NCBI GenBank assembly: GCA_007695055.1
Contig: REEM01000110.1
Span: forward strand, 1 to 60,458
DNA: 60,458 nt
DNA from: Spirochaetaceae bacterium
GTDB lineage: Bacteria; Spirochaetota; Spirochaetia; DSM-27196; SLAA01
Reading direction: 5' to 3'
A model generated the notes under the pieces. The model saw only the letters and a list, made by a program, of their open reading frames with translations. It had not been told where the DNA came from and ran no database searches. Shown here piece after piece: positions 1-60,458 of this stretch (the stretch's first letter is position 1; the number at the start of each line of letters is the position of its first letter). The position numbers were made by a program, and so were the translations under genes.

Positions 1-157
1 CTGCGGCCTCGCCGACATAAGCTTTGAGCCGTTCCGCGTGGTCGCCCGGGCGAGTTGGAATGTAGACCCGGTACCCGGCCTTTAGAAGGCTTTGAACCAC
101 ACCCTCACCAATTCCACCCGAGCCTCCGGCCACAACCGCTACCTTGCTTTCCTTCAT
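1..157 (-). CDS. Short-chain dehydrogenase/reductase, N-terminal part (cut by window edge)
   Basis: Not in the ORF track because it runs off the left edge. The reverse strand reads MKESKVAVVAGGSGGIGEGV followed by VVQSLLKAGYRVYIPTR, the Rossmann opening of an SDR oxidoreductase with the glycine-rich NAD(P)-binding loop (here GGSGGIGEG in place of GASxGIG). An 'aggaggtgt' ribosome-binding site lies just upstream of the ATG at 155-157. It is divergent from znuA across about 160 bp. The substrate cannot be told from 52 residues. Confidence 0.8.
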   Translation of the reverse strand, partial: MKESKVAVVAGGSGGIGEGVVQSLLKAGYRVYIPTRPGDHAERLKAYVGEAA

Positions 158-241
158 ACAACACCTCCTGAGGTGATAAGCCTTATACAAATGGTAAGAC
201 TATTCGATGTAGTTGTACACCTCAATATAGCAGCTTAGTAG

Positions 242-270
242 TTGACGAGGTTATTACTTTGTAATACTCT
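242..270 (+). promoter_or_regulatory. znuA promoter with candidate Zur operator
   Basis: TTGACG (242-247) and TACTCT (265-270) are 17 bp apart. The spacer holds a perfect palindrome, TATTAC-TTT-GTAATA (252-266). Close relatives of this box occur at 2897-2913 and 21919-21941, each on a promoter of a zinc-type gene. Binding here would block RNA polymerase. The assignment to Zur is inference from the gene content. Confidence 0.6.
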
Positions 271-318
271 TGCGATGATTGGTTATATGCTTATATGCCC
301 AAATAAAAGGAGATCTTT

Positions 319-1209
319 ATGAAGAAAATTGTTTTTCTGGCATCGTTACTGCTCTTCAGCAGTATGCTTGTATTTGGCGCTGGGAGGAGCGAAGAACAAG
401 GCTCCACACCAGAGGCAAAGGTTGAGGCCGCCCAGGTTGGGGTTTTCGTTTCTATCCTTCCCCAGACCTACTTTGCCGAGCGAGTGGGTGGCGACAGGGT
501 GAATGTAGAGGTCATGGTGCCTCCGGGTCGCAGTCCGGGGAACTACGAGCCCACGCCGCAACAGGTAACGGCACTTGGCAATGCCGATCTTTTTTTCACA
601 ATCGGCGTCCCATTTGAGAACGCTTTCATTCCCACAATCAAAGCAAACGTACCAAACATCAGGGTCGTTGCAACTGATGCCGGTATTGAAAAACGGCTCT
701 TTGACAGAGACGGCGCCATGCGTCCCGACCCACATGTCTGGATGGACCCAATTCTAGTAAAAGAGCAGGCTGCGGTAATGCGGGACGCATTTATTGAAGC
801 TGATCCTGACTTTGAGAGCGCTTACAGAGAACGGTATGCTGCATTTGCCGCCGAGCTTGATGAGCTTGATGCCGAACTCCGTGAAGCTCTGGCACCCGTT
901 TCCGGTGGTTCTCTCTTCGTATACCATCCGGCATTCGGCTACTTTCTGGATCGCTACGATATTGAACAGGTTGCAATTGAGACAGCGGGCCGTGAGCCTT
1001 CGCCAGCCGAGCTTGAGGCGGTCATAGAGCGTGCCAAGAATGAAGGAGCCCGAGTTATCATTGCACAGCCGGAGTTTCCAAGAAATACCGCTCGCGCGGT
1101 AGCTGAGGCAATCAACGGATCGGTTGTTTCGGTGGCTCCACTCTCGCCTGACTATTCCAACAACATTCGTTCCATTGCTCAGCAGGTTCGGGAAGGGTTG
1201 TCAGAGTAG
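319..1209 (+). CDS. znuA: Zinc/manganese ABC transporter substrate-binding protein (ZnuA/TroA family)
   Basis: Exported metal-binding component of a cluster A-I ABC importer, delivering Zn2+ (or Mn2+) to ZnuB. The start follows 'aaaggag'. Residues 1-20 are a signal peptide ending VFGAGRSEE, in spirochaete style. Family signatures are present: DPHVWMDP (about residue 138) and YHPAFGYF (about 202), each giving a His ligand, and PDYSNN near the C-terminus. The usual first ligand in 'SPHxYEP' is replaced by Gly (SPGNYEP), and there is no His-rich loop. First gene of znuACB, under a candidate Zur box. The transporter class is certain; zinc rather than manganese is inferred from the neighbouring G3E GTPases. 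Confidence 0.9.
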   Translation: MKKIVFLASLLLFSSMLVFGAGRSEEQGSTPEAKVEAAQVGVFVSILPQTYFAERVGGDRVNVEVMVPPGRSPGNYEPTPQQVTALGNADLFFTIGVPFENAFIPTIKANVPNIRVVATDAGIEKRLFDRDGAMRPDPHVWMDPILVKEQAAVMRDAFIEADPDFESAYRERYAAFAAELDELDAELREALAPVSGGSLFVYHPAFGYFLDRYDIEQVAIETAGREPSPAELEAVIERAKNEGARVIIAQPEFPRNTARAVAEAINGSVVSVAPLSPDYSNNIRSIAQQVREGLSE

Positions 1210-1967
1210 TGGCTCAGAAGAGATTCCCAGTTGTAACCGCTCGGAACCTTAGTTTTGCGTACGACACCGCTGCGGTATTGCAGGGGGTGAACTTCACGGC
1301 GTATGCCGGGGAGATGATTGCGGTTATTGGTCCTAACGGCGGGGGCAAAAGCACCCTCATTAAGCTGATCTTGGGATTGATAGAACCAACCCAAGGAAGT
1401 TTGCATGTACTTGGGAAACGGCCTTCCGTCGCGCGGGGTGAGATTGGGTATGTGCCTCAGTACACGCACTTTGACACTCGCTTTCCCATTAGCGTGCGGG
1501 AGGTGGTGTTAACCGGTTGTACGCGCCCGGTATTTGGGAGACATACGAAAGCCGACAAAGCGGCCGCGGCGGGAGCCTTAGAGCGCGTTGGACTCAGTGA
1601 TCGTGCACTGGACTCCTTTGCAGAGCTTTCCGGTGGACAGCAGCAGCGCGTGCTCATTGCGCGCGCGCTGGTGTCCGACCCGAGTATTTTGCTTCTGGAT
1701 GAACCTACGGCAAACGTAGACGCATTCATGAGCGACCGATTCCTTGAGCTTGTGGTGAATCTGGCGACCGACCGAACAGTCTTCTTTGTCACCCATGATA
1801 CCGGGTATGTGTCGGAAGAGTCCGACCGTGTCTTTTGTATCAACCGGTCACTTGTCGAGCATCCGGTCGCGGCGCTTCGGCAAGACCTCGTTCACGCCAC
1901 CTACTCACAGCCGGTACGCAAGGTTCTTCATAATAAGCATATTGATACAACGCACATGACCTTATGA
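1209..1967 (+). CDS. znuC: Zinc ABC transporter ATP-binding protein
   Basis: Cytoplasmic ATPase of the importer, 252 residues. It has Walker A GPNGGGKST (about 42-50), ABC signature LSGGQQQR, Walker B ILLLDEPT and the switch His in FVTHD, all in normal order. The GTG start overlaps the znuA stop by one base (TAGTG), implying translational coupling. The following permease begins 8 bp downstream. Confidence 0.95.
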   Translation: MAQKRFPVVTARNLSFAYDTAAVLQGVNFTAYAGEMIAVIGPNGGGKSTLIKLILGLIEPTQGSLHVLGKRPSVARGEIGYVPQYTHFDTRFPISVREVVLTGCTRPVFGRHTKADKAAAAGALERVGLSDRALDSFAELSGGQQQRVLIARALVSDPSILLLDEPTANVDAFMSDRFLELVVNLATDRTVFFVTHDTGYVSEESDRVFCINRSLVEHPVAALRQDLVHATYSQPVRKVLHNKHIDTTHMTL

Positions 1968-1974
1968 GGTATAC

Positions 1975-2841
1975 ATGAACGCATTGACTGCTTTCTTTGC
2001 CGCACTCAACAACCCAAACGTGCCGTTCATTCGCTACGCTCTGTTCGCTGGGCTTATGTCGTCGACGGCATTCGGCATGGTTGGGGGCATTGTGGTGGTT
2101 CGCCGAATTAGCTATGTTGCTGGCGCCATAAGTCACGCTGCTCTTGCAGGTCTTGGAGCCTCGTTGTATTTTAGCGAGGTACACGCAGTCCACTGGCTCA
2201 CCCCAATGCTTGGCGCTGGCATTGTTGCGGTCCTATGTTCCTGGATTATCGCGTTGGTGACGCTGTACGCAGCCGAACGCGAGGACACAATCATTGGGGC
2301 AATCTGGGCTGTAGGTATGGCTACCGGGCTCATATTTATTGCCAAGACTCCAGGCTACGTAGATGCCATGAGTTACCTCTTTGGAAACATTCTTCTGGTC
2401 GGCCGCACGGAGCTGAGAATCATTGGCATGGCGAGTTTTGTGACGGCCCTAACCGTCATTCTGTTCTATCCGCAAATCCAGTCCCTATGCTTTGATGAAA
2501 CATACGCCGAGACGCGCGGGCAGCCCACTGCGTTTTTCACCCTGCTGTTGTATACGCTGTCGGCAGTAACCGTGGTACTCATGGTGTCGACGGTTGGAAT
2601 TGTAATGGTTATTGCTATGTTGACGCTGCCCGCAGCCACGGCCGGGCTGGTTGCTCGTCGTCTGCAAACAATGATGGTGCTGGCAATTGCACTGTGCGCG
2701 TTGGCCAACACCGCTGGCCTTGCTACCAGCTACTATCTCAACGTGCCAACAGGCCCTACTACCATCATTCTCAGTGGTGCTCTTTACCTTGTCACACTCG
2801 TACTTCGGACTGCTGCAAAGAGGCTTCGGCGCGGGATGTAG
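1975..2841 (+). CDS. znuB: Zinc ABC transporter permease (ABC-3 family)
   Basis: Inner-membrane channel of the ZnuABC importer, 288 residues with eight or nine hydrophobic segments. ABC-3 hallmarks include GGIVVVRRISYVAGAISHAALAGLG near residue 40 and an IVMVIAMLTLPAATA segment near 210. A 'gagg' precedes the ATG. Last gene of the znuACB operon; a new promoter with its own operator box lies in the 80-bp gap before the G3E gene. Confidence 0.93.
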   Translation: MNALTAFFAALNNPNVPFIRYALFAGLMSSTAFGMVGGIVVVRRISYVAGAISHAALAGLGASLYFSEVHAVHWLTPMLGAGIVAVLCSWIIALVTLYAAEREDTIIGAIWAVGMATGLIFIAKTPGYVDAMSYLFGNILLVGRTELRIIGMASFVTALTVILFYPQIQSLCFDETYAETRGQPTAFFTLLLYTLSAVTVVLMVSTVGIVMVIAMLTLPAATAGLVARRLQTMMVLAIALCALANTAGLATSYYLNVPTGPTTIILSGALYLVTLVLRTAAKRLRRGM

Positions 2842-2881
2842 GCCGTCATTGGCGCCGCACGTAGGCCCTGTCTATAAGCAC

Positions 2882-2913
2882 TTGCCGCCAGCTACAGTAA
2901 TACTTTATATTAC
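2882..2913 (+). promoter_or_regulatory. Promoter of the G3E GTPase gene with candidate Zur operator
   Basis: TTGCCG (2882-2887), an 18-bp spacer, then TATATT (2906-2911). A perfect palindrome GTAATA-N5-TATTAC (2897-2913) covers the -10. It shares AGTAATACTTTAT with the box at 21919-21941. This implies separate, metal-controlled transcription of the GTPase and WD40 genes in addition to read-through from znuACB. Confidence 0.6.
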
Positions 2914-2972
2914 CACTACTCATGACCGCTGGAGCCGAACGAGGCAAGCGGCGAATGCAGGAGGTTATTTTC

Positions 2973-4343
2973 ATGCCAATTGACATAAATGAAGATGGAC
3001 GCATACCGGTGACCGTGCTCACGGGGTTTCTTGGATCCGGCAAGACAACTTTGCTCAATAGAATACTTGCGGAAAAGCACGGGAAACGCATTGCGGTTAT
3101 AGAGAATGAGTTTGGTGAGATTGGCGTTGATCACGAGCTGGTCATTGGCGCCGACGAAGAGGTCTTTGAGATGAACAATGGCTGCATCTGTTGTACCGTG
3201 CGTGGTGATCTCATTCGAATTCTGGGAAAGCTCATGCGGCAACGTGATCGGTTTGACTATATATTAATTGAGACAACCGGTATGGCAGATCCAGGGCCGG
3301 TGATTCAGACATTCTTCATGGATGACGAGCTGCGCGATGCCTTCCGGGTTGATGCTTGCGTGACGGTAGTTGATGCCAAGCACCTTCCGCTGCATCTGGA
3401 CAAGCAAGAGGAAGCCCTTGAGCAGGTCGCATTTGCAGATGTCATTCTGCTGAACAAATGTGATCTGGTTTCGGAAACCGAGCTTGAAAGTCTTGAGGCA
3501 CGACTGAAGAGCATTAATGTGCGGACCAAGCTGTATCGGTCGACCAATGCCGAGGTTCCGCTTGACGCTATACTTGATGTCGGAGCCTTCAGTCTGGACG
3601 ACGTCTTGGATATTGATCCCAAGTTTCTGGAGCCAGAGTACCCTTTTGAATGGGCTGGAGTTCTGAACTTAGCTGCCGAGTCTTACACCGTTGAGCTCCG
3701 CTCGGGGCCGGATCCAAGCATGGACATGGCGTTGTTCAAGCTCAACGGAGCGCCGACGAGTGCTGAGGGTGTCGCCCCAAGTACCGAACGGGCAGTACGT
3801 TTGTTTGCGGAGGACTACCTCCCGCTCTTTGACGGCGCTACCTGTGTACCAGCTGAGCAACGATATCGACTTGAGACTCGCCAGCCTCAGCAGACATTCG
3901 TGCTTCAGGTAGAGAACCCAGGGCTCTATGCAATGTACACCGAGCATCATCCGAACGAGTTCAACATGAAAGTTCGCAGAAACTCCTCAGGCGCCATAGT
4001 CGCACCGGAAAGGGAGGCCGAGTTCAAACCGGATCACCAGCACGACGACGAGGTCACCTCGGTAGGGATCAACATTGCCGGAGACCTTGACGGCCCCAAA
4101 CTTGAAAGCTGGCTGGGTGCGTTGCTACGCATACAGGGCCCTGACATTTACCGCATGAAGGGTGTGCTTTCGCTCGCCGGTCAGGAGCGGCGCTTTGTGT
4201 TTCAGGGTGTCCACATGCTCTTTGACGGGAATCCCGGCAAGGAGTGGGGGCCGAACGAGGAGCGCAAAAACTCGCTGGTGTTTATTGGGCGCTATCTGGA
4301 CCGCGCAGAGCTTGAGCAAGGCTTCCGTCAATGTATCGCGTAG
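2973..4343 (+). CDS. G3E-family GTPase (COG0523/CobW-like), putative zinc chaperone
   Basis: COG0523 proteins are GTP-dependent metallochaperones, and many under Zur control deliver zinc under starvation. Motifs in order: Walker [10 protein letters not shown], the metal-binding GCICC motif (as [10 protein letters not shown]), [15 protein letters not shown], then a CobW C-terminal domain ending with [10 protein letters not shown] and a Cys-Ile-Ala terminus. An acidic HQHDDE stretch lies between. The ORF track opens at 2922, but the ATG at 2973 has an excellent 'aggagg' 8 bases upstream and leaves the usual short N-terminus before the P-loop, so I prefer it (456 residues). It overlaps the WD40 gene by 13 bp. 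A Zn role is inferred from the znu neighbours and the operator. Confidence 0.9.
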
Positions 4344-5407
4344 ATGCACGCCCGACCCGCATTGAACTGGAGCCTGCGCATGCCTTCTCGGTTGATGGAG
4401 AAGTTGTTGAGTTGGCGTGGGGGTACGAAGATCAGCAGGTATACGCTGCAACCGCCGACGGCGAACTGTGCCGCTACGACACTCAGTCGAAAAAGAAGGT
4501 TTGGCGTAACACCATGCACAGCGCTGGGGTGAGTTCGCTCTCACTCTCAGCCAATGGGGCCTTGTTAGCAAGCTGCGGGCTTGACGACCACCTCTATCTC
4601 TACAACGCGTGTACCGGCACCATTCTCCAGGACGAGCGCTTGCCAGCCTGGGGGGAACGAGCTCGGTTTTCACCGGACGGGGAGTACCTTGCTGTTGCGT
4701 GTGGGCGGCAGGTGCGTGTGTTCCGTTGCGGTGCTGGCTCGCTTGAGTTGAGTGATGTGTTTGACTCCCATGCAAGCACCGTGACCGACATCGCCTGGGA
4801 TCCGAGTTCTCAGCGCATAGCTGCAACCGCGTACGGGGCAGTGTCTGTCTGGCCCATTCAGGACCCAGCCAATGTGCGGCGCTTCGAGTGGAAGGGCTCA
4901 TCATTGTGCGTGGCCTGGAGTCCAGGAGCCCGATTCCTTGCAACCGGCGACCAGGATGCGACGGTCCATTTTTGGTTTGTTGAAAGTGGCACCGACCTGC
5001 AGATGTATGGATACGAAAACAAGGTGCGTGAACTGTCGTGGGACTGGTCGGGACGATACCTTGCGACCGGCGGGGGCAGAGTGGCCTGCATCTGGGACTG
5101 TGAAGGAAAGAAGGGGCCGGAAAACACCCGACCGCTTGAGCTTATGTACCATAGTGAGAAGGTGAGGGCTCTGCAGTTTGCGCACCACGACCGCATTGTA
5201 GCAACTGGGGATGGGCTTGGAATGCTTGCCATCTGGGATCCATTTGACGATATCGGACCTCGAGAATCTATAGAACCGGTAGACCGCAGAATGCTGCCGG
5301 ATGCAGTGAGCGTTCTTTCCTTTTCTCCCGCGGATCGCTACCTGGCTGTTGGCTGCGCCGACGGTACGGTCTTTCTGTATTTGTGCCATGGTCGGGGCAT
5401 ATGCTGA
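4331..5407 (+). CDS. WD40-repeat protein linked to the G3E GTPase
   Basis: 358 residues built of repeated 40-residue WD units (for example '[24 protein letters not shown]', '[25 protein letters not shown]', '[25 protein letters not shown]'), enough for one seven-bladed propeller. There is no signal peptide or membrane segment, so it is a cytoplasmic scaffold with no visible catalytic site. Its start lies inside the last codons of the GTPase gene in another frame, indicating coupled translation and probably a physical or functional partnership. The exact role is unknown. Confidence 0.88.
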
Positions 5408-5567
5408 TGAGTACGGCCCTCTGCGTCTCTACGGGACCGATATTCTGTTCAACAACGCTGGAAGCACCATACGCAAACCCATCCATGAGCTCTCACTGGG
5501 CGCGTGGAACCAGGTTATCACAAACAATCTGACCAGCATGTCTCTTGTTACGCGCGAATCATATTGA
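5400..5567 (+). pseudogene. Short-chain dehydrogenase fragment
   Basis: An open frame here encodes TDILFNNAGSTIRKPIHELS followed by LGAWNQVITNNLTSM, which is the NNAG strand and following helix of a classical SDR (normally residues 80-125 of about 250). Nothing before or after in any frame continues the fold: the WD40 gene abuts on the left and a TA promoter on the right. It is therefore a stranded piece left by a deletion or insertion. It is not the missing part of the SDR at 1-157 in any way I can show. Confidence 0.75.
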
Positions 5568-5598
5568 ACACGTGGCCACGCGTGGCTATGTTTCATGT
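5564..5598 (+). promoter_or_regulatory. Antitoxin promoter with palindromic operator, leaderless arrangement
   Basis: TTGAAC (5564-5569), a 17-bp spacer, then TATGTT (5587-5592), which ends 6 bases before the ATG at 5599. The spacer consists of two overlapping perfect palindromes, CGTGGCCACG (5571-5580) and GCCACGCGTGGC (5575-5586), a natural autoregulation site for the TA pair. No Shine-Dalgarno sequence is present, so the mRNA probably begins at or next to the start codon. Confidence 0.6.
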
Positions 5599-5907
5599 AT
5601 GAAGACGAAAGCGGTCAAGACCAAGCAACTACGGGATAACTTAAGTAGCTATCTTCGCGAGGTTCGTGCAGGGGTGCGCATCCTAGTTCTGGATCGAGAC
5701 GAAGTTGTCGCGGAGCTCCACGAGCCGAGCGGGTTATACCCGGCACCGCTTTCGAGCATGGCGGAGGAGCTAGTGAGACAGGCCAAGCTTATTCCGGCAC
5801 GTGGAGAGGCGGTGGAGTGTCCGGAGAGCCCGGTCAAACTGCCTGCCGGTAGCGCTACTCGGTATTTGGACGCGGATAGAGATGAGCCTTATGGCGCTGT
5901 ACGTTGA
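5599..5907 (+). CDS. Antitoxin, Phd/YefM-like
   Basis: The ORF track starts at 5545, but the ATG at 5599 fits the promoter and the family: MKTKAVKTKQLRDNLSSYLREVRAGVRILVLDRDEVVAEL is a typical prevent-host-death N-terminus that dimerises and binds DNA. The C-terminal half (PVKLPAGSATRYLDADRDEP) would wrap the toxin. It overlaps the PIN toxin start by 17 bp. 102 residues; intact, although its partner is frameshifted. Confidence 0.8.
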   Translation: MKTKAVKTKQLRDNLSSYLREVRAGVRILVLDRDEVVAELHEPSGLYPAPLSSMAEELVRQAKLIPARGEAVECPESPVKLPAGSATRYLDADRDEPYGAVR

Positions 5908-6318
5908 CAGCTCGGCAATTCTCGCCTGGATTTTTGGCGAGGCTGCCGGTGAGCACGCACGCAAGGTCATGAACTCGGTGAGCCCCGTAGTCAGCTCTAC
6001 CTTGAGCGTGTTGGAGGTGGAACGTGCGGTGCGGCGAGCCCTCAGCGTAGGGCCATCACCGAAGCTGAGGCCGTTAAGCTTCAAGGTATGTTCCGTTCGG
6101 TCAGTCGTGGTTGGGAGTTTATGGAAATGACCCCTGAGATTCAGCGCCGCGCTGCTGAGTCGTTCCCGGTGGAGCCACTACGCAGCCTTGATGCGCTGCA
6201 TCTTGCGACGGCGCTGTCCTTTCTTGAGTTATACAGCGATCTTAGGGTTTTGAGTTTCGACACGCGAATCCTTGATAATCTTGGTGCTCTCGGGGTGCCT
6301 GACTCTGCCGGTGGTTGA
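5891..6318 (+). pseudogene. PIN-domain toxin (VapC-like), -1 frameshift
   Basis: Begins MALYVDSSAILAWIFGE and continues LSVLEVERAVRRALSVG in frame 2. Homology then moves to frame 1 at the GGG of 6050-6052, reading AITEAEAVKLQGMF through SLDALHLATAL and RVLSFDTRI. All four acidic PIN residues (D, E, D, D) are present once frames are joined, so the lesion is a single missing base in a G run. The uncorrected product stops at 6130. Possible explanations are inactivation, sequencing error or slippage at the G run. Confidence 0.82.
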
Positions 6319-6518
6319 GTGGCAGAGGTCTGGGTGGAACTCAACTGCTCAACGAGAGAGCAAACATACTTGATCGCTCGGCGCGCATAGTTCCGGATCG
6401 TGACTCACCCGAGCCGAGCTATCCTCAGTTTGTCTCTCGAGCCAAGGCGATATTAGGTGAGGTGAAGGGCGTGCCGGTTAGTGATCTCATTCAGGAAGAC
6501 CGCGGTGAGCGCGTGTGA
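6315..6518 (+). pseudogene. Antitoxin C-terminal fragment
   Basis: The ORF has no recognisable DNA-binding N-terminus, but its end, YPQFVSRAKAILGEVKGVPVSD followed by LIQEDRGERV, matches the toxin-wrapping tail of Phd-type antitoxins (RAKAI...G...LI.E.R). Its stop overlaps the GTG of the following PIN toxin as in an intact TA pair. I read it as an antitoxin whose 5' part was replaced by unrelated sequence after the frameshifted toxin gene. Confidence 0.6.
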
Positions 6519-6839
6519 ATGCCTGCCTGGACAGCAGTGTCCTGGTGAAGCTCTACTATCCGGAACCGGAGAGCGAGCGTGTTGAGCGCTGGATACATCT
6601 ACACAAAGCACAGCTTCTGTTTACATCTCTTCATGCCCAATTGGTCGCGGGTCTTTCTTGACGCCGAACGCATTGGTGAAACCCTTAGCAGGCGCTTGGG
6701 AACACGGTCGCTCGACATACTGCACATTGCTGTAGCGCGTGATTCGCCGGCCGATGTCTTTCTCACGAATGATGCTCGTCAGGGACACGCTGCGGAACAC
6801 TACGGGCTGCAGGTGGAGTTTCTTTCCGGACTGGACTGA
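6515..6839 (+). pseudogene. PIN-domain toxin relic with internal deletion
   Basis: From GTG 6515 the frame reads VNACLDSSVLVKLYYPEPES, a PIN N-terminus with its first Asp, to LLFTSLHAQLVAGLS and a stop. The C-terminal half resumes in another frame (VFLDAERIGETLSRRLGTRS, then DILHIAVA and FLTNDARQ). The middle alpha-helical section containing the conserved Glu is missing, so both a deletion and a frame change have occurred. The product cannot be active. Confidence 0.78.
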
Positions 6840-6905
6840 GCATATTCGGATTCTCTTTGTGGAAGCGCGAATCCGAGCGTACACCGTAATCCGCGAGTTC
6901 GGAGC

Positions 6906-8189
6906 TTAGGTGCCTATCTCGCGGGCCCGAATTGAGGCAATAGCGCCCGCCGCAACCAGAACCAGCACAATGAGTAGCAAGAAGGCGGGCCGGTAGCTTC
7001 CGGTGAGGTCAAAGACCGCGCCAGCTACGGTGGGGCCTAGAGAGCCCGCAAGCGTGCCCACAAAAATAGTTGTTCCGTAGAGCAGCCCGTGGACTCGGAT
7101 TCCAAACAGCTCCGCCACGAGCGGTGAGACACAGGTGAACATTCCCCCATGGGCAAATCCATAGATCACCGCAAAGAGGTACAGCAGCACAGGGCCAGCC
7201 GCAAATTGCAACAGCACAAAGGACGTCAGCATGATGGCATAGCAGTACAACAGTGCGAGTCGCCCCCCGATCCTGTCCACGAGGCTCCCCATGACCATGC
7301 GCCCAGCTATGCTAAAGCCGCCAATCACCGACAGAAGCCCAGCCGCGAATGCCCGCTCAATCCCAAGGTCGGTGGCGTGCGGTACCAGGTGCACTATGAT
7401 AATGGGGGTGCAGAACAGCACCGCACCCTGCGCAATGCCGAGTCTGAGGAACTCCGGGCGGCGCATCATGTCCCGTGCGCGCTGCGGAGGCGCCTCCGGG
7501 GCACGTTCATCTACCGCTGGGGGAGTTGGGGTCGATGCTTCCACGACGGCTGCTAAGTTCGGGAGTACGGCTGCATCCTGGTGGGGGACACCGGCGTCCT
7601 CGGGTGAGCGGTACATCCAGCGAGCTGCCAAGAAAACCAAGGGGCCGGTCACCGCGGCTATCCACAGGTAGGCGTTGCGCCATCCGAAGAGCGAGATAAG
7701 CACCGCCGCGGCTGCCGGTGCAATGACCTGCCCGGTGCCGGTACCGACCTTGACTATAGCCGACATCCGACCACGTCGCCGCTCAAACCAACGCGCTACC
7801 GCAGAGAGAGTTACTACATCGTGGCTGCCGAAGGCAAGCCCAACAAAAATAGGGTAGGCCACAAGCAGGTGCCACGGCATGGTCATGCGCGACATAATGA
7901 GAAACCCCAGCGTAATGGCAACACCAGCAGCACTGAGAATGCGGCGCGGGCCGGTGACATCTGTGAGCCGTCCAAACAGCATTGCAGTAAAGCCCATTAC
8001 AAGTGATGCAAGCGAAGGCGCCGCCGAGATTGCTGCCCGCGACCAGCCGAGCTCTGTATGCATGGCGTCAAAAAACACACCGTAGGTGAAAATGGCACCG
8101 ACAATGGTGCCCTGAATAACAAAGCCAGCGGCAACAATGGCATAGCCATGGTAATGTTTGCTAAGAAGGGTGACTGATTCTTTTCTCAT
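6906..8189 (-). CDS. Major facilitator superfamily transporter (OFA/monocarboxylate type)
   Basis: Twelve hydrophobic segments in 427 residues with a central charged loop. The opening GYAIVAAGFVIQGTIVGAIF and 'TYGVFF..M..ELGWSRA' are characteristic of the oxalate/formate or monocarboxylate antiporter group, and 'GRLTDVTGPRRI' is the MFS loop 2-3 motif. The ORF track extends to 8327, overlapping the divergent ATPase; the ATG at 8187-8189 gives a normal N-terminus 10 bases after a TATACT box. Substrate unknown, likely a small organic acid. Confidence 0.85.
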   Translation of the reverse strand: MRKESVTLLSKHYHGYAIVAAGFVIQGTIVGAIFTYGVFFDAMHTELGWSRAAISAAPSLASLVMGFTAMLFGRLTDVTGPRRILSAAGVAITLGFLIMSRMTMPWHLLVAYPIFVGLAFGSHDVVTLSAVARWFERRRGRMSAIVKVGTGTGQVIAPAAAAVLISLFGWRNAYLWIAAVTGPLVFLAARWMYRSPEDAGVPHQDAAVLPNLAAVVEASTPTPPAVDERAPEAPPQRARDMMRRPEFLRLGIAQGAVLFCTPIIIVHLVPHATDLGIERAFAAGLLSVIGGFSIAGRMVMGSLVDRIGGRLALLYCYAIMLTSFVLLQFAAGPVLLYLFAVIYGFAHGGMFTCVSPLVAELFGIRVHGLLYGTTIFVGTLAGSLGPTVAGAVFDLTGSYRPAFLLLIVLVLVAAGAIASIRAREIGT

Positions 8190-8301
8190 AGGTGGGCTTA
8201 GTATACAGATAACTTTCCAGGTGGGCACGCCGCGATAGCCAGAGTTTCCTTCTGTACCACGAGACAGTACACTACAAGCAACAAAAGGCGTTGAGGTTAC
8301 C

Positions 8302-8976
8302 ATGATACAGTCCCTACGAATCACCACCGGTTATCCCAGCAGGCTGCCTGGAATTGGAGGTCGCACGCATGCCTTTGAGGACCGCATTAATGTGTTGTTT
8401 GGGCCAAACGGAGCTGGAAAGACAACGCTCTTGAGAACACTTGCCGTGTGCACTGGGTGCGGCGAGGGCGGATGGTCGGACCATGGAGCTCCGCAGGACC
8501 CTGGGTACAAGGTACGTCTGCGTTGGAACGGCGACCCGGTCTTTTATCAAGACTGCTACAGCCAGTCCGAGCAGTCGTTCCTGGGGGGCTCATATCTGGA
8601 AGAGCATGAGGTCTTACGCTCGACCGGTGAGAAGCGCATTGGGCTCATTAACGAGCTCATTGACTATCTTGAGGAGCGCTTCCTTACGCATGTAGTTAAG
8701 AAGTCCGGCGAGCGCCCTACGCTGCTGCTGGATGAGGTAGATAACCACATTGGCTTTGCTGGCCAGGCCGTCCTCTGGAAAGAGATATTCCCGCGCCTGT
8801 CAAAAAAGTACCAGCTCATTATTTCCACCCACAGTATCTTTCCGGTGCTGCTGCGCACAGAGAGCAGCTTCCGCAGTGACAACATTATTGAACTCTCACC
8901 CTACTACCGCTTGCAGTGCCTCCAGGCCCTTGGCGAGGCAATAGAGCACTACAACAAGGTTCAGGGCTTGGAGTGA
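8302..8976 (+). CDS. ATP-binding protein, RecF/ABC-like AAA ATPase
   Basis: Small ABC-type ATPase without membrane partner: Walker A FGPNGAGKTTLL (about 34-45), Walker B with catalytic acid RPTLLLDEVDNHIG, and the His switch LIISTHS. The intervening region is shortened and the LSGG signature is not evident; '.YLEEHEVLRSTGEKR' occupies that region. Such proteins often act in DNA repair or overcoming-lysogenisation-type systems, but no partner nuclease is beside it. 'gagg' precedes the ATG. Function unassigned. Confidence 0.75.
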   Translation: MIQSLRITTGYPSRLPGIGGRTHAFEDRINVLFGPNGAGKTTLLRTLAVCTGCGEGGWSDHGAPQDPGYKVRLRWNGDPVFYQDCYSQSEQSFLGGSYLEEHEVLRSTGEKRIGLINELIDYLEERFLTHVVKKSGERPTLLLDEVDNHIGFAGQAVLWKEIFPRLSKKYQLIISTHSIFPVLLRTESSFRSDNIIELSPYYRLQCLQALGEAIEHYNKVQGLE

Positions 8977-8991
8977 CAGCAAATCTACCTC

Positions 8992-9019
8992 TTTGTCTGT
9001 GCGCTAACGCACAGACAAA
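8992..9019. terminator. Perfect 12-bp hairpin after the ATPase gene
   Basis: TTTGTCTGTGCG-CTAA-CGCACAGACAAA, a perfect 12-bp stem with a 4-base loop, starts 15 bp after the ATPase stop. It lacks a U-run on either strand, so intrinsic termination would be weak; it could instead protect the mRNA 3' end or act with Rho. Confidence 0.5.
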
Positions 9020-9102
9020 CCAATGACTGGTGCCTATTGTTTCCTACAGTGCGAGTAGCGCGCTCGGCGGCATATTGAGCGAGCGCTACCGGAAGGAAGC
9101 CT

Positions 9103-12100
9103 GTGCAACCAGCAATACTTACTGCGTTTTTCGTTGGACGAGAAGAGGCCCAGACGGCGCTTAAGAACCTAAAGCGCAGGGGAAATCAACGTGTCGCGCT
9201 CATACACAAGGACTCGGGCGGCCGGGTGGAGACTCAGTCTCCGCTGCTGCAGCTTAGACTCCAGCGCGGCCTTCTTGCAGGGCATTCGCGGCTGCTTGCA
9301 ACCGATGAATCTGCACTCGTCCTGCAGGCCCCAATCGCTTCGTTGCAGAGTCCGGTGGCACAGCTGCGTGAGAGCGGTGATAGCCCGCCGCTGATCTTTG
9401 TCCTTAACCCCAAACACACCGGCATTGTCGACGACCTTGGCATTGTCGCCACACCGCTATCTCCAGTACAAATTCAGGAGCGCGCCGCGCATCTGGCCAG
9501 TACTAGCCAGGTGAGCCTCAAACCGGCCAAGGCCACGGTGCTGCTTGACCGGCTCAAGCACATGCGTGCGTGGATAGGACCGGTGTGCCGGGATCTGTCC
9601 GCGGCCGTCGCACTTGGGCAGCGTGCGACGCCCGTTGTTGAGTGGATTCTGGATAATCAGTACATCATTGACGGCAGCATTAGGGACGTGCAGCAGAATC
9701 TGTCACGCCGTTTCTACCGGGAGCTTCCGGTGTTGAGTGACGGGCCGTATCGCGGGTTACCTCGCATATACGGACTGGCACGGCAGATCGTTTCAGATAC
9801 CGGGCTGCGTCTTGATAGAGACACCATTGTTGCGTTCATAGAGGCGTACCAGTCGGTTGCTCCGCTGAGCACCGCGGAGCTGTGGGCAATTCCCCAGATG
9901 CTCCGGCTCTCACTTGTTGAAGGCATTGTCGCGCTGGCCTCCCGTGGTCTGACCGAGCTGCGAGACCGTGAGCTCGCCGACTTCTGGGCAAACAGACTGA
10001 TAACTGCTGGACGGCGAGACCCCAATCACCTGTTTCCTATGATGGCTGATCTGACCGAGCGCCATAGCACACCTAGTCCCCATTTTGCATTTCAGCTGCT
10101 GGACCATTTGTACGGAGAGGACTCTACCTCAGTACTGGTGCGGAGCTGGCTGGAACGGGCTTTTCAGCGGCCTATTGAGGATCTTAACGCCGGAGAACAG
10201 GACCGGCAGGCCAAGGAGCAGATTGCGGTTGGGAACGCCTTCACCAGTCTAAGGGAACTTGCGCAGGTAGACTGGAGAGATGTCTTTGAGCAAGTCAGTC
10301 ACATGGATCGGCTGCTGCGGCGGGATCCGGCCGGGGTTTATCCGGAAATGGATTTCGCGACACGCGACCGCTATCGGCGCGCAGTTGAGCAGTACTCACG
10401 CCGGTCCGGGAAGACGGAGCTGGAGGTCGCTCAGGCCTGTCTCGATTTGGCTTCCGAGAAGGCGACACACATAGGTGCCTATCTGGTTGGAGACGCCAAA
10501 GCGGTGCTGGCCCGCAGCTTCGGTGCCGACGAACCGCTCGGCGAGCGCCTGCGCGCCTGGGCCACCCGTCATCATACTGCGGTCTACCTCTTAGGAGTCG
10601 CCGCGGTCACTGCGCTCCTGGTTGCTTTGATTGTTCACTTTGGTCTGAACGGCCTTCCTGCAACTACCCGCGTTCTGTTCGCGCTCATTGCGCTGCTTCC
10701 GCTGAGCCAGCTTGCGGTGGAGATGGTGAACTACCTGGTCATGCGGCTCTTTCCGCCCCGTGCACTGTCAAAGATGAACTACAAAGAGTCGGGGATTCCT
10801 GACGCCTGTCGAACGCTGGTAGTTGTTCCCATGCTACTGGTGGACGAGCGCACAATTGACGAGCAGGTGGGCAAGCTCGAGATACGCTACCTGGCGAACC
10901 GGGACGCCAACCTGCTTTTCAGCCTGTTTACCGACTACATCGACTCAGATACTCAGGTCAGCGACAATGACGAACCCCTGCTGCAGCGTGCAATTGCCGG
11001 GCTTGAGGCATTGAACCGGCGCTATGGAGAGGATCGATTTCTCCTGCTCCACCGGCAGAGGGTCTGGAGCGGATCTGAACGCGCCTTCATTGGTTGGGAG
11101 CGCAAGCGCGGCAAGCTCGAGGAGCTCAACCGCCTCATTGATGGAACACGGCCCGAGGACGCTGAGCAGCTTGTCTACCTGGGTGACCCGGAGCGCCTGC
11201 GAGAGGTGCAGTTCGTTATCACGCTCGACAGTGATACCCAACTGCCAGCTGGCACTGCCCGCAGAATGGTTGAGACGCTGTCGCACCCGTTGAACCGACC
11301 GCAGATTGACGCCACAGGCGGCATAGCCGCCGGGTCTTACACCATTATACAGCCTCGCGTGAGTCCCTCTCTGCCGAGCACGAGCGGTTCCCCCTTCAGC
11401 AGACTTTTCTCGCAGGCGGTAGGTATAGACCCCTACACCCGTGTTATCTCGGACCTCAACCAGGATCTCACCGGCGAAGGCTCCTACCACGGAAAGGGCA
11501 TTTACGATGTACGGGCCTTCAGCCGGGTACTGTCGCAGCGTTTTCCTGAAGCCCGTCTGTTGAGCCATGACCTGATAGAGGGCGCCCACGTGCGGGTAGG
11601 GCTGGCGAGCGATATCGAGTTACTGGATGAGTTCCCGCAGGACTATCTGAGCTATACCACGCGGCAGCACCGCTGGATCCGGGGCGACTGGCAGATTGCG
11701 GACTGGATCTTACCCCGCGTCCCGGGTGCAGCTGGCACACATGCACCAAACTCTCTGTCCTGGTTCAACCGTTGGAAGATAACGGACAACCTACGCCGTA
11801 GTCTCATTGCTCCGGCGAGTCTGGCCCTGCTTGGGGTGGCGTGGTTTGGTACGCCGGGGACAGCCCTCATAGCCTCCATGGTCGTTGCGGCCCAGCTGCT
11901 CTTTAATACCCTCATGCCGCCACTTACCATGGCCACCACCCGTGACGGCTTCAAGTCACTCTCGCTCTCGACACTGGGCCACGACCTGCTGCGGACGCTC
12001 GCAGAGGCCTCTCTGATACCACACCAGAGCCTGCTGGCTGCCGACGCCATTGTTCGTGTGGCCTATCGTCGTCTGATATCTCACAGAAACCTGCTGGAGT

Positions 12101-15100
12101 GGACCGTCAAGCGGCCGAAGTCTCGCGCTTCCCTCACTCCCTTGGCCGGACTGTTTGTAAGTCTTGGACTCACAACCGTGGTGAGCGCCTTCGCCGGGTG
12201 GGCACTGTTCACCTGGGTGCCTGGGAGCGCTCTGTTTGCCGCGCCCTGGCTGGCGGTCTGGGTAGGCTCCCCACTCACGGTCTGGTTGCTGAGCCGCAGA
12301 CCCTCGGCACGGTCGCGTGAGGGGGCGCTTCCCGCAAATGATGTGCGGTTCCTGCGCACGGTAGCACGTCGAACCTGGCGCTACTATGACGATTTCGTCA
12401 CAAGCGAGAGTTCCTGGCTGCCTCCGGACAACTACCAGATTTCACACCAGAACCAGCTGGCTATGCGCACCAGCCCTACCAATATCGGCCTTTGGTTGCT
12501 CAGTGCAGCAGGCGCACGGGATTTCGGTTATCTGAGCGGCGACCAAGTCATTGACAGGCTGTCGGACTCAATGAAGACCATTGCTGGCATGGAGCGTTTT
12601 GCGGGCCATTTGCTGAACTGGTATGACATTCAGACACTGCAGCCACTTGAACCCCGCTACGTGTCGACTGTGGACAGCGGCAACCTGCTGGGCTCGCTCT
12701 GGTCACTCGAGCACGGGCTCAAGGCGATCATTGACAGCTCCGTTCTGGATGCGTCGGCGGCTGCGGGTTTGCTGGACACGGTGGAGATACTGAGAGAGAG
12801 CACCGTTGGCGGAAGCCCGCTCGGCAGACTCCCGGCAGGCACGAGTACCGGAGAGCGCTCACTCCATGACAGACTCAGGAAGCTGACCAATCTGCTCTCA
12901 CCTGAGTCTGAGAACACCACCGATGCCGTCCTGGTATTGCGGCAGGTACAGGGGCTCGTTGACGAGATCTCGCTCGGAGCAAATACAGCAGGCGCAGCGG
13001 ACACCGCGGGTACCGCAGGCGCAGCAGACATCGCAGACACCCCCGAGTCTGCCCAGCCGTCTGCCTACTGGCTGGGGCAGGTGAAGAGCCAGGTATCGGC
13101 CTGGCTCGCGAGCTGCGACCGCTACCTGAGATGGGTTGAGATTGCTGGCGAGCGCAGCCCCGACGACCTTAAGCTGCTTGGCGAGGACGCCGTTGAGCTT
13201 ATCCGTCACGACTTGAAGCGTGCACCGTCGCTGACTCGGCTTGCTACTGGCGACATCGCCTCTATTCATATGTTGTCAGAAAAGCGAAAGCTACCGGAAG
13301 TGGCCGAAAGCCGCCTTGCACCATGGATAGACCGAGTGATACAGGCCTTCCAAGAATCTCAGTGGATGGCCGGTGAAAAACTTGCTATGGCCCGGCAGCT
13401 CATAGGAGATGTGCGGAAGTTCTCTGCGTCCATGGACATGCGCTTTCTCTATGACCCACGGTGCAAGCTCTTTCGTATTGGCTTTAACGTGAGCGAGCAC
13501 CGCCCGGATAGCGCGCACTATGACCTGCTTGCAAGCGAGGCGCGACTCGGCAGCTTTGTTGCGGTTGCACGGGGTGAGGTACCAATTGAACACTGGTTCT
13601 CCATGGGACGTCCGCACGCGAGCATTGGCCGTCGCCACGTTCTGCTCAGCTGGACCGGAACCATGTTTGAGTACCTCATGCCGCTGTTGCTGCTGCGCTC
13701 CTACGAGAACTCGCTGCTGGACAAGGCCGCCGCCGAGGCGGTAGCAATACAAATTGAGTACGGCCGCAAACGCCGCCTTCCGTGGGGCATTTCGGAGTCG
13801 GCATTCTCGGACCTGGACATCAACAAGACCTATCAGTACAAGGCCTTTGGTATTCCACGACTTGGACTGAAGCGGGGAGTGGACAAGGAACTGGTTGTAG
13901 CACCCTATGCGTGTTTGCTCGCGCTGGGGATAGCGACCAAGGCAACGCTGAAGAACCTTCGGCGGCTGGGTGCCCTGGGGCTGCTGAACGAGTACGGCTA
14001 TTACGACGCCATTGATTACAGTCGTCAGGCGAACCGTGAAGGCAAGCGCGGCGTGTTGGTGCAGACCTACATGTCGCACCATGAAGGAATGAGCTTTCTT
14101 GCATTAAACAACTTCCTGCATGCAGGCGTAGTGCGAACTCATTTCCACCAAGACCCGCGCGTGCGCGCGTTTGAGCCTCTGCTGCACGAGAGCATCCCGA
14201 CAGGTTTGTCGCGATATCTGACGACACGTGCTCCGGAAACCGTGGTGGAGAGCGTGAGCGAGTTCTCACCGGTGGTCAGCCGGTTTGACACGCCCAATAC
14301 CACCAGGCCAAAAACCCAGCTTCTGGGCAACGGGCACTACTCACTCATGCTCACCAACGCTGGTGGTGGATACAGCCAATGGGGCAACGTTGAGTTGAAC
14401 CGCTGGCGAGCCGACACCACCCGCGATGCGGGTGGTCTGCTCTGCTATATCCACGAACCCGAGGCCAGCCGACTCTGGTCCAACACCTACCACCCTGTCA
14501 ACGGAAAGTTTGAGTCGTACAGCGCCGACTTCACGGCCGACCGTGCCGTGATTCGCCGCATTGACAACGGAATTGACGTCAAGACCGAGATCGTTGTCTC
14601 GCCTGAGGATGACGTAGAGATACGACGCATCACGCTCACCAACAGGTCGCTCCGCAGCCGCCGTCTCGAGCTCACGAGCTACATCGAACTCTCACTCGCA
14701 CCGCACCGGCAGGATCTTCAGCATCCGGCCTTCAACAAGTTGTTCATTCAGACCGAGGCAATTCCGGAACACCAAGCCCTCATTGCGTATCGCCGCCCTC
14801 GCCGCGAGGATGATGCACCGGTCTTTGCGGGCCACCGGCTGAGCTACCACAACGCAGAGGATGCGGAGAACGCCGAGCTGCGTTTTGAGACCGACCGTGC
14901 TGCCTTTATTGGACGTGGGCACGGCTTGGAGAATCCGGTGGGGGCAGTATCCGAGCCGGGCGGAGGGCAGGGCTATGTGCTTGACCCAATTCTCAGTCTG
15001 CGCGCAGGTGTGGCTTTGGCTCCCGGCGAGCAGCAGCAGATCTCCCTCATTCTGGTCGCGGGCGAGTCACGGCAGCTTGTTCTTGATCTGTTGGACAAGT

Positions 15101-18100
15101 ATGACGACCCGCATGCAATTGAACGGGCAATGGACTTTGCCTGGGCTTCGGCACAGATAGAGTTGCGCTCACTCCGAATACAGCCGGATGAGGCGCGCCG
15201 CTTCCAGCAGATTGCGAGTCACTTGCTTATTCCCAACTCCCGAATGCGCGCGACGACACAGCTCATTGTGGAGAACCGCAAAGGTCAGTCTGCTTTGTGG
15301 CCCTATGGGATTTCGGGAGATGTACCGATTGTCCTTCTCAGCATAGCCGACATTCGGGATGTCGGACTGGTTCTTCAAATGCTGCGTGCGCACTCCTACT
15401 GGCTTTTGCGCGGTTTCGCTGCCGACCTGGTGATACTGAACGAGGAGGCAAGTGGGTACGAGAACCCGCTCCGCACCCATCTTGAAGGGTTGGTGCGAGG
15501 ACATGGCCCTGGAGCATTTTTGGTTGGCGCGGATCAAGTACCGCATGAGGATCTTGTGCTGCTGAACGCAGCAGCTCGTGTGGTACTGGTAGCCGCCCGT
15601 GGTTCATTGCCACAGCAACTGGGGGTTGCGGTGGGTATTTCTGAGCTTCCGGCGCTCTTTGCCGGAAAGCGGACGGCCGCCTATGCTTCGGCCGAGCTTC
15701 CTTTCATGGAGCTTCATTACTTCAACGGTCTCGGTGGTTTCGCTGACGGTGGGCGTGAGTACGTCATCTATCTGGGCGCGGGGGCTCAGACCCCGGCACC
15801 CTGGGTCAACATTATGGCCAACCCAAGCTTTGGAACGCTGGTAGGCGAGACCGGAGCAGGCTTTAGCTGGTACGGCAACAGTCAACGCAACCGTCTCAAT
15901 GACTGGTCCAATGATCCGGTCGTTGATCCTGCCTCCGAGGCAATCTACATTCGTGACGAGGAAAGTGGGGCGTACTGGTCTCCGACGGCTTCACCAATTC
16001 GGGAGAACTCCGCCTACCGCGCGCGGCACGGGGCCGGATACACCGTATTCGAGCACAACAGCCACGGCATAGAGCAGGAACTGACGGTCTTTGTACCACT
16101 GGATGCAGACGGCGGTGAGCCGCTCAAGCTGCAACGGCTACGCCTGAAGAATACCGGTCAGAGGGTGCGAACGCTTTCTGTGACTCACTACCTGGAGTGG
16201 ACCTTGGGTGAGAACCGGGAGTCCTCGGGAATGCATGTTACGACTTCTTGGGATGATAGTATTTCCGCTCTCCTGGCTCGCAACCGCTATCACCCCGAGT
16301 ACGGGGAGCGTCTGGCCTTTGCTGCAATGACACCCGAGGCAAGCTCGTACAGCGCAGACCGTACAAGCTTCCTGGGAAGAAACCGTTCACCAGCGCGGCC
16401 GGTAGCCATGGAGCGCACCGCCCTTTCATTGCGGGTTGGCGCAGGCTTTGACCCGTGCTCGGCGCTGCAAACCACGGTCTCGGTAGCCCCTGGAGCCACC
16501 GCCGAGCTTGTCATTATGGTGGGCGAGGGCGAGTCACTTGCGCAGGTACGGGAGCTCGTGCTTGCCTATAGGAGCGCGGCCGCCTTTGAGACCGCACTGC
16601 TGCGAACACAGGCATGGTGGGACGAGCTACTAGGAACGGTAGAGGTAGAGACTCCAGAGCATGCGGCGAACTTTCTCATTAACCGTTGGCTGCTGTATCA
16701 AAGCTTGAGCTGCCGCATGTGGGGACGCTCCGCTACCTACCAGTCAGGCGGAGCCTTTGGATTTCGGGATCAACTGCAGGACTCCATGGCCTTTGTCTAT
16801 GCCCGCCCGGAAATTGCGCGTGAGCAAATTCTGGTGGCCGCGTCGCGGCAGTTTGCCGAGGGTGATGTGCAGCACTGGTGGCATCCACCCGGGGGCGCAG
16901 GAATTCGTTCTCGCATCTCCGACGATCTCCTTTGGCTCCCGTATGTGGTTGCACACTACATACGGGTTACCGGCGACCACACGGTACTTTCAGAGCAGGC
17001 GCCCTTCCTTGACGCGCCGCAGCTGGAAGCGTCGGAGCATGAAGTGTTCTCCATGCCGAATGTCGGCTCCGAGCATGCTACGATTTTCGAACACTGCAAG
17101 CGGGCAGTAGAGCGGGGGCTCACAAGCGGCCCGCATGGGTTGCCGCTGATGGGCACCGGCGACTGGAACGACGGTATGAACCTTGTTGGCGCCGAGGGCA
17201 CCGGCGAGAGCGTCTGGCTTGCCTGGTTCCTGGTAGTTGTCTTGCATGGCATGCAGGAGCTGTGCGCCCTTCAAGGCGAGGTGCAGCTGGGCCGCTCCTA
17301 TGAGCAAAAGAGAGCAGCCTTGATAGGGCGTGTAGAGGCGACGGCGTGGGACGGTGATTGGTACCTGCGGGCATTCTTTGACAACGGCATGCCACTCGGG
17401 TCGGCGGCAAACTCTGAGGCAAGAATAGACTCCTTGCCCCAGTCCTGGGCACGTTTGAGTGGTGCTGGCAATGAGAGCCGCACGCAGACAGCCATGGAGT
17501 CAGCCTGGGAGCAGCTCGTGCGCCCGGATGAGGCCTTGGTTTTGCTCTTTGATCCGCCCTTTGACGTGAGTGAGCCGTCACCCGGTTACATCCGAGGCTA
17601 TCCGCCCGGCGTGCGCGAGAACGGCGGGCAGTACACGCATGCCGCACTCTGGTTTGCCATGGCCATGGCGCGTGGTGGCGACGGCGAGCGGGCGGCGGAA
17701 ATGCTGCGGCTGCTGAACCCTATTGAGCAAACTCGGGACCAGGAGGCGGCGTGGCGCTACGGGGTTGAGCCCTACGTGATAGCGGCGGACGTCTACCGCT
17801 TACCGGGCCGAATTGGTCGTGGTGGCTGGTCGTGGTATACCGGCTCGGCGGCATGGATGTACCGGGCATGGCTTGAGGAGGTGATAGGACTGCAGATCCG
17901 CGCCGACGAAATGCGTCTGGATCCGGTTATCCCGGCATGGTGGGACGGCTTTAGCCTGCGATATCGTCATGGTTCGGCCGTCTACGAGGTGCAGGTGAAA
18001 AACCCGCACCACTGCGAACGAGGCGTGGCGAGCATAGAGATGAATGGACAGCCGGTGGCTGGCTGCGTCATTGGCCTGGAGCGCCACCCGGTACTGCACC

Positions 18101-18159
18101 AGGTTCTTGTGATCATGGGCGATCCGGAACGAGTTTTAGGCCTCGAGCACGTCAGGTAA
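9103..18159 (+). CDS. ndvB: Cyclic beta-1,2-glucan synthase (NdvB/ChvB type, GT84-GH94)
   Basis: 3,018-residue membrane protein that would build linear beta-1,2-glucan, then cyclise and phosphorolyse it. Order: N-terminal cytoplasmic region (1-480); two membrane spans (about 490-545); glycosyltransferase 84 (550-870, with LDSDTQLP and QHRWIRGDWQ); four membrane spans (895-1062); glycoamylase-like domain (1100-1700, with NYQISHQNQLAMRTSPTN and LPWGISESAF); two GH94 beta-sandwich repeats (from about 1745 and 2234); and a catalytic (alpha/alpha)6 barrel with GTGDWNDGM (about 2685), whose Asp is the phosphorylase general acid. The GTG start follows 'ggaagg'. An Ala/Gly/Thr-rich linker lies at 12,976-13,060. 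The last 24 bp overlap crp tail-to-tail. Osmoregulated periplasmic glucan is the likely product. Confidence 0.92.
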   Translation: MQPAILTAFFVGREEAQTALKNLKRRGNQRVALIHKDSGGRVETQSPLLQLRLQRGLLAGHSRLLATDESALVLQAPIASLQSPVAQLRESGDSPPLIFVLNPKHTGIVDDLGIVATPLSPVQIQERAAHLASTSQVSLKPAKATVLLDRLKHMRAWIGPVCRDLSAAVALGQRATPVVEWILDNQYIIDGSIRDVQQNLSRRFYRELPVLSDGPYRGLPRIYGLARQIVSDTGLRLDRDTIVAFIEAYQSVAPLSTAELWAIPQMLRLSLVEGIVALASRGLTELRDRELADFWANRLITAGRRDPNHLFPMMADLTERHSTPSPHFAFQLLDHLYGEDSTSVLVRSWLERAFQRPIEDLNAGEQDRQAKEQIAVGNAFTSLRELAQVDWRDVFEQVSHMDRLLRRDPAGVYPEMDFATRDRYRRAVEQYSRRSGKTELEVAQACLDLASEKATHIGAYLVGDAKAVLARSFGADEPLGERLRAWATRHHTAVYLLGVAAVTALLVALIVHFGLNGLPATTRVLFALIALLPLSQLAVEMVNYLVMRLFPPRALSKMNYKESGIPDACRTLVVVPMLLVDERTIDEQVGKLEIRYLANRDANLLFSLFTDYIDSDTQVSDNDEPLLQRAIAGLEALNRRYGEDRFLLLHRQRVWSGSERAFIGWERKRGKLEELNRLIDGTRPEDAEQLVYLGDPERLREVQFVITLDSDTQLPAGTARRMVETLSHPLNRPQIDATGGIAAGSYTIIQPRVSPSLPSTSGSPFSRLFSQAVGIDPYTRVISDLNQDLTGEGSYHGKGIYDVRAFSRVLSQRFPEARLLSHDLIEGAHVRVGLASDIELLDEFPQDYLSYTTRQHRWIRGDWQIADWILPRVPGAAGTHAPNSLSWFNRWKITDNLRRSLIAPASLALLGVAWFGTPGTALIASMVVAAQLLFNTLMPPLTMATTRDGFKSLSLSTLGHDLLRTLAEASLIPHQSLLAADAIVRVAYRRLISHRNLLEWTVKRPKSRASLTPLAGLFVSLGLTTVVSAFAGWALFTWVPGSALFAAPWLAVWVGSPLTVWLLSRRPSARSREGALPANDVRFLRTVARRTWRYYDDFVTSESSWLPPDNYQISHQNQLAMRTSPTNIGLWLLSAAGARDFGYLSGDQVIDRLSDSMKTIAGMERFAGHLLNWYDIQTLQPLEPRYVSTVDSGNLLGSLWSLEHGLKAIIDSSVLDASAAAGLLDTVEILRESTVGGSPLGRLPAGTSTGERSLHDRLRKLTNLLSPESENTTDAVLVLRQVQGLVDEISLGANTAGAADTAGTAGAADIADTPESAQPSAYWLGQVKSQVSAWLASCDRYLRWVEIAGERSPDDLKLLGEDAVELIRHDLKRAPSLTRLATGDIASIHMLSEKRKLPEVAESRLAPWIDRVIQAFQESQWMAGEKLAMARQLIGDVRKFSASMDMRFLYDPRCKLFRIGFNVSEHRPDSAHYDLLASEARLGSFVAVARGEVPIEHWFSMGRPHASIGRRHVLLSWTGTMFEYLMPLLLLRSYENSLLDKAAAEAVAIQIEYGRKRRLPWGISESAFSDLDINKTYQYKAFGIPRLGLKRGVDKELVVAPYACLLALGIATKATLKNLRRLGALGLLNEYGYYDAIDYSRQANREGKRGVLVQTYMSHHEGMSFLALNNFLHAGVVRTHFHQDPRVRAFEPLLHESIPTGLSRYLTTRAPETVVESVSEFSPVVSRFDTPNTTRPKTQLLGNGHYSLMLTNAGGGYSQWGNVELNRWRADTTRDAGGLLCYIHEPEASRLWSNTYHPVNGKFESYSADFTADRAVIRRIDNGIDVKTEIVVSPEDDVEIRRITLTNRSLRSRRLELTSYIELSLAPHRQDLQHPAFNKLFIQTEAIPEHQALIAYRRPRREDDAPVFAGHRLSYHNAEDAENAELRFETDRAAFIGRGHGLENPVGAVSEPGGGQGYVLDPILSLRAGVALAPGEQQQISLILVAGESRQLVLDLLDKYDDPHAIERAMDFAWASAQIELRSLRIQPDEARRFQQIASHLLIPNSRMRATTQLIVENRKGQSALWPYGISGDVPIVLLSIADIRDVGLVLQMLRAHSYWLLRGFAADLVILNEEASGYENPLRTHLEGLVRGHGPGAFLVGADQVPHEDLVLLNAAARVVLVAARGSLPQQLGVAVGISELPALFAGKRTAAYASAELPFMELHYFNGLGGFADGGREYVIYLGAGAQTPAPWVNIMANPSFGTLVGETGAGFSWYGNSQRNRLNDWSNDPVVDPASEAIYIRDEESGAYWSPTASPIRENSAYRARHGAGYTVFEHNSHGIEQELTVFVPLDADGGEPLKLQRLRLKNTGQRVRTLSVTHYLEWTLGENRESSGMHVTTSWDDSISALLARNRYHPEYGERLAFAAMTPEASSYSADRTSFLGRNRSPARPVAMERTALSLRVGAGFDPCSALQTTVSVAPGATAELVIMVGEGESLAQVRELVLAYRSAAAFETALLRTQAWWDELLGTVEVETPEHAANFLINRWLLYQSLSCRMWGRSATYQSGGAFGFRDQLQDSMAFVYARPEIAREQILVAASRQFAEGDVQHWWHPPGGAGIRSRISDDLLWLPYVVAHYIRVTGDHTVLSEQAPFLDAPQLEASEHEVFSMPNVGSEHATIFEHCKRAVERGLTSGPHGLPLMGTGDWNDGMNLVGAEGTGESVWLAWFLVVVLHGMQELCALQGEVQLGRSYEQKRAALIGRVEATAWDGDWYLRAFFDNGMPLGSAANSEARIDSLPQSWARLSGAGNESRTQTAMESAWEQLVRPDEALVLLFDPPFDVSEPSPGYIRGYPPGVRENGGQYTHAALWFAMAMARGGDGERAAEMLRLLNPIEQTRDQEAAWRYGVEPYVIAADVYRLPGRIGRGGWSWYTGSAAWMYRAWLEEVIGLQIRADEMRLDPVIPAWWDGFSLRYRHGSAVYEVQVKNPHHCERGVASIEMNGQPVAGCVIGLERHPVLHQVLVIMGDPERVLGLEHVR

Positions 18160-18870
18160 TAGGCGGGCGAACTCGGTTCTCACAACCTCGTAGCACTCGC
18201 ACACCCGAGCCTCGAGTCCTGGACGGTCCAGCACCGTAATGTGGCCGCGTTGGTAGTTTATGAGCCCGGCTTTTTGAAGCTTGCCTGCGGCCTCGGTTAC
18301 TCCTTCACGCCGAACGCCGAGCATGTTGGCTATGAGTTCCTGGGTCATGCTGAGCTCATTAGACGGCAAGCGGTCCAGGCTCAGGAGGAGCCAGCGACAG
18401 AGTTGTTGATCTACAGAGTGGTGTCGGTTACAGACCGCGGTCTGGGCCATTTGAGTGAGCAGTGCTAAGGTGTACCGTAAGAGCAGGTGCTGCACGGCGC
18501 CCGAACGGGCGAACTCCGCATTTAGTATCGATCCCTTCAAGCGGTATGCGTGCCCAGCGCTCTGCACTACTGCACGGTTTGGCATGGTCTGCCCGCCCAT
18601 GAACAGCGCAATTCCGACAATCCCTTCCTTACCGACGACCGCAATCTCTGCGGACGCTCCGTCTTCCATAACATATAAAAGCGACACAATAGAGTCGGTG
18701 GGGAAGTAGACCCAGTCGAGTTGGCCTCCTGATTCATAGAGCACCTCACCAAGTGGCAGTGGTACCAGCTCCAGGTACTCGGCAATGCGCTCGTACTCCG
18801 GCCTTTTCAGAACGGCAAGAAGACGGTTTTCACGCGGTGCGGGTTTCGAGTCCTGGCTTAGTTCGGACAT
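18136..18870 (-). CDS. Crp/Fnr-family transcriptional regulator
   Basis: 244 residues from the ATG at 18868-18870 (strong 'ggagg' 8 bases upstream; the track's 18918 start is less likely). An N-terminal cyclic-nucleotide-like beta-roll contains LGEVLYESGGQLDWVYFPTDS, followed by a long dimer helix and a C-terminal winged helix with LSMTQELIANMLGVRREGVT as recognition helix. No Fnr-type Cys cluster is seen. Last gene of the leftward DinB-G3E-amine-oxidase run, 104 bp after the oxidase; its end overlaps the ndvB 3' end. Confidence 0.88.
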   Translation of the reverse strand: MSELSQDSKPAPRENRLLAVLKRPEYERIAEYLELVPLPLGEVLYESGGQLDWVYFPTDSIVSLLYVMEDGASAEIAVVGKEGIVGIALFMGGQTMPNRAVVQSAGHAYRLKGSILNAEFARSGAVQHLLLRYTLALLTQMAQTAVCNRHHSVDQQLCRWLLLSLDRLPSNELSMTQELIANMLGVRREGVTEAAGKLQKAGLINYQRGHITVLDRPGLEARVCECYEVVRTEFARLLPDVLEA

Positions 18871-18974
18871 TGCACGGCCTCCAATCGGAAAAGTAGTAGG
18901 TGGGGAAAAAAGAATCAAGTGAAGCTCATGCAGCAGCTTGCGCAGAGGTCGGCATGTACAGGGCCATCGCAGTG

Positions 18975-20270
18975 TCAGCCAACAGTCGAGGCCAGTTCCC
19001 CGGCCGCCCGAATGCCGGAGAGATAGGCTCCGTGTGTGGTTGCCGGGTGTTGTCGGTGGGTGTGTTCACCGGCAAAGAAGAGGCGTCCGTCAACCGGTGC
19101 CGCAAGGTGTTTGTAGGCTTTGGGAGTCAGGCCTGGGGTGAGGGAGGAGTAGGAGCCGTGCGTGAAGGGGTCGCTGCCCCAGCGTGTTATGAGGTAGGCG
19201 CGCGGTTCCGGCACCGAGTTCTTATACATGTGGCCAAGCACGCTAAGTGCAGAGCTTAACACCTGTTCATCACTCCAGTCTTCAATGTGGCGTCCAAAGC
19301 GGCCTGCATTAAAGCCCAGGAGCACCGGCTCTCCAGTTGCCGGAAACAGGTTGAGCCACTCACACCATTCCCCCTTGTTCTCCGAGATGTGCCCAAGCAG
19401 GTGCACATCCTTCTCCCAGAAAACATGGTCAAACTGCAGATAGAGCTTGTTGAGTACACCAAAACCCATGCGCTTAACGACGCGCTCCTTTTTGGGAGGC
19501 AAGGGTGGGTCAAATGCAATGTCGCCTGTCTTAAGGACGCCGAGTGGCACCGCCACCACCGCCGCATTGCTCTGGAATGAAGCTGTCTCGGTGCTGACCC
19601 TTACACCGTTCTGCGACACAGATACACCCTTAACCACCTGCCCAAGACGGACATCAATGTCCTGGGCGATATACTGACTCAGCGCATCATAACCGTTGGG
19701 GAGCAGCACATCCGGCCCCTTATACTCCTCTGCATCGTCAAACCAGAATAGTGACAGCTCGCCAAGGTCGGCGGCGTACTCTTGTTCAATGCTAGAGTTC
19801 AGCACATAGTTGATTAGAGGGAGTTCCGATGCCGGAGTGTTCTTCTTTTTCAGGTGCTGCTCAAGGGCCGTCTGAATTGAGCAGTCCTTGTCGTAGTCGG
19901 CCTGCCAAGCCGCTATCTTTTTGTGGAGGCGCTCCATGGTCTTGTTGACCTGGCGGTTCTCGTCTTTGCTTAGCCGCCCACCGCTGCTCGTATAGCGGAC
20001 AGTGTTCAGGTAGTCGGTCTCAACACGCCGGGCCCCAATTTCCTTTGCGAGTTCATTCAACGGGTTGCCGCGCTTGTGGTGTATCCAGGAAGCACCAAGA
20101 TCCAGCGGAAGACCAAGCGACCTGTCGGTCCAAATGCGCCCGCCAATCCGCTCACGGGCCTCAAAAACTATGACCCGGTAGCCTTTGCGAGTGAGCTCAC
20201 GCGCAGCGCTCAGGCCCGCAATACCAGCACCAATAACGACTACATCGCTCTTCTCAAGCTTTTCGTTCAT
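18975..20270 (-). CDS. FAD-dependent amine oxidase (flavin monoamine oxidase family)
   Basis: 431 residues. The N-terminal dinucleotide fold VVVIGAGIAGLSAARELTRK is followed by VFEARERIGGRIWT, the GG doublet of the MAO/polyamine oxidase family. The C-terminal FAD-contacting motif is LFFAGEHTHRQHPATTHGAY. There is no signal peptide, so it is cytoplasmic. It should oxidise a primary or secondary amine (polyamine, aromatic amine or amino acid), giving H2O2 and NH3; the substrate is not readable. 'aggag' precedes the ATG. It sits 42 bp after the second G3E GTPase and is probably co-transcribed from the box-controlled promoter at 21.9 kb. Confidence 0.88.
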   Translation of the reverse strand: MNEKLEKSDVVVIGAGIAGLSAARELTRKGYRVIVFEARERIGGRIWTDRSLGLPLDLGASWIHHKRGNPLNELAKEIGARRVETDYLNTVRYTSSGGRLSKDENRQVNKTMERLHKKIAAWQADYDKDCSIQTALEQHLKKKNTPASELPLINYVLNSSIEQEYAADLGELSLFWFDDAEEYKGPDVLLPNGYDALSQYIAQDIDVRLGQVVKGVSVSQNGVRVSTETASFQSNAAVVAVPLGVLKTGDIAFDPPLPPKKERVVKRMGFGVLNKLYLQFDHVFWEKDVHLLGHISENKGEWCEWLNLFPATGEPVLLGFNAGRFGRHIEDWSDEQVLSSALSVLGHMYKNSVPEPRAYLITRWGSDPFTHGSYSSLTPGLTPKAYKHLAAPVDGRLFFAGEHTHRQHPATTHGAYLSGIRAAGELASTVG

Positions 20271-20312
20271 TGCATTATGCTCCTACTACTGCACCCTGCG
20301 ACGATCTTAAGC

Positions 20313-21395
20313 TTAACCTCCCGGCTGATGCAGGCAGGCAAGAATTCCCTGTTCGGTGATATCCAAGGCCTGAGTGGCATCCGGTTGACTGTCAAGATTT
20401 GGAACTGCATCCCGTGCAAAGATAAACTCAAGCAAGCTCTCGTTCGTATGCTGCACACTGCTTGTCTCTTCAATTTCGTCAATATCCAGGTGCTGGTCAA
20501 CAAGACTGAAGAGGCGGATGCCTTGTGGGCTTTTCACGTAGCCCTTAGCACGAACCGCCCCGGAAGAACGGAAGAATCGACTCAGCTCGTCCTCTTCAAA
20601 AACAAACGCGGCACCGAACCGCCACCCGCAGCTGAAGAAATCCTGGTCTCCGCCTGTCGTGCGCGACCATTCAATTGGTTGCAGAGTTTGGCCGGGCGTG
20701 TCCGACTCTGCTACAAGCGTAGGTTCTTGGACGATACTATCTTGCGACGCTGCCGCATGATGGTGCTTTGGCTTCTCAGCGCTGCGATGCGGGTTGTGTG
20801 GGAATTGCAAGTACTTGTCGGGTGGGCTTCCACGTTCGGATAGGCCTATGAAGTCTTTTGCTGGCTGAAATGAGTGGGCAAAGGTGTGGAAGTTCTCGAG
20901 TTGTCGTGCATCGCACAGATCCACTTTGCTTGCCAAAAGTACGTCGGCTACGAAGGCCTGGTCGCGAAACAAGGCATTTTGAGTGTAGCGAGGGTCGTCA
21001 AGCCTCCGCGGATCAATAAGGCAGATAATGCTCTGTAGCTCTATCACATTGCGGTAGTGCTCTTCTTGGAGCATTGCTAAGAGTTGGGTTGGATGTCCGA
21101 GTCCGGTGGGTTCAATGATGATGCGCTGAGGGCGGGTCTTACGAATGAGCATTGTGAGCGCGATCTGGGTCGGCAGACTTGCGGTACAGCACATGCATCC
21201 ACCTGCAACCTCTTTTACCGCAGCGCCGGAAACCGTTTTGCCATCAATGCCCACCTGACCAAACTCGTTAATGAGAACGCCCCAGGGCTCCGAAGGATCT
21301 TTGTTGTCGAGCAAACTCTGAATACGTGTTGTCTTCCCACAACCCAAGAAACCCATAACGATATTGGTTGGTATAGCCTGTATAGGTGTGTCCAT
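20313..21395 (-). CDS. Second G3E-family GTPase (COG0523), putative metallochaperone
   Basis: 360 residues: P-loop GFLGCGKTT (Cys in place of the commoner Ser), metal site GGCMCCTASL, IIEPTGLGHP, then ASKVDLCD instead of the canonical NKxD guanine motif. A His-rich stretch (HNPHRSAEKPKHHH) lies about residue 195-208 and could store or hand over metal. The C-terminal CobW domain is short and divergent. It differs strongly from the GTPase at 2973, so this is not a recent duplication. Follows the DinB-like gene by 5 bp. Confidence 0.88.
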   Translation of the reverse strand: MDTPIQAIPTNIVMGFLGCGKTTRIQSLLDNKDPSEPWGVLINEFGQVGIDGKTVSGAAVKEVAGGCMCCTASLPTQIALTMLIRKTRPQRIIIEPTGLGHPTQLLAMLQEEHYRNVIELQSIICLIDPRRLDDPRYTQNALFRDQAFVADVLLASKVDLCDARQLENFHTFAHSFQPAKDFIGLSERGSPPDKYLQFPHNPHRSAEKPKHHHAAASQDSIVQEPTLVAESDTPGQTLQPIEWSRTTGGDQDFFSCGWRFGAAFVFEEDELSRFFRSSGAVRAKGYVKSPQGIRLFSLVDQHLDIDEIEETSSVQHTNESLLEFIFARDAVPNLDSQPDATQALDITEQGILACLHQPGG

Positions 21396-21400
21396 GTGGC

Positions 21401-21910
21401 TCAGGCTTCGGTTGTAGAACCGAACTCACGTGGGCTGCACAGTTCCGGTAATCCCATATTCCGAATCTGCGCTACGTGGTAGGTGTCATGCGCAGGCATC
21501 CAAATAATTGCTTCACGAACGCTACACTCCCATTCCTCAATTCGGCGTTCTAAGTCATGGACTGACAGCTTCTGTAGCACAGCGATATAGGTGTCATGCA
21601 CTTTCTCTGCGTAGTCAAGCGCGGCTTGCCAGGCATGCTCCGAGGTGTCAGGAATCGGCGGGAAACTGCCTTCCTGCCACGGGTACGGCAGAAGTGTTTC
21701 AGCTGCCCCAAGAAACCGGGTGAGATGAAACTTAAAGAATACGCAGTGGATAAGATTTTCCCATGCAGAGTACCCCTCATAAGTGTCACGTGACGCCGCA
21801 GTTGACGCTGAAAGAGGCCGAAGTGTTTCCATGAGAGAATATCCGTTAAAGGTGTGCCCGCGAAACTCACGTTCGCTTTGCTCAATAATCAACTCAAAAA
21901 TAGCTAACAT
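21401..21910 (-). CDS. DinB-like putative metal-binding protein
   Basis: 169 residues from the ATG at 21908-21910 (the track uses a TTG at 21928). A four-helix DinB/YfiT-type fold is suggested by ENLIHCVFFKFHLTRFLG and MPAHDTYHVAQIRNMG, which supply the three His expected for the metal site. Many members use zinc or nickel and transfer thiols such as bacillithiol. It leads the operon with a G3E GTPase under a candidate Zur box, so it may be a client or a zinc-sparing enzyme. The start codon lacks a Shine-Dalgarno sequence. Confidence 0.7.
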   Translation of the reverse strand: MLAIFELIIEQSEREFRGHTFNGYSLMETLRPLSASTAASRDTYEGYSAWENLIHCVFFKFHLTRFLGAAETLLPYPWQEGSFPPIPDTSEHAWQAALDYAEKVHDTYIAVLQKLSVHDLERRIEEWECSVREAIIWMPAHDTYHVAQIRNMGLPELCSPREFGSTTEA

Positions 21911-21916
21911 ACAACG

Positions 21917-21946
21917 AAGGTAACACAAAGTAATACTTTATGGCAA
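21917..21946 (-). promoter_or_regulatory. Promoter of DinB-G3E-amine-oxidase operon with candidate Zur operator
   Basis: On the minus strand TTGCCA (21941-21946), an 18-bp spacer, TACCTT (21917-21922), then 6 bases to the ATG. The spacer carries TATTAC-TTT-GTGTTA (21921-21935), the same box as upstream of znuA with two changes in one arm. It lies between the Fur-family gene and its probable target. Confidence 0.55.
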
Positions 21947-22002
21947 CGGTTATACAGCGGCTATAGGCGGCTGTCGCACCCGCACAGCTCTTGCACCGTA
22001 CC

Positions 22003-22383
22003 CTATCTGCGACTACTCGCGCATTTACTGCACAGTCCCCTTAGCACGATGTCGTGAGCTTCAAGCGTAAACCCGTGGGGTGTGAGTTGCTGTAGTCCGT
22101 CCACGCAACCATGAACCGCAAATGCCCGTTCACAAACTCGACATACGAAGAAATGATGATGTTCTTTTCCGCTGCGTTCATAGCGACAAGCCTCGCCTGG
22201 TATTTCCACTCGTATAAGCCAGCCGATCTCTGAAAGAGCAGCTAGTGTTCGGTAAACGGTGGCAATGCTGAGCTTGGGTACTTCTACTTGAGTAATCTCA
22301 AGAACCTCAACCGGTGAGAGTGCCCGCTCGCAGGTCTCAAAGGTGTTCTTGATAGCTTCTCGCTGTTTAGTTTGACGCTCCAC
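22003..22383 (-). CDS. zur: Fur-family metalloregulator, probable Zur
   Basis: 126 residues from a GTG at 22381-22383 (the track uses an upstream TTG). It has a winged helix with LSIATVYRTLAALSEIGWL as recognition helix, sensory HHHFF, and two structural CxxC pairs (CRVC, CSKC). Fur, PerR and Zur cannot be separated by motif alone. Zur is inferred from the znu operon, two COG0523 GTPases and three matching operator boxes within 22 kb, and because the nearest box is just downstream. It follows the FecBCD-type importer by 88 bp on the same strand. The -10 sits 6 bases from the GTG with no ribosome-binding site. Confidence 0.8.
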   Translation of the reverse strand: MERQTKQREAIKNTFETCERALSPVEVLEITQVEVPKLSIATVYRTLAALSEIGWLIRVEIPGEACRYERSGKEHHHFFVCRVCERAFAVHGCVDGLQQLTPHGFTLEAHDIVLRGLCSKCASSRR

Positions 22384-22389
22384 CGTCGT

Positions 22390-22419
22390 AGTGTACCTGA
22401 AGACTACAGAAGCGAACAA
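22390..22419 (-). promoter_or_regulatory. Candidate leaderless promoter of the Fur-family gene
   Basis: TTGTTC (22414-22419), 18 bp, TACACT (22390-22395), then 6 bases to the GTG start. No Shine-Dalgarno sequence lies in between. It resembles the spacing at about a dozen other genes in this window. Confidence 0.4.
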
Positions 22420-22471
22420 GAGCAAAGTTGACCGTGCTTGTTTCCTGAGCCGTTTGCAATAAGCAGAGGAA

Positions 22472-23245
22472 TCAGATCACTACTTGTTTGCGTGGTAGCA
22501 CATACACGTGCTCTTGATGGGAAATGATCAAGGGACGTATGCCGTAGGTGGACTGCAGTTGCTCTTGGTTTAGCACATCGCGAGGGTGCCCTGTGGCCCT
22601 GCATCGTCCATCTTCAAGAAGAAGCACTGAGTCGCAGTACAACGAAGCAAGGTTCAAGTCATGCAAGACGAGCACCGTTATAAGTTCCTGTTCCTTCGTC
22701 TTGCGGTGGATCAGATCAAGGATTTCGATCTGATGTTTCAGGTCGAGATTATTGGTCATTTCGTCGAACACCAGCACGCTGGTGTCTCGGCATAAGCTTC
22801 GTGCAATGAGAACTTTCTGGCGCTCGCCTCCGCTTAGCGATGCAACGAACCGGTTGGTGAGTTTCGTTATGCCTAGTTCGGCAATAATCTCGTCGACCCG
22901 CTGGTAGTCCACGGAGCGTGGCCGCCAACGGAAACGAGGAACTCGTCCCAGGAGGATCGCTTCGTACACCGAAAGCCCGGGAGCCGGGATAAGACTCTGC
23001 GGAATATACGAGATAGCTAATGCTCTCTTCTTGAGCGTCATGTGTCCAAGGTTGTGTCCATCCAAGACGACGCGACCTTCTGCAGGCGGCAGAATGTGTT
23101 GCAGGCATTTGACTAGTGTTGACTTTCCGCTGCCGTTGGGCCCGAGGATACCAAGTACTGTACCGGATGCACAGCATAGACTGACATCGTGAAGTACCGG
23201 CCTGTCTTTGTAGGAAAAACACAGCTTGTCTGCTTCCAAGATCAC
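22472..23245 (-). CDS. FecE/BtuD-type ABC transporter ATP-binding protein
   Basis: 257 residues: Walker A GPNGSGKST, signature SLSGGERQK, Walker B VLVFDEMT (Met in place of the usual Pro) and VLHDLNLA. This is the class serving siderophores, haem and cobalamin. Its start overlaps the permease stop (ATGA), so it is the third gene of a binding protein-permease-ATPase operon. The Fur-family gene follows. Confidence 0.92.
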   Translation of the reverse strand: MILEADKLCFSYKDRPVLHDVSLCCASGTVLGILGPNGSGKSTLVKCLQHILPPAEGRVVLDGHNLGHMTLKKRALAISYIPQSLIPAPGLSVYEAILLGRVPRFRWRPRSVDYQRVDEIIAELGITKLTNRFVASLSGGERQKVLIARSLCRDTSVLVFDEMTNNLDLKHQIEILDLIHRKTKEQELITVLVLHDLNLASLYCDSVLLLEDGRCRATGHPRDVLNQEQLQSTYGIRPLIISHQEHVYVLPRKQVVI

Positions 23246-24246
23246 TCAAAGGCTCCGTTACCGCTTCTGAGAATAAGATGCAAAAAGAGTGGGACTCCAA
23301 GGAAAGAAACAATGATACCCACCGGAATCTGCACGGGGGCTAAGATGGTGCGGCCAAGTGTGTCTCCAACCACCAAGAGCAGAGCGCCGACTATCGCTGA
23401 ATGAGGTAGCAGATGCCGATGATCAACTCCAACAAGCATGCGTGATATGTGAGGCGCCACCAGACCAATAAAGCCGATAACCCCGGTGAAACTAATAATG
23501 GCCGCGGTCAAAAGAACTGCCGTCCCTCCGCTGATCATACGAATAAGGCGCGGATGCACTCCAAGGCTCTTTGCCACTTCATCATCGTTGCCGTGCATCA
23601 CATTCAGGGGCCAGGCGATAAAGAGCAAGACCGGGAGTGCAGTCAACAAAAGAATTCCGGGAATTGCTGTATGAGACCATTGCGCTCCGTTGAGGCTTCC
23701 AAAGGTCCAGGATACCACCGCCGAGAGCTGGTATTCCTGTGAAACGAACTGCACCCCAGCACTGAGCGCGCTAAAGAGATAACTCAGTGCTAACCCCGTG
23801 AGGACAAGCGTGACCGGGCTCAGCCCTGCTTTTCCTGCAATGAGAAAGACAACAAGCGCACACAGCAGCGCGCAACCAAAGGCCGTGGCAACGACTCCCA
23901 TGCGGGTCCCAGGAAACGGGGTCAAGTTAAAGACAATAGCCAAAGATGCTCCAAATGACGCAGCCGAGGAGAGTCCCAAGGTAAACGGGCTTACAAGTGG
24001 GTTGCGCGTGATCCCCTGCATCGCCGTGCCGGACAAAGCAAGCCCAGCACCCGCGAACAGACCTAAGAACAGGCGAGGGAGTCTGAGGTGATATAGGATT
24101 TTCCCTTGGGTGTCCAGTTCAGCTCTCCCAATCATTCTCAAGACTGACACACTCAACTCCGGAGGGGACATGGTCTGACTACCTAGGCTGAGCGAGACCA
24201 GGGAGGCTATGAGGAGAAGGCCGCCAGCCGGTAAGACATGCAACAA
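23242..24246 (-). CDS. FecCD-family ABC permease
   Basis: 334 residues with about ten hydrophobic spans. Characteristic segments are RLPRLFLGLFAGAGLALSGT near residue 55 and the cytoplasmic coupling region FIGLVAPHISRMLVG. FecCD permeases carry Fe-siderophores, haem, cobalamin or occasionally zinc/nickel complexes. Only one permease gene is present, so it would work as a homodimer. Confidence 0.93.
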   Translation of the reverse strand: MLHVLPAGGLLLIASLVSLSLGSQTMSPPELSVSVLRMIGRAELDTQGKILYHLRLPRLFLGLFAGAGLALSGTAMQGITRNPLVSPFTLGLSSAASFGASLAIVFNLTPFPGTRMGVVATAFGCALLCALVVFLIAGKAGLSPVTLVLTGLALSYLFSALSAGVQFVSQEYQLSAVVSWTFGSLNGAQWSHTAIPGILLLTALPVLLFIAWPLNVMHGNDDEVAKSLGVHPRLIRMISGGTAVLLTAAIISFTGVIGFIGLVAPHISRMLVGVDHRHLLPHSAIVGALLLVVGDTLGRTILAPVQIPVGIIVSFLGVPLFLHLILRSGNGAFE

Positions 24247-24313
24247 GAACGCTCTTCCTGAAGCACTTCGGGGTCTTAAAGGATCTATACCGGCGGCCCA
24301 AGTGTTTGTTCTT

Positions 24314-25456
24314 CTAACGTGGGACAGGATAGAAATGTCCCTCTACGAAATGGAATCCTTGAAAGTCCTCCATCCATCGCCGCTCGACCTCGACTGGGTC
24401 TAAGTCGGGCAAGAGATCGCCGTAGATCCATTTTGCCATATACGCTGCGCCCACAAGCTTTGATGCTCCACCATGACCAAACTGACTCATCACGTATACC
24501 TCGTTGTTTTGAACGGCCGCTATGTCTTCCCACGCGGGTCGATTTTTCATCTCGTTGATAACTCGACGGCGCTGCTCAATAAGAGGAGCTTCCGATAATC
24601 CCGTACCTCTAAGAGCGTGATCCGGGGTGATCATTTTCACAATGACATCGGGGTCTTCACGGATCACATCTTCCGGGTCAATGACCGTTCCCGTAATGCC
24701 GTGAGGGCGCGTCCGGAAAATATGCTCACCATGTGAGAAGCGCACCATGTCGTAGAAAAAGTCACCTTCAAAGGTCGTGGCAAATTCATTAAGCGTTTCC
24801 AGGAAAACGGTTCGGCGGGGCTGCCCTTCAAGGCTGCGCGCTATGTAGGAAAGTACTTCGTTATACCAATCCATAAATTCTTGAGCGGCTTCTTCCTCTT
24901 GGAAAACCTTTCCAAGGTTTGTAACTTGATTAATGAAGTCCGCAGTGTCGTAGCCGGAAACTACCAAGACTTCAATTCCGAAGGGGGCAAGGACTTCTTG
25001 GGCCTCTTCCCAACTACCATTTTTGGGAAGAATGAGTACTTGCGGATCTAGTTCAATGATTTTTTCGTAGTTGAGCTCGCGTTGACCGCGGCCAATTGTT
25101 TGTTCTGGATTGAACTCCTTCCAGAACTCCCGGTCTTGAGCTGTGTTCATGTCTACAGCGATGACTCGATCATTTGCGCCAATTGCGCGGATGAGCTCAC
25201 TGTTGAAGCGGAGTGCAACAGCCGCGCGTTCGACAGGCAGCGCAACTGTTACCGTCCGTTCGGCATTGTCAACGACAGTTACGGTATCCTGAGACTGGCT
25301 GTCGGCATTGCCCTCTTGTCTACCCGCGGCCTCTGCGGAGACCAGGCCTGTAAGCATAAACGCAAGTACAAGGACGCTGAGTATCAGACTGTGAGATTGA
25401 TACTTCTGTGCCCTTTTTTGATGACGCGAAGAAAGCAAGGAATAAACTCGTCTCAT
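24314..25456 (-). CDS. FecB/BtuF-type periplasmic binding protein
   Basis: 380 residues from the ATG at 25454-25456, with 'aaggagag' upstream; the track's 25552 start adds unrelated sequence. A signal peptide (LILSVLVLAFMLTGLVSAEAA) precedes a class III binding-protein fold with RTVTVALPVERAAVAL and the two lobes joined by one helix. The ligand is not inferable; the Trp/Phe/Tyr-rich C-terminus (FQGFHFVEGHFYPV) is unusual. First gene of the importer that ends next to the Fur-family regulator. Confidence 0.88.
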   Translation of the reverse strand: MRRVYSLLSSRHQKRAQKYQSHSLILSVLVLAFMLTGLVSAEAAGRQEGNADSQSQDTVTVVDNAERTVTVALPVERAAVALRFNSELIRAIGANDRVIAVDMNTAQDREFWKEFNPEQTIGRGQRELNYEKIIELDPQVLILPKNGSWEEAQEVLAPFGIEVLVVSGYDTADFINQVTNLGKVFQEEEAAQEFMDWYNEVLSYIARSLEGQPRRTVFLETLNEFATTFEGDFFYDMVRFSHGEHIFRTRPHGITGTVIDPEDVIREDPDVIVKMITPDHALRGTGLSEAPLIEQRRRVINEMKNRPAWEDIAAVQNNEVYVMSQFGHGGASKLVGAAYMAKWIYGDLLPDLDPVEVERRWMEDFQGFHFVEGHFYPVPR

Positions 25457-25591
25457 ATTAACTCTCCTTAATGCTATTAATAACGCATAATCAATAAGAA
25501 GAGTCAAGGATATCTTTAGATTCGGTTCACGTGGAGCGCAAATATTCGCCAATGCCCAAGCGCCGATGGAAGCCTGTCATTTTTGGAATGC

Positions 25592-25921
25592 TCACTCCTC
25601 AATCTGGAGCGCTACCTTAAGTGCCGCCGACAGTTCCGCGAGTTTTCTGTGGCTCAGTGATCCGACGAAGTCGGTGAGGTTGCTTTTTGCTATGCTAACC
25701 AGGCTGTCACAATGGATACAACTTGAATGCTTGAGTCCTTCGGCGACGCCAACGCTTACCTGCGAGGCCAGCCCGCTGTTGTTGGAATAGACAGGTGCAC
25801 ATATTACGGTTGCGTACTGCGACTCAATCACTACCTTTCGGTTTACAACCACAAATGCACGTTGTCGTTTCGGATCAGTCTTGCCTGGTTTTTTTACCAG
25901 GAAGATGTCGCCACGATTCAT
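25592..25921 (-). CDS. MazF/PemK-family toxin (mRNA interferase)
   Basis: 109 residues: MNRGDIFLVKKPG opening, the RAFVVVNR strand with the Arg/Val pattern of PemK, then IHCDSLVSIAKSNLTDFVGSL containing the conserved Asp/Ser/Leu segment. MazF-family proteins are ribosome-independent endoribonucleases that act at short sequence motifs. The ATG overlaps the antitoxin stop by 4 bp. Looks intact. Confidence 0.88.
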   Translation of the reverse strand: MNRGDIFLVKKPGKTDPKRQRAFVVVNRKVVIESQYATVICAPVYSNNSGLASQVSVGVAEGLKHSSCIHCDSLVSIAKSNLTDFVGSLSHRKLAELSAALKVALQIEE

Positions 25922-26145
25922 TCATTGGCCTGAAAGCCAAGCACGTCTATCGCTTCCTCATTGAGCTCATCCGCGTTAGCATTGATTATTTCAAGTTCCT
26001 TCTGGTCCCTTTTCTCCCGTTGATACCGGCGGAGATGGTGCCACGCAGCCTCTTCAATAAACGCTGACCTATTCGCGTGATTGGTCTCTGCAGAGATTGC
26101 TTTGAGAAGCTTTTCCGAGAGCGTAACAGAAGTCTTTACTTTCAT
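25918..26145 (-). CDS. Ribbon-helix-helix antitoxin paired with MazF-like toxin
   Basis: 75 residues from ATG 26145: MKVKTSVTLSEKLLKAISAE, then NRSAFIEEAAWHHLRRYQREK, a CopG/MetJ-type ribbon-helix-helix domain, then an acidic tail for toxin binding. The track's 26295 start is rejected because the promoter lies at 26152-26180. Overlaps mazF by ATGA. No Shine-Dalgarno sequence. Confidence 0.82.
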   Translation of the reverse strand: MKVKTSVTLSEKLLKAISAETNHANRSAFIEEAAWHHLRRYQREKRDQKELEIINANADELNEEAIDVLGFQANE

Positions 26146-26151
26146 ACCACT

Positions 26152-26180
26152 AATATACCACTTCGGGCGATCTGCGACAA
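26152..26180 (-). promoter_or_regulatory. Leaderless promoter of the antitoxin-mazF pair
   Basis: TTGTCG (26175-26180), 17 bp, TATATT (26152-26157), then 6 bases (agtggt) to the ATG at 26145. The hexamers and spacing are close to consensus, and transcription would begin at or beside the start codon. Confidence 0.6.
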
Positions 26181-26224
26181 TATTTGGGGGTACAACGTGA
26201 CCCTTGCACCCGACGCTTTTTCCC

Positions 26225-26252
26225 TTGTCCCACCCGCGTAGCGTGGTACAAT
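26225..26252 (+). promoter_or_regulatory. Candidate serA promoter
   Basis: TTGTCC (26225-26230), 16 bp, TACAAT (26247-26252), 7 bases to the ATG at 26260. The bases before the ATG (ctccttc) are the complement of a Shine-Dalgarno sequence rather than one, so a leaderless start is likely. Confidence 0.5.
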
Positions 26253-26259
26253 CTCCTTC

Positions 26260-27495
26260 ATGAAAATACTCCTTGCAGATGCATTTCCAGAACAACAGCA
26301 GGCGGCGCTCCGGAGCGCCGGTTGTACCGTTGTGTGTGAGCCCGGCCTCAAGGGTGACTCCTTGGTGGAAACTATGGGCGGGCAGCAGCCTGATATTCTG
26401 GTAGTCCGCTCAACCAAGGTGCCCGAGGCTGCCATCGCCGCCCATCCGGGGCTGAGCCTTATTGTCCGGGCCGGAGCAGGCTACGACACCATAGATGTAG
26501 AAGCCGCCTCCGCGCGGAGCGTCTACGTGGCAAACTGTCCCGGTATGAACTCCATAGCCGTGGCGGAGCTGGCCTTTGGCCTCATTCTGAGTCTGGACCG
26601 GCGTATTCCTGACAACGTGGCGGACCTGCGCAGCGGTGTCTGGAACAAGGGTGAGTACTCCAAGGCAGAGGGGCTGTACGGCAAGACCTTGGGTATTGTT
26701 GGTCTGGGGCGCATTGCCGGTGAGCTGGTGGAACGCGCCCAGGCCTTTGGCATGAAGACCGTGGCATGGAGTCGCTCGCTTTCGGCGGCCGGGGCTGCTG
26801 GAGATACCGCGCGGGCAGCGGCGGCAGCGGCTGGTATTGCGGTGCTGGACTCACCGGAGGCGGTGGCCGCCGCTTCAGATGTAGTAAGCCTTCATGTGGC
26901 GTCCACCGCCGAGACCCACGGTCTAGCCGGGGCGGCATTCTTCAAGGCAATGAAGCCGGGAGCCTACTTCATTAACACCTCCCGGGCCGAGACGGTGGAC
27001 GAGGGTGCCCTGCGACAGGCGGTTGCAGAGAAAGGCATTCGTGTCGGTGTAGATGTCTTTGACGGGGAGCCTGCGGGTAAGGACGGCGAGGTACAGAGTG
27101 ACCTTTTCGCGCTGCCAGGGGTCTACGGAACTCACCACATTGGGGCCTCTACCGAGCAGGCGCAGGATGCGGTGGCCGACGAGGTTGTCCGGATTGTGAG
27201 TAGCTATATGAGCACCGGCAATGCGCCCAACGTTGTGAACCGCATGGAGAAGACTCCGGCCAAGTACCTGGTTTCGGTGCATCACCGCAACCGCGTTGGT
27301 GTGCTTGCCTCGGTACTACAGGTGATTAAGCAACACGGCATTAACGTGGACGGCATGGAGAATGTTCTCTTCCAGGGTGGTGAGGGTGCGTGTGCCAACA
27401 TCCAGATAGAGTCGGCGCTCTCCCCGGAAGGCCTGGATGCGGTCACCTCGGCCCATAGCGATATCTTCTCAGCGACCATGCACGAGATTCCCTGA
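26260..27495 (+). CDS. serA: D-3-phosphoglycerate dehydrogenase, ACT-domain type
   Basis: 411 residues; first step of serine synthesis, oxidising 3-phosphoglycerate with NAD+. D-2-hydroxyacid dehydrogenase fold: VRAGAGYDTIDVEAAS substrate loop, GIVGLGRIAGELVERA as the NAD-binding glycine motif, catalytic Arg in NTSRAETVDE, Glu in FDGEPAG and His in THHIGASTEQAQ. The C-terminal 75 residues (HHRNRVGVLASVLQVIKQHG) form an ACT regulatory domain. Ala-rich insert near residue 175-190. Divergent from the mazF pair. Confidence 0.93.
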   Translation: MKILLADAFPEQQQAALRSAGCTVVCEPGLKGDSLVETMGGQQPDILVVRSTKVPEAAIAAHPGLSLIVRAGAGYDTIDVEAASARSVYVANCPGMNSIAVAELAFGLILSLDRRIPDNVADLRSGVWNKGEYSKAEGLYGKTLGIVGLGRIAGELVERAQAFGMKTVAWSRSLSAAGAAGDTARAAAAAAGIAVLDSPEAVAAASDVVSLHVASTAETHGLAGAAFFKAMKPGAYFINTSRAETVDEGALRQAVAEKGIRVGVDVFDGEPAGKDGEVQSDLFALPGVYGTHHIGASTEQAQDAVADEVVRIVSSYMSTGNAPNVVNRMEKTPAKYLVSVHHRNRVGVLASVLQVIKQHGINVDGMENVLFQGGEGACANIQIESALSPEGLDAVTSAHSDIFSATMHEIP

Positions 27496-27554
27496 GGCCG
27501 TGGTATGGAGTTACCCGGACGAGCCGGGGACTTCCTTACGCTCAGCAGTCTCAG

Positions 27555-28058
27555 CTACTTCTTTGTGGACTTGGCCGCTGGTTTTGAGGCGGCCTTGGTC
27601 GCTGGCTTTGAAGATTTAGGGGAAGCCGGAGATGCTGGCTTTGCTTTCGTGTTTGCTTTCGGTGCCTTAGTCGCCTCTTTCCAGCTAGCGGTGAAGGTGG
27701 AAAAGCGCATAGTTGGTTTAGCCTTGCTGCCGTCGGGCATACGTAATTCAACCGAGGCCGGGGGCAGTCCCATAGCCCGCGCGAGACGGTCTCTCAGGGT
27801 GCCGACCGCACCGTTGGGCTTTATCTGCACAACCGGGTTGAGCGAGCCCTCATCGCGATAGCTGTCTGCTGTGGTGCTCTCATGAGCGGCCCAAACCTCG
27901 CGAAGCGTTCCTACCTCCATATCCGAGCGGGCGTCGCTTCCGCCCGGCTTGACTATAACGTAGGAACCGGAGGGGAGTACCTCATTAAAAATCCGCTTAC
28001 TCTCTGCGGTACCAACCTTGGCGTCGGCTCTTAATACCTTGGCAGTGATCTTGGTCAT
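27555..28058 (-). CDS. Unknown basic protein with histone-H1-like Lys/Ala/Pro tail
   Basis: 167 residues. The first 120 form a compact domain of unknown family (MTKITAKVLRADAKVGTAES, with a KPGGSDARSDMEVGTLREVW segment). The last 40 are almost only K, A, P, S and T in AKP/SKPA repeats, as in eukaryotic H1 or bacterial histone-like tails. The 'ggggaag' before the ATG supports the start. Convergent with serA. A nucleic-acid or nucleoid role is possible but unproven. Confidence 0.7.
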   Translation of the reverse strand: MTKITAKVLRADAKVGTAESKRIFNEVLPSGSYVIVKPGGSDARSDMEVGTLREVWAAHESTTADSYRDEGSLNPVVQIKPNGAVGTLRDRLARAMGLPPASVELRMPDGSKAKPTMRFSTFTASWKEATKAPKANTKAKPASPASPKSSKPATKAASKPAAKSTKK

Positions 28059-28153
28059 GGGCTCTTCCCCTTAATGGCTTCTTGAATATCGTGCTGCCGC
28101 ATATGTTTGCACCCATAGCTGTTTTCTGTCAAGCAAACAAACTGCACCTACCC

Positions 28154-28189
28154 TGACAAATGTCATATGCAATTTTTGACAATTTGCAT
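28154..28189. promoter_or_regulatory. Two palindromes upstream of the beta-lactamase-fold gene
   Basis: TGACA-AA-TGTCA (28154-28165, perfect) and ATGCAA-N11-TTGCAT (28167-28189, perfect arms) lie side by side in the 190-bp divergent gap; TTGACA lies within the second. They look like regulator sites, but no regulator gene is adjacent. Confidence 0.4.
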
Positions 28190-28249
28190 CTGTTCGAGTG
28201 GGGCTTTTACTTCTACACTTGCGGGTAGATTGAAAGGTGGAGGACTCTT

Positions 28250-29494
28250 ATGGCTGGAAAGCTGCTCAAACGCCTTGGTATTGGATTTGCGCTGTTTGCT
28301 GTTGTGCTTGTTGTTCTTGGAACCGGGGGATACATCTACCTGCGCAACAGTGAATGGTGGGTCGCGGTCACGCTGTTTCATGACGACTACCGAGCAGAGA
28401 ACTTCCGCACAATGCATGAGCTCTTTCCATCGGCCCCGGTGCATGCCGGAAGTGATGTCTGGCACTGGTCACGTGATGAACGCCCTTTGTCAGAGCACTA
28501 CCTCTTTGAGGATGAGGAACGTTCGGTACAGGAGTTCCTGACACGAACCGAAACGACCGGGCTCCTGGTAGCTCATGACGGCACCATCCTGCATGAGTCC
28601 TACATGCAAGGCTATGATGCGTCGTCGCTCATAACGAGTTTCTCTGTGGCCAAGACCTTTGCCTCGGTACTCGTTGGGTTGGCCATAGCGGATGGCTATA
28701 TCGACTCAGTTCATGATCCAATTACAGACTATGTCCCCGAACTCCGCGGCGGCCCTTATGACGGGATATCCATACATCATATCTTGACGATGTCCTCGGG
28801 CGTGGCCTTTGACGAGAACTACGAGAGCTTCTTCTCTGACATCATGTGGCTGCCGTCTCGAGTATTCGGATTTGGCGAGCCTATTGACCAAATTCTCAAT
28901 GAGCTTGAACGAGAGCGTGAGCCGGGGATCTACAACAACTACGTGAGTAGTGACACCTTGGCGCTGAGCCTGTTGATCTCACGGGCAACAGGAAGACCGG
29001 TGACTGAGTATCTTGAGCAGCGGCTCTGGCGCCCAGCCGGGATGGAGTCCACTGCCTACTGGAACACCGACAGGCACGGCAATGCCCTTACCCACGCCTT
29101 TCTTAGTGCGCGCCTGCAGGACTTTGCACGGCTTGGTCGGCTGTACCTCAATCATGGCCGCCGAGATGGAGTCCAGGTTGTACCTGAAGATTGGGTAACA
29201 GAGTCGCTGTACCGGGACTGGGAGGCAGAGCCGCATCTTGCCCCGGGCGAGAACCCGGACTCGTTCTGGGAGTTTGGCTATGGCTACAAGTGGTGGATTC
29301 CGGAAGACCCAGAAGGTGACTTTGTGGCAATTGGTATTTGGGGGCAGTACATTTATGTACACCCGCAGTACAACATTATCATTGCCAAGACCGCAACCGA
29401 TTACTACTTCGACGACAACGACCACGAGAACATTGCCTTCTTCCGAGCAGTTGCACGCGAGATGGGGGCTGGGATTGCGGCTCAAATGGAGTGA
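28250..29494 (+). CDS. Serine hydrolase of the class C beta-lactamase/PBP fold
   Basis: 414 residues. An N-terminal membrane anchor (about 10-30) puts the domain outside the membrane. Catalytic SxxK is in SFSVAKTFASV, the second motif YNNYVSSDT supplies Tyr-Xaa-Asn, and the WIPEDP.GDFVAIGIWGQYIY region corresponds to the K/H-T-G strand, here degenerate (AIGIWG). Such proteins are usually esterases or D-amino peptidases rather than drug-resistance enzymes. The 'aggtggagg' ribosome-binding site is strong. Confidence 0.85.
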   Translation: MAGKLLKRLGIGFALFAVVLVVLGTGGYIYLRNSEWWVAVTLFHDDYRAENFRTMHELFPSAPVHAGSDVWHWSRDERPLSEHYLFEDEERSVQEFLTRTETTGLLVAHDGTILHESYMQGYDASSLITSFSVAKTFASVLVGLAIADGYIDSVHDPITDYVPELRGGPYDGISIHHILTMSSGVAFDENYESFFSDIMWLPSRVFGFGEPIDQILNELEREREPGIYNNYVSSDTLALSLLISRATGRPVTEYLEQRLWRPAGMESTAYWNTDRHGNALTHAFLSARLQDFARLGRLYLNHGRRDGVQVVPEDWVTESLYRDWEAEPHLAPGENPDSFWEFGYGYKWWIPEDPEGDFVAIGIWGQYIYVHPQYNIIIAKTATDYYFDDNDHENIAFFRAVAREMGAGIAAQME

Positions 29495-29547
29495 CCGGAA
29501 AGCAGCACTAATGCCGATTTCGCGCTCGATCGCGTCAGATGATGTCG

Positions 29548-30714
29548 CTAGAGTGCAGTTTGTATGAGTTGTTCGTGAAGTGAGCTCCATCCAACTACGT
29601 GTGTCCCGTTGCGCTCGTACGACTCCTCGCCTGCGTACACGAGATAGGTGGTTGGATCATCGGCCTTTGCCAAAGATCGCCAGTACTCGAGACCTGTAAA
29701 CGCATCACTTCGAACGGTTTTTCCAGCCTTGATCTCGATGCCTGACTGCTTCATTCCCGATTCAAGAATTACATCAATCTCTTTTCTATGATTATCTCGC
29801 CAGAAATACAGCCCGAATTGTTCTCCTGAGTTGAAGTTGCTTTTGAGCAGCTCCGTAACTACGAAGGTCTCAAACAGTGCACCCTTTAAAAAATGATAAT
29901 CCAACTGATCCTTATCCCTGATCCCGAGCAGGCTGCATACAAGGCCGGTGTCGGTGAAGTAGACCTTGGGATTCTTTACGATCCGCTTGTTGTAGTTCTT
30001 ATGATAGGGCGGCAATCGATAAATGAGAAAGCTCGCCTCCAACACCGATATCCATTCCCGGACGGTGCCATGAACAACACCACATTGCTCGGAAATTGAG
30101 GATAGATTCAGTTCCTGTCCGGTCCGTCCCGCCAGGATACGCAGAAATGTGAGAAACCCGTCCATCTTTGTTATCTGCTTGATCTGTCGAATGTCCTTCT
30201 CAATGTAGGTTGCGATGTAGTTCTTGTAGAACGTTTCGGGCCGTATGTGCTGGTCGTAAATGCGTGGATAGCCCCCGCAGAACAGGATATCAGATAGATC
30301 AAGATTGAGGCCCCGCATTTCGTGAGCGGAGAACGGCAACAATTTGGCGATTCCAACACGTCCAGCTAAGGACTGGGTAATCTGTTCCATAAGGAGGAAG
30401 TTGTGCGATCCAGTGATGACAATTCGCCCGGGCTCGCGGAGCGTATCCACGTGAGTTTGCAAATAGGAGATGAGGTCGGGCACACGCTGAACTTCGTCAA
30501 AGATCACTCCGGATTGAAAACGGGCCAAGAAGCCCCGGGGGTCGCTCTTGGCAAACTCCCGATGATCAATGTCTTCGAGGCTTACATAGTCATACTCGGC
30601 AAAGAGCTTTCGTGCGAGCGTAGTCTTCCCCGACTGCCGTGGCCCGAGAATTGCCACGATGGGAAACTCGGTTCTTAGCGTAGCAATTTCGACCTCAATG
30701 TGCCGGTCAATCAT
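29548..30714 (-). CDS. AAA ATPase with DUF4143 (nuclease-like) C-terminus
   Basis: 388 residues: P-loop GPRQSGKTTLARKL near the N-terminus, GVIFDEVQRVPDLISYLQT as Walker B, VITGSHNFLLME sensor, and a C-terminal DUF4143 domain (restriction-endonuclease-like: DNHRKEIDVILE..IEIKAGKT). Widespread orphan ATPases of unknown role. I start at 30714 because a near-consensus promoter (TTGACA/TATACT) ends 6 bases upstream and covers the track's 30732 start. Confidence 0.85.
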   Translation of the reverse strand: MIDRHIEVEIATLRTEFPIVAILGPRQSGKTTLARKLFAEYDYVSLEDIDHREFAKSDPRGFLARFQSGVIFDEVQRVPDLISYLQTHVDTLREPGRIVITGSHNFLLMEQITQSLAGRVGIAKLLPFSAHEMRGLNLDLSDILFCGGYPRIYDQHIRPETFYKNYIATYIEKDIRQIKQITKMDGFLTFLRILAGRTGQELNLSSISEQCGVVHGTVREWISVLEASFLIYRLPPYHKNYNKRIVKNPKVYFTDTGLVCSLLGIRDKDQLDYHFLKGALFETFVVTELLKSNFNSGEQFGLYFWRDNHRKEIDVILESGMKQSGIEIKAGKTVRSDAFTGLEYWRSLAKADDPTTYLVYAGEESYERNGTHVVGWSSLHEQLIQTAL

Positions 30715-30720
30715 GATAAC

Positions 30721-30748
30721 AGTATAACGCATGCGTACGAATTGTCAA
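30721..30748 (-). promoter_or_regulatory. Near-consensus leaderless promoter of the AAA/DUF4143 gene
   Basis: TTGACA (30743-30748), 16 bp, TATACT (30721-30726), then GTTATC and ATG. The spacer contains the palindromes CGTACG and GCATGC. This is the clearest case in the window of a -10 box six bases from a start codon. Confidence 0.7.
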
Positions 30749-30819
30749 TTGTATTACCGAAATGTACGATCAAAGCTTGGAATTGCGGCTGAGATGGAGG
30801 CAAAATGACGCAGCCAAGG

Positions 30820-31707
30820 TCAATGGAACGTATAGGACACCTGTTCAACGTGACCCCGCCAGTATGACAGACGGCCAGCAGGGAGAATCCAGCCGACATC
30901 CCCGTGCATCGGAACAAGCATACCGTCCTGCCAGTGGTAGTTCGTGAAGCGGCCGTCCCAGGGCGTGAGCTCTGTTGAATCACCGACGCTACGGTCACGC
31001 TCCTCGGTGTAGACGCGCTCAATCAAGTTGTCCGAACCAAAGAGGAAGCGCAAAGTGACCGTTGTGTCCCCGTCTGTGAGTGTCGCGTCGGCGGAGTGCT
31101 GGTCTACGGCGCTCCAGGTGACTCCCTGTCCGGGCAGCAGTGCCGTGGGATACCACGCCGTCTCGGCGAGGTGCCGCATGAGTTCGCCCCGGGCAATTTC
31201 CGGCGTGTCGCGGATATCCACCACTGGCACAAGGCCCCATAGCGCCACGTACAGTATCCCGCGGCCGTCCACATAGGCGTCGTGAACATGAGCATTCATG
31301 CCGGGCATGACATTCACTCGGCCGTCCCAGACAAAGCTCGGACGCTGGGTGAGAACTCGCTGTGTTGAGCGAAAGGGCCGCCAATTTTCGCCGGTCGCGT
31401 CCATATTGAAGGTTCCGGAATGCTCAATTTGAACGGCCGCGACCATTCGTTGCCCGGGCGTAAGTACCGTTTCCAGATAGCTCTGAACAGGATCCGGCAA
31501 GGTGGATAGGGCCGCTGGGTCGAACGTGCCGCCTTCGGCGCGCCGGGCTCCAGCGTCCTGCTGGCAATGCAGGGCCGCCGTCTCGTTCTGCCACCTCTGG
31601 TTTCCCACTGCCATCATGATGCCGACAGCTGCAACCACAACCACAACCATCACTGTGAGTACAACTCCGGCACCAATGAAAACGGTACGAACGCCCATTG
31701 TTACCAT
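30820..31707 (-). CDS. DUF6544-like protein with N-terminal membrane anchor
   Basis: 295 residues. Residues 8-32 form one hydrophobic span (VFIGAGVVLTVMVVVVVAAVG). The rest carries the family pattern LPDPVQSYLETVL, W-R-PF-ST-Q, PSFVWDGRVNVMPGM, AWYPTALLPGQGVTW and a terminal YWRG. No catalytic residues are known for this family. A TTGAAC/TAATCT promoter ends 6 bases before the ATG, inside the tail of the deacetylase gene. The family name is from memory of the pattern. Confidence 0.7.
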   Translation of the reverse strand: MVTMGVRTVFIGAGVVLTVMVVVVVAAVGIMMAVGNQRWQNETAALHCQQDAGARRAEGGTFDPAALSTLPDPVQSYLETVLTPGQRMVAAVQIEHSGTFNMDATGENWRPFRSTQRVLTQRPSFVWDGRVNVMPGMNAHVHDAYVDGRGILYVALWGLVPVVDIRDTPEIARGELMRHLAETAWYPTALLPGQGVTWSAVDQHSADATLTDGDTTVTLRFLFGSDNLIERVYTEERDRSVGDSTELTPWDGRFTNYHWQDGMLVPMHGDVGWILPAGRLSYWRGHVEQVSYTFH

Positions 31708-31713
31708 CTTCGA

Positions 31714-31742
31714 AGATTAGCGCCGCGGAGAACGTTGTTCAA
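31714..31742 (-). promoter_or_regulatory. Leaderless promoter of the DUF6544-like gene
   Basis: TTGAAC (31737-31742), 17 bp, TAATCT (31714-31719), 6 bases to ATG 31707. It overlaps the last codons of the upstream deacetylase gene, whose stop is the TAA at 31717-31719. Confidence 0.45.
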
Positions 31743-32595
31743 AATCCTTGGCGACATCCTCAAAGGTAGTCCACTCAGCGCCGGGGTGGCTGTTGATGTA
31801 CTGAATGAGGCGCTCAAGCATGAGCAAGTTCTGCGGGCGTCCCGATACATCCGGGTGAATGGTGAGCAGGTACACGCCGTAGTCCATTTCGCGGTAGACC
31901 CAGTCAAACTGGTCGCGCCACAGTGACTCAATGTCGCGTGGGTTCACGAATCCGTGGCTGTTGGCATTTGCCTTGATGAACAGCATTGGCGGCAGGTCGT
32001 CAAGATACCAGCTGGCGGGAAGCTCTATGAGGTCGGTAACGTTGTCACCGCGCACAAAGGGCTTCATCCAGGTCTCTGCGGGCTTGCTGTAGTCGATCTT
32101 GGTGTAGCGGTCACCAACACGTACGTAGTAGGGCGTGTGGTCATCATGCATTAAACTGTTGTCGTACTTAATACCCGCTTCTAGGAGCAGCTCTACCGAG
32201 GTCTCGGAAACCTCCCACCACGGGGCAACATACCCTACCGGGCGGCGACCCCAATACTTCTCAATGAGACCAATACACTTGTGCAGGATTGCGTGTTCTT
32301 GCTCGCGTGACAGTTGCAGGGGGTTTTCATGGGTATACCCGTGTAGGCCAATCTCGTGGCCAGCCGCCGCTACGGCTTCCACCTCTTTTGGAAAAGTCTC
32401 AATTGTATGGCCGGGAATGAACCAGGTGGACTTCATGTCAAAGCGGCGGAAGAGCTCCAACAGCCGCGGCATTCCAACCTCGCCTCCAAACACACCGCGC
32501 GAGATGTCCATTGGCGAGTCTTCTCCGCCGTAGGAACCAAGCCAGCCTGCTACCGCGTCACAGTGTACTCCAACTGCACACATGATTTTCTTCAT
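31717..32595 (-). CDS. Polysaccharide deacetylase-family (NodB/PuuE-like) hydrolase
   Basis: 292 residues from the ATG at 32593-32595 with 'ggaggagg' upstream. Catalytic NodB fold: [11 protein letters not shown] supplies the Asp, [13 protein letters not shown] the His-x3-His metal pair, YVAPWWEVS and [13 protein letters not shown] the later motifs. No signal peptide, and the arrangement resembles PuuE-type amidohydrolases (allantoinase, peptidoglycan-independent) more than secreted chitin deacetylases. It lies 95 bp after livF on the same strand, so it may process the compound brought in by the Liv importer. Confidence 0.82.
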
Positions 32596-32689
32596 ACTCA
32601 AACCTCCTCCAATTCAACGTCGTTTATACCTGCGTTCTGCTCCTGCAGCCTACTGCAGAGCACCTCATAGTGCATTGTAACATGCTGAT

Positions 32690-33400
32690 TTACATCCCAA
32701 GGTACGCTTTGCGCACCTCGTCGGAAGCTCCCAACTCCGCGGCCGAACCCGATAGGGCAACCCAGCCGTTCTCCAGCACGTACCCTCGGTCCGCAAACTT
32801 CAGGGTCTGGTTCACGTTCTGTTCAACAATGAGAACCGTTACACCTTCGGCCCTGATCCTGGCCACGCGATCCATAACCTCCTGAACGAGCAACGGTGCA
32901 AGGCCAAGCGAGGGTTCGTCGAGCATGAGTAGCCGCGGCAGTGCCATGAGGCCCCGCCCGAGTGCCAACATCTGCTGTTCGCCGCCGGAAAGAGACCCGG
33001 CAAGCTGCGCCTTGCGCTCCGGTAAACGGGGAAATAAGTCATACACGCGCTCGAGTGAAGACTTGAGGTGCACTCGAGCACGAGGGGTAAAGGCGCCGAG
33101 CCGCAGATTGTCTTCCACGCTCATGAAAGGAAACACAAGCCTGCCCTCGGGAACCTGGATGAGCCCACGTGCTACACGCTCGTGGGCAGGAAGGTTTTCA
33201 ATTGACTCACCATTAAAGAGAATTGTCCCATGCCGAAGCGGCACCAAACCCGAGATTCCGTTGAGAAGCGTAGTCTTGCCTGCTGCGTTAGCGCCAAGAA
33301 CGGTGACCGTCTCACCTTCTTCTACGGTGATGGAGGCTTCGTGCAGTGCGATCATGTCTCCGTACGAGACTCCGACAGTGTTGACTTCAAGTAGACTCAA
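32690..33400 (-). CDS. livF: Branched-chain amino acid/amide ABC transporter ATPase LivF
   Basis: 236 residues starting at a TTG (33398-33400) that follows 'ggggg' and overlaps the livG end by 14 bp; the track's 33508 start is far too long for the family. LGANAAGKTTLL P-loop, LSGGEQQMLALGRGLM signature, LLMLDEPSLGLAPL, VLIVEQNV. Two-ATPase HAAT importer with LivG. Confidence 0.92.
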   Translation of the reverse strand: MSLLEVNTVGVSYGDMIALHEASITVEEGETVTVLGANAAGKTTLLNGISGLVPLRHGTILFNGESIENLPAHERVARGLIQVPEGRLVFPFMSVEDNLRLGAFTPRARVHLKSSLERVYDLFPRLPERKAQLAGSLSGGEQQMLALGRGLMALPRLLMLDEPSLGLAPLLVQEVMDRVARIRAEGVTVLIVEQNVNQTLKFADRGYVLENGWVALSGSAAELGASDEVRKAYLGM

Positions 33401-34106
33401 TGGGTTCCCCCAAATAAACCGAGATAACCTGCGGGTCTCGTGTAATGACAGCCGGGGGGCCTTCGGTAAGCAACGCCCCCTGATTAAGTACAAGTACCTT
33501 CTCCGCAATTCGCATGATTGCGCTCATGTTGTGCTCAATGACTAGGAAGGTGAGCCCTTCCGAGTTCAGTTCCTGAATAAGGGCGAGCGTCTCATTCACC
33601 TCGGTAGGATTAAGACCGCCCATGATCTCATCTAACAGCAAGAGCTTGGGCCCGGTTGCCAACGCACGCGCAACTTCCAGGCGTTTGCGAAGGGCAAGTG
33701 GAAGGCTGCGCGCAACGGTATTCTCAAAGCGGCCGAGCCGCAGCCGATCTAGGGTGGCGCGTGCGGTCTCGCGCGCATCCGAACGACTCTGCCCACGGGT
33801 CAGCGCACCCACCACTACGTTGTCCAGCACCGTCATGCCGCCGAAGGGCTTCACAACCTGAAATGTACGTCCTATTCCTAAGCGGTTCCGATCAGCCGGG
33901 CCAAGGCGGGACAGATCTTTACCCTCAAACAGTACCGACCCGGATGTGGGCCGAATCATTCCGGACACCACGTTGAACAACGTGGTCTTTCCGGCGCCGT
34001 TAGGCCCAATGAGCCCCACAATTTGTCCTTGTTCCACCGTGAAGGACGCATGGTCGACCGCGCGAAGGCCGACGAAGTCCACGGTTACGTTTTGAACATC
34101 AAGCAT
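33387..34106 (-). CDS. livG: HAAT-family ABC transporter ATPase LivG
   Basis: 239 residues from ATG 34106 (ribosome-binding site 'ggggggcc'). P-loop GPNGAGKTTLFNV, RTFQVVKPFGGMTVLDNV, LLLLDEIMGGLNPTEV and FLVIEHNM. The signature LPLALRKRLEVARAL has lost the LSGGQ consensus, a known LivG peculiarity. Overlaps livM by 8 bp. Confidence 0.92.
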   Translation of the reverse strand: MLDVQNVTVDFVGLRAVDHASFTVEQGQIVGLIGPNGAGKTTLFNVVSGMIRPTSGSVLFEGKDLSRLGPADRNRLGIGRTFQVVKPFGGMTVLDNVVVGALTRGQSRSDARETARATLDRLRLGRFENTVARSLPLALRKRLEVARALATGPKLLLLDEIMGGLNPTEVNETLALIQELNSEGLTFLVIEHNMSAIMRIAEKVLVLNQGALLTEGPPAVITRDPQVISVYLGEPIEST

Positions 34107-35103
34107 CTGTGGCCCCCCGCGACTGGATGAGACGGCGAAACCGGAGCACAAGTAGCCGGACTCCGGCTATTGCCCCATTTGGAGCTGCGAGCACGATGAC
34201 CATGAGCAGTAAGCCGTAGACCACCAATGCAGCACCACCGCCAACCCTTGCTCTGAGAATCTCTCCTAAGGGGATGACAATTGCGGCCCCGAGTACCGGG
34301 CCAAAGGTGGTGCCCATTCCCCCCACAATGGCAACCAGCGCAATCTGAACCGAGAGCTCAAACTGCGTGGTGCTGTCTGGGTCAATGTACTGGATGAACG
34401 CGGCGTACACCGATCCGACACAGGCGGCCAGCGCTGCCGATGTCGCGGCTGCCACGACCTTTGAGCGAACCACTCGCACGCCAAGTGAGCGGGCCGCATC
34501 TTCATCTTCGCGCAGCGCGACAAGGTAGTAACCTAAGCGGGAGCGCTCAATTGCCGCCGAAATCCCTACCGTAAGCACAAGGAGACCCAGCGCGAGGTAC
34601 CAGTAGGCCCAGAGGTTGAGGAACAGCATGTTCTGCGGCCCTCCGCGAAAGGGCAGGAGCAGCCCGGCAGCGCCACGCGTCAGCCCGCGCCAGTTTACGT
34701 TGATAATGTGGATCACAATGCCAAACGCAAGCGTTGCCAGCACGAAGAACGGACCCTTCAAACGAAAGGTGATAACTCCGAGCAGAGCGCCAAGCAGTCC
34801 CGCCAGCACAGCTCCCACAAAGATGCCTATCCAGGGAGTGATACCAAGACGCAGGAACAGCAGTGTCGAGGTGTAGGCCCCCACGCCGAAGAAGGCGGCG
34901 TGACCGAGTGAGAGCCCACCGGCAAAGCCCCCTGAGATGTTCCACGCGGTCGCCAGCGATGCCCAGATCAGGACGGTGACTCCAAGGTCGATCCAGTAGA
35001 TGTTGCGAATAAACAGCGGCAACAAGAGCAAGAGAACCAGTACCGCTGCTGCAGTTATCCGAGCAGCGGCGGGCGAAATTGGGGTCGAGTCAACGATTTT
35101 CAC
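34099..35103 (-). CDS. livM: HAAT-family ABC permease LivM
   Basis: 334 residues, about nine spans, with the family motif NISGGFAGGLSLGHAAFFGVGAYTS and the coupling segment REDEDAARSLGVRV. Separated from livH by 3 bp. Confidence 0.93.
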   Translation of the reverse strand: MKIVDSTPISPAAARITAAAVLVLLLLLPLFIRNIYWIDLGVTVLIWASLATAWNISGGFAGGLSLGHAAFFGVGAYTSTLLFLRLGITPWIGIFVGAVLAGLLGALLGVITFRLKGPFFVLATLAFGIVIHIINVNWRGLTRGAAGLLLPFRGGPQNMLFLNLWAYWYLALGLLVLTVGISAAIERSRLGYYLVALREDEDAARSLGVRVVRSKVVAAATSAALAACVGSVYAAFIQYIDPDSTTQFELSVQIALVAIVGGMGTTFGPVLGAAIVIPLGEILRARVGGGAALVVYGLLLMVIVLAAPNGAIAGVRLLVLRFRRLIQSRGATDA

Positions 35104-35106
35104 GGC

Positions 35107-35988
35107 TCAACCTCCGTAGACTTCGGCGCCACGGCGCCCAAAGAGGCCTTGCGGACGCACAATGAGAACCAGCAGGAAGACAGCAAAGTAGGCAAGCTCG
35201 CCCCAGGCTGTTCCAAACAGAAACCCCGCTCCTGAACGAATGATACCAACCAGCAGTGCCGCAATTACCGCACCCGGCACCGACCCAAGGCCGCCGAGCA
35301 CAACAATGACGAATATCGTTACGATCTGAGTCTGGCCGACGCGAGGAAAGATGGTGAAGATCGGCGCTACCAGTACACCCATTGCACCGGCAGCGGCAAC
35401 CGCCACCGAGTAGGTGATCATGTAGGCGCGCTTGACGTCGATACCCATCAGCGCCGCTGCACGACGATTCTGGGCAACCGCCTGTATTCCTTTACCGTAC
35501 ATGGTGCGCGTGAGGAAGATCCAGAGTGCGAGCGCAAAGAGAAGGGCAACCGCGAAAGAAACAGTCATTGCTACGCTCAGCCTTACTCCGCCAACCACAA
35601 AAACCGAGCCGGTGGCAAAGGTGCTGACCGACCGGATATCCGCGCGCCACAGGGTAAGCGCCGCATTCTGCAGGAAGATTGAGAGCCCAAGCGTTGCAAA
35701 GACTACGGTTACGTCGGGTTTTCCAATTGATCGCCGAACAATCAGTCGATCTACTGCAACACCCAACAAGAAAATGACCGGGGTAACCAGGAATACCGAC
35801 AGATAGGGATCAAGACCGTAGAGGGCCCAGAGCCAGTATGCACCGTACATTCCAAGCATCATGAACTCAGCATGCGCAAAGTTCACCACCCGAAGCACTC
35901 CAAAAATTAAGGTCAGACCCACTGCCAGGAGTGCGTATAGTCCTCCAATTAAGAGTCCGTTAGCTATGATTTGCAGAACTAACTGCAT
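35107..35988 (-). CDS. livH: HAAT-family ABC permease LivH
   Basis: 293 residues, about eight spans. Family segments GLIGGLYALLAVGLTLIFGVLRVVNFAHAEF and QNRRAAALMGIDVKRAY are intact. The ATG follows 'gaggggtgg'. It is preceded by a 121-bp gap with two hairpins after livK. Confidence 0.93.
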   Translation of the reverse strand: MQLVLQIIANGLLIGGLYALLAVGLTLIFGVLRVVNFAHAEFMMLGMYGAYWLWALYGLDPYLSVFLVTPVIFLLGVAVDRLIVRRSIGKPDVTVVFATLGLSIFLQNAALTLWRADIRSVSTFATGSVFVVGGVRLSVAMTVSFAVALLFALALWIFLTRTMYGKGIQAVAQNRRAAALMGIDVKRAYMITYSVAVAAAGAMGVLVAPIFTIFPRVGQTQIVTIFVIVVLGGLGSVPGAVIAALLVGIIRSGAGFLFGTAWGELAYFAVFLLVLIVRPQGLFGRRGAEVYGG

Positions 35989-36013
35989 GCCACCCCCTCA
36001 CCAGAACAAAGTC

Positions 36014-36036
36014 GGGGTCGCCCGTGTGGCGACCCC
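36014..36036. terminator. Intercistronic hairpin 1 between livK and livH
   Basis: GGGGTCGCC-CGTGT-GGCGACCCC, a perfect 9-bp GC-rich stem without a U-run. With its neighbour it probably lets most livK mRNA end or be stabilised before the membrane genes. Confidence 0.6.
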
Positions 36037-36051
36037 ACCAGAAAAGCATAG

Positions 36052-36080
36052 CACCCGGACGCCCTCAGGCGTACCGGGTG
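36052..36080. terminator. Intercistronic hairpin 2 between livK and livH
   Basis: CACCCGGACGCC-CTCA-GGCGT-A-CCGGGTG, a 12-bp stem with one bulged A and a 4-base loop, 30 bp after the livK stop. No U-run, so partial terminator or mRNA 3' stabiliser. Confidence 0.6.
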
Positions 36081-36109
36081 TGGGAATTAATTCAGCATCC
36101 CGGGTTGAA

Positions 36110-37429
36110 CTACTGTCGGATTGGCTGGGTGCGCTCCTCCCACGGCGGGAGCGGCACGTTTATGAAATCTGCAACCGCGAGGTCTCGCGGGTAGGTGACG
36201 CGCAGCCGCTGATCCTGCCACTGCTGCACAACCGGAATGGCTCGCAGATTCTGGCCGGAATTCTCGTGATCCACTCCAGCAAACTCAAATCCAAACCCGG
36301 TGATAGAGTCGAGAGCGTCTACATTGACGTTGGCCGCCGCTGCCATCATGTCCTCTATCGAGGTAGATGCGGCGTTAGGAACGATCTCGTTCAGAAAGAC
36401 CCAGGTACCCATGAAACCCCAGTCGGTGTACGGACCTTGGGTCCAACCGCGGGCTTCAACACGAGACTGCAGCTCACTTAGCAGGTTCTGAGCTTCTGGT
36501 GTAAGAGACTCAACATTGATTGATCCGGAAGTAGGTGGAACCACGTTGAAGATGCCGTCCGAGTTGGTACCGAGCGGTCGTGCAAAATCTTCCTGTCCGT
36601 ATCCACCGCCGACACCAACAACTGCGGGCATATCAACTCCGAGTTGCTGTGCCTGGCGCCAGAACAGTACCCCATCGGGAACCTGGGCAATGTGGATGAC
36701 CGCGTGTGGTCGCTCCTGCTGTATTCGTAGCAGTACTGAGGAGAGATCGCTGGTGGTTGCCGCTGGGTAGCTCTCGCGCACAACAAGTCTGGCGGGGGAG
36801 TCATCTATGCGACCCACTGCTGCGTCCGCTATTGAGGTACCGAACTCATCATCGGTGAAGACAAGCGCAACGCGCATATCTGCCTCGGCCACTCCAAGTT
36901 CCTCGGCAAGGCCGGTCAAGATGAAGTCGGCAGCAGCCGCTCCGAGCGAACCCGAGGAAATAGTGGTGCGCAGCACGTTTGAGGTGTTGCGGGTGATCCC
37001 TTCCGCCCAGGCGGTGGTCTCTACGTACAGCACATTGAGTCGTTCCGCTGCGGGCGCAGTTGCCGAAGCAACGGCCGAAGAGAAAGTACCCATGACCACG
37101 TCAACGTTTTGCTGGGTAATGAGCTGACGTACACCGGTGGTTCCGGTTGCGGGATCGGGAGCGTCGGCGTCAAACAGTTCAACGGTGATGCCGTGCGGGT
37201 TGGTCTCGTTAAACAGGTCAACGGCTATCTGCGTTCCCTGTAGCGCGTTAGAGCCGCCAAAAGCCATACCGCCCGTCTGTGGGAAGAGCGCCCCGACGCG
37301 TAGCGTCGTAATTCCGACCTCTTCTGCGGGAGCTGGCTCGGCCGCTCCTCCGGCAAACAGGTGCCCTCCGGTAATGACAAACGCCACTATCAGAGCGAAA
37401 AACATTACTCTGCGAATTCCTACTTTCAT
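36110..37429 (-). CDS. livK: HAAT-family substrate-binding protein LivK
   Basis: 439 residues, larger than the usual 370. The signal peptide ends ITGGHLFAGGAAEPAPAEE, a spirochaete-type leader without a clear lipobox Cys. Type I periplasmic binding fold: VGALFPQTGGMAFGGSNALQGTQIAVDLFN, VVMGTFSSAVASATAPAAERLNVLYVE. The ligand is an amino acid, amide or urea-like compound. 'aaggaggt' is directly upstream. First gene of livKHMGF and probably the most expressed. Confidence 0.92.
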   Translation of the reverse strand: MKVGIRRVMFFALIVAFVITGGHLFAGGAAEPAPAEEVGITTLRVGALFPQTGGMAFGGSNALQGTQIAVDLFNETNPHGITVELFDADAPDPATGTTGVRQLITQQNVDVVMGTFSSAVASATAPAAERLNVLYVETTAWAEGITRNTSNVLRTTISSGSLGAAAADFILTGLAEELGVAEADMRVALVFTDDEFGTSIADAAVGRIDDSPARLVVRESYPAATTSDLSSVLLRIQQERPHAVIHIAQVPDGVLFWRQAQQLGVDMPAVVGVGGGYGQEDFARPLGTNSDGIFNVVPPTSGSINVESLTPEAQNLLSELQSRVEARGWTQGPYTDWGFMGTWVFLNEIVPNAASTSIEDMMAAAANVNVDALDSITGFGFEFAGVDHENSGQNLRAIPVVQQWQDQRLRVTYPRDLAVADFINVPLPPWEERTQPIRQ

Positions 37430-37554
37430 ACAAACCTCCTTACGGTTCGTGCATCTTCACCGTGTCGACCTTCGGCACGGCATCGTGCTCCGGAAATTTA
37501 TGACAAGGCGATATACGTGTCAAGAACAAAGATACCTATGTGGGAGGTACTCAC

Positions 37555-39627
37555 ATGAATCCTACAAAAATGACAGAAACGACATCGGAAAACATGGGGG
37601 CATTCGCCACATATAAAGTTGACGAATGCGGTCAGCAATATCATACTACCAGCATGGCAAACGAATACACCCCGGATTTTGAATGGACAAAGGGCTCTCT
37701 GGTTGGATCAATGGCTGCGTATCAGCAGATGTATGACCGAAGCATTGCGGATCCGTCCGCCTTCTGGGAGGAACAGGCTCGTGAGCGGCTAAGCTGGGAG
37801 CAGGACTTCCACACCGTCTCCGATATCGACATGGAGACCGGCTCCTTTGCGTGGTTTCTTGGCGGGCGTCTGAACGCCGCCTACAACTGTGTTGACCGCC
37901 ACGTGGCAACCCGGGGTGACCAGGTTGCAATACTCTGGGAGGGAGACAAGCCAGAGGAGGTGCGCCGTATTACCTACCGGGAGCTCCAGCGGGAGGTGTC
38001 GCGCCTTGCCAACGTGCTTGCGCGCTATGGCGTGCGGAAGGGTGACCGGGTAGCCATTTACCTGCCCATGATACCGGAGGCCGCCTTTGCCATGCTGGCC
38101 TGTGCCCGGCTCGGTGTCGTTCACACCGTGGTGTTTGCCGGGTTCAGCGCAGAGGCGCTACGCGACCGCATCCTGGACTCCAATGCGGTGGCCGTGATTA
38201 CCGCTGACGAGGGGCTGCGCGGCGGCAAGCTTATTCCCCTTAAGCGCACCGTAGATGAAGCGGTCATGGCGACTCCCAGCGTCCGCAACGTATTTATCAC
38301 CAAGCGCACCGGAACAAAGGTGCCGTTCTTTGCACCTCGGGATGTAGACCTTGACGAGGCCATGATAGCCCAGCGACCCTACTGCCCGGTTGAGCCCATG
38401 GACGCCGAGGACATTCTCTTTCTGCTCTACACCTCGGGAAGCACCGGCCGCCCCAAGGGCATTGCCCACACCACCGCTGGCTACCTGCTCTATACGGCTC
38501 TGACTCACCGTTACGTTTTTGACTATCGCGATGGCGACGTGTTTGCCTGCGTCGCGGATGTCGGGTGGATTACCGGTCACAGCTATGTCGTGTACGGGCC
38601 ACTCCTCAACGGCGCTACCACCTTCATGTTTGAGTCCACCCCGGTCTATCCGGATCCAGGTCGATACTGGGACATGGTGCAGCGGCACCAGATTACACAG
38701 TTCTACACCGCGCCGACCGCCTTGCGCGCGGTGGCTCGGGAGGGTGACGACTGGGTAAAGAAGTACGACCGCTCCAGCCTCCGAATTCTTGGAACTGTAG
38801 GGGAGCCAATAAACCCCAACACCTGGGAGTGGTACTACAACGTTGTTGGCCAGAAGCGCTGTGCAATTGTAGACACCTGGTGGCAGACCGAGACGGGCGG
38901 CATCATGATTACCCCGCTGCCGGGCGCAACACCCACCAAGCCGGGCTCGGCAACCTTTCCGTTCTTTGGCATTGTACCGGTACTGCTTGACGAACAAGGT
39001 GCGGAGATTGAGGGGAACGATGTCTCCGGTCTGCTGGCAATTAAGGATCCCTGGCCGAGCATGGTTAGAACCATACAGGACGACCACCCGCGGTTTCTCC
39101 AAACCTATCTCAGCCCCTACAAGGGCTACTACTTCACCGGTGACGGTTGCCGCCGGGACGAGGACGGCTATTACTGGATTACCGGTCGCGTGGACGACGT
39201 TATTAACGTGAGCGGTCACCGCATGGGCACCGCCGAGGTCGAGTCGGCGCTGGTCAACCACCCGGCCTGCGCCGAGGCGGCAGTGGTTGGGTTCCCGCAT
39301 GAGATTAAGGGACAGGGGATCTTTGCGTACGTAGTGATCACTGAGGGCTGGGAGCATAGCGCCGAACTCGTTGGCGAACTCCGTGGCGAGGTGCGCCGCC
39401 GCATTGGCCCCATTGCAGCACCGGACCACATTCTTATTGCAGACGGCCTACCCAAGACGCGCTCTGGAAAGATCATGCGCCGCATTCTCCGCAAGATTGC
39501 AGAGCGTCAACCCGAGGCGGTGGGAGATGTCTCAACGCTGGCAGACCCAAGTGTGGTAGATGCTCTTGTCAAAGCGCGCATGGCGCTCCCTGACGACTGC
39601 CTCACCCTTGCTGGTTGTTTTGACTGA
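37555..39627 (+). CDS. acsA: Acetyl-CoA synthetase
   Basis: 690 residues from the ATG at 37555 (after 'gggaggt'; the track's 37540 start lacks a site). AMP-forming adenylate enzyme making acetyl-CoA from acetate, ATP and Co[71 protein letters not shown], and the acetylatable Lys in [15 protein letters not shown]. The N-terminus is extended by about 35 residues relative to the enteric enzyme. Confidence 0.94.
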
Positions 39628-39649
39628 GAAGCTTCGTTCGGGAGCATCC

Positions 39650-39904
39650 ATGAACGAGGCAAAGATTCCAGTATACGTTACCATAACCCGCTTCACCGGA
39701 CTGGGACGGCATGTGCATGTAGAGATGCGTGAAGAGGCGGAGCCACACAGCGACGGGAAGCTACGGGTCATGAGCTTCATCAACAGGGATCGGGCACTTG
39801 AATGGGTGCGACACACCTTTGCTCAGACCTTTGACAGCGCTACGCACGAACTGGTATTTGCCGAACCAAAGACGCGCAAATGGTTCTATCCGGAGGGAGA
39901 CTAA
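39650..39904 (+). CDS. Small unknown protein downstream of acsA
   Basis: 84 residues from the ATG at 39650 ('gggag' upstream), 22 bp after acsA. MNEAKIPVYVTITRFTGLG then RHVHVEMREEAE, later FINRDRALEWVRHTFAQTFD and a Phe/Tyr/Pro C-terminus: predicted alpha/beta, no signal peptide, no motif I recognise. Likely co-transcribed with acsA, since a hairpin follows its stop. Confidence 0.65.
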   Translation: MNEAKIPVYVTITRFTGLGRHVHVEMREEAEPHSDGKLRVMSFINRDRALEWVRHTFAQTFDSATHELVFAEPKTRKWFYPEGD

Positions 39905-39931
39905 CCTGCATTGCAGGTTCAGTTTGTCTCC
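39896..39931 (+). terminator. Nested hairpin at the end of the acsA unit
   Basis: Inner stem AACCTGC-ATT-GCAGGTT (39903-39919) inside an outer stem GGAGAC/GTCTCC (39896-39901, 39926-39931), overlapping the stop codon of the 84-residue gene. No long U-run. Confidence 0.45.
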
Positions 39932-40024
39932 GGGCTGAGCTGACACTTCCCCCGTAATTTGCCCGTAACGCTCCCAAATCTTTCTGCCTTTGCGATATAC
40001 TCGTTCAAACACATGGGGCGGAAG

Positions 40025-41041
40025 ATGAATCAACTAGAAAACGCTGATCTTGAGAAACAGTCCCGGGATATTTTGGGACACCTTTACGACGTAGCAGGTG
40101 TCGGTATGTGCGTAACTGGTGCAGACCGCAGCTTTGTTGCGGTCAACCGCGAGTACTGCGAAACCTATGGCTATGCTCCGTCTGAGTTGCTGGGTAACGA
40201 GTTTACTATGGTGCTTCCAAGCGAGCAGCGAGAAGCAGCGGCGCAACTTCACGACGACTTCCTGTTGAGAGGACAGGGGGAAGTTAGTGGGGAGTGGGTT
40301 GTTGGCGGGAAGGATGGCGCGCTACGCACCGTGCTTATAACGGCGGGGCGCCTTGAGCTGGAATACACTGTCTACAAGATTACAACCGTATATGACATGC
40401 GCGGCAGATCAACGCGCGCCAATCTCGACCAGATGCAAGAGAACACGCTTCGCGAGGTCAATCACCGAGTCAAAAACCACTTGAATAGCCTTCAGTCAAT
40501 GCTCTATCTACAGCTGCTCGAATCCGAGGGTGAAACCAAGATCGTGAGCATTCTCACTGACAGTATCAACAGGATCAAGTCCATGAGCAGGCTCTATGAC
40601 AGCCTGCAGAATGCGTCCTCGGTAACGAGTATTGGTCTCAAAGCATACCTCGACAGTCTCATTGCGGATATCGTATCTACCGGAGGTCGAGAAGACTTGG
40701 TAGAGGTCTCTCTTGATGTGGAGGACCTCAAGCTTACCGTTGAGCAGGGAGTGTCTCTTGGTCTCATCCTGAATGAGCTTGCGACAAACAGTCTCAAGCA
40801 CGCAATTCCCCAGGGCGGCTCTGGGTCAATATCGATCTCGGTGCACAGCACTGGCCCCTACATCGAGGCCAGAATCAGCGACTCGGGCCCGGGAGTGTCT
40901 GCTGACTATCTTGATCAAACTCGTGAAAGCATTGGCATGCAAATCATTTCTGCAATTGTGGGCCAACACGCCGGTGATTTCTTCCTTGAGGATCCCGAGC
41001 GCTCACAGTTTGTTGTGCGGCTCCCCCGGGTAATGGACTAA
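40025..41041 (+). CDS. PAS-domain sensor histidine kinase (HisKA_2 type)
   Basis: 338 residues from ATG 40025 ('ggggcggaag' upstream; ATG 40013 in the same frame is possible). N-terminal PAS domain (DVAGVGMCVTGADRSFVAVNREYCETYGY), then the HisKA_2 phospho-acceptor EVNHRVKNHLNSLQSML, then a HATPase with LILNELATNSLKHAIP (N box) and ISDSGPGV (G1). No membrane segment, so a soluble sensor, typically of light, redox or stress in this class. No response regulator gene is next to it. Confidence 0.9.
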   Translation: MNQLENADLEKQSRDILGHLYDVAGVGMCVTGADRSFVAVNREYCETYGYAPSELLGNEFTMVLPSEQREAAAQLHDDFLLRGQGEVSGEWVVGGKDGALRTVLITAGRLELEYTVYKITTVYDMRGRSTRANLDQMQENTLREVNHRVKNHLNSLQSMLYLQLLESEGETKIVSILTDSINRIKSMSRLYDSLQNASSVTSIGLKAYLDSLIADIVSTGGREDLVEVSLDVEDLKLTVEQGVSLGLILNELATNSLKHAIPQGGSGSISISVHSTGPYIEARISDSGPGVSADYLDQTRESIGMQIISAIVGQHAGDFFLEDPERSQFVVRLPRVMD

Positions 41042-41087
41042 CCGCCACCCTTTCGTTTGTGTCCCACCTGTTGCCAGCGTCCTCGTT

Positions 41088-41795
41088 CTACTCGACCGCG
41101 AGGGGAGCATCCCGCACTATCACATAGAGTGCGCCAAGCTGCCCTGCCAGAAGGACACCGGTTGTAGCGAGGGCGCCTCCAACCGACAACCTGTCGATAG
41201 GTGGAACCCCAATGCCCATAATATTCATCCGGACGCCCTCGCCCCAGATAGAGACAAAGACGCCGAGCACCACCAATCCTGCAACAACTGTGGCAAGGCC
41301 AACTAGCACCTTGAAGCGGCAGAATGAGAAACCTATGATCCAGCCCATGAGGAAGAACGCCAGTGCCAACACAACTCCGACGACTGGGCTGAGCACGGGG
41401 TTGCCGCCGCCGTGGACGACAGTTATTGGTAGAATGGGCTCAAGCAGGCCAGCGACCACATAACTAACGAAGGCGAGAGCCTGCAGCGACACGGCAATTC
41501 CCAGCCCCGCCAAGACTCCACCAAGGAGGAAGCTGTGCCGCGTAACTCCCTGCTGCACAAAGTACCGAATGGCGTAGACGCCGTTCACTATTCCCACAAC
41601 CAGGGCAAACACCTGGCTAAAGCCGCGCAGCAGCATCTCGGAGCGCACCTCAATGCTTCCAGCATCGCCCACAAAGAACGAAATTCCTAGGCGGACCGCA
41701 AGCATAATTGCCAGGACTACAAGGGCCCAGAACATGTACAGTTGGTACTCATCAACAGCGACGCGCGCGCTATGGTCAAGCCGGATTGATTTCAT
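41088..41795 (-). CDS. Membrane protein, permease partner of the adjacent ABC ATPase
   Basis: 235 residues from ATG 41795 ('gggagg' upstream), with six hydrophobic segments and no family motif I can name. It overlaps the ATPase gene by 20 bp, as in two-component exporters of the YtrBC/ABC-2 kind. Its substrate is unknown; cell-envelope stress or peptide export is common for such modules. Confidence 0.75.
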   Translation of the reverse strand: MKSIRLDHSARVAVDEYQLYMFWALVVLAIMLAVRLGISFFVGDAGSIEVRSEMLLRGFSQVFALVVGIVNGVYAIRYFVQQGVTRHSFLLGGVLAGLGIAVSLQALAFVSYVVAGLLEPILPITVVHGGGNPVLSPVVGVVLALAFFLMGWIIGFSFCRFKVLVGLATVVAGLVVLGVFVSIWGEGVRMNIMGIGVPPIDRLSVGGALATTGVLLAGQLGALYVIVRDAPLAVE

Positions 41796-42711
41796 GGGTT
41801 CCTCCCTTGGTGAGTGAATCTGCGGGTTCGGTAAGATGAATGAACAGGTCTTGCAGCGACGCCGGAGCACATTCCAGGCCTGTCGCTTCTGCTGCGGCTC
41901 TATCCTGGTCGCTGAGTACTCCGTAGAGCATTACCGCTGCGGTAGGGCCCAGGCGCTTGTTGTCAATGACGGTCTTGTCTGCGGTGAACTGCTCTACAGC
42001 ACCCGCCTCGCCGGTGACGGTGGTGCCGCGCTCAAGCAGCGTGTCTTGTGGCTCGTCAAAGAGCAGGCTTCCGTTGTGCAGGATGAGCACCTGGTCAAAG
42101 AGGTAGGCGGCCTCTGAGACGAGGTGTGTTGAGAGAACAAAGGTTCGCCCCGTTGCTGCGCGCTGATCAAGAATTGTGTTGTAGAACAGGTTTCTCGACG
42201 GCGCATCCATTCCGTGGTGGACTTCGTCAAACAGCGTAAGAGGCGCTCCTGAGGCTAGTCCCTCAACGGCGCTGACTGCGGACTGCATACCCAGGGAGAG
42301 CTCCGAGAGCGACTTCTTACGGTCAAGTCCAAAGCGCCGTGCAAGGTCCATGGCAAGGTCAATATCGAAATCCTTGCGATATCGCGCGCAATGTTTGAGG
42401 GTCTCCTCAACTGTGTCGGATTCATCGCTCACGTCTCTGGCAAAGACAAAATGTACCAAGCTCATTCGTGCTGCATCTTCAAAAGGGTCGTCACCCTGTA
42501 CATGGACGCTCCCGGTACTCGGTCTGCGGTATGAGGCCAGAAGTGACAACAGGGTCGTCTTCCCTGCGCCGTTGCGTCCAATAAGACCGTAGATCAAGCC
42601 CGGTTCGATGCTGGTGCTTACAGAGTCAAGGGCAACGGTTTTCCCAAACCTCACCCCGACATTGTTCAGTGTCGCCAGGGGCAAAGTCTCAGTCTGTTGC
42701 GTGGTTGTCAT
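41776..42711 (-). CDS. ABC transporter ATP-binding protein (ABC-2/YtrB-like)
   Basis: 311 residues from ATG 42711 ('aaggagg' upstream). Walker A GRNGAGKTTLLSLL, signature-region LSELSLGMQSAVSAVEGL (LSLGM for LSGGQ), Walker-B-like LTLFDEVHHGMD in which H replaces the usual P/T, and LSTHLVSEA. The C-terminal 90 residues lie beyond the ABC fold. Middle gene of a GntR-ATPase-permease operon, with 23-bp overlap with the regulator. Confidence 0.88.
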   Translation of the reverse strand: MTTTQQTETLPLATLNNVGVRFGKTVALDSVSTSIEPGLIYGLIGRNGAGKTTLLSLLASYRRPSTGSVHVQGDDPFEDAARMSLVHFVFARDVSDESDTVEETLKHCARYRKDFDIDLAMDLARRFGLDRKKSLSELSLGMQSAVSAVEGLASGAPLTLFDEVHHGMDAPSRNLFYNTILDQRAATGRTFVLSTHLVSEAAYLFDQVLILHNGSLLFDEPQDTLLERGTTVTGEAGAVEQFTADKTVIDNKRLGPTAAVMLYGVLSDQDRAAAEATGLECAPASLQDLFIHLTEPADSLTKGGTHEINPA

Positions 42712-43072
42712 GGATGGTATCCTCCTTTTCAGCGTGCGAAATGGTAGATAGGAGTTCCGCATGCGAGATCCCAAGGCGCCGTGCCTCTCGTACGAGCGGC
42801 AGCACGTAGGCGCTTACGAAGCCTTCGCGCCGCGCCTGCCGTATCCGATCCAGCGCGTCAGCGCATACAAACATTCCAACGCCGCGTCTTTTGTAGATAA
42901 TTCCCTCGTCCACCAACATGTTCATTCCTTTCAGCACCGTGAGGTGATTCACCTGGTAGAACTTCACCATTTGAGTTGAGGAGGGCACCTGGTCGTCGGG
43001 CGCAAGGCGACCGGAGAGAATCATGTCCTCAATGTGGCTCTTGATCTGTACAAACAAAGGATCAGTTCCCAT
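42689..43072 (-). CDS. GntR-family regulator (YtrA subfamily)
   Basis: 127 residues: a GntR winged helix (PLFVQIKSHIEDMILSGRL, VPSSTQMVKFYQVNHLTVLKGMNMLVDEGI) and only a short C-terminal helical piece, as in YtrA. First gene of the ATPase/permease operon and presumably its repressor through the palindrome at 43095-43118. Confidence 0.9.
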   Translation of the reverse strand: MGTDPLFVQIKSHIEDMILSGRLAPDDQVPSSTQMVKFYQVNHLTVLKGMNMLVDEGIIYKRRGVGMFVCADALDRIRQARREGFVSAYVLPLVREARRLGISHAELLSTISHAEKEDTIHDNHATD

Positions 43073-43094
43073 GTCGGAACTCCATTGGTTCTAT

Positions 43095-43136
43095 GGTCAT
43101 ATGTATAACTATATAACCAGAGCCAGCCTGTGTCAA
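43095..43136 (-). promoter_or_regulatory. Promoter and YtrA-type operator of the GntR-ABC operon
   Basis: TTGACA (43131-43136), 17 bp, TATAGT (43108-43113). The palindrome GGTCATAT-N8-ATATAACC (43095-43118) straddles the -10 and the predicted start, so binding of GntR would block initiation. Leader of about 30 bases with 'ggag'. Confidence 0.72.
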
Positions 43137-43142
43137 TAGAAC

Positions 43143-43339
43143 AGTTTGGACGCCGAGGTTGCGCGTTGGGCACGAGCAAAGGCCGCGAAGAACGACACAA
43201 GTGCGGTTCCTGAGCAAGCCGGTGCGCCGCCTGCAGTCAAGCAGGATGTACCGAGATCCTCTCTGAAGACTTGAATCCACACCAGGAGTATCTGGGCATT
43301 CGGGTGACAAACCCCTTCGAGACCATTGTGGCTCATTGA
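43143..43339 (+). pseudogene. Fused relic of an RHH-antitoxin/PIN-toxin pair
   Basis: Reads DAEVARWARAKAAKNDTSA (43146-43208), the paralogue of the antitoxin at 46962 (DADVARWARIKAAENDTSV). It jumps after about 30 unmatched bases to QAGCTEILSEDLNPHQEYLG then IRVTNPF (43238-43339), the tail of the PIN toxin at 47206. About 550 bp in between are lost. DNA identity to the intact pair is visibly high, so the deletion followed a duplication. Confidence 0.8.
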
Positions 43340-43364
43340 GCGAAGCTATTCAGAAAGAAACACC

Positions 43365-43395
43365 TTGACTGGAAATGGTAGTGCAGCTACCATTT
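43365..43395 (+). promoter_or_regulatory. vapBC promoter with perfect operator, leaderless
   Basis: TTGACT (43365-43370), 17 bp, TACCAT (43388-43393), 6 bases, ATG 43400. The operator AAATGGTAG-TGCAG-CTACCATTT (43373-43395) is a perfect 9+9 palindrome filling the spacer and -10. No ribosome-binding site exists. Confidence 0.7.
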
Positions 43396-43399
43396 AACC

Positions 43400-43672
43400 A
43401 TGAACGTTACCATTGACCGGTTGGGGAGAATTGTTGTGCCTAAGCAGGTTCGCGACAGGTTTCATCTTGTTGCGGGGACTTCCCTTGAGCTTGAGGTGGA
43501 GTCTGATGGAATTCGAATTCGGCCGCTTCACCAGGAGCCAGCGCTGCAGCGAAAGCAGGGTGTGCTGATTCATCACGGGCCGGAAACGGTGAGCCTGGAC
43601 ATGGCGGAGTTTGTTAATCGTGACCGGGCAAACCGGGACACGGATCTCGTCGCCGAAGGGCCCGCAGAGTGA
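43400..43672 (+). CDS. vapB: AbrB/SpoVT-type antitoxin
   Basis: 90 residues: MNVTIDRLGRIVVPKQVRDRF is the swapped-hairpin AbrB DNA-binding domain. The tail SLDMAEFVNRDRANRDTD should fill the toxin groove. Autoregulation through the palindrome just upstream is expected. The stop overlaps the toxin GTG. Confidence 0.88.
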   Translation: MNVTIDRLGRIVVPKQVRDRFHLVAGTSLELEVESDGIRIRPLHQEPALQRKQGVLIHHGPETVSLDMAEFVNRDRANRDTDLVAEGPAE

Positions 43673-44100
43673 CGGTGCTCTTTGACACATCGGTACTGGT
43701 TCCTGCGCTCGTAGACCAGCTTGCCAACCATCCGGCCTGTTTCTCCGCGTTTGTAGTCGCTACCTCAGACGGAAATCGCGGCGTGTGCTCGACCCACGCC
43801 TTAGCTGAGTGCTACTCCGTGTTGACCTCGTTGCCGGTGCCTCGCCGAATCACCGCGCCGGAGGCGCGGCGGCTTGTTGAGGAAAGCATTCTGCAGCGCT
43901 TAACCGTTGTCGCCCTGAAGACGGAGGACTACCGCGAAGCAATGCGGACTCTTGCTGAGGCTGGCCTCACCGGCGGAGTCATCTACGACGCACTTCACGT
44001 TGCCGCAGCCCGCAAAGAGGGATGCAGTCGCATTCTGACCTACAACCTTCGGCACTTCCAGGCACTCTGCCCACCGGAGATCACTGTCACGGCCCCGTGA
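43669..44100 (+). CDS. vapC: PIN-domain toxin VapC
   Basis: 143 residues from GTG 43669, overlapping the antitoxin stop by 4 bp. PIN residues: Asp in VLFDTSVLVPAL, Glu in HALAECYSVL, Asp in VIYDALHVAAA and Asn (not Asp) in LTYNLRHF. Mg-dependent ribonuclease, usually cutting tRNA or rRNA. It appears intact. Its last 60 bp are overlapped by the antisense orphan antitoxin. Confidence 0.88.
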   Translation: MTVLFDTSVLVPALVDQLANHPACFSAFVVATSDGNRGVCSTHALAECYSVLTSLPVPRRITAPEARRLVEESILQRLTVVALKTEDYREAMRTLAEAGLTGGVIYDALHVAAARKEGCSRILTYNLRHFQALCPPEITVTAP

Positions 44101-44378
44101 AGACCCACGAATTGCGTCGTACCCTGTTCTCGTGAAACATCGATATCTTCGCGCTCGAGAAGTGATGCGACCCGATCTGGAGTCACCTGAACTGACCCGG
44201 GGCGCTTAGAGTGAACCAGCGGGAACTCAACCCGCCGGGTCTCAATCCTCATTGGGCTTCCGGCGAGCTCGTGCTCAATTGCCTGGGTGATAAATTCCTT
44301 GAGCGTCGTACCCCGCAAAGATGAAACCACCTTGGCTTTGCGGAACAACGCATCTGGCAAATCAATTGTCGTACGCAT
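44040..44378 (-). CDS. Orphan ribbon-helix-helix antitoxin
   Basis: 112 residues from ATG 44378: MRTTIDLPDALFRKAKVVSS, LRGTTLKEFITQAIEHEL is a VapB-type RHH domain. After LEREDIDVSREQ the frame runs antisense into vapC, ending in low-complexity residues with no family look, so the natural end and the partner toxin were probably lost at a junction near 44110. The track start 44465 is not needed. Confidence 0.65.
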   Translation of the reverse strand: MRTTIDLPDALFRKAKVVSSLRGTTLKEFITQAIEHELAGSPMRIETRRVEFPLVHSKRPGSVQVTPDRVASLLEREDIDVSREQGTTQFVGLHGAVTVISGGQSAWKCRRL

Positions 44379-44399
44379 ATTCGCATGTTCACACATTCG

Positions 44400-44544
44400 C
44401 ACCACTAATTCAAGATTTTGGCTCCTGAACGAGCAGAAAAGCCCGCAAGAAGCGCATCCAGCCATGAGTCGTCTACCTCAAGCTTGCCGATAGATGCCTT
44501 GATCGCCACCACAACACTATGTGGGTATCAAGGAGAAGGTTCAT
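44400..44544 (-). pseudogene. Collapsed PIN toxin of the Phd pair
   Basis: From ATG 44544 (overlapping the antitoxin stop, TCAT) the frame gives MNLLLDTHIVLWW, a perfect PIN start, then stops after ten more codons. In a shifted frame AIKASIGKLEVDDSWLDALL and AGFSA follow at once, which belong about 45 residues later in the family (after the missing conserved Glu). So about 120 bp were deleted, with frameshift. Not in the ORF track. Confidence 0.75.
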
Positions 44545-44780
44545 TGTTCGCCCGCTCCAAAGGCGCTGGCGATATCTTCAGGGAGTGTATCAAAGTCATC
44601 TGCAATTCGAATTTTTCCACGGAGCCTTCCCGGCTGACGGACACCGGTTGCCCGGTTATAGGGAACCAGTACGGCAACTGCTTTTCCCGCTTTGCTGATG
44701 ATGACCTCTTCGCCGCTGACCGCACGTTCAACAAGGGCAGACAACTGTGCCTTTGCTTCAGTGATTGTGTTTACTACCAT
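44541..44780 (-). CDS. Phd/YefM-family antitoxin, partner toxin lost
   Basis: 79 residues: MVVNTITEAKAQLSALVERA, VSGEEVIISKAGKAVAVLVPY is the standard Phd fold, followed by a C-terminal KIRIADDFDTLPEDI toxin-binding helix. A 'ggag' precedes the ATG, and a perfect 16-bp operator lies 32 bp upstream. The gene is intact while its toxin is a stub, so it may survive as a repressor or anti-addiction element. Confidence 0.85.
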   Translation of the reverse strand: MVVNTITEAKAQLSALVERAVSGEEVIISKAGKAVAVLVPYNRATGVRQPGRLRGKIRIADDFDTLPEDIASAFGAGEQ

Positions 44781-44811
44781 GGCGATATCTCCGGTTGTTT
44801 CAGATAGTACC

Positions 44812-44867
44812 AGACCAGATCTGGTCTATACCACTTTTATGATACGCTGATTCTCTTCTCCGATCAA
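44812..44867 (-). promoter_or_regulatory. Promoter and perfect operator of the Phd antitoxin
   Basis: TTGATC (44862-44867), 17 bp, TATCAT (44839-44844). Just downstream lies AGACCAGATCTGGTCT (44812-44827), a perfect 16-bp palindrome at the predicted transcription start. Confidence 0.68.
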
Positions 44868-44956
44868 GGACACATCAGATGAGTGATTCAAAGGGCTCAC
44901 ACGCCCGGGAGTAACTCGGGCACGTAAGCCTTCAATCTGCGTGGCTTTTGCCGCTC

Positions 44957-45571
44957 TTAGAACGGCGTGCGGACCAGCCGATCAACTGCTGCGTCTCGCT
45001 CTGCCGCCGGTATGAGTTTCGGTTGGGTGACCAGCAAGGTAGCAACTCCGTGTACTTTTGCCCAGAAGCCCAGGAGAAACTCGTTCTCACTCAGGTGCCG
45101 GTAGGCCGCCTCTTTGTGGAGGGGTAGGGCGGTTCTCTTGAACAGCTCAAAACCGCTGTGCTCGCGAGACTCGTGACCCCCCAGCCCGCCCATGAGTGTA
45201 TACAGCGGGTTGTCGTCCGAGGGAAGTACAGAGAACAGTGGCAAGATCTCAGGGTTGTGCACAAAGAACTGAACGTAGGCAATCCCAAGGCGCATGAGCA
45301 TTTCGCGTTGGTCTATGGGTCGATGTTTGTCTCGGGGGCCGTGCACCGCCCGGTTGAGCGATTCCTCGAATGCAGTACTGGTGTGTTCAAGAATAGCGCG
45401 CAAGAGTTCGTCTTTGCTGCGGAAGTGGCGGTAAGCAGCAGCGTGACTTACGCCAAGCTCGCGCGAGAGGGCCCGTAAAGAGAAGGACTTAACTCCGTCC
45501 CTGTTGAGCATTCGAAGACCACCGCCAATGAGTTCACCTCGCAGGTTTCCGTGATGGTACTGCTCATTCAT
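44957..45571 (-). CDS. TetR-family regulator
   Basis: 204 residues. DNA-binding domain HHGNLRGELIGGGLRML, FSLRALSRELGVSHAAAYRHFRSKDELL, and a TetR_C ligand domain. Divergent from two flavodoxin-like genes with two matching operators between. Leaderless: TATAGT ends 6 bases before the ATG. Confidence 0.9.
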   Translation of the reverse strand: MNEQYHHGNLRGELIGGGLRMLNRDGVKSFSLRALSRELGVSHAAAYRHFRSKDELLRAILEHTSTAFEESLNRAVHGPRDKHRPIDQREMLMRLGIAYVQFFVHNPEILPLFSVLPSDDNPLYTLMGGLGGHESREHSGFELFKRTALPLHKEAAYRHLSENEFLLGFWAKVHGVATLLVTQPKLIPAAERDAAVDRLVRTPF

Positions 45572-45577
45572 GAGAAA

Positions 45578-45646
45578 ACTATAGCATTCTATGTTGACAA
45601 TGTAAACATCCCGGGGTACAGTGTGTTATGTTACCAGTGTAAACAT
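45578..45646. promoter_or_regulatory. Divergent tetR/flavodoxin promoters with twin TetR operators
   Basis: Rightward: TTGACA (45594-45599), 17 bp, TACAGT (45617-45622). Leftward: TTTACA (45601-45606), 17 bp, TATAGT (45578-45583), 6 bases to tetR. Two 19-bp sites, ATGTTGACAATGTAAACAT (45591-45609) and ATGTTACCAGTGTAAACAT (45628-45646), share ATGTT...TGTAAACAT. The first covers both -35 boxes, the second the rightward start. Confidence 0.75.
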
Positions 45647-45676
45647 TGCTGGCGAAAACCGGGTAGGAGGAGTTCC

Positions 45677-46246
45677 ATGAAAAAAATTGTGGTAGTGTGC
45701 GACTCGCGCGAGCCCCAAGCGCGTGCCGTTACTCACCTGACTGAGCAGGTATGCTCACAGTACGACTGGGCTATAGAAAGGATACATGCCGATGCAGTGC
45801 TGCTTTCCGACTGTATTGGCTGCTTTGGTTGCTGGGTGAAGACGCCGGGCCTCTGCGTGCTCACCAGGGATCAGGGCAATGATATGGCCCGCACCGTTTT
45901 ATCCGGTACTCACCTGGTCTTTGTCTCACGGGTTACCTGGGGTGGCTACAGTGCAAGCATAAAGAAATGCGCCGACCGCATGCTGCCGTTGCTGCATCCG
46001 GACTTTCGCAAGGTCAACGGTCAGATGCATCACATCATGCGCTACCCCCATATGCCACGAATGCTCGCGGTGGGCTACGGCGCGGTCTCGCCGTCCGAGG
46101 TACAGTGCTTCCGTACCTACACCGCCGCGCATGCCCGCAACATGGACACAGAGCTGGGCCAGCGGGCCTTTATCTGGCCTGAGCAACACCAAGACCCTGA
46201 GCCAGCTGCGTACACCAGGTGGCTGAGTGAGGAGGTGTGCGCATGA
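45677..46246 (+). CDS. Flavodoxin-like NAD(P)H-dependent FMN reductase
   Basis: 189 residues from ATG 45677 ('aggagg' upstream; the track start at 45551 is inside the tetR side). KKIVVVCDSRE opens the flavodoxin fold. CIGCFGCWVKTPGLC is the Cys-rich loop of iron-sulfur flavoprotein-like reductases, and VFVSRVTWGGYSASIKKCADRM binds FMN. First gene of a TetR-controlled pair, possibly for quinone or electrophile reduction. Confidence 0.85.
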   Translation: MKKIVVVCDSREPQARAVTHLTEQVCSQYDWAIERIHADAVLLSDCIGCFGCWVKTPGLCVLTRDQGNDMARTVLSGTHLVFVSRVTWGGYSASIKKCADRMLPLLHPDFRKVNGQMHHIMRYPHMPRMLAVGYGAVSPSEVQCFRTYTAAHARNMDTELGQRAFIWPEQHQDPEPAAYTRWLSEEVCA

Positions 46247-46929
46247 GGGTTGTAGCAATAAACGGTAGCCCGCGGGGTGCGGCTTCCTCTTCGCACGAGG
46301 TTGTTCGCATTGTACAGTCCATGGTGCCGCCAGGTGTCCATGCTCAGTGGCAGACGGTTGAGCACATCCAGCGCCTGACCGAGGCCGATCTCGAGCTCAT
46401 GAGTACGGCAGATGTACTGCTCATAGCGTTCCCGCTCTATATTGACGGTGTTCCGGCCTCCACCTTGGGCTTCCTGGAGCGCTACAAGGCAGCGCGAATG
46501 CGGGCCGCCTGTGCCCATGGGGCACAGCGGGTCTTTGCCGTGTCCAACTGCGGCTTCTACGAGGGAGCCCAAAACCGCTGGGCAGTTGAGATAATGGCCA
46601 ACTACTGTGCTGATCTAGGCCTGCGGTGGTGCGGCGGAGTAGGTATAGGCACCGGTGAAATGATTCGTGGCCTTGCGCAGGTACCACTGAAGGCGCGGGT
46701 GCGACGCCCAGTCACCGCCGCGCTTCTCCGTTTAGCCGAGGCAATACAAGAGACACACGGGGCACTGGATCAAGATATCTATACCCAACACGCCTTACCG
46801 TGGAGAATCTACCAGGTACTTGGCCAACATGGATGGCGCAGACAACTCCGCCGCAACGGCCTGCATGCCCGTGAGATCGGCGCCCAACCGCTCACTAAAT
46901 CATTCCTTTCACTAAATCATTCCTTGTAG
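46243..46929 (+). CDS. Second flavodoxin-like NAD(P)H oxidoreductase
   Basis: 228 residues from ATG 46243 overlapping the previous stop (ATGA), 'gaggagg' upstream. VVAINGSPRGAASSSHEV is the phosphate-binding loop, LLIAFPLYIDGVPASTLGFLERY the flavin loop. The last codons come from a perfect 17-bp tandem duplication that creates the present stop. Confidence 0.85.
   Translation: MRVVAINGSPRGAASSSHEVVRIVQSMVPPGVHAQWQTVEHIQRLTEADLELMSTADVLLIAFPLYIDGVPASTLGFLERYKAARMRAACAHGAQRVFAVSNCGFYEGAQNRWAVEIMANYCADLGLRWCGGVGIGTGEMIRGLAQVPLKARVRRPVTAALLRLAEAIQETHGALDQDIYTQHALPWRIYQVLGQHGWRRQLRRNGLHAREIGAQPLTKSFLSLNHSL
46892..46925 (+). repeat. Perfect 17-bp tandem duplication at the 3' end of the oxidoreductase gene
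   Basis: TCACTAAATCATTCCTT occurs twice in a row (46892-46908, 46909-46925). Because 17 is not a multiple of 3 the second copy changes the reading frame and yields the LSLNHSL-stop end; with one copy the frame would run on into the TA promoter region. Confidence 0.9.
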
Positions 46930-46942
46930 GCGAAGAACGAAG

Positions 46943-46957
46943 TCAGTGCTACACTGA
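46943..46957 (+). promoter_or_regulatory. Operator and -10 of the RHH-PIN pair
   Basis: TCAGTG-CTA-CACTGA, a perfect 6+6 palindrome, contains TACACT (46950-46955), which ends 6 bases before the GTG at 46962. The -35 is weak (TAGGCG at 17 bp, TTGTAG at 20). Confidence 0.55.
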
Positions 46958-46961
46958 ATGC

Positions 46962-47198
46962 GTGAGAAAACGTAATGTTACTATCAGTCTAGATGCCGAT
47001 GTCGCGCGTTGGGCTCGCATAAAGGCGGCCGAGAACGACACAAGTGTTTCTCGTATGCTGGCTGATCAGCTTGAGCAGCAGATGGCAAAGGACACTGAAT
47101 ATGAGCAGGCACAAGCGCGGTTCTTGAACAAAGCAGGACGTCGCCTCCGAAAAGACAGCACAGCATACCCACAACGAGATACCTTGTACGAGCGGTAA
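46962..47198 (+). CDS. Ribbon-helix-helix antitoxin
   Basis: 78 residues from GTG: MRKRNVTISLDADVARWARI, KAAENDTSVSRMLADQLEQQM is a CopG-like RHH domain, then a charged tail. Paralogue of the relic at 43143. No ribosome-binding site; candidate leaderless mRNA. Confidence 0.85.
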   Translation: MRKRNVTISLDADVARWARIKAAENDTSVSRMLADQLEQQMAKDTEYEQAQARFLNKAGRRLRKDSTAYPQRDTLYER

Positions 47199-47205
47199 GC
47201 AGTTT

Positions 47206-47637
47206 GTGGACACAAACGTGCTCGTGTACAGTCGCGACACCACCGAAGTAGACAAGCACGCCGTCGCCTCGGACATCATGCGGCGTCTGTGGGAGGACCG
47301 CACCGGCGTTATCAGCACGCAGGTGTGCAGTGAGTTCTATGTCACGGTAACGCGAAAGCTTGATCCCGGACTGACGCCCGAAGAAGCATGGGAAGATCTA
47401 GAAGCGCTGCTGGCATGGGATCCGGTCCCGGTGAACGCAAGTTGTATGCGAGTCGCCAGGCATATCGAACTGCGATACGGCCTGTCCTGGTGGGATAGCC
47501 TGATCATTGCGGCCTGCAGCCAGGCCGGTTGTATCGAAATCCTCTCAGAAGACTTGAACCCGGGTCAGGAATATCTGGGTATTCGGGTAACGAATCCGTT
47601 CAATGCCGGTGGGTCAACCCTGGAAACGGAAACGTAA
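47206..47637 (+). CDS. PIN-domain toxin
   Basis: 143 residues from GTG 47206. Asp in FVDTNVLVYSRD, Glu in CSEFYVTVTRK, Asp in SWWDSLIIAA and Asp in LSEDLNPG are all present. The family usually begins MKQFVDTN; here AAGCAGTTT precedes the GTG but the expected start is GGT (47194-47196), as if one G of an ancestral GGTGAAG had been lost. The start may therefore be weakened. A 168-bp near-copy is at 60291-60458. Confidence 0.82.
   Translation: MDTNVLVYSRDTTEVDKHAVASDIMRRLWEDRTGVISTQVCSEFYVTVTRKLDPGLTPEEAWEDLEALLAWDPVPVNASCMRVARHIELRYGLSWWDSLIIAACSQAGCIEILSEDLNPGQEYLGIRVTNPFNAGGSTLETET
47366..47533 (+). repeat. 168-bp segment duplicated at the window end
   Basis: Matches 60291-60458 at 164 of 168 positions (four mismatches, all within the first 60 bases). 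The left border is abrupt at CCGGACTGACG. The match reaches the window edge, so its full length is unknown. Confidence 0.95.
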
Positions 47638-47668
47638 CGCCAGCTGCTGTTCCCCCGCCCGGGCGACC

Positions 47669-48067
47669 CTATGGAGGCCCATCTAACCACGCTGCGTGTG
47701 AGTAGTTGTCACGGATAGTGCGGTTCCGGGTGCACAACTCCGCACTGTAGGCGAGTGCGTGTGACACAATAAGGCGGTCAAATGGGTCCCGTGTCCATCT
47801 AAGGTGGTTTGCAATCTCGGCAGCCCGTAGCCACCCTGCGGTTTCTATCTGCACGCCAAGGTCACGTTCGAGAACTCCCAGAACTCCGGCCGGATCTTCT
47901 TTAACTCTGCCGATTTCGCACAGGAACGACATCTCCAGCCGCACCATGGGAGAGATGAAGAGCTCACTCTCATCCAGCAGTTGCTGGGTGGAGCCGGGAA
48001 TGCGGTACGGCTCTGCGAACAACCACAGTGCAACGTGTGTGTCTAGAAACACCACTATGGCTTCCAC
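47669..48067 (-). CDS. PIN-domain toxin (VapC)
   Basis: 132 residues; VVFLDTHVALWLFAEPYRIP start, RLEMSFLCEIGRVKEDP with the Glu, RDPFDRLIVSHALAYSAEL and a final CTRNRTIRDNYSHAAWL, in which the last Asp is retained. Start overlaps the antitoxin by 13 bp. Related by sequence to the relic at 59450-59560. Confidence 0.88.
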   Translation of the reverse strand: MEAIVVFLDTHVALWLFAEPYRIPGSTQQLLDESELFISPMVRLEMSFLCEIGRVKEDPAGVLGVLERDLGVQIETAGWLRAAEIANHLRWTRDPFDRLIVSHALAYSAELCTRNRTIRDNYSHAAWLDGPP

Positions 48068-48273
48068 TCCGACGGACTGAAGCTGTCTAGGTTATCTCCG
48101 TTAATTAGCACGCCGTCCCGCGATGGAAGCTCATGTACCTTGAGCCGCCGGGTGTGAGGCCGTAGCGCAACCGTTCCGTGGCGCCGCTCTACCAGCACCG
48201 GCTCGCCGGACTCAATGCACCGGTCAAGAGTGCTAAAGAGATTGCGGCGCAGTTCGCTTGCCTTAATCTGCAT
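48055..48273 (-). CDS. Phd/YefM-type antitoxin
   Basis: 72 residues: MQIKASELRRNLFSTLDRCI, ESGEPVLVERRHGTVALRP, then HELPSRDGVLINGDNLDSFS. Unlike many neighbours it has a strong 'ggaggtgggag' site and a short leader. It ends SPSEWKP, the same end as the relic at 59.5 kb. Confidence 0.86.
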   Translation of the reverse strand: MQIKASELRRNLFSTLDRCIESGEPVLVERRHGTVALRPHTRRLKVHELPSRDGVLINGDNLDSFSPSEWKP

Positions 48274-48636
48274 TCTCCCACCTCCGTCAGAATAGTGTAC
48301 AATGATTCAAAGAACATGTACAACATTTTCGAATCATGAGTTAGTCAGAAAGCCTTTCAAAAAAGGCAATAGTCAAGCAGTGTATCCTTGACAGACAAGA
48401 AGCTCAGTCACATAAGGCGTTTGTTCACCGGGAAATGAAAATAGAACACACCTGCTGCAGCTGCATCAGCAGATGGGTGTTCAGAAGCAGTGGGTAATCT
48501 GGATGGACTTCACCAAACACTTCCCTGTCTGCAAGTGGCACAACGACTTCAAGAGTCAGGGACGGAGCACCCCGGCGCAGGGATCACACGGTGATACGGC
48601 TTGTATCGTGCAAACAGATAGGCTAATAATCATGTC
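48274..48636. other. Gene-free stretch between TA pair and AraC gene
   Basis: No coding frame of note. Left end: antitoxin promoter, TGTACA (48317-48322) and TACACT (48294-48299) at 17 bp, with direct repeats TGTACAA (48296, 48317; 21 bp apart) and inverted arms ATGATTC (48302-48308)/GAATCAT (48331-48337). Middle: small hairpin GCCTTT/AAAGGC (48352-48367) and a larger inverted repeat GAACAC...GTGTTC with inner TGCTG/CAGCA (48444-48482). Right end: the AraC promoter. Confidence 0.6.
48601..48630 (+). promoter_or_regulatory. Leaderless promoter of the AraC-family gene
   Basis: TTGTAT (48601-48606), 18 bp, AATAAT (48625-48630), 6 bases (catgtc) to ATG 48637. No Shine-Dalgarno sequence. Confidence 0.5.
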
Positions 48637-49374
48637 ATGTACAGCCCGGCACACGACGGTATTGAAAAGTTAGCTCAAACGGTTCGATACACCGAAGCAC
48701 AGCCGCCGATTGAGCTGTGCGAACTTGTCTATTGTTACTGGGAACTCAAGACCGACGGCGAGTTAGATCAGGACTTCAGGCTTCATGCCACACCGGATGC
48801 GTGTGTAGACATCATGTTCAACAGGAGAGACACCGGCATTGCGGGTGTGACCGGGCTTCAAACCACCCACGCTGTGCTGAACCTCGGAAGGAGCTTTCAC
48901 TACGTAGGGATACAGTTTCTGCCCGGGGTGTGGCATGGAAACCGTAACGACATTGTTGATCGTTACATAGGCAGCGCTTACACCGGATGCCTACCGCTCG
49001 TTCAGACGAACAACCGAATGGCGGAACTCGATTTCGTCGGACAACAGGTTGTCATGACGGAGCTGGTACAAGAGCTCGTATCGGACAACATTGTCAAGGA
49101 GAACCAGATTACCGGGAAGATCCTGAAGGCCCTCGATGTGATCCACAGTGTGAGTGATATGGCGGGAATCGTAGGACTCTCGCCTCGGCAACTGCAACGC
49201 ACACTCAAGCGCTCCACAGGCTTTACTCCGCACGATTTCCTCAAAGTCCTGCGTCTGCAGGGTTCATTTCAACAGCCTGATCTGGACGTGTTCTCCGATC
49301 AAGCGCACTTTATCCGCTCGTTTCGCCACGCGACCGGCTACCCGCCCGGACGGTACGCACGAAAGTTTCGGTGA
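48637..49374 (+). CDS. AraC-family regulator with DUF6597-like sensor domain
   Basis: 245 residues. N-terminal sensor: LVYCYWELKTDG, ATPDACVDIMFNRRD, VGIQFLPGVW. C-terminal AraC domain is short: DMAGIVGLSPRQLQRTLKRSTGFTPHDFLKVLRLQ and DQAHFIRSFRHATGYPPGRY give both helix-turn-helices. It probably senses a small molecule and may control the VOC gene 97 bp downstream. Confidence 0.85.
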   Translation: MYSPAHDGIEKLAQTVRYTEAQPPIELCELVYCYWELKTDGELDQDFRLHATPDACVDIMFNRRDTGIAGVTGLQTTHAVLNLGRSFHYVGIQFLPGVWHGNRNDIVDRYIGSAYTGCLPLVQTNNRMAELDFVGQQVVMTELVQELVSDNIVKENQITGKILKALDVIHSVSDMAGIVGLSPRQLQRTLKRSTGFTPHDFLKVLRLQGSFQQPDLDVFSDQAHFIRSFRHATGYPPGRYARKFR

Positions 49375-49471
49375 TGTCCGATTTGTTCAATACCATCCTC
49401 AACTGACTCGTTATCCTTGGCATCGTGCGAGCAACGGTATCGTACGAGTACCAAATCGAAGGAGGAAGGGT

Positions 49472-49879
49472 ATGTCAGGAAAAGCAGATAAGGTGTCATG
49501 GTTCGAGATTCCCGCTGATGATGTGAGGCGGGCAGGAAAGTTCTACGGGACAGTATTCGGTTGGGCGACACCGCCGATGGGCCCGGACGCGACATTTGCC
49601 CTCACAGTACAAGCCGATGATAACGGCAACCCGACAGAGGTCGGTGGAATCAACGGCGGCTTTCACAAGCGCCAAGGCTCATCGGACGCAGGGCCGGTCA
49701 TCAACATTTACGTGAATGACATTAACGCCAAACTAAAGGCTGTCGAGGCAGCGGGCGGATGTGTGATTCAGCCGCGAACAGAGGTCGTTGAATTTGGTCT
49801 GTCGATGGCGTTATTCAGCGACACCGAAGGAAACGTCCTCGGTGTGTATCGCTACAGTGCGCCCTCCGGGGAAGCATAA
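49472..49879 (+). CDS. VOC-superfamily (glyoxalase-like) protein
   Basis: 135 residues, two beta-alpha-beta-beta-beta units: KVSWFEIPADDVRRAGKFYG, FGWATP and VINIYVNDINAKLKAVEAAG, IQPRTEV, FSDTEGNVLGVYR. Metal ligands are incomplete, so lactoylglutathione lyase activity cannot be assumed; related proteins bind antibiotics or act in small-molecule metabolism. 'ggaggaaggg' precedes the ATG. Confidence 0.88.
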   Translation: MSGKADKVSWFEIPADDVRRAGKFYGTVFGWATPPMGPDATFALTVQADDNGNPTEVGGINGGFHKRQGSSDAGPVINIYVNDINAKLKAVEAAGGCVIQPRTEVVEFGLSMALFSDTEGNVLGVYRYSAPSGEA

Positions 49880-49931
49880 ACAGGTCGGAGCGTAGCGCTT
49901 CGACTGCGTGCAACCTGCGTGCAAAACAGGG

Positions 49932-49970
49932 TTGACCAAATTATCACCGGGTGGTTACATTCAATGTAAC
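49932..49970 (+). promoter_or_regulatory. Promoter and perfect operator of the nitroreductase-lipoprotein gene
   Basis: TTGACC (49932-49937), 17 bp, TTACAT (49955-49960). A perfect palindrome GTTACATT-C-AATGTAAC (49954-49970) covers the -10. The TetR protein encoded downstream at 51188 is the obvious candidate to bind it. Confidence 0.68.
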
Positions 49971-49993
49971 TTAACGGTAACAAGAGGTTTTCT

Positions 49994-51148
49994 ATGATTG
50001 TTCGTTCTTTTCTCCGCAGCAGTTCTTGGTGGATTGCTCTAGTACTGATTATGGTGTACGCAGGCTGCACCGATGACCCTACTGATATTCTGGCCGTGCG
50101 GAACGAGAATCTACGAGTAGAACTCGTCGAGTGGGCGCGGCTTGCGCAAAGCGCGCACAACTATCAGCCATGGCGTGTTGTGTTAGACCCTGATCGAAGC
50201 GACCGCATGTGGCTCTACATAGAAACAGAGCGCTTGCTGCCCGAAACCGATCCTCCTGCACGCCAAATTACAATTTCGGCGGGAACATTTCTTGCCGTAC
50301 TGGAAGCGCGCGCAGCGCAGCTGGGACTTGCAGCGCAAATTGAGCTGCTTCCTCACGGTGAATATGATCTCGAGACAATAGGAAGTCTTCCGGTAGCCGC
50401 TGTTGTGCTGAATGAGTTCTCAGGGGCAAGGTCCTCACTATTTGTTGCAGCAGATGTGGACGCCCTTAGCCAAGCCACGGTCAAGTACCGATATCGTCCG
50501 GCGGAACTTGATGCTTCGTTTCGGCGAAGGCTCACAGCCTGGTCTGATTGGGACTCGGGGATACAGGTGAGTGTTATGACTGATCCTGCAGACGTGCAGT
50601 GGTTGAACGAGATTTCCCGGCAGGCATACGTCATTGAAATGCGGAACCCCGCAACCCGTGCCGAAACCTATGAGAGTACGCGTATGACTCGCCGTGCTCG
50701 CCGACAACAGCCCTATGGACTCGCATACACGGCAAACTTTCGGCCAATGATCTTGCGGGTTGTTGAAACAAGCCAGATTCTGTTTCCTCAGTCTCACGAG
50801 AAGTGGGCCGAGACCGGGATAGATCAGTTCACGGCAGCGCTTGACGATATCAATACCTACATAGTGATAACGAGCGAGACGAATGATCGCACGGCACAGG
50901 TTCAGACCGGGCGAATGTTGCAGGCGCTTTGGATGGAGATTCAGGCAGCTGGTCATGTGGTACTTGCGAACTCTCAAGCGCTGCAGGAGTATCCGAAGAT
51001 GCGCGAGCTCTACACCAAAGTTCACGAACGCCTTGCCCCCGACGGCGAAACGGTGCAGATGATTCTTGCTGTTGCGCGACCGGCTACGGGTCGGCATCTG
51101 CACAGTCCACGCTTCCGTGCCGAGGCGCTTATAAGCTCACCAGATTAG
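49994..51148 (+). CDS. Acg-like nitroreductase-fold lipoprotein
   Basis: 384 residues. Signal peptide with lipobox VYAGC (Cys 25), then a nitroreductase fold of the Acg type: RLAQSAHNYQPWRVVLDPDR (flavin site), YRYRPAELDASFRRRL and GRMLQALWMEIQAAGHVVL. Acg proteins are thought to bind FMN and store rather than catalyse; a surface-anchored version is unusual. 'aagagg' ribosome-binding site. Followed after 39 bp by a TetR gene. Confidence 0.8.
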   Translation: MIVRSFLRSSSWWIALVLIMVYAGCTDDPTDILAVRNENLRVELVEWARLAQSAHNYQPWRVVLDPDRSDRMWLYIETERLLPETDPPARQITISAGTFLAVLEARAAQLGLAAQIELLPHGEYDLETIGSLPVAAVVLNEFSGARSSLFVAADVDALSQATVKYRYRPAELDASFRRRLTAWSDWDSGIQVSVMTDPADVQWLNEISRQAYVIEMRNPATRAETYESTRMTRRARRQQPYGLAYTANFRPMILRVVETSQILFPQSHEKWAETGIDQFTAALDDINTYIVITSETNDRTAQVQTGRMLQALWMEIQAAGHVVLANSQALQEYPKMRELYTKVHERLAPDGETVQMILAVARPATGRHLHSPRFRAEALISSPD

Positions 51149-51152
51149 TCGC

Positions 51153-51181
51153 TGTACACCAGCCGTGCCATCAGATAGACT
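51153..51181 (+). promoter_or_regulatory. Leaderless promoter of the second TetR gene
   Basis: TGTACA (51153-51158), 17 bp, TAGACT (51176-51181), 6 bases to ATG 51188. TGTACA also serves as -35 of the antitoxin at 48273. Confidence 0.45.
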
Positions 51182-51187
51182 TGAGGC

Positions 51188-51865
51188 ATGACTCCGCGCA
51201 ACGAGCATGGGCCGGATTCCGGCCCACCCGCGCGCCGCGACCGGCAAATGACCGAACGGCGCCTCATTGAGGCTACCATACAACTAATCCGTGAGCGCGG
51301 CTTCGACGCCGTGGGTATCAATGCGATAGCTGATACTGCGGGCGTCAGCAAGGTGCTGATTTATCGTTACTTCGGCGATTTCTCCGGCCTGTTAAGAGCG
51401 GTAGCCGATGAGATCGGAGTTCTTGGTTCCAACCTTGCAGCCGGATCCATTGCATCTGCGAGTGCTGACTCCACGCCTGGACAGGTTATCGCAGAAACGA
51501 CACATATTCTGCGCTCTATGGTAAAAGACAACGAACTTATTCGGAATGTTCTAATATGGGAGCTTTCGCAGGATAACGAGCTGACCAAAACACTCGCAGA
51601 GAGCCGCGAACACATTGGTCTTGAACAGACACGACAGTTCACTCGCCTCTTGGAAGAGCACCGGCCGGGAGAAAGCTTGGATACCGAGGCACTTTTTGCG
51701 CTGCTGACTGCGGGTGTGTTCTATCTTTCGCTGCGTGCGGAACACTGTCCGGTCTTTAACGGTGTAGATCTGCAAAGTGATGAAGGCTGGAACCGGATTG
51801 CCGGAGTCGTGAAGGATTTGCTTGATCGGGTGCCGGAGCCGGAGCCAAACGAAGACAAGCCCTGA
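51188..51865 (+). CDS. TetR-family regulator
   Basis: 225 residues. Helix-turn-helix: RLIEATIQLIRERGFDAVGINAIADTAGVSKVLIYRYFGDFSGLL. C-terminal domain distinct from the TetR at 44957. Probably controls the nitroreductase-lipoprotein through the palindrome at 49954-49970; convergent 3 bp from the MocR gene. Confidence 0.88.
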   Translation: MTPRNEHGPDSGPPARRDRQMTERRLIEATIQLIRERGFDAVGINAIADTAGVSKVLIYRYFGDFSGLLRAVADEIGVLGSNLAAGSIASASADSTPGQVIAETTHILRSMVKDNELIRNVLIWELSQDNELTKTLAESREHIGLEQTRQFTRLLEEHRPGESLDTEALFALLTAGVFYLSLRAEHCPVFNGVDLQSDEGWNRIAGVVKDLLDRVPEPEPNEDKP

Positions 51866-51868
51866 GCA

Positions 51869-53299
51869 TCAGCTATCTACGAGGTGTCGTTCTCCGTCGG
51901 CAACAAGCGTTGCAAGTCTGCGGAGAGCCTGCTCCTTGTCATGGTTAAGTATTCCCGGCGCTACGCGAATCCAGCCGTCGTAATCATCTTGGCACCGTGC
52001 AAACATCGCTCCCGGAGCAATAGCAATCCCCTCTTTCCGGGCTGCACGGAAGATATCGCGTCCGGATACTCCTTCAGGCATCCGTATCCAGAGGGCAAAA
52101 CCACCTGAAGGTGCCGTCACTTGAGATCCGGCGGGAAAGGTATCTTGCACCAGCTCGGCGGCCGCTGTCAGACTCTCGTAGACCAGCTTGCGATTGTGGT
52201 CCTGCACTCGGCGAACCTTTCCGGAAGCGAGCATGTGCTCAAGGATTGCAAGCTGCAACGCCGAGACGGTGCATGATGTGGCTTGCCAGCGGTCGCGAAC
52301 ATGTGTCGCATGTGTTCCGGCGGCGACCCATGCTGCCTTGATTGACGGTACAAGCGTCTCTGCATAGGATGAGCACAGAAACACCGAACCTGAGGGGGCC
52401 AACGAGTAGAGGCTTGGGGAAGCTGAAGTTGTGTAGCGCATGTCCCGCAGCATCCCATACTCAATCACCTTCAGCTGAGTCTCATCAACGAGGTGTGCTA
52501 TTTCCGCGAGCACGGACTCCGGAAGGCATGAACCTGTTGGATTGTGTACCGCAGTATCCAAGAGAGCAATTCCTACCTGATTTCGCCGCACTGCCTCGGC
52601 CAGACGCGCGACCGAGAAAGAACCGTCCGGCATTGTGGGCAGCTCAAAAGCCGGCATACCTAAGGCCCGAAGAATCGTCAAATGTCCGTAATACGTTGGA
52701 GCCTGAACCGCAACCGGGAGACGTTGCGGATTGAGCGTTACCAGGAGCTGAAACACGGTTTGCTCTATCGAGCTTGCCAGAACGAGTTGATCAGGATTGA
52801 TAGCAATCCCGTGAAGCATTTCGCGCTGACTGACAAGCGAACGCAACTCTGCGGTGCGTTCAAATGTGGCGAATCCATCGAGGAGTGGAGACTGGGTTGA
52901 TGCGGCCGCTTGCATTGCCGACTTGATCAGGTCCGCCGGTACCAGTTCTTGGGGGAGAACCGCATGATCCATCTTTGCAGTTGTGGGGGCTGCTGCTGGC
53001 CGGCAGGTATATTCCTCAATCACTGCGTCAACAAGATCGTCAACGTACTCCGATCCTTCAAAGACTTCCGGCCGTGAAACCACATAGGTTCCGGCTCGCG
53101 GCCTGCTTTCTATGAGGCCGCGATCCTGCAGTAGGTTCAGGGCCGACTTCATAGTATTTATGCTCGCGGCGAACGACTCAGCGAGCTGGCGAATTGAGGC
53201 AATGCGTTCACCCGGCTCATACACGCCGTCGGCGATAGACTGCTCGATGCGATCCGCGATCACGCGATATCGATGTTCTCGTACTTTTGCCTGAAACAT
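51869..53299 (-). CDS. MocR-family regulator with degenerate PLP site
   Basis: 476 residues: GntR winged helix (GVYEPGERIASIRQLAESFAASINTMKSALNLL) linked to a fold-type-I aminotransferase domain. Expected PLP residues are altered: the lysine motif 'SFSKT' reads SYAET (Lys to Glu), and the 'EDDPY' segment reads VIEYGML, losing Asp and Tyr; NPTG and the terminal Arg remain. It therefore probably cannot form the Schiff base and may sense another ligand. Promoter with direct repeats at 53322-53343. Start lies 5 bases after TATGAT, no ribosome-binding site. Confidence 0.88.
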   Translation of the reverse strand: MFQAKVREHRYRVIADRIEQSIADGVYEPGERIASIRQLAESFAASINTMKSALNLLQDRGLIESRPRAGTYVVSRPEVFEGSEYVDDLVDAVIEEYTCRPAAAPTTAKMDHAVLPQELVPADLIKSAMQAAASTQSPLLDGFATFERTAELRSLVSQREMLHGIAINPDQLVLASSIEQTVFQLLVTLNPQRLPVAVQAPTYYGHLTILRALGMPAFELPTMPDGSFSVARLAEAVRRNQVGIALLDTAVHNPTGSCLPESVLAEIAHLVDETQLKVIEYGMLRDMRYTTSASPSLYSLAPSGSVFLCSSYAETLVPSIKAAWVAAGTHATHVRDRWQATSCTVSALQLAILEHMLASGKVRRVQDHNRKLVYESLTAAAELVQDTFPAGSQVTAPSGGFALWIRMPEGVSGRDIFRAARKEGIAIAPGAMFARCQDDYDGWIRVAPGILNHDKEQALRRLATLVADGERHLVDS

Positions 53300-53304
53300 A
53301 TGGT

Positions 53305-53343
53305 ATCATAGCGCATCCTAAGGATACAGTTCAGGACACAGTT
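53305..53343 (-). promoter_or_regulatory. MocR promoter with direct-repeat operators
   Basis: TATGAT (53305-53310) ends 5 bases before the ATG. Upstream are direct repeats GGATACAGTT (53322-53331) and GGACACAGTT (53334-53343), 12 bp apart, the first overlapping the -35 region. The same repeat flanks the aminotransferase/DMT divergent promoter. Confidence 0.65.
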
Positions 53344-53377
53344 GCTGCGGACTGGATAGATACACAGCGCGGACCGG

Positions 53378-53623
53378 CTACGCGGTACAGCCTTGTACAT
53401 CCGGCGAGGTCACACGAATAGTAGCCGGGCCGCTCCCGGGGTTCACTGCAACGGCCACGTTTCGCACGTCGGTGGAGCAGTACGAAGCACCCATAGGAAG
53501 GATAATGTCTCGTCCGTTGTCGGTTACCCATACGGTTCCTGCAACAGCAAAAACGCTGCTGCCGCCGACAATGGAGAGAGTTTCACGCGGACCAAGAATA
53601 ACGGTTTGTATGTGAGTTTTCAT
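53378..53623 (-). CDS. DUF2917-like protein
   Basis: 81 residues, all beta: ILGPRETLSIVGGSSVFAVA, GTVWVTDNGRDIILPMGASY, matching the DUF2917 pattern (small cupin-like strands, 'G.vWvT....D..L..G'). No function known. Lies between two MocR genes on the same strand. TAGTGT ends 6 bases before the ATG and no ribosome-binding site is visible. Confidence 0.72.
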   Translation of the reverse strand: MKTHIQTVILGPRETLSIVGGSSVFAVAGTVWVTDNGRDIILPMGASYCSTDVRNVAVAVNPGSGPATIRVTSPDVQGCTA

Positions 53624-53707
53624 GTGACAACACTACGCGTAACCAAGTTAAAGAACGAGACACAATACGGGGTGCTTCAAAGGGTACAGCACGGACGTGT
53701 GCGGGGC

Positions 53708-55183
53708 TCAGGGGCCGGTGCGATCGGCCGTACGGCAGGCAGCCGAGCCGATGGCTTTGATTGCAGCCTCTACGGTGGAATCCCACTTGGTAGCATTAAC
53801 CCGCATACAGTTCCGATAGTTGCCACTGAGGGTAAACATCGGCCCCGGCGCAAAACAGATCTGCTCACGCCGGACCTGCTCATACACTTCCGTGACGTTG
53901 ATCTGCGGCGGCAAGACGATCCAGATCACCATTCCGCCCGCAGGATTGGTCATCTGTGTTCCTTGCGGAAAGCTCTCAAGAACAGCCCTCCGCACCTGTG
54001 AGACCGACTCGCGGTAATGGCGCCGTGCCGACCGGAGCCACCGCTCATGGCCTCCATTCGCCAGAAACGCGGCAATCCCGAGTGACGTTGGAATAACGAC
54101 CGCGGCTGAGGTGACCAGCTTCGAGTGGGTAACCGGACCGATCAGGGTAGGGCCGGTGGCTATCCAGCCCACGCGGTATCCGGGAGCAATCGACTTGCTG
54201 AAGGACGCGCATAAGAGCGTGCGGTTTGGGTCGGTGAACGAGGCCAGTGATGGAGGCCGTTCTACATTCCAGGCCATCTCTCCGTACATATCGTCTTCCA
54301 CCAGAATCACCTCATGGCGCTCCAGTACCGCTGCGATCCGCCTCTTGCGCTCAATTGGAATTAACGACCCAATGGGATTCGAGAAGTTTGCGATAAGCAC
54401 AGCGGCAGCTACTTTTGGTCCAACACCTCGCTGGCGACGTCGCTCTGCATCTGTAAGGATCTGGTCGAGGTCTTCAGGGTCTACGCCTGTTGAAGGGCGA
54501 CTTGGTATCTCGATGGCTTGGAGCCGTAGCTTTTCCAGGAGCTGGTAGAAAAGGAAGAAGCCGGGTGACTCAATCACCACCGAATCACCGGGAGAACATA
54601 CCGTCATGAGGGAGAGAAATACCGCCTCGAGACATCCGGCCGTGATGAGTATCTGATCCGGTGACACCGATACGCTGCCACGAAACAAACGTCTGGCAAT
54701 CTCCAGTCGAAGCACCTCTGGGCCCGGGGGTAGCTCATAGCTCACTGCACGTTCCGGTTGGCGCCGCAGTTCTTTTGCCGTCAAGTCCGCCAAACGGCGT
54801 GCGGGAAGCAAGGCCGCAGGTGGCTCAGCCGTGGCCAGGTTGACCCAGCCCGGACGCATACAGTCCTGCATGACGCGCTGCGTGAGACTTCCTGCGGACG
54901 CGTCCCGTGGTATGGACTCAGCCGGGTCAGGGAAGTCCATTGAGCAGTCGTCACACAATGGCGGCAGCCGGAGCACGAAGTGCCCGGAGTGACTTCGGGG
55001 GTTAACGATTCCCCGGTCTTCCAAGAGCCGGTAAGCCTCCCGGGCGGTATTTATGCTCACCTGAAACTCCCGATGAATATCCCTAATCGATGGAAGACGT
55101 TCACCCGGTTCGTATACGCCGGTTGCAATGGTTTCTTCCAGTCGTTGTGCTACCTCTTGATACAACGGAATAGCTTTTGACAT
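53708..55183 (-). CDS. MocR-family regulator (GntR-aminotransferase fusion)
   Basis: 491 residues: GntR domain GVYEPGERLPSIRDIHREFQVSINTAREAYRLL, linker, aminotransferase domain with VEDDMYGEMAW (Asp/Tyr), ANFSNPIGS and the PLP lysine in CASFSKSIAPGYRVGW. All PLP residues are intact, in contrast to the MocR at 51869. It starts 11 bp after the upstream aminotransferase gene and is likely co-transcribed. Confidence 0.93.
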   Translation of the reverse strand: MSKAIPLYQEVAQRLEETIATGVYEPGERLPSIRDIHREFQVSINTAREAYRLLEDRGIVNPRSHSGHFVLRLPPLCDDCSMDFPDPAESIPRDASAGSLTQRVMQDCMRPGWVNLATAEPPAALLPARRLADLTAKELRRQPERAVSYELPPGPEVLRLEIARRLFRGSVSVSPDQILITAGCLEAVFLSLMTVCSPGDSVVIESPGFFLFYQLLEKLRLQAIEIPSRPSTGVDPEDLDQILTDAERRRQRGVGPKVAAAVLIANFSNPIGSLIPIERKRRIAAVLERHEVILVEDDMYGEMAWNVERPPSLASFTDPNRTLLCASFSKSIAPGYRVGWIATGPTLIGPVTHSKLVTSAAVVIPTSLGIAAFLANGGHERWLRSARRHYRESVSQVRRAVLESFPQGTQMTNPAGGMVIWIVLPPQINVTEVYEQVRREQICFAPGPMFTLSGNYRNCMRVNATKWDSTVEAAIKAIGSAACRTADRTGP

Positions 55184-55194
55184 CTCTGCCTTCC

Positions 55195-56337
55195 TTACAT
55201 ACCCTGAACCGCCGCTGCAATGCGCCCCACTGCATCCGGAATGAGACGCTCCGACACATTCGTGAAGTTAAGTCGTATGGTCGATCTGTCAGGCTCTTGG
55301 AGGTAAAAGTGTTGTCCCGGCACAAAAGCCACGCCGCGCTTGATTGCGTAACCGAACAGCTCTTCCGTCGGCACCGGGAGCGATGCCCAGAGGAACATTC
55401 CACCGCCAGCGACCCAGGGGATTCGAGCCCCGGGCACGAGTGTTTCGATAGCCTGCACCAGCGCATCACGTTGAGCTTGGTATGTGCGGCATATACGTGA
55501 TAGGTGCGCATCAAGGTTGAACTCTCCGCCGGTGAGTAGCTCCCGGAGAATTGACTGGATTAAGGTCGATGTATGCAGATCTGTTGCTTGCTTGATTGGC
55601 TCCAAGTGTTCCAACAGCGAACAATGGGCACGAATAAAACCCAGCCGCAAGGACGGTGCCACCGACTTTGAAAAGCTCCCAAGATAGATGACCCGGTCGG
55701 GCACTCTTTGGGCGACCAAGGGTGAGTCGGTTTCACCGAAGCTAATCTCACCGTAGGGATCATCTTCAATCATCCAGCAGTCTGTCTTCATGAGAAGTTC
55801 CGCCATGGCGTTCGCAGTGGCTGCGGGGTAGCTGCGGCCGGTAGGGTTCTGAAATCGGCTCATGCCGTAGTACACCGCAGCACCTGTGTCAAATGCTTGT
55901 TCGAGCGTCTCCAGATCAGGCCCGGCGTCATTCAACGGAACCGGAATCAGCGGCACGCGGGAAGCTTGGAACGCCAGACGAGCGCCAAGATAGCCTGGGT
56001 CTTCAAAGGCAATCGGCCGGTCGGAAAACAGTTTTGCACACAGATCAAGTCCTTGCTGGGAGCCGGAGGTGATCATGACCTCATCCGGGGTGGTTGGGAT
56101 ACCATGATGTGAGCACAAACGATCGGCAATCCAGCTGCGCAGATCGGCGTCTCCGGAGCTTGCTCCGTATTGTAGTACTGAGGCACCGTCTTGCATAAGC
56201 ACGCGGTCTGCCGCAGCTCGGATTTCATCCACGGGAAATAGATCAGCCAGCGGAAGTCCACCTGCCAGACTCAGAACCTCGGGTGATGATGCGACCCTGA
56301 GAATCTCACGAATAAAAGACCGTTCTACACCATACAT
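55195..56337 (-). CDS. PLP-dependent aminotransferase (MocR-like catalytic domain, LysN type)
   Basis: 380 residues, no DNA-binding domain: LSLAGGLPLADLFP start typical of 2-aminoadipate/multi-substrate aminotransferases, SGSQQGLDL, RFQNPTGRSYP, EDDPYGEISFG and PLP Lys in GSFSKSVAPSLRLGF. Cytoplasmic transamination of an amino acid; substrate unknown. First gene of the leftward aminotransferase-MocR operon, sharing a 184-bp divergent region with the DMT exporter. Confidence 0.9.
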   Translation of the reverse strand: MYGVERSFIREILRVASSPEVLSLAGGLPLADLFPVDEIRAAADRVLMQDGASVLQYGASSGDADLRSWIADRLCSHHGIPTTPDEVMITSGSQQGLDLCAKLFSDRPIAFEDPGYLGARLAFQASRVPLIPVPLNDAGPDLETLEQAFDTGAAVYYGMSRFQNPTGRSYPAATANAMAELLMKTDCWMIEDDPYGEISFGETDSPLVAQRVPDRVIYLGSFSKSVAPSLRLGFIRAHCSLLEHLEPIKQATDLHTSTLIQSILRELLTGGEFNLDAHLSRICRTYQAQRDALVQAIETLVPGARIPWVAGGGMFLWASLPVPTEELFGYAIKRGVAFVPGQHFYLQEPDRSTIRLNFTNVSERLIPDAVGRIAAAVQGM

Positions 56338-56387
56338 CTGAAATGCTCCCTTCTGTTCCTATCATACATAGGAAATGTAGCAGTAGA

Positions 56388-56411
56388 GGACACAGATGAT
56401 AAGACACAGTT
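56388..56411 (-). promoter_or_regulatory. MocR-type direct repeats near the aminotransferase promoter
   Basis: GGACACAGAT (56388-56397) and AGACACAGTT (56402-56411), 14 bp apart, same orientation relative to their gene as the pair at 53322-53343. Confidence 0.6.
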
Positions 56412-56476
56412 TGCCTGCAAGTATTGGGCACACTTTCCAATGCCTCGCGCGCGGGTGTGACTATCCGCGAAATACT

Positions 56477-56506
56477 AACTGTGTCTGGTCTTCATTAACT
56501 GCGTGA
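56477..56506 (+). promoter_or_regulatory. MocR-type direct repeats near the DMT exporter promoter
   Basis: AACTGTGTCT (56477-56486) and AACTGCGTGA (56497-56506), 20 bp apart, are the same motif in the orientation of the rightward gene, ending 15 bp before its ATG. Confidence 0.55.
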
Positions 56507-56521
56507 CGTACCGTAGCGCGC

Positions 56522-57337
56522 ATGAAGAGCAAAAACGGCGTTACACGGAAGCCGCTGGTATGGATCGTTTACGCGGCTCTCTGTCTCATTTTTGGTACTA
56601 CATTCCTGGCGATCAAGATTGGATCCAATGCTGGGATACCTCCTTTTATTGGTGCGGGTGTGCGTTTTGTGGTGGCCGGTGTGGTATTGGTTGTCCTCCG
56701 CGGTAAACTTCGAGGACCCCAGCGGCCATCCCTGAGCTTTGTGGGCAAGGCAAGTTTGCTCGGGCTCGGTATGGTTGGCTTAGCATTTGCGTGTACCTAT
56801 TGGTCGATACAGCACCTTCAGTCCGGGTATGCCGCTCAGATACAGTCGAGTGCGCCCATCATTGTAGCTCTCCTCGCGGCGGTGGGGGCCCTTGTGGCGC
56901 TGGGTGCGGAGCTCTTTTTTGGCTTAGGTACCATTTGGCATCGCTTCGCGTTTGACAAGGGTGTAGATAGTCTCCAGGTAAACGGATTCAGCATGCTTTC
57001 TGGGGGACTCTTCTTATGCGTGATTGCCGTGGCCACGGCTCAGACGGGGTTGCCGCTAAGCTTTGCTGCACTAAGCTCATTGCTCTACTTGGTAGTCGTT
57101 GGCTCCATTGGCGGCCACTCGATGTATTTGTGGCTGGTCGGCCAAACCGGTCCGGTCTTTGCGTCAACTTGGTTGTATATTTCGCCCGTGATCGCTACCT
57201 TCGTAGGCTCCGTCGTGCTTTCAGAGGCGGTCGGCGCCTCAACCATAGCAGGAGCCGCACTTGTACTCATGGGGGTTTACTGGATTAACCGGGCTGAGCA
57301 CGGCGGGCGGCTTTTCGCTGAAAAACGGAACTACTAA
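56522..57337 (+). CDS. EamA/DMT-family transporter, internally shortened
   Basis: 271 residues. First EamA half (CLIFGTTFLAIKIGSNAG, PPFIGAGVRFVVAG, ..YAAQIQSSAPIIVALLAA) goes straight into GALVALGAELFFGLGTIWHRF of the second half. About 40 residues, including the 'GERLT...G...G.GV' helix, are missing compared with the family, so the two halves are unequal. The frame is kept. Likely amino-acid or metabolite exporter controlled with the MocR cluster. Confidence 0.83.
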   Translation: MKSKNGVTRKPLVWIVYAALCLIFGTTFLAIKIGSNAGIPPFIGAGVRFVVAGVVLVVLRGKLRGPQRPSLSFVGKASLLGLGMVGLAFACTYWSIQHLQSGYAAQIQSSAPIIVALLAAVGALVALGAELFFGLGTIWHRFAFDKGVDSLQVNGFSMLSGGLFLCVIAVATAQTGLPLSFAALSSLLYLVVVGSIGGHSMYLWLVGQTGPVFASTWLYISPVIATFVGSVVLSEAVGASTIAGAALVLMGVYWINRAEHGGRLFAEKRNY

Positions 57338-57352
57338 AGGGGAGCAACATCT

Positions 57353-58537
57353 ATGACCGACACAGGGCTCTCGAGTTCGCTGACATTGCCCTGTGGTGTG
57401 GTTCTCAAGAATCGCTGCGCCAAGTCGGCGATGTCGGACTCACTTGGTGATGGGAGGGGGAATCCAACCGACGGTCAAGTTGCTTTGTACTCAAGATGGG
57501 CCTATGGTGGAGCCGGGCTTTTGATTGTGGGAGAGGTGCACGGAGATCCACAATACCTTGAGAAACCGGGGAACCTGGTTATGCGTAGCGACTCCGATCA
57601 CCGGCGCTTCCGCGAACTGGCCGCCGCTGGCCGTGAGAACAATGCCCATCTCTGGCTACAACTTGGGCACGCTGGTGCGTTGGCATACCCGCCGTGCGGC
57701 AGGCCGGTGGGGCCCAGCGCGCTTGACCTGCCCGAGCTCAGCTGCGACGCAATGACGCTGCCCGAGATCGCCAACCTGCCTGGCTTCTTTGCCGAAACTG
57801 CGCGTTTAGCGCGTGAGTTAGGGTTTGGGGGTGTTCAACTGCACGCCGCCCACGGGTTTCTCCTGAGCCAATTCTTGTCACCGCGATTTAACCTGCGAGG
57901 GGACGCCTATGGCGGCGGTGTGGCAAACCGGGTGCGGCTGTTGGTGGAGGTTATAGAACAGGTCCGCGCGGCTGTAGGTCCGGACTTCCCAGTTGCCATC
58001 AAGCTAAACTCAAGTGACGGCATTGAAGGTGGATTGGGGGCAGAGGATGCCTTGCAGATGCTCAGGATCTTGGACCAGACCTCAGTTGACTTGATTGAGA
58101 TTAGCGGAGGAAGCTACTTTCCCGGTGCGCAAAAACAATTAGCTCAGAGACGAAGCGGCCCGTATTTCACGGAATTCACTCTTGATGCGCGCAACTGTAC
58201 CGAAAAACCGCTCATGGTGACCGGCGGGTTCAAGACACGTGAACAGGCTGAGCTTGCGCTCGAAAGCGGAGCAGCGGATATCGTGGGAATGGCCAGGGCT
58301 CTGGTACTGAACCCCGAGCTTCCTCAGGATTGGATGGAAGGAAAGGCTGTGCAGCCGGAGTTTCCCGTTTTCTCAGAAGCTCCGGAGGGTGGTGTTACCG
58401 CATGGTACACCATGAAGCTCGCGGAGTACGCGGGGTGCGGGCCGCGCGTGGACACAATCTTGGCACGGCAAGCACTTGAGCTCTACGATCAGCGGGACCA
58501 AGACAGAGTTAGACTATGGAATGAGAGGTTTCTATGA
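57353..58537 (+). CDS. Old yellow enzyme-family NADH:flavin oxidoreductase
   Basis: 394 residues, TIM barrel with FMN: LKNRCAKSAMSD start, WLQLGHAG, VQLHAAHGFLLSQFLSPRFN (His-Ala-Ala-His pair), VTGGFKTREQAE phosphate site. Only the single OYE domain, no fused FeS domain. Reduces activated C=C bonds. 'aaaggggag' precedes the ATG, 15 bp after the DMT gene. Confidence 0.92.
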   Translation: MTDTGLSSSLTLPCGVVLKNRCAKSAMSDSLGDGRGNPTDGQVALYSRWAYGGAGLLIVGEVHGDPQYLEKPGNLVMRSDSDHRRFRELAAAGRENNAHLWLQLGHAGALAYPPCGRPVGPSALDLPELSCDAMTLPEIANLPGFFAETARLARELGFGGVQLHAAHGFLLSQFLSPRFNLRGDAYGGGVANRVRLLVEVIEQVRAAVGPDFPVAIKLNSSDGIEGGLGAEDALQMLRILDQTSVDLIEISGGSYFPGAQKQLAQRRSGPYFTEFTLDARNCTEKPLMVTGGFKTREQAELALESGAADIVGMARALVLNPELPQDWMEGKAVQPEFPVFSEAPEGGVTAWYTMKLAEYAGCGPRVDTILARQALELYDQRDQDRVRLWNERFL

Positions 58538-59374
58538 GTGCGCAGTTGGCGTACCCTTCTGAGACAGACTATACCCAATAGACCACTCGCCGTACTGCGT
58601 CTGCCATACCGCTATTGGAACAACGGCGACCTCGGGAGGGAGTCCAGTCGCCCGTGCTGTTCGCCGCACAAGTTCCGCCTGAGGCACAGCTGCTTCACTG
58701 ACGCCGAAGTAGGCCGTCCCCGCCTGGGCGTGCTCAAGCACTTCGGCATACAGACGGGCAAGATGGTCACGGCGGACGAGCGGCCAGGTCGCTTCCTCAG
58801 GAATTGGTATGCGAATACGGCCTGAGGCACTTGCGTCGGTCAGCAGGAGCGGCGGAACACCGGATTCTTCGTCTGTGACATTAGCCGGATGTATGACCAT
58901 GCCGTAGAGATCCGGGTGTGACAGAACTCTCAGGCACCCGTCGGTCGCCCACTGCCAGGAGCTCGGCGCGTTGTAGGGAGTCCGTGAGTCTGGTGCAGCA
59001 CTGCATGATCCAAACAGCCATAGGCCGCCGGTGTAGATAAGCCTTAGCTTATCCCCCGAGGCCTCGCTAGTTTGTGCCGCGGTGCGGGAGGCCGCGTGAG
59101 CGAAGATCGCGTTAAGGAGACTCCGGTCTACATCGCCTGCATCCGGCCCGAAACCCGTTGCAAGGTGAATAACAGCATCTGCCTCTGAGAGCCGTTCTAC
59201 CCAGTCTGCGGGAGTCGAGATTGAGCCATGAAGGACGGCAGCACCGAGTTCCCGAGCACGATCCGCCGAGGAATCCGAGCGGCAGAGAATGGTGGCTGCG
59301 TGACCTCTTGTGAGCAGTTCGCCGACAACCGCGCTGCCGACAGATCCTGTTCCACCCAGTATCAGTACGCGCAT
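58532..59374 (-). CDS. NAD(P)-binding extended SDR/epimerase-like protein
   Basis: 280 residues: VLILGGTGSVGSAVVGELLTRG Rossmann motif, ADAVIHLATGFGPDAGDVD, YTGGLWLFGS replacing the Ser-x-x-x-Tyr-x-x-x-Lys triad (no clear YxxxK, suggesting a non-catalytic or NmrA-like role). Convergent with the OYE gene by 6 bp. Confidence 0.85.
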   Translation of the reverse strand: MRVLILGGTGSVGSAVVGELLTRGHAATILCRSDSSADRARELGAAVLHGSISTPADWVERLSEADAVIHLATGFGPDAGDVDRSLLNAIFAHAASRTAAQTSEASGDKLRLIYTGGLWLFGSCSAAPDSRTPYNAPSSWQWATDGCLRVLSHPDLYGMVIHPANVTDEESGVPPLLLTDASASGRIRIPIPEEATWPLVRRDHLARLYAEVLEHAQAGTAYFGVSEAAVPQAELVRRTARATGLPPEVAVVPIAVWQTQYGEWSIGYSLSQKGTPTAHS

Positions 59375-59449
59375 TATGCCACTGAGTGTACAAGGAAGCG
59401 GTGGAGTTGAACATGGCGGAGCTCGTTATGTGGTCTGCGTACGCCTGCC

Positions 59450-59560
59450 CGTCACGAGGAGCTTCAAGCCACGTAGCATGCGTGTCTTGAAACACCATTA
59501 TGGGTTTCCACTCCGACGGGCTGAAGCTGTCGAGCATGTCCCCGTCAACCGTGACCGTGA
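59450..59560 (-). pseudogene. Relic of a Phd antitoxin-PIN toxin pair
   Basis: Reverse strand reads VDGDMLDSFSPSEWKP, the end of the antitoxin at 48055, running without stop into IMVFQDTHATWL, the start of the toxin at 48067. One inserted base (gagtggaaaccc versus gagtggaagcc) fused the two frames. Everything else of both genes is missing. DNA match to 48055-48110 is easily seen. Confidence 0.8.
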
Positions 59561-59605
59561 CAATCCCAAACAAAGACGGTGCCTGCCTTCTTCAGCGCAT
59601 GCCCG

Positions 59606-60223
59606 CTACCGATACATCCCAATCCGCCGGACGGATATGTCCGCTTCAAACGCGGTAGTGCCCGCAACGATAGCAATAGATTGAAGCTGTCGCAGATTTG
59701 GAGTTCCGCGCCTGAACATAGAAGAGCCGGAGAAGTCGTCGAAGGGTATGCGTACGGTTTGCCACTGCGCGCTGACCGGAAGTGGGGCAGCGTAGTAGGA
59801 CCAGGGGAGCAAGTTCTGTGTTGTTCGCACATGCACAAAGTAGTTTCCCGCGCTTCCGCGAACATCAAGTTCTATCCCGCGGTAGTCGCGTGCATCAAGC
59901 CGTTTCTCTCCGTTTTTCAGCGGCAGGCGGACTTGTATGAAACCACCATTATTCTCAAGCGATACTCTGCCGGTCATTCGGAGAAAACGGCTATTCGGTT
60001 CCTGTACAATGTGTGCCCGCATATCGGATCGTCCACCCATGACCCTGTCGGTTAAGCTCTGCCATGCGGTACCATGGGTCGATATGCCATTTGCATTTGT
60101 GAAGTCATCGAGGAGCAGAAGCGACTCTGGGGGCGTGTCGGCCATACCAGTAAAGCCTCCCGGAACCGTGAGCAGAAACAAGATGATCCCTACCGTGAAT
60201 ATTCGCCGCCGCAGTTCATTCAT
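59606..60223 (-). CDS. CIA30-family (NDUFAF1-like) secreted protein
   Basis: 205 residues. Signal peptide RRIFTVGIILFLLTVPGGFTG. Then LDDFTNANGISTHGTAWQSLTDRVMGGRSDM, FIQVRLPLK, YRGIELDVRGSAGNYFVHVRT, YAAPLPVSAQWQTVRIPFDDF, the jelly-roll of the CIA30 superfamily. Bacterial members are unassigned; carbohydrate binding is plausible. -10 TAACTT lies 6 bases before the ATG, but it is weak. Confidence 0.82.
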   Translation of the reverse strand: MNELRRRIFTVGIILFLLTVPGGFTGMADTPPESLLLLDDFTNANGISTHGTAWQSLTDRVMGGRSDMRAHIVQEPNSRFLRMTGRVSLENNGGFIQVRLPLKNGEKRLDARDYRGIELDVRGSAGNYFVHVRTTQNLLPWSYYAAPLPVSAQWQTVRIPFDDFSGSSMFRRGTPNLRQLQSIAIVAGTTAFEADISVRRIGMYR

Positions 60224-60290
60224 GCTTGTAAGTTACTTTGAAATCACGATCGAACCAATCCTGGCCTCCGGCGTTTGTCGCCAAAACACA

Positions 60291-60458
60291 CCGGACTGAC
60301 GCCCGAGGAAGCATGGGAAGATATAGAAGCGCTGATAGCATGGGATCCGGTCCCGGTGAACGCAAGTTGTATGCGAGTCGCCAGGCATATCGAACTGCGA
60401 TACGGCCTGTCCTGGTGGGATAGCCTGATCATTGCGGCCTGCAGCCAGGCCGGTTGTA
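60291..60458 (+). pseudogene. 5'-truncated copy of the PIN toxin (cut by window edge)
   Basis: Encodes LTPEEAWEDIEALIAWDPVP to WWDSLIIAACSQAGC in frame, 164/168 identical to 47366-47533. No start or antitoxin precedes it; upstream is CIA30 promoter DNA. Ends with the window, so whether the C-terminus is complete is unknown. Confidence 0.9.

Follow-up and report, generated by a model that had tools for sequence, protein, structure and literature searches.

We describe a MocR-type regulator in which the residues that hold PLP are replaced while the overall fold is kept. Its gene lies at 51869..53299 on the reverse strand of the window (the whole stretch of 60,458 nucleotides analysed here) and encodes 476 amino acids (ATG at 53299; the stop codon ends at 51869). 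Loss of PLP binding with retention of the fold is well supported by alignment, by orthologues and by the predicted structure. The explanation that we favor, with a probability of about one half, is that the protein is a PLP-independent MocR paralogue that would act at the operators of an intact MocR encoded nearby, as a repressor or competitor that cannot be induced.

Domain Architecture and Predicted Structure

By descent and architecture, the gene product is a MocR offshoot. It has an N-terminal GntR winged-HTH domain (residues 11–73; 53081..53269, reverse strand; Pfam PF00392, 55 bits against a cut-off of 27), the retention of which is also seen in an HTH comparison. The C-terminal part is an aminotransferase class I/II domain (residues 124–461; 51917..52930, reverse strand; PF00155, 59 bits against a cut-off of 19.7), with an aminotransferase-like fold of type I according to Pfam, AlphaFold2 and Foldseek. 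GabR of Bacillus subtilis and PdxR of Bacillus clausii, members of the MocR subfamily of GntR regulators, combine the same two domains. Regulators of this subfamily, which normally use vitamin B6 (as PLP) to sense signals, form head-to-tail dimers via the aminotransferase domain; according to published descriptions, they have given up catalysis but still bind PLP. The best NCBIfam model for the regulator is the PdxR equivalog NF052282, at 179 bits, which is below its curated cut-off of 320. The protein likely works at DNA in the manner of a MocR.

The AlphaFold2 monomer model built from ten sequences has a mean pLDDT of 81.7 and a pTM of 0.76 (an earlier model from 7 sequences was poor, pLDDT 56.5). 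Its top match in Foldseek is GabR (4n0b, E 2e-27), and the C-terminal domains of GabR and PdxR match it with target TM-scores of 0.84–0.86, at about 3 Å. The sequence-only reading had claimed that the fold is kept and had proposed a structure prediction to be compared with GabR and PdxR; these two are indeed the structures that the model resembles most.

Replacement of the PLP Residues

With the adjacent MocR, a free aminotransferase and LysN (PDB) as reference sequences, both active-site motifs align gap-free: EYGML of the regulator (residues 280–284; 52448..52462, reverse strand) lies over EDDxY, and SSYAET (SYAET, residues 311–315; 52355..52369, reverse strand) lies over SFSK-S/T. The Asp that pairs with PLP N1 is replaced by Tyr281, the Tyr by Leu284 and the Schiff-base Lys by Glu314, while Ser311 is kept. 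These three changes had already been read from the sequence by itself; the alignments bear them out, and the same residues are found in the orthologues from a genome of the same genus (G001) and from a genome of another family of the order (G025). Beyond them, the alignment reveals the changes of the second Asp to Gly282, of the phosphate-site Arg to Lys321 and of a Gly to Ala323. Overall, 12 of 41 positions, each at least 85% conserved in 39 rows of intact MocR-like proteins, are changed in the regulator, and five of the 12 (281, 282, 314, 321 and 323) lie inside the two PLP motifs. Both orthologues carry the same replacement at 11 of the 12, the exception being position 54 (Phe in G025). Asn253, Ser311, Trp404 and Arg445 are retained, and Tyr203 aligns with the aromatic residue at the ring-stacking position of the family, which is Tyr205 in GabR (PMC6677901).

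The Schiff-base Lys and the N1 Asp (Lys312 and Asp279 in GabR, both without a counterpart here) are reported to be conserved across all MocR clusters (PMC6677901), and another paper states that every MocR-like regulator has the lysine (PMC2018728). We compared 63 distinct full-length MocRs, among them cyanobacterial and proteobacterial plasmid copies. The lysine is retained in 60 and missing from three, namely the regulator and its two orthologues. As it lacks both the Lys and the Asp, two defining features of PLP-dependent MocRs, the regulator should not be counted among them.

Could PLP still be used, either with Lys321 as a displaced Schiff base or bound non-covalently? A displaced lysine had been named beforehand as the finding to look for against the claimed loss. 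Of the ten lysines of the regulator, the distant G025 orthologue shares just two, K321 and K455. K321 (52337..52339, reverse strand) aligns with the Arg that binds the PLP phosphate; by alignment, no other candidate is near the pocket, and K321 is conserved in all three orthologues. It nevertheless appears to be an unlikely anchor: all three proteins have a bulky Tyr in place of the N1 Asp and an acidic Glu in place of the Lys, and the same change from Arg to Lys occurs in a MocR with the normal lysine (L060), so it need not mark a new anchor. In addition, EnuR loses PLP upon the replacement Lys302His (PMC8739950). We regard continued use of PLP as very improbable.

Conservation and Distribution

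The regulator shares 96% identity with its orthologue in G001 and about 64% with that in G025; the two match the MAG contigs SLAA01000015.1 and SLTF01000050.1, respectively. The regulator's own genome is that of a Spirochaetales lineage. The isolate prefix of both MAGs, CSSed, presumably stands for soda-lake sediment. The segment EYGMLRDMR is identical in both orthologues, and residues 303–329, around the lost lysine, are 96% identical to G025 (one difference) compared with 64% for the whole protein. The occurrence of the same altered residues in G001 and G025 argues against chance or assembly error. Relative to G001, dN/dS is 0.19 both for the entire gene and for the aminotransferase domain alone; neighboring genes have values of 0.13 to 0.28. 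In the tree, the regulator and its orthologues form a clade with support 100/100 on a stem of 2.6 changes per site, that is, one phase of rapid change followed by constraint. Such a phase of fast change is what speaks for a decaying MocR gene, a reading to which, together with that of an assembly artefact, we give scarcely any probability: the gene is full length in three genomes with the altered residues fixed, and the orthologues and dN/dS rule out a pseudogene or artefact. By these comparisons, the regulator is a functional, reshaped protein under purifying selection.

A MocR that looks truly damaged provides a contrast. L068 of genome G149 (L068/L077, G149:C115), located beside corrinoid-methyltransferase-type genes, reads SFSN where SFSK is expected, and its C-terminus is disrupted. 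It is a probable case of decay, or else reflects errors in a genome that is 60% complete.

The regulator is present in three of 46 genomes of the order, a small sample of orthologues with two from one genus, and evenly drawn samples from the phylum (393 genomes) and the class (395 genomes), both overlapping the 46, yielded no further copy. A scan of genome contigs returned the two orthologues and two distant matches; scans of viral contigs added only two MocRs to the alignment.

The Neighboring MocR and the Question of Heterodimers

A complete MocR and a free aminotransferase had been reported next door, and both are there. The PLP-intact MocR (EDDMYGE, SFSK; Pfam and alignment) occupies 53708..55183 and the class I/II aminotransferase (Pfam) 55195..56337, 12 bp upstream of it; both are on the reverse strand and probably form one operon. 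Divergent from this operon is an EamA-family (DMT) transporter gene (56522..57337, forward strand; Pfam). Compared with its G001 homologue, the EamA gene of the window is missing 111 bp (in frame); the transporter may be impaired in its own genome, or this may be a matter of assembly. Two convergent ORFs at 47206–47637 (forward) and 47669–48067 (reverse) resemble, by eye, PIN-domain (VapC-type) toxins. Scans for Rfam matches, tRNAs and terminator-like sites found none. The free aminotransferase does not always accompany the regulator: we found no close orthologue of it in G025.

The regulator and the intact MocR are about 26% identical overall. The tree leaves them ungrouped but is compatible with a common origin (AU p-value of 0.19); it neither joins nor separates them as paralogues. 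The HTH of the regulator is most similar to those of the neighboring MocR and its orthologues (47–52% identity vs at most 44% for others), and the motif VYEPGER is confined to these two groups. Among the 46 genomes of the order, the clade of the intact MocR occurs in four, namely the three that have the regulator and G031.

It had been suggested that the regulator might be a dominant partner of the intact MocR through heterodimers. The two proteins would pair via their aminotransferase domains, with one PLP site, in a dominant-negative or allosteric arrangement resembling that of LCB1. LCB1 of serine palmitoyltransferase likewise belongs to fold type I, has no PLP lysine and exists alongside an intact paralogue, LCB2, with which it works as a heterodimer, although it is an enzyme subunit and the regulator is a predicted transcription factor (PMC3794620). 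The co-occurrence of the intact-MocR clade in all three genomes with the regulator fits such a pairing, and operator boxes common to both genes (see below) would place both regulators on the same DNA. However, the identity is only about 26%, G031 has the intact MocR without the regulator, and the two genes are not adjacent in G025. We considered adjacency in G025 and rejected it: the genes are on separate contigs with non-overlapping ends, and another gene comes next after the MocR. Heterodimers seem distinctly unlikely. Dominance as such gains indirect support from the shared boxes and the closest HTH, while the heterodimer part of the suggestion fares poorly; competition at the same DNA sites requires no heterodimer.

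Candidate Operator Boxes

Before the regulator gene lies a candidate operator (53322..53341, reverse strand), the direct repeat CTGTGTCC-TGAA-CTGTATCC. In G025, 19 of its 20 bases are kept at a nearly equal distance from the ATG, amid flanking DNA that is unalignable, and the regulator's own genome contains no second exact copy of the 20 bases. This direct repeat of CTGTGTCC in the promoter of the regulator, conserved in a distant orthologue, is a new observation at the sequence level. Beside the start codon, direct reading gives TATGAT (53305..53310, reverse strand), a possible -10 element that the promoter scan missed. The arrangement CTGTGTCC-N4-CTGTATCC can be compared with the operators of MocRs, direct and/or inverted repeats with a TGT or TGG core; according to one study, they are often direct repeats and most have such a core (PMC5320631). 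The operators of GabR and PdxR are direct repeats as well.

A second candidate operator, AACTGTGTCTTATCATCTGTGTCC (56388..56411, reverse strand), precedes the aminotransferase–MocR operon, and a third box found by motif inspection, AACTGTGTCT (56477..56486, forward strand), faces EamA. The core CTGTGTC has three copies in the 184-bp intergenic region between the operon and EamA, where 0.03 would be expected, and the boxes of this region are conserved in G001 save for one base in one box, the operator before the operon. We scanned four genomes for paired boxes. In G025 there are exactly two matches, one before its MocR and one before the orthologue of the regulator. In G001 and the regulator's own genome (G000), both promoters are within a handful of matches, the others being about as numerous as in the reversed control. 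We found the motif by inspection and picked the gap range once the sites had been seen; these box statistics are therefore suggestive and do not amount to a pre-planned test. The box also precedes the operon or gene of the PLP-intact MocR in two lineages. Boxes common to both promoters in two lineages, together with the closest HTH, make shared operators and cross-regulation between the regulator and the intact MocR likely.

A Linked DUF2917-Like Gene

Just upstream of the regulator, between both MocRs, is a gene for a DUF2917-like protein of 81 amino acids (53378..53623, reverse strand; profile and homology), an ORF shorter than the length limit of the program-made ORF list. It scores 15.3 bits against PF11142 (DUF2917) and its G025 counterpart 20.1, both below the gathering cut-off of 25.5, so that we call it DUF2917-like only. 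This counterpart matches it with 51% identity over 63 residues and shares a contig with the orthologue of the regulator. In the order, four of the 46 genomes clearly contain the gene, including the three with the regulator (G000, G001 and G025), and no other genome of the 393-genome draw from the phylum has it. The fourth, G014 (L092:327-1838, reverse; G014:C20), has it without the regulator, followed by what appear by eye to be a minimal-nucleotidyltransferase-like and a HEPN-type ORF. In G025 (L073:751-1842, reverse; G025:C121), the DUF2917-like gene and the regulator are separated by an alpha/beta-hydrolase-like gene that is divergent from the regulator, and the conserved operator may therefore serve this divergent pair; near the MocR of G031 there is a similar ORF (L075:1168-2031).

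The linkage of the DUF2917-like gene to the regulator in both lineages bears on the idea that the regulator is an independent sensor, whose PLP-free pocket binds a specific small molecule and which has targets of its own, such as itself and the DUF2917-like gene, the box being inherited or coincidental. Also in its favor, the altered pocket is among the best-conserved parts of the protein and retains residues of carboxylate type (Asn253 and Arg445). Yet the boxes and the HTH resemblance tie the regulator to the intact MocR in two lineages, and the single box before the DUF2917-like gene, ATTGTGTCTCGTTC (53653..53666, reverse strand; motif inspection), is weak and post hoc. Full independence is, in our judgment, rather unlikely.

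Discussion

The favored reading, a PLP-independent paralogue at the operators of the intact MocR, can be put as follows. The regulator would keep its DNA-reading head and the dimer-making aminotransferase fold, while the internal aldimine would not form. It would act at the CTGTGTCY boxes of the intact MocR, at its own gene and in the intergenic region between the aminotransferase–MocR operon and EamA, as a repressor or competitor beyond release by a PLP-reactive inducer, and would hence set a threshold on the action of the intact MocR. Should the regulator recognize these boxes, competition would be expected at the promoters of the aminotransferase–MocR operon, of EamA and of the regulator gene itself. 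Since boxes lie in its own promoter, the regulator is probably controlled by the intact MocR, by itself or by both.

EnuR Lys302His offers the closest analogy, a MocR without the PLP lysine that binds no PLP but still folds and dimerises and is a constitutive repressor (PMC8739950). By this analogy, the regulator should fold, dimerise, bind DNA and ignore a PLP-reactive inducer. The EnuR variant is engineered, whereas the loss in the regulator is natural, comes with changes of the Asp, Tyr and Arg and is conserved between families.

The pocket appears to be rebuilt around Tyr281, Glu314 and Lys321, with Asn253, Arg445 and Tyr203 retained. Its strong conservation points to a ligand that is probably bound without a Schiff base, most simply an amino or keto acid bearing a carboxylate, and for the same reason the earlier suggestion that the protein senses a different ligand is plausible. 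It is tempting to hypothesize, though we do so tentatively and at less than even odds, that a PLP-sensing MocR and a PLP-blind paralogue form a true/pseudo pair, using one operator code for different signals, a PLP-reactive inducer in one case and a non-covalent ligand in the other.

In gene content, the neighborhood of the intact MocR resembles PdxQ-type MocR regulons, which have a DMT transporter and PLP-dependent aminotransferases; the accessible part of their description mentions no second regulator that lacks the lysine (PMC5320631). We found no natural lysine-less MocR in the accessible literature, and one may have been published, as subscription papers were mostly outside its scope. A conserved natural MocR without the Lys and Asp would mean that the MocR architecture can do without the cofactor. 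The behavior of a MocR without the aldimine, known so far in the literature that we found from EnuR Lys302His, becomes testable in a natural protein.
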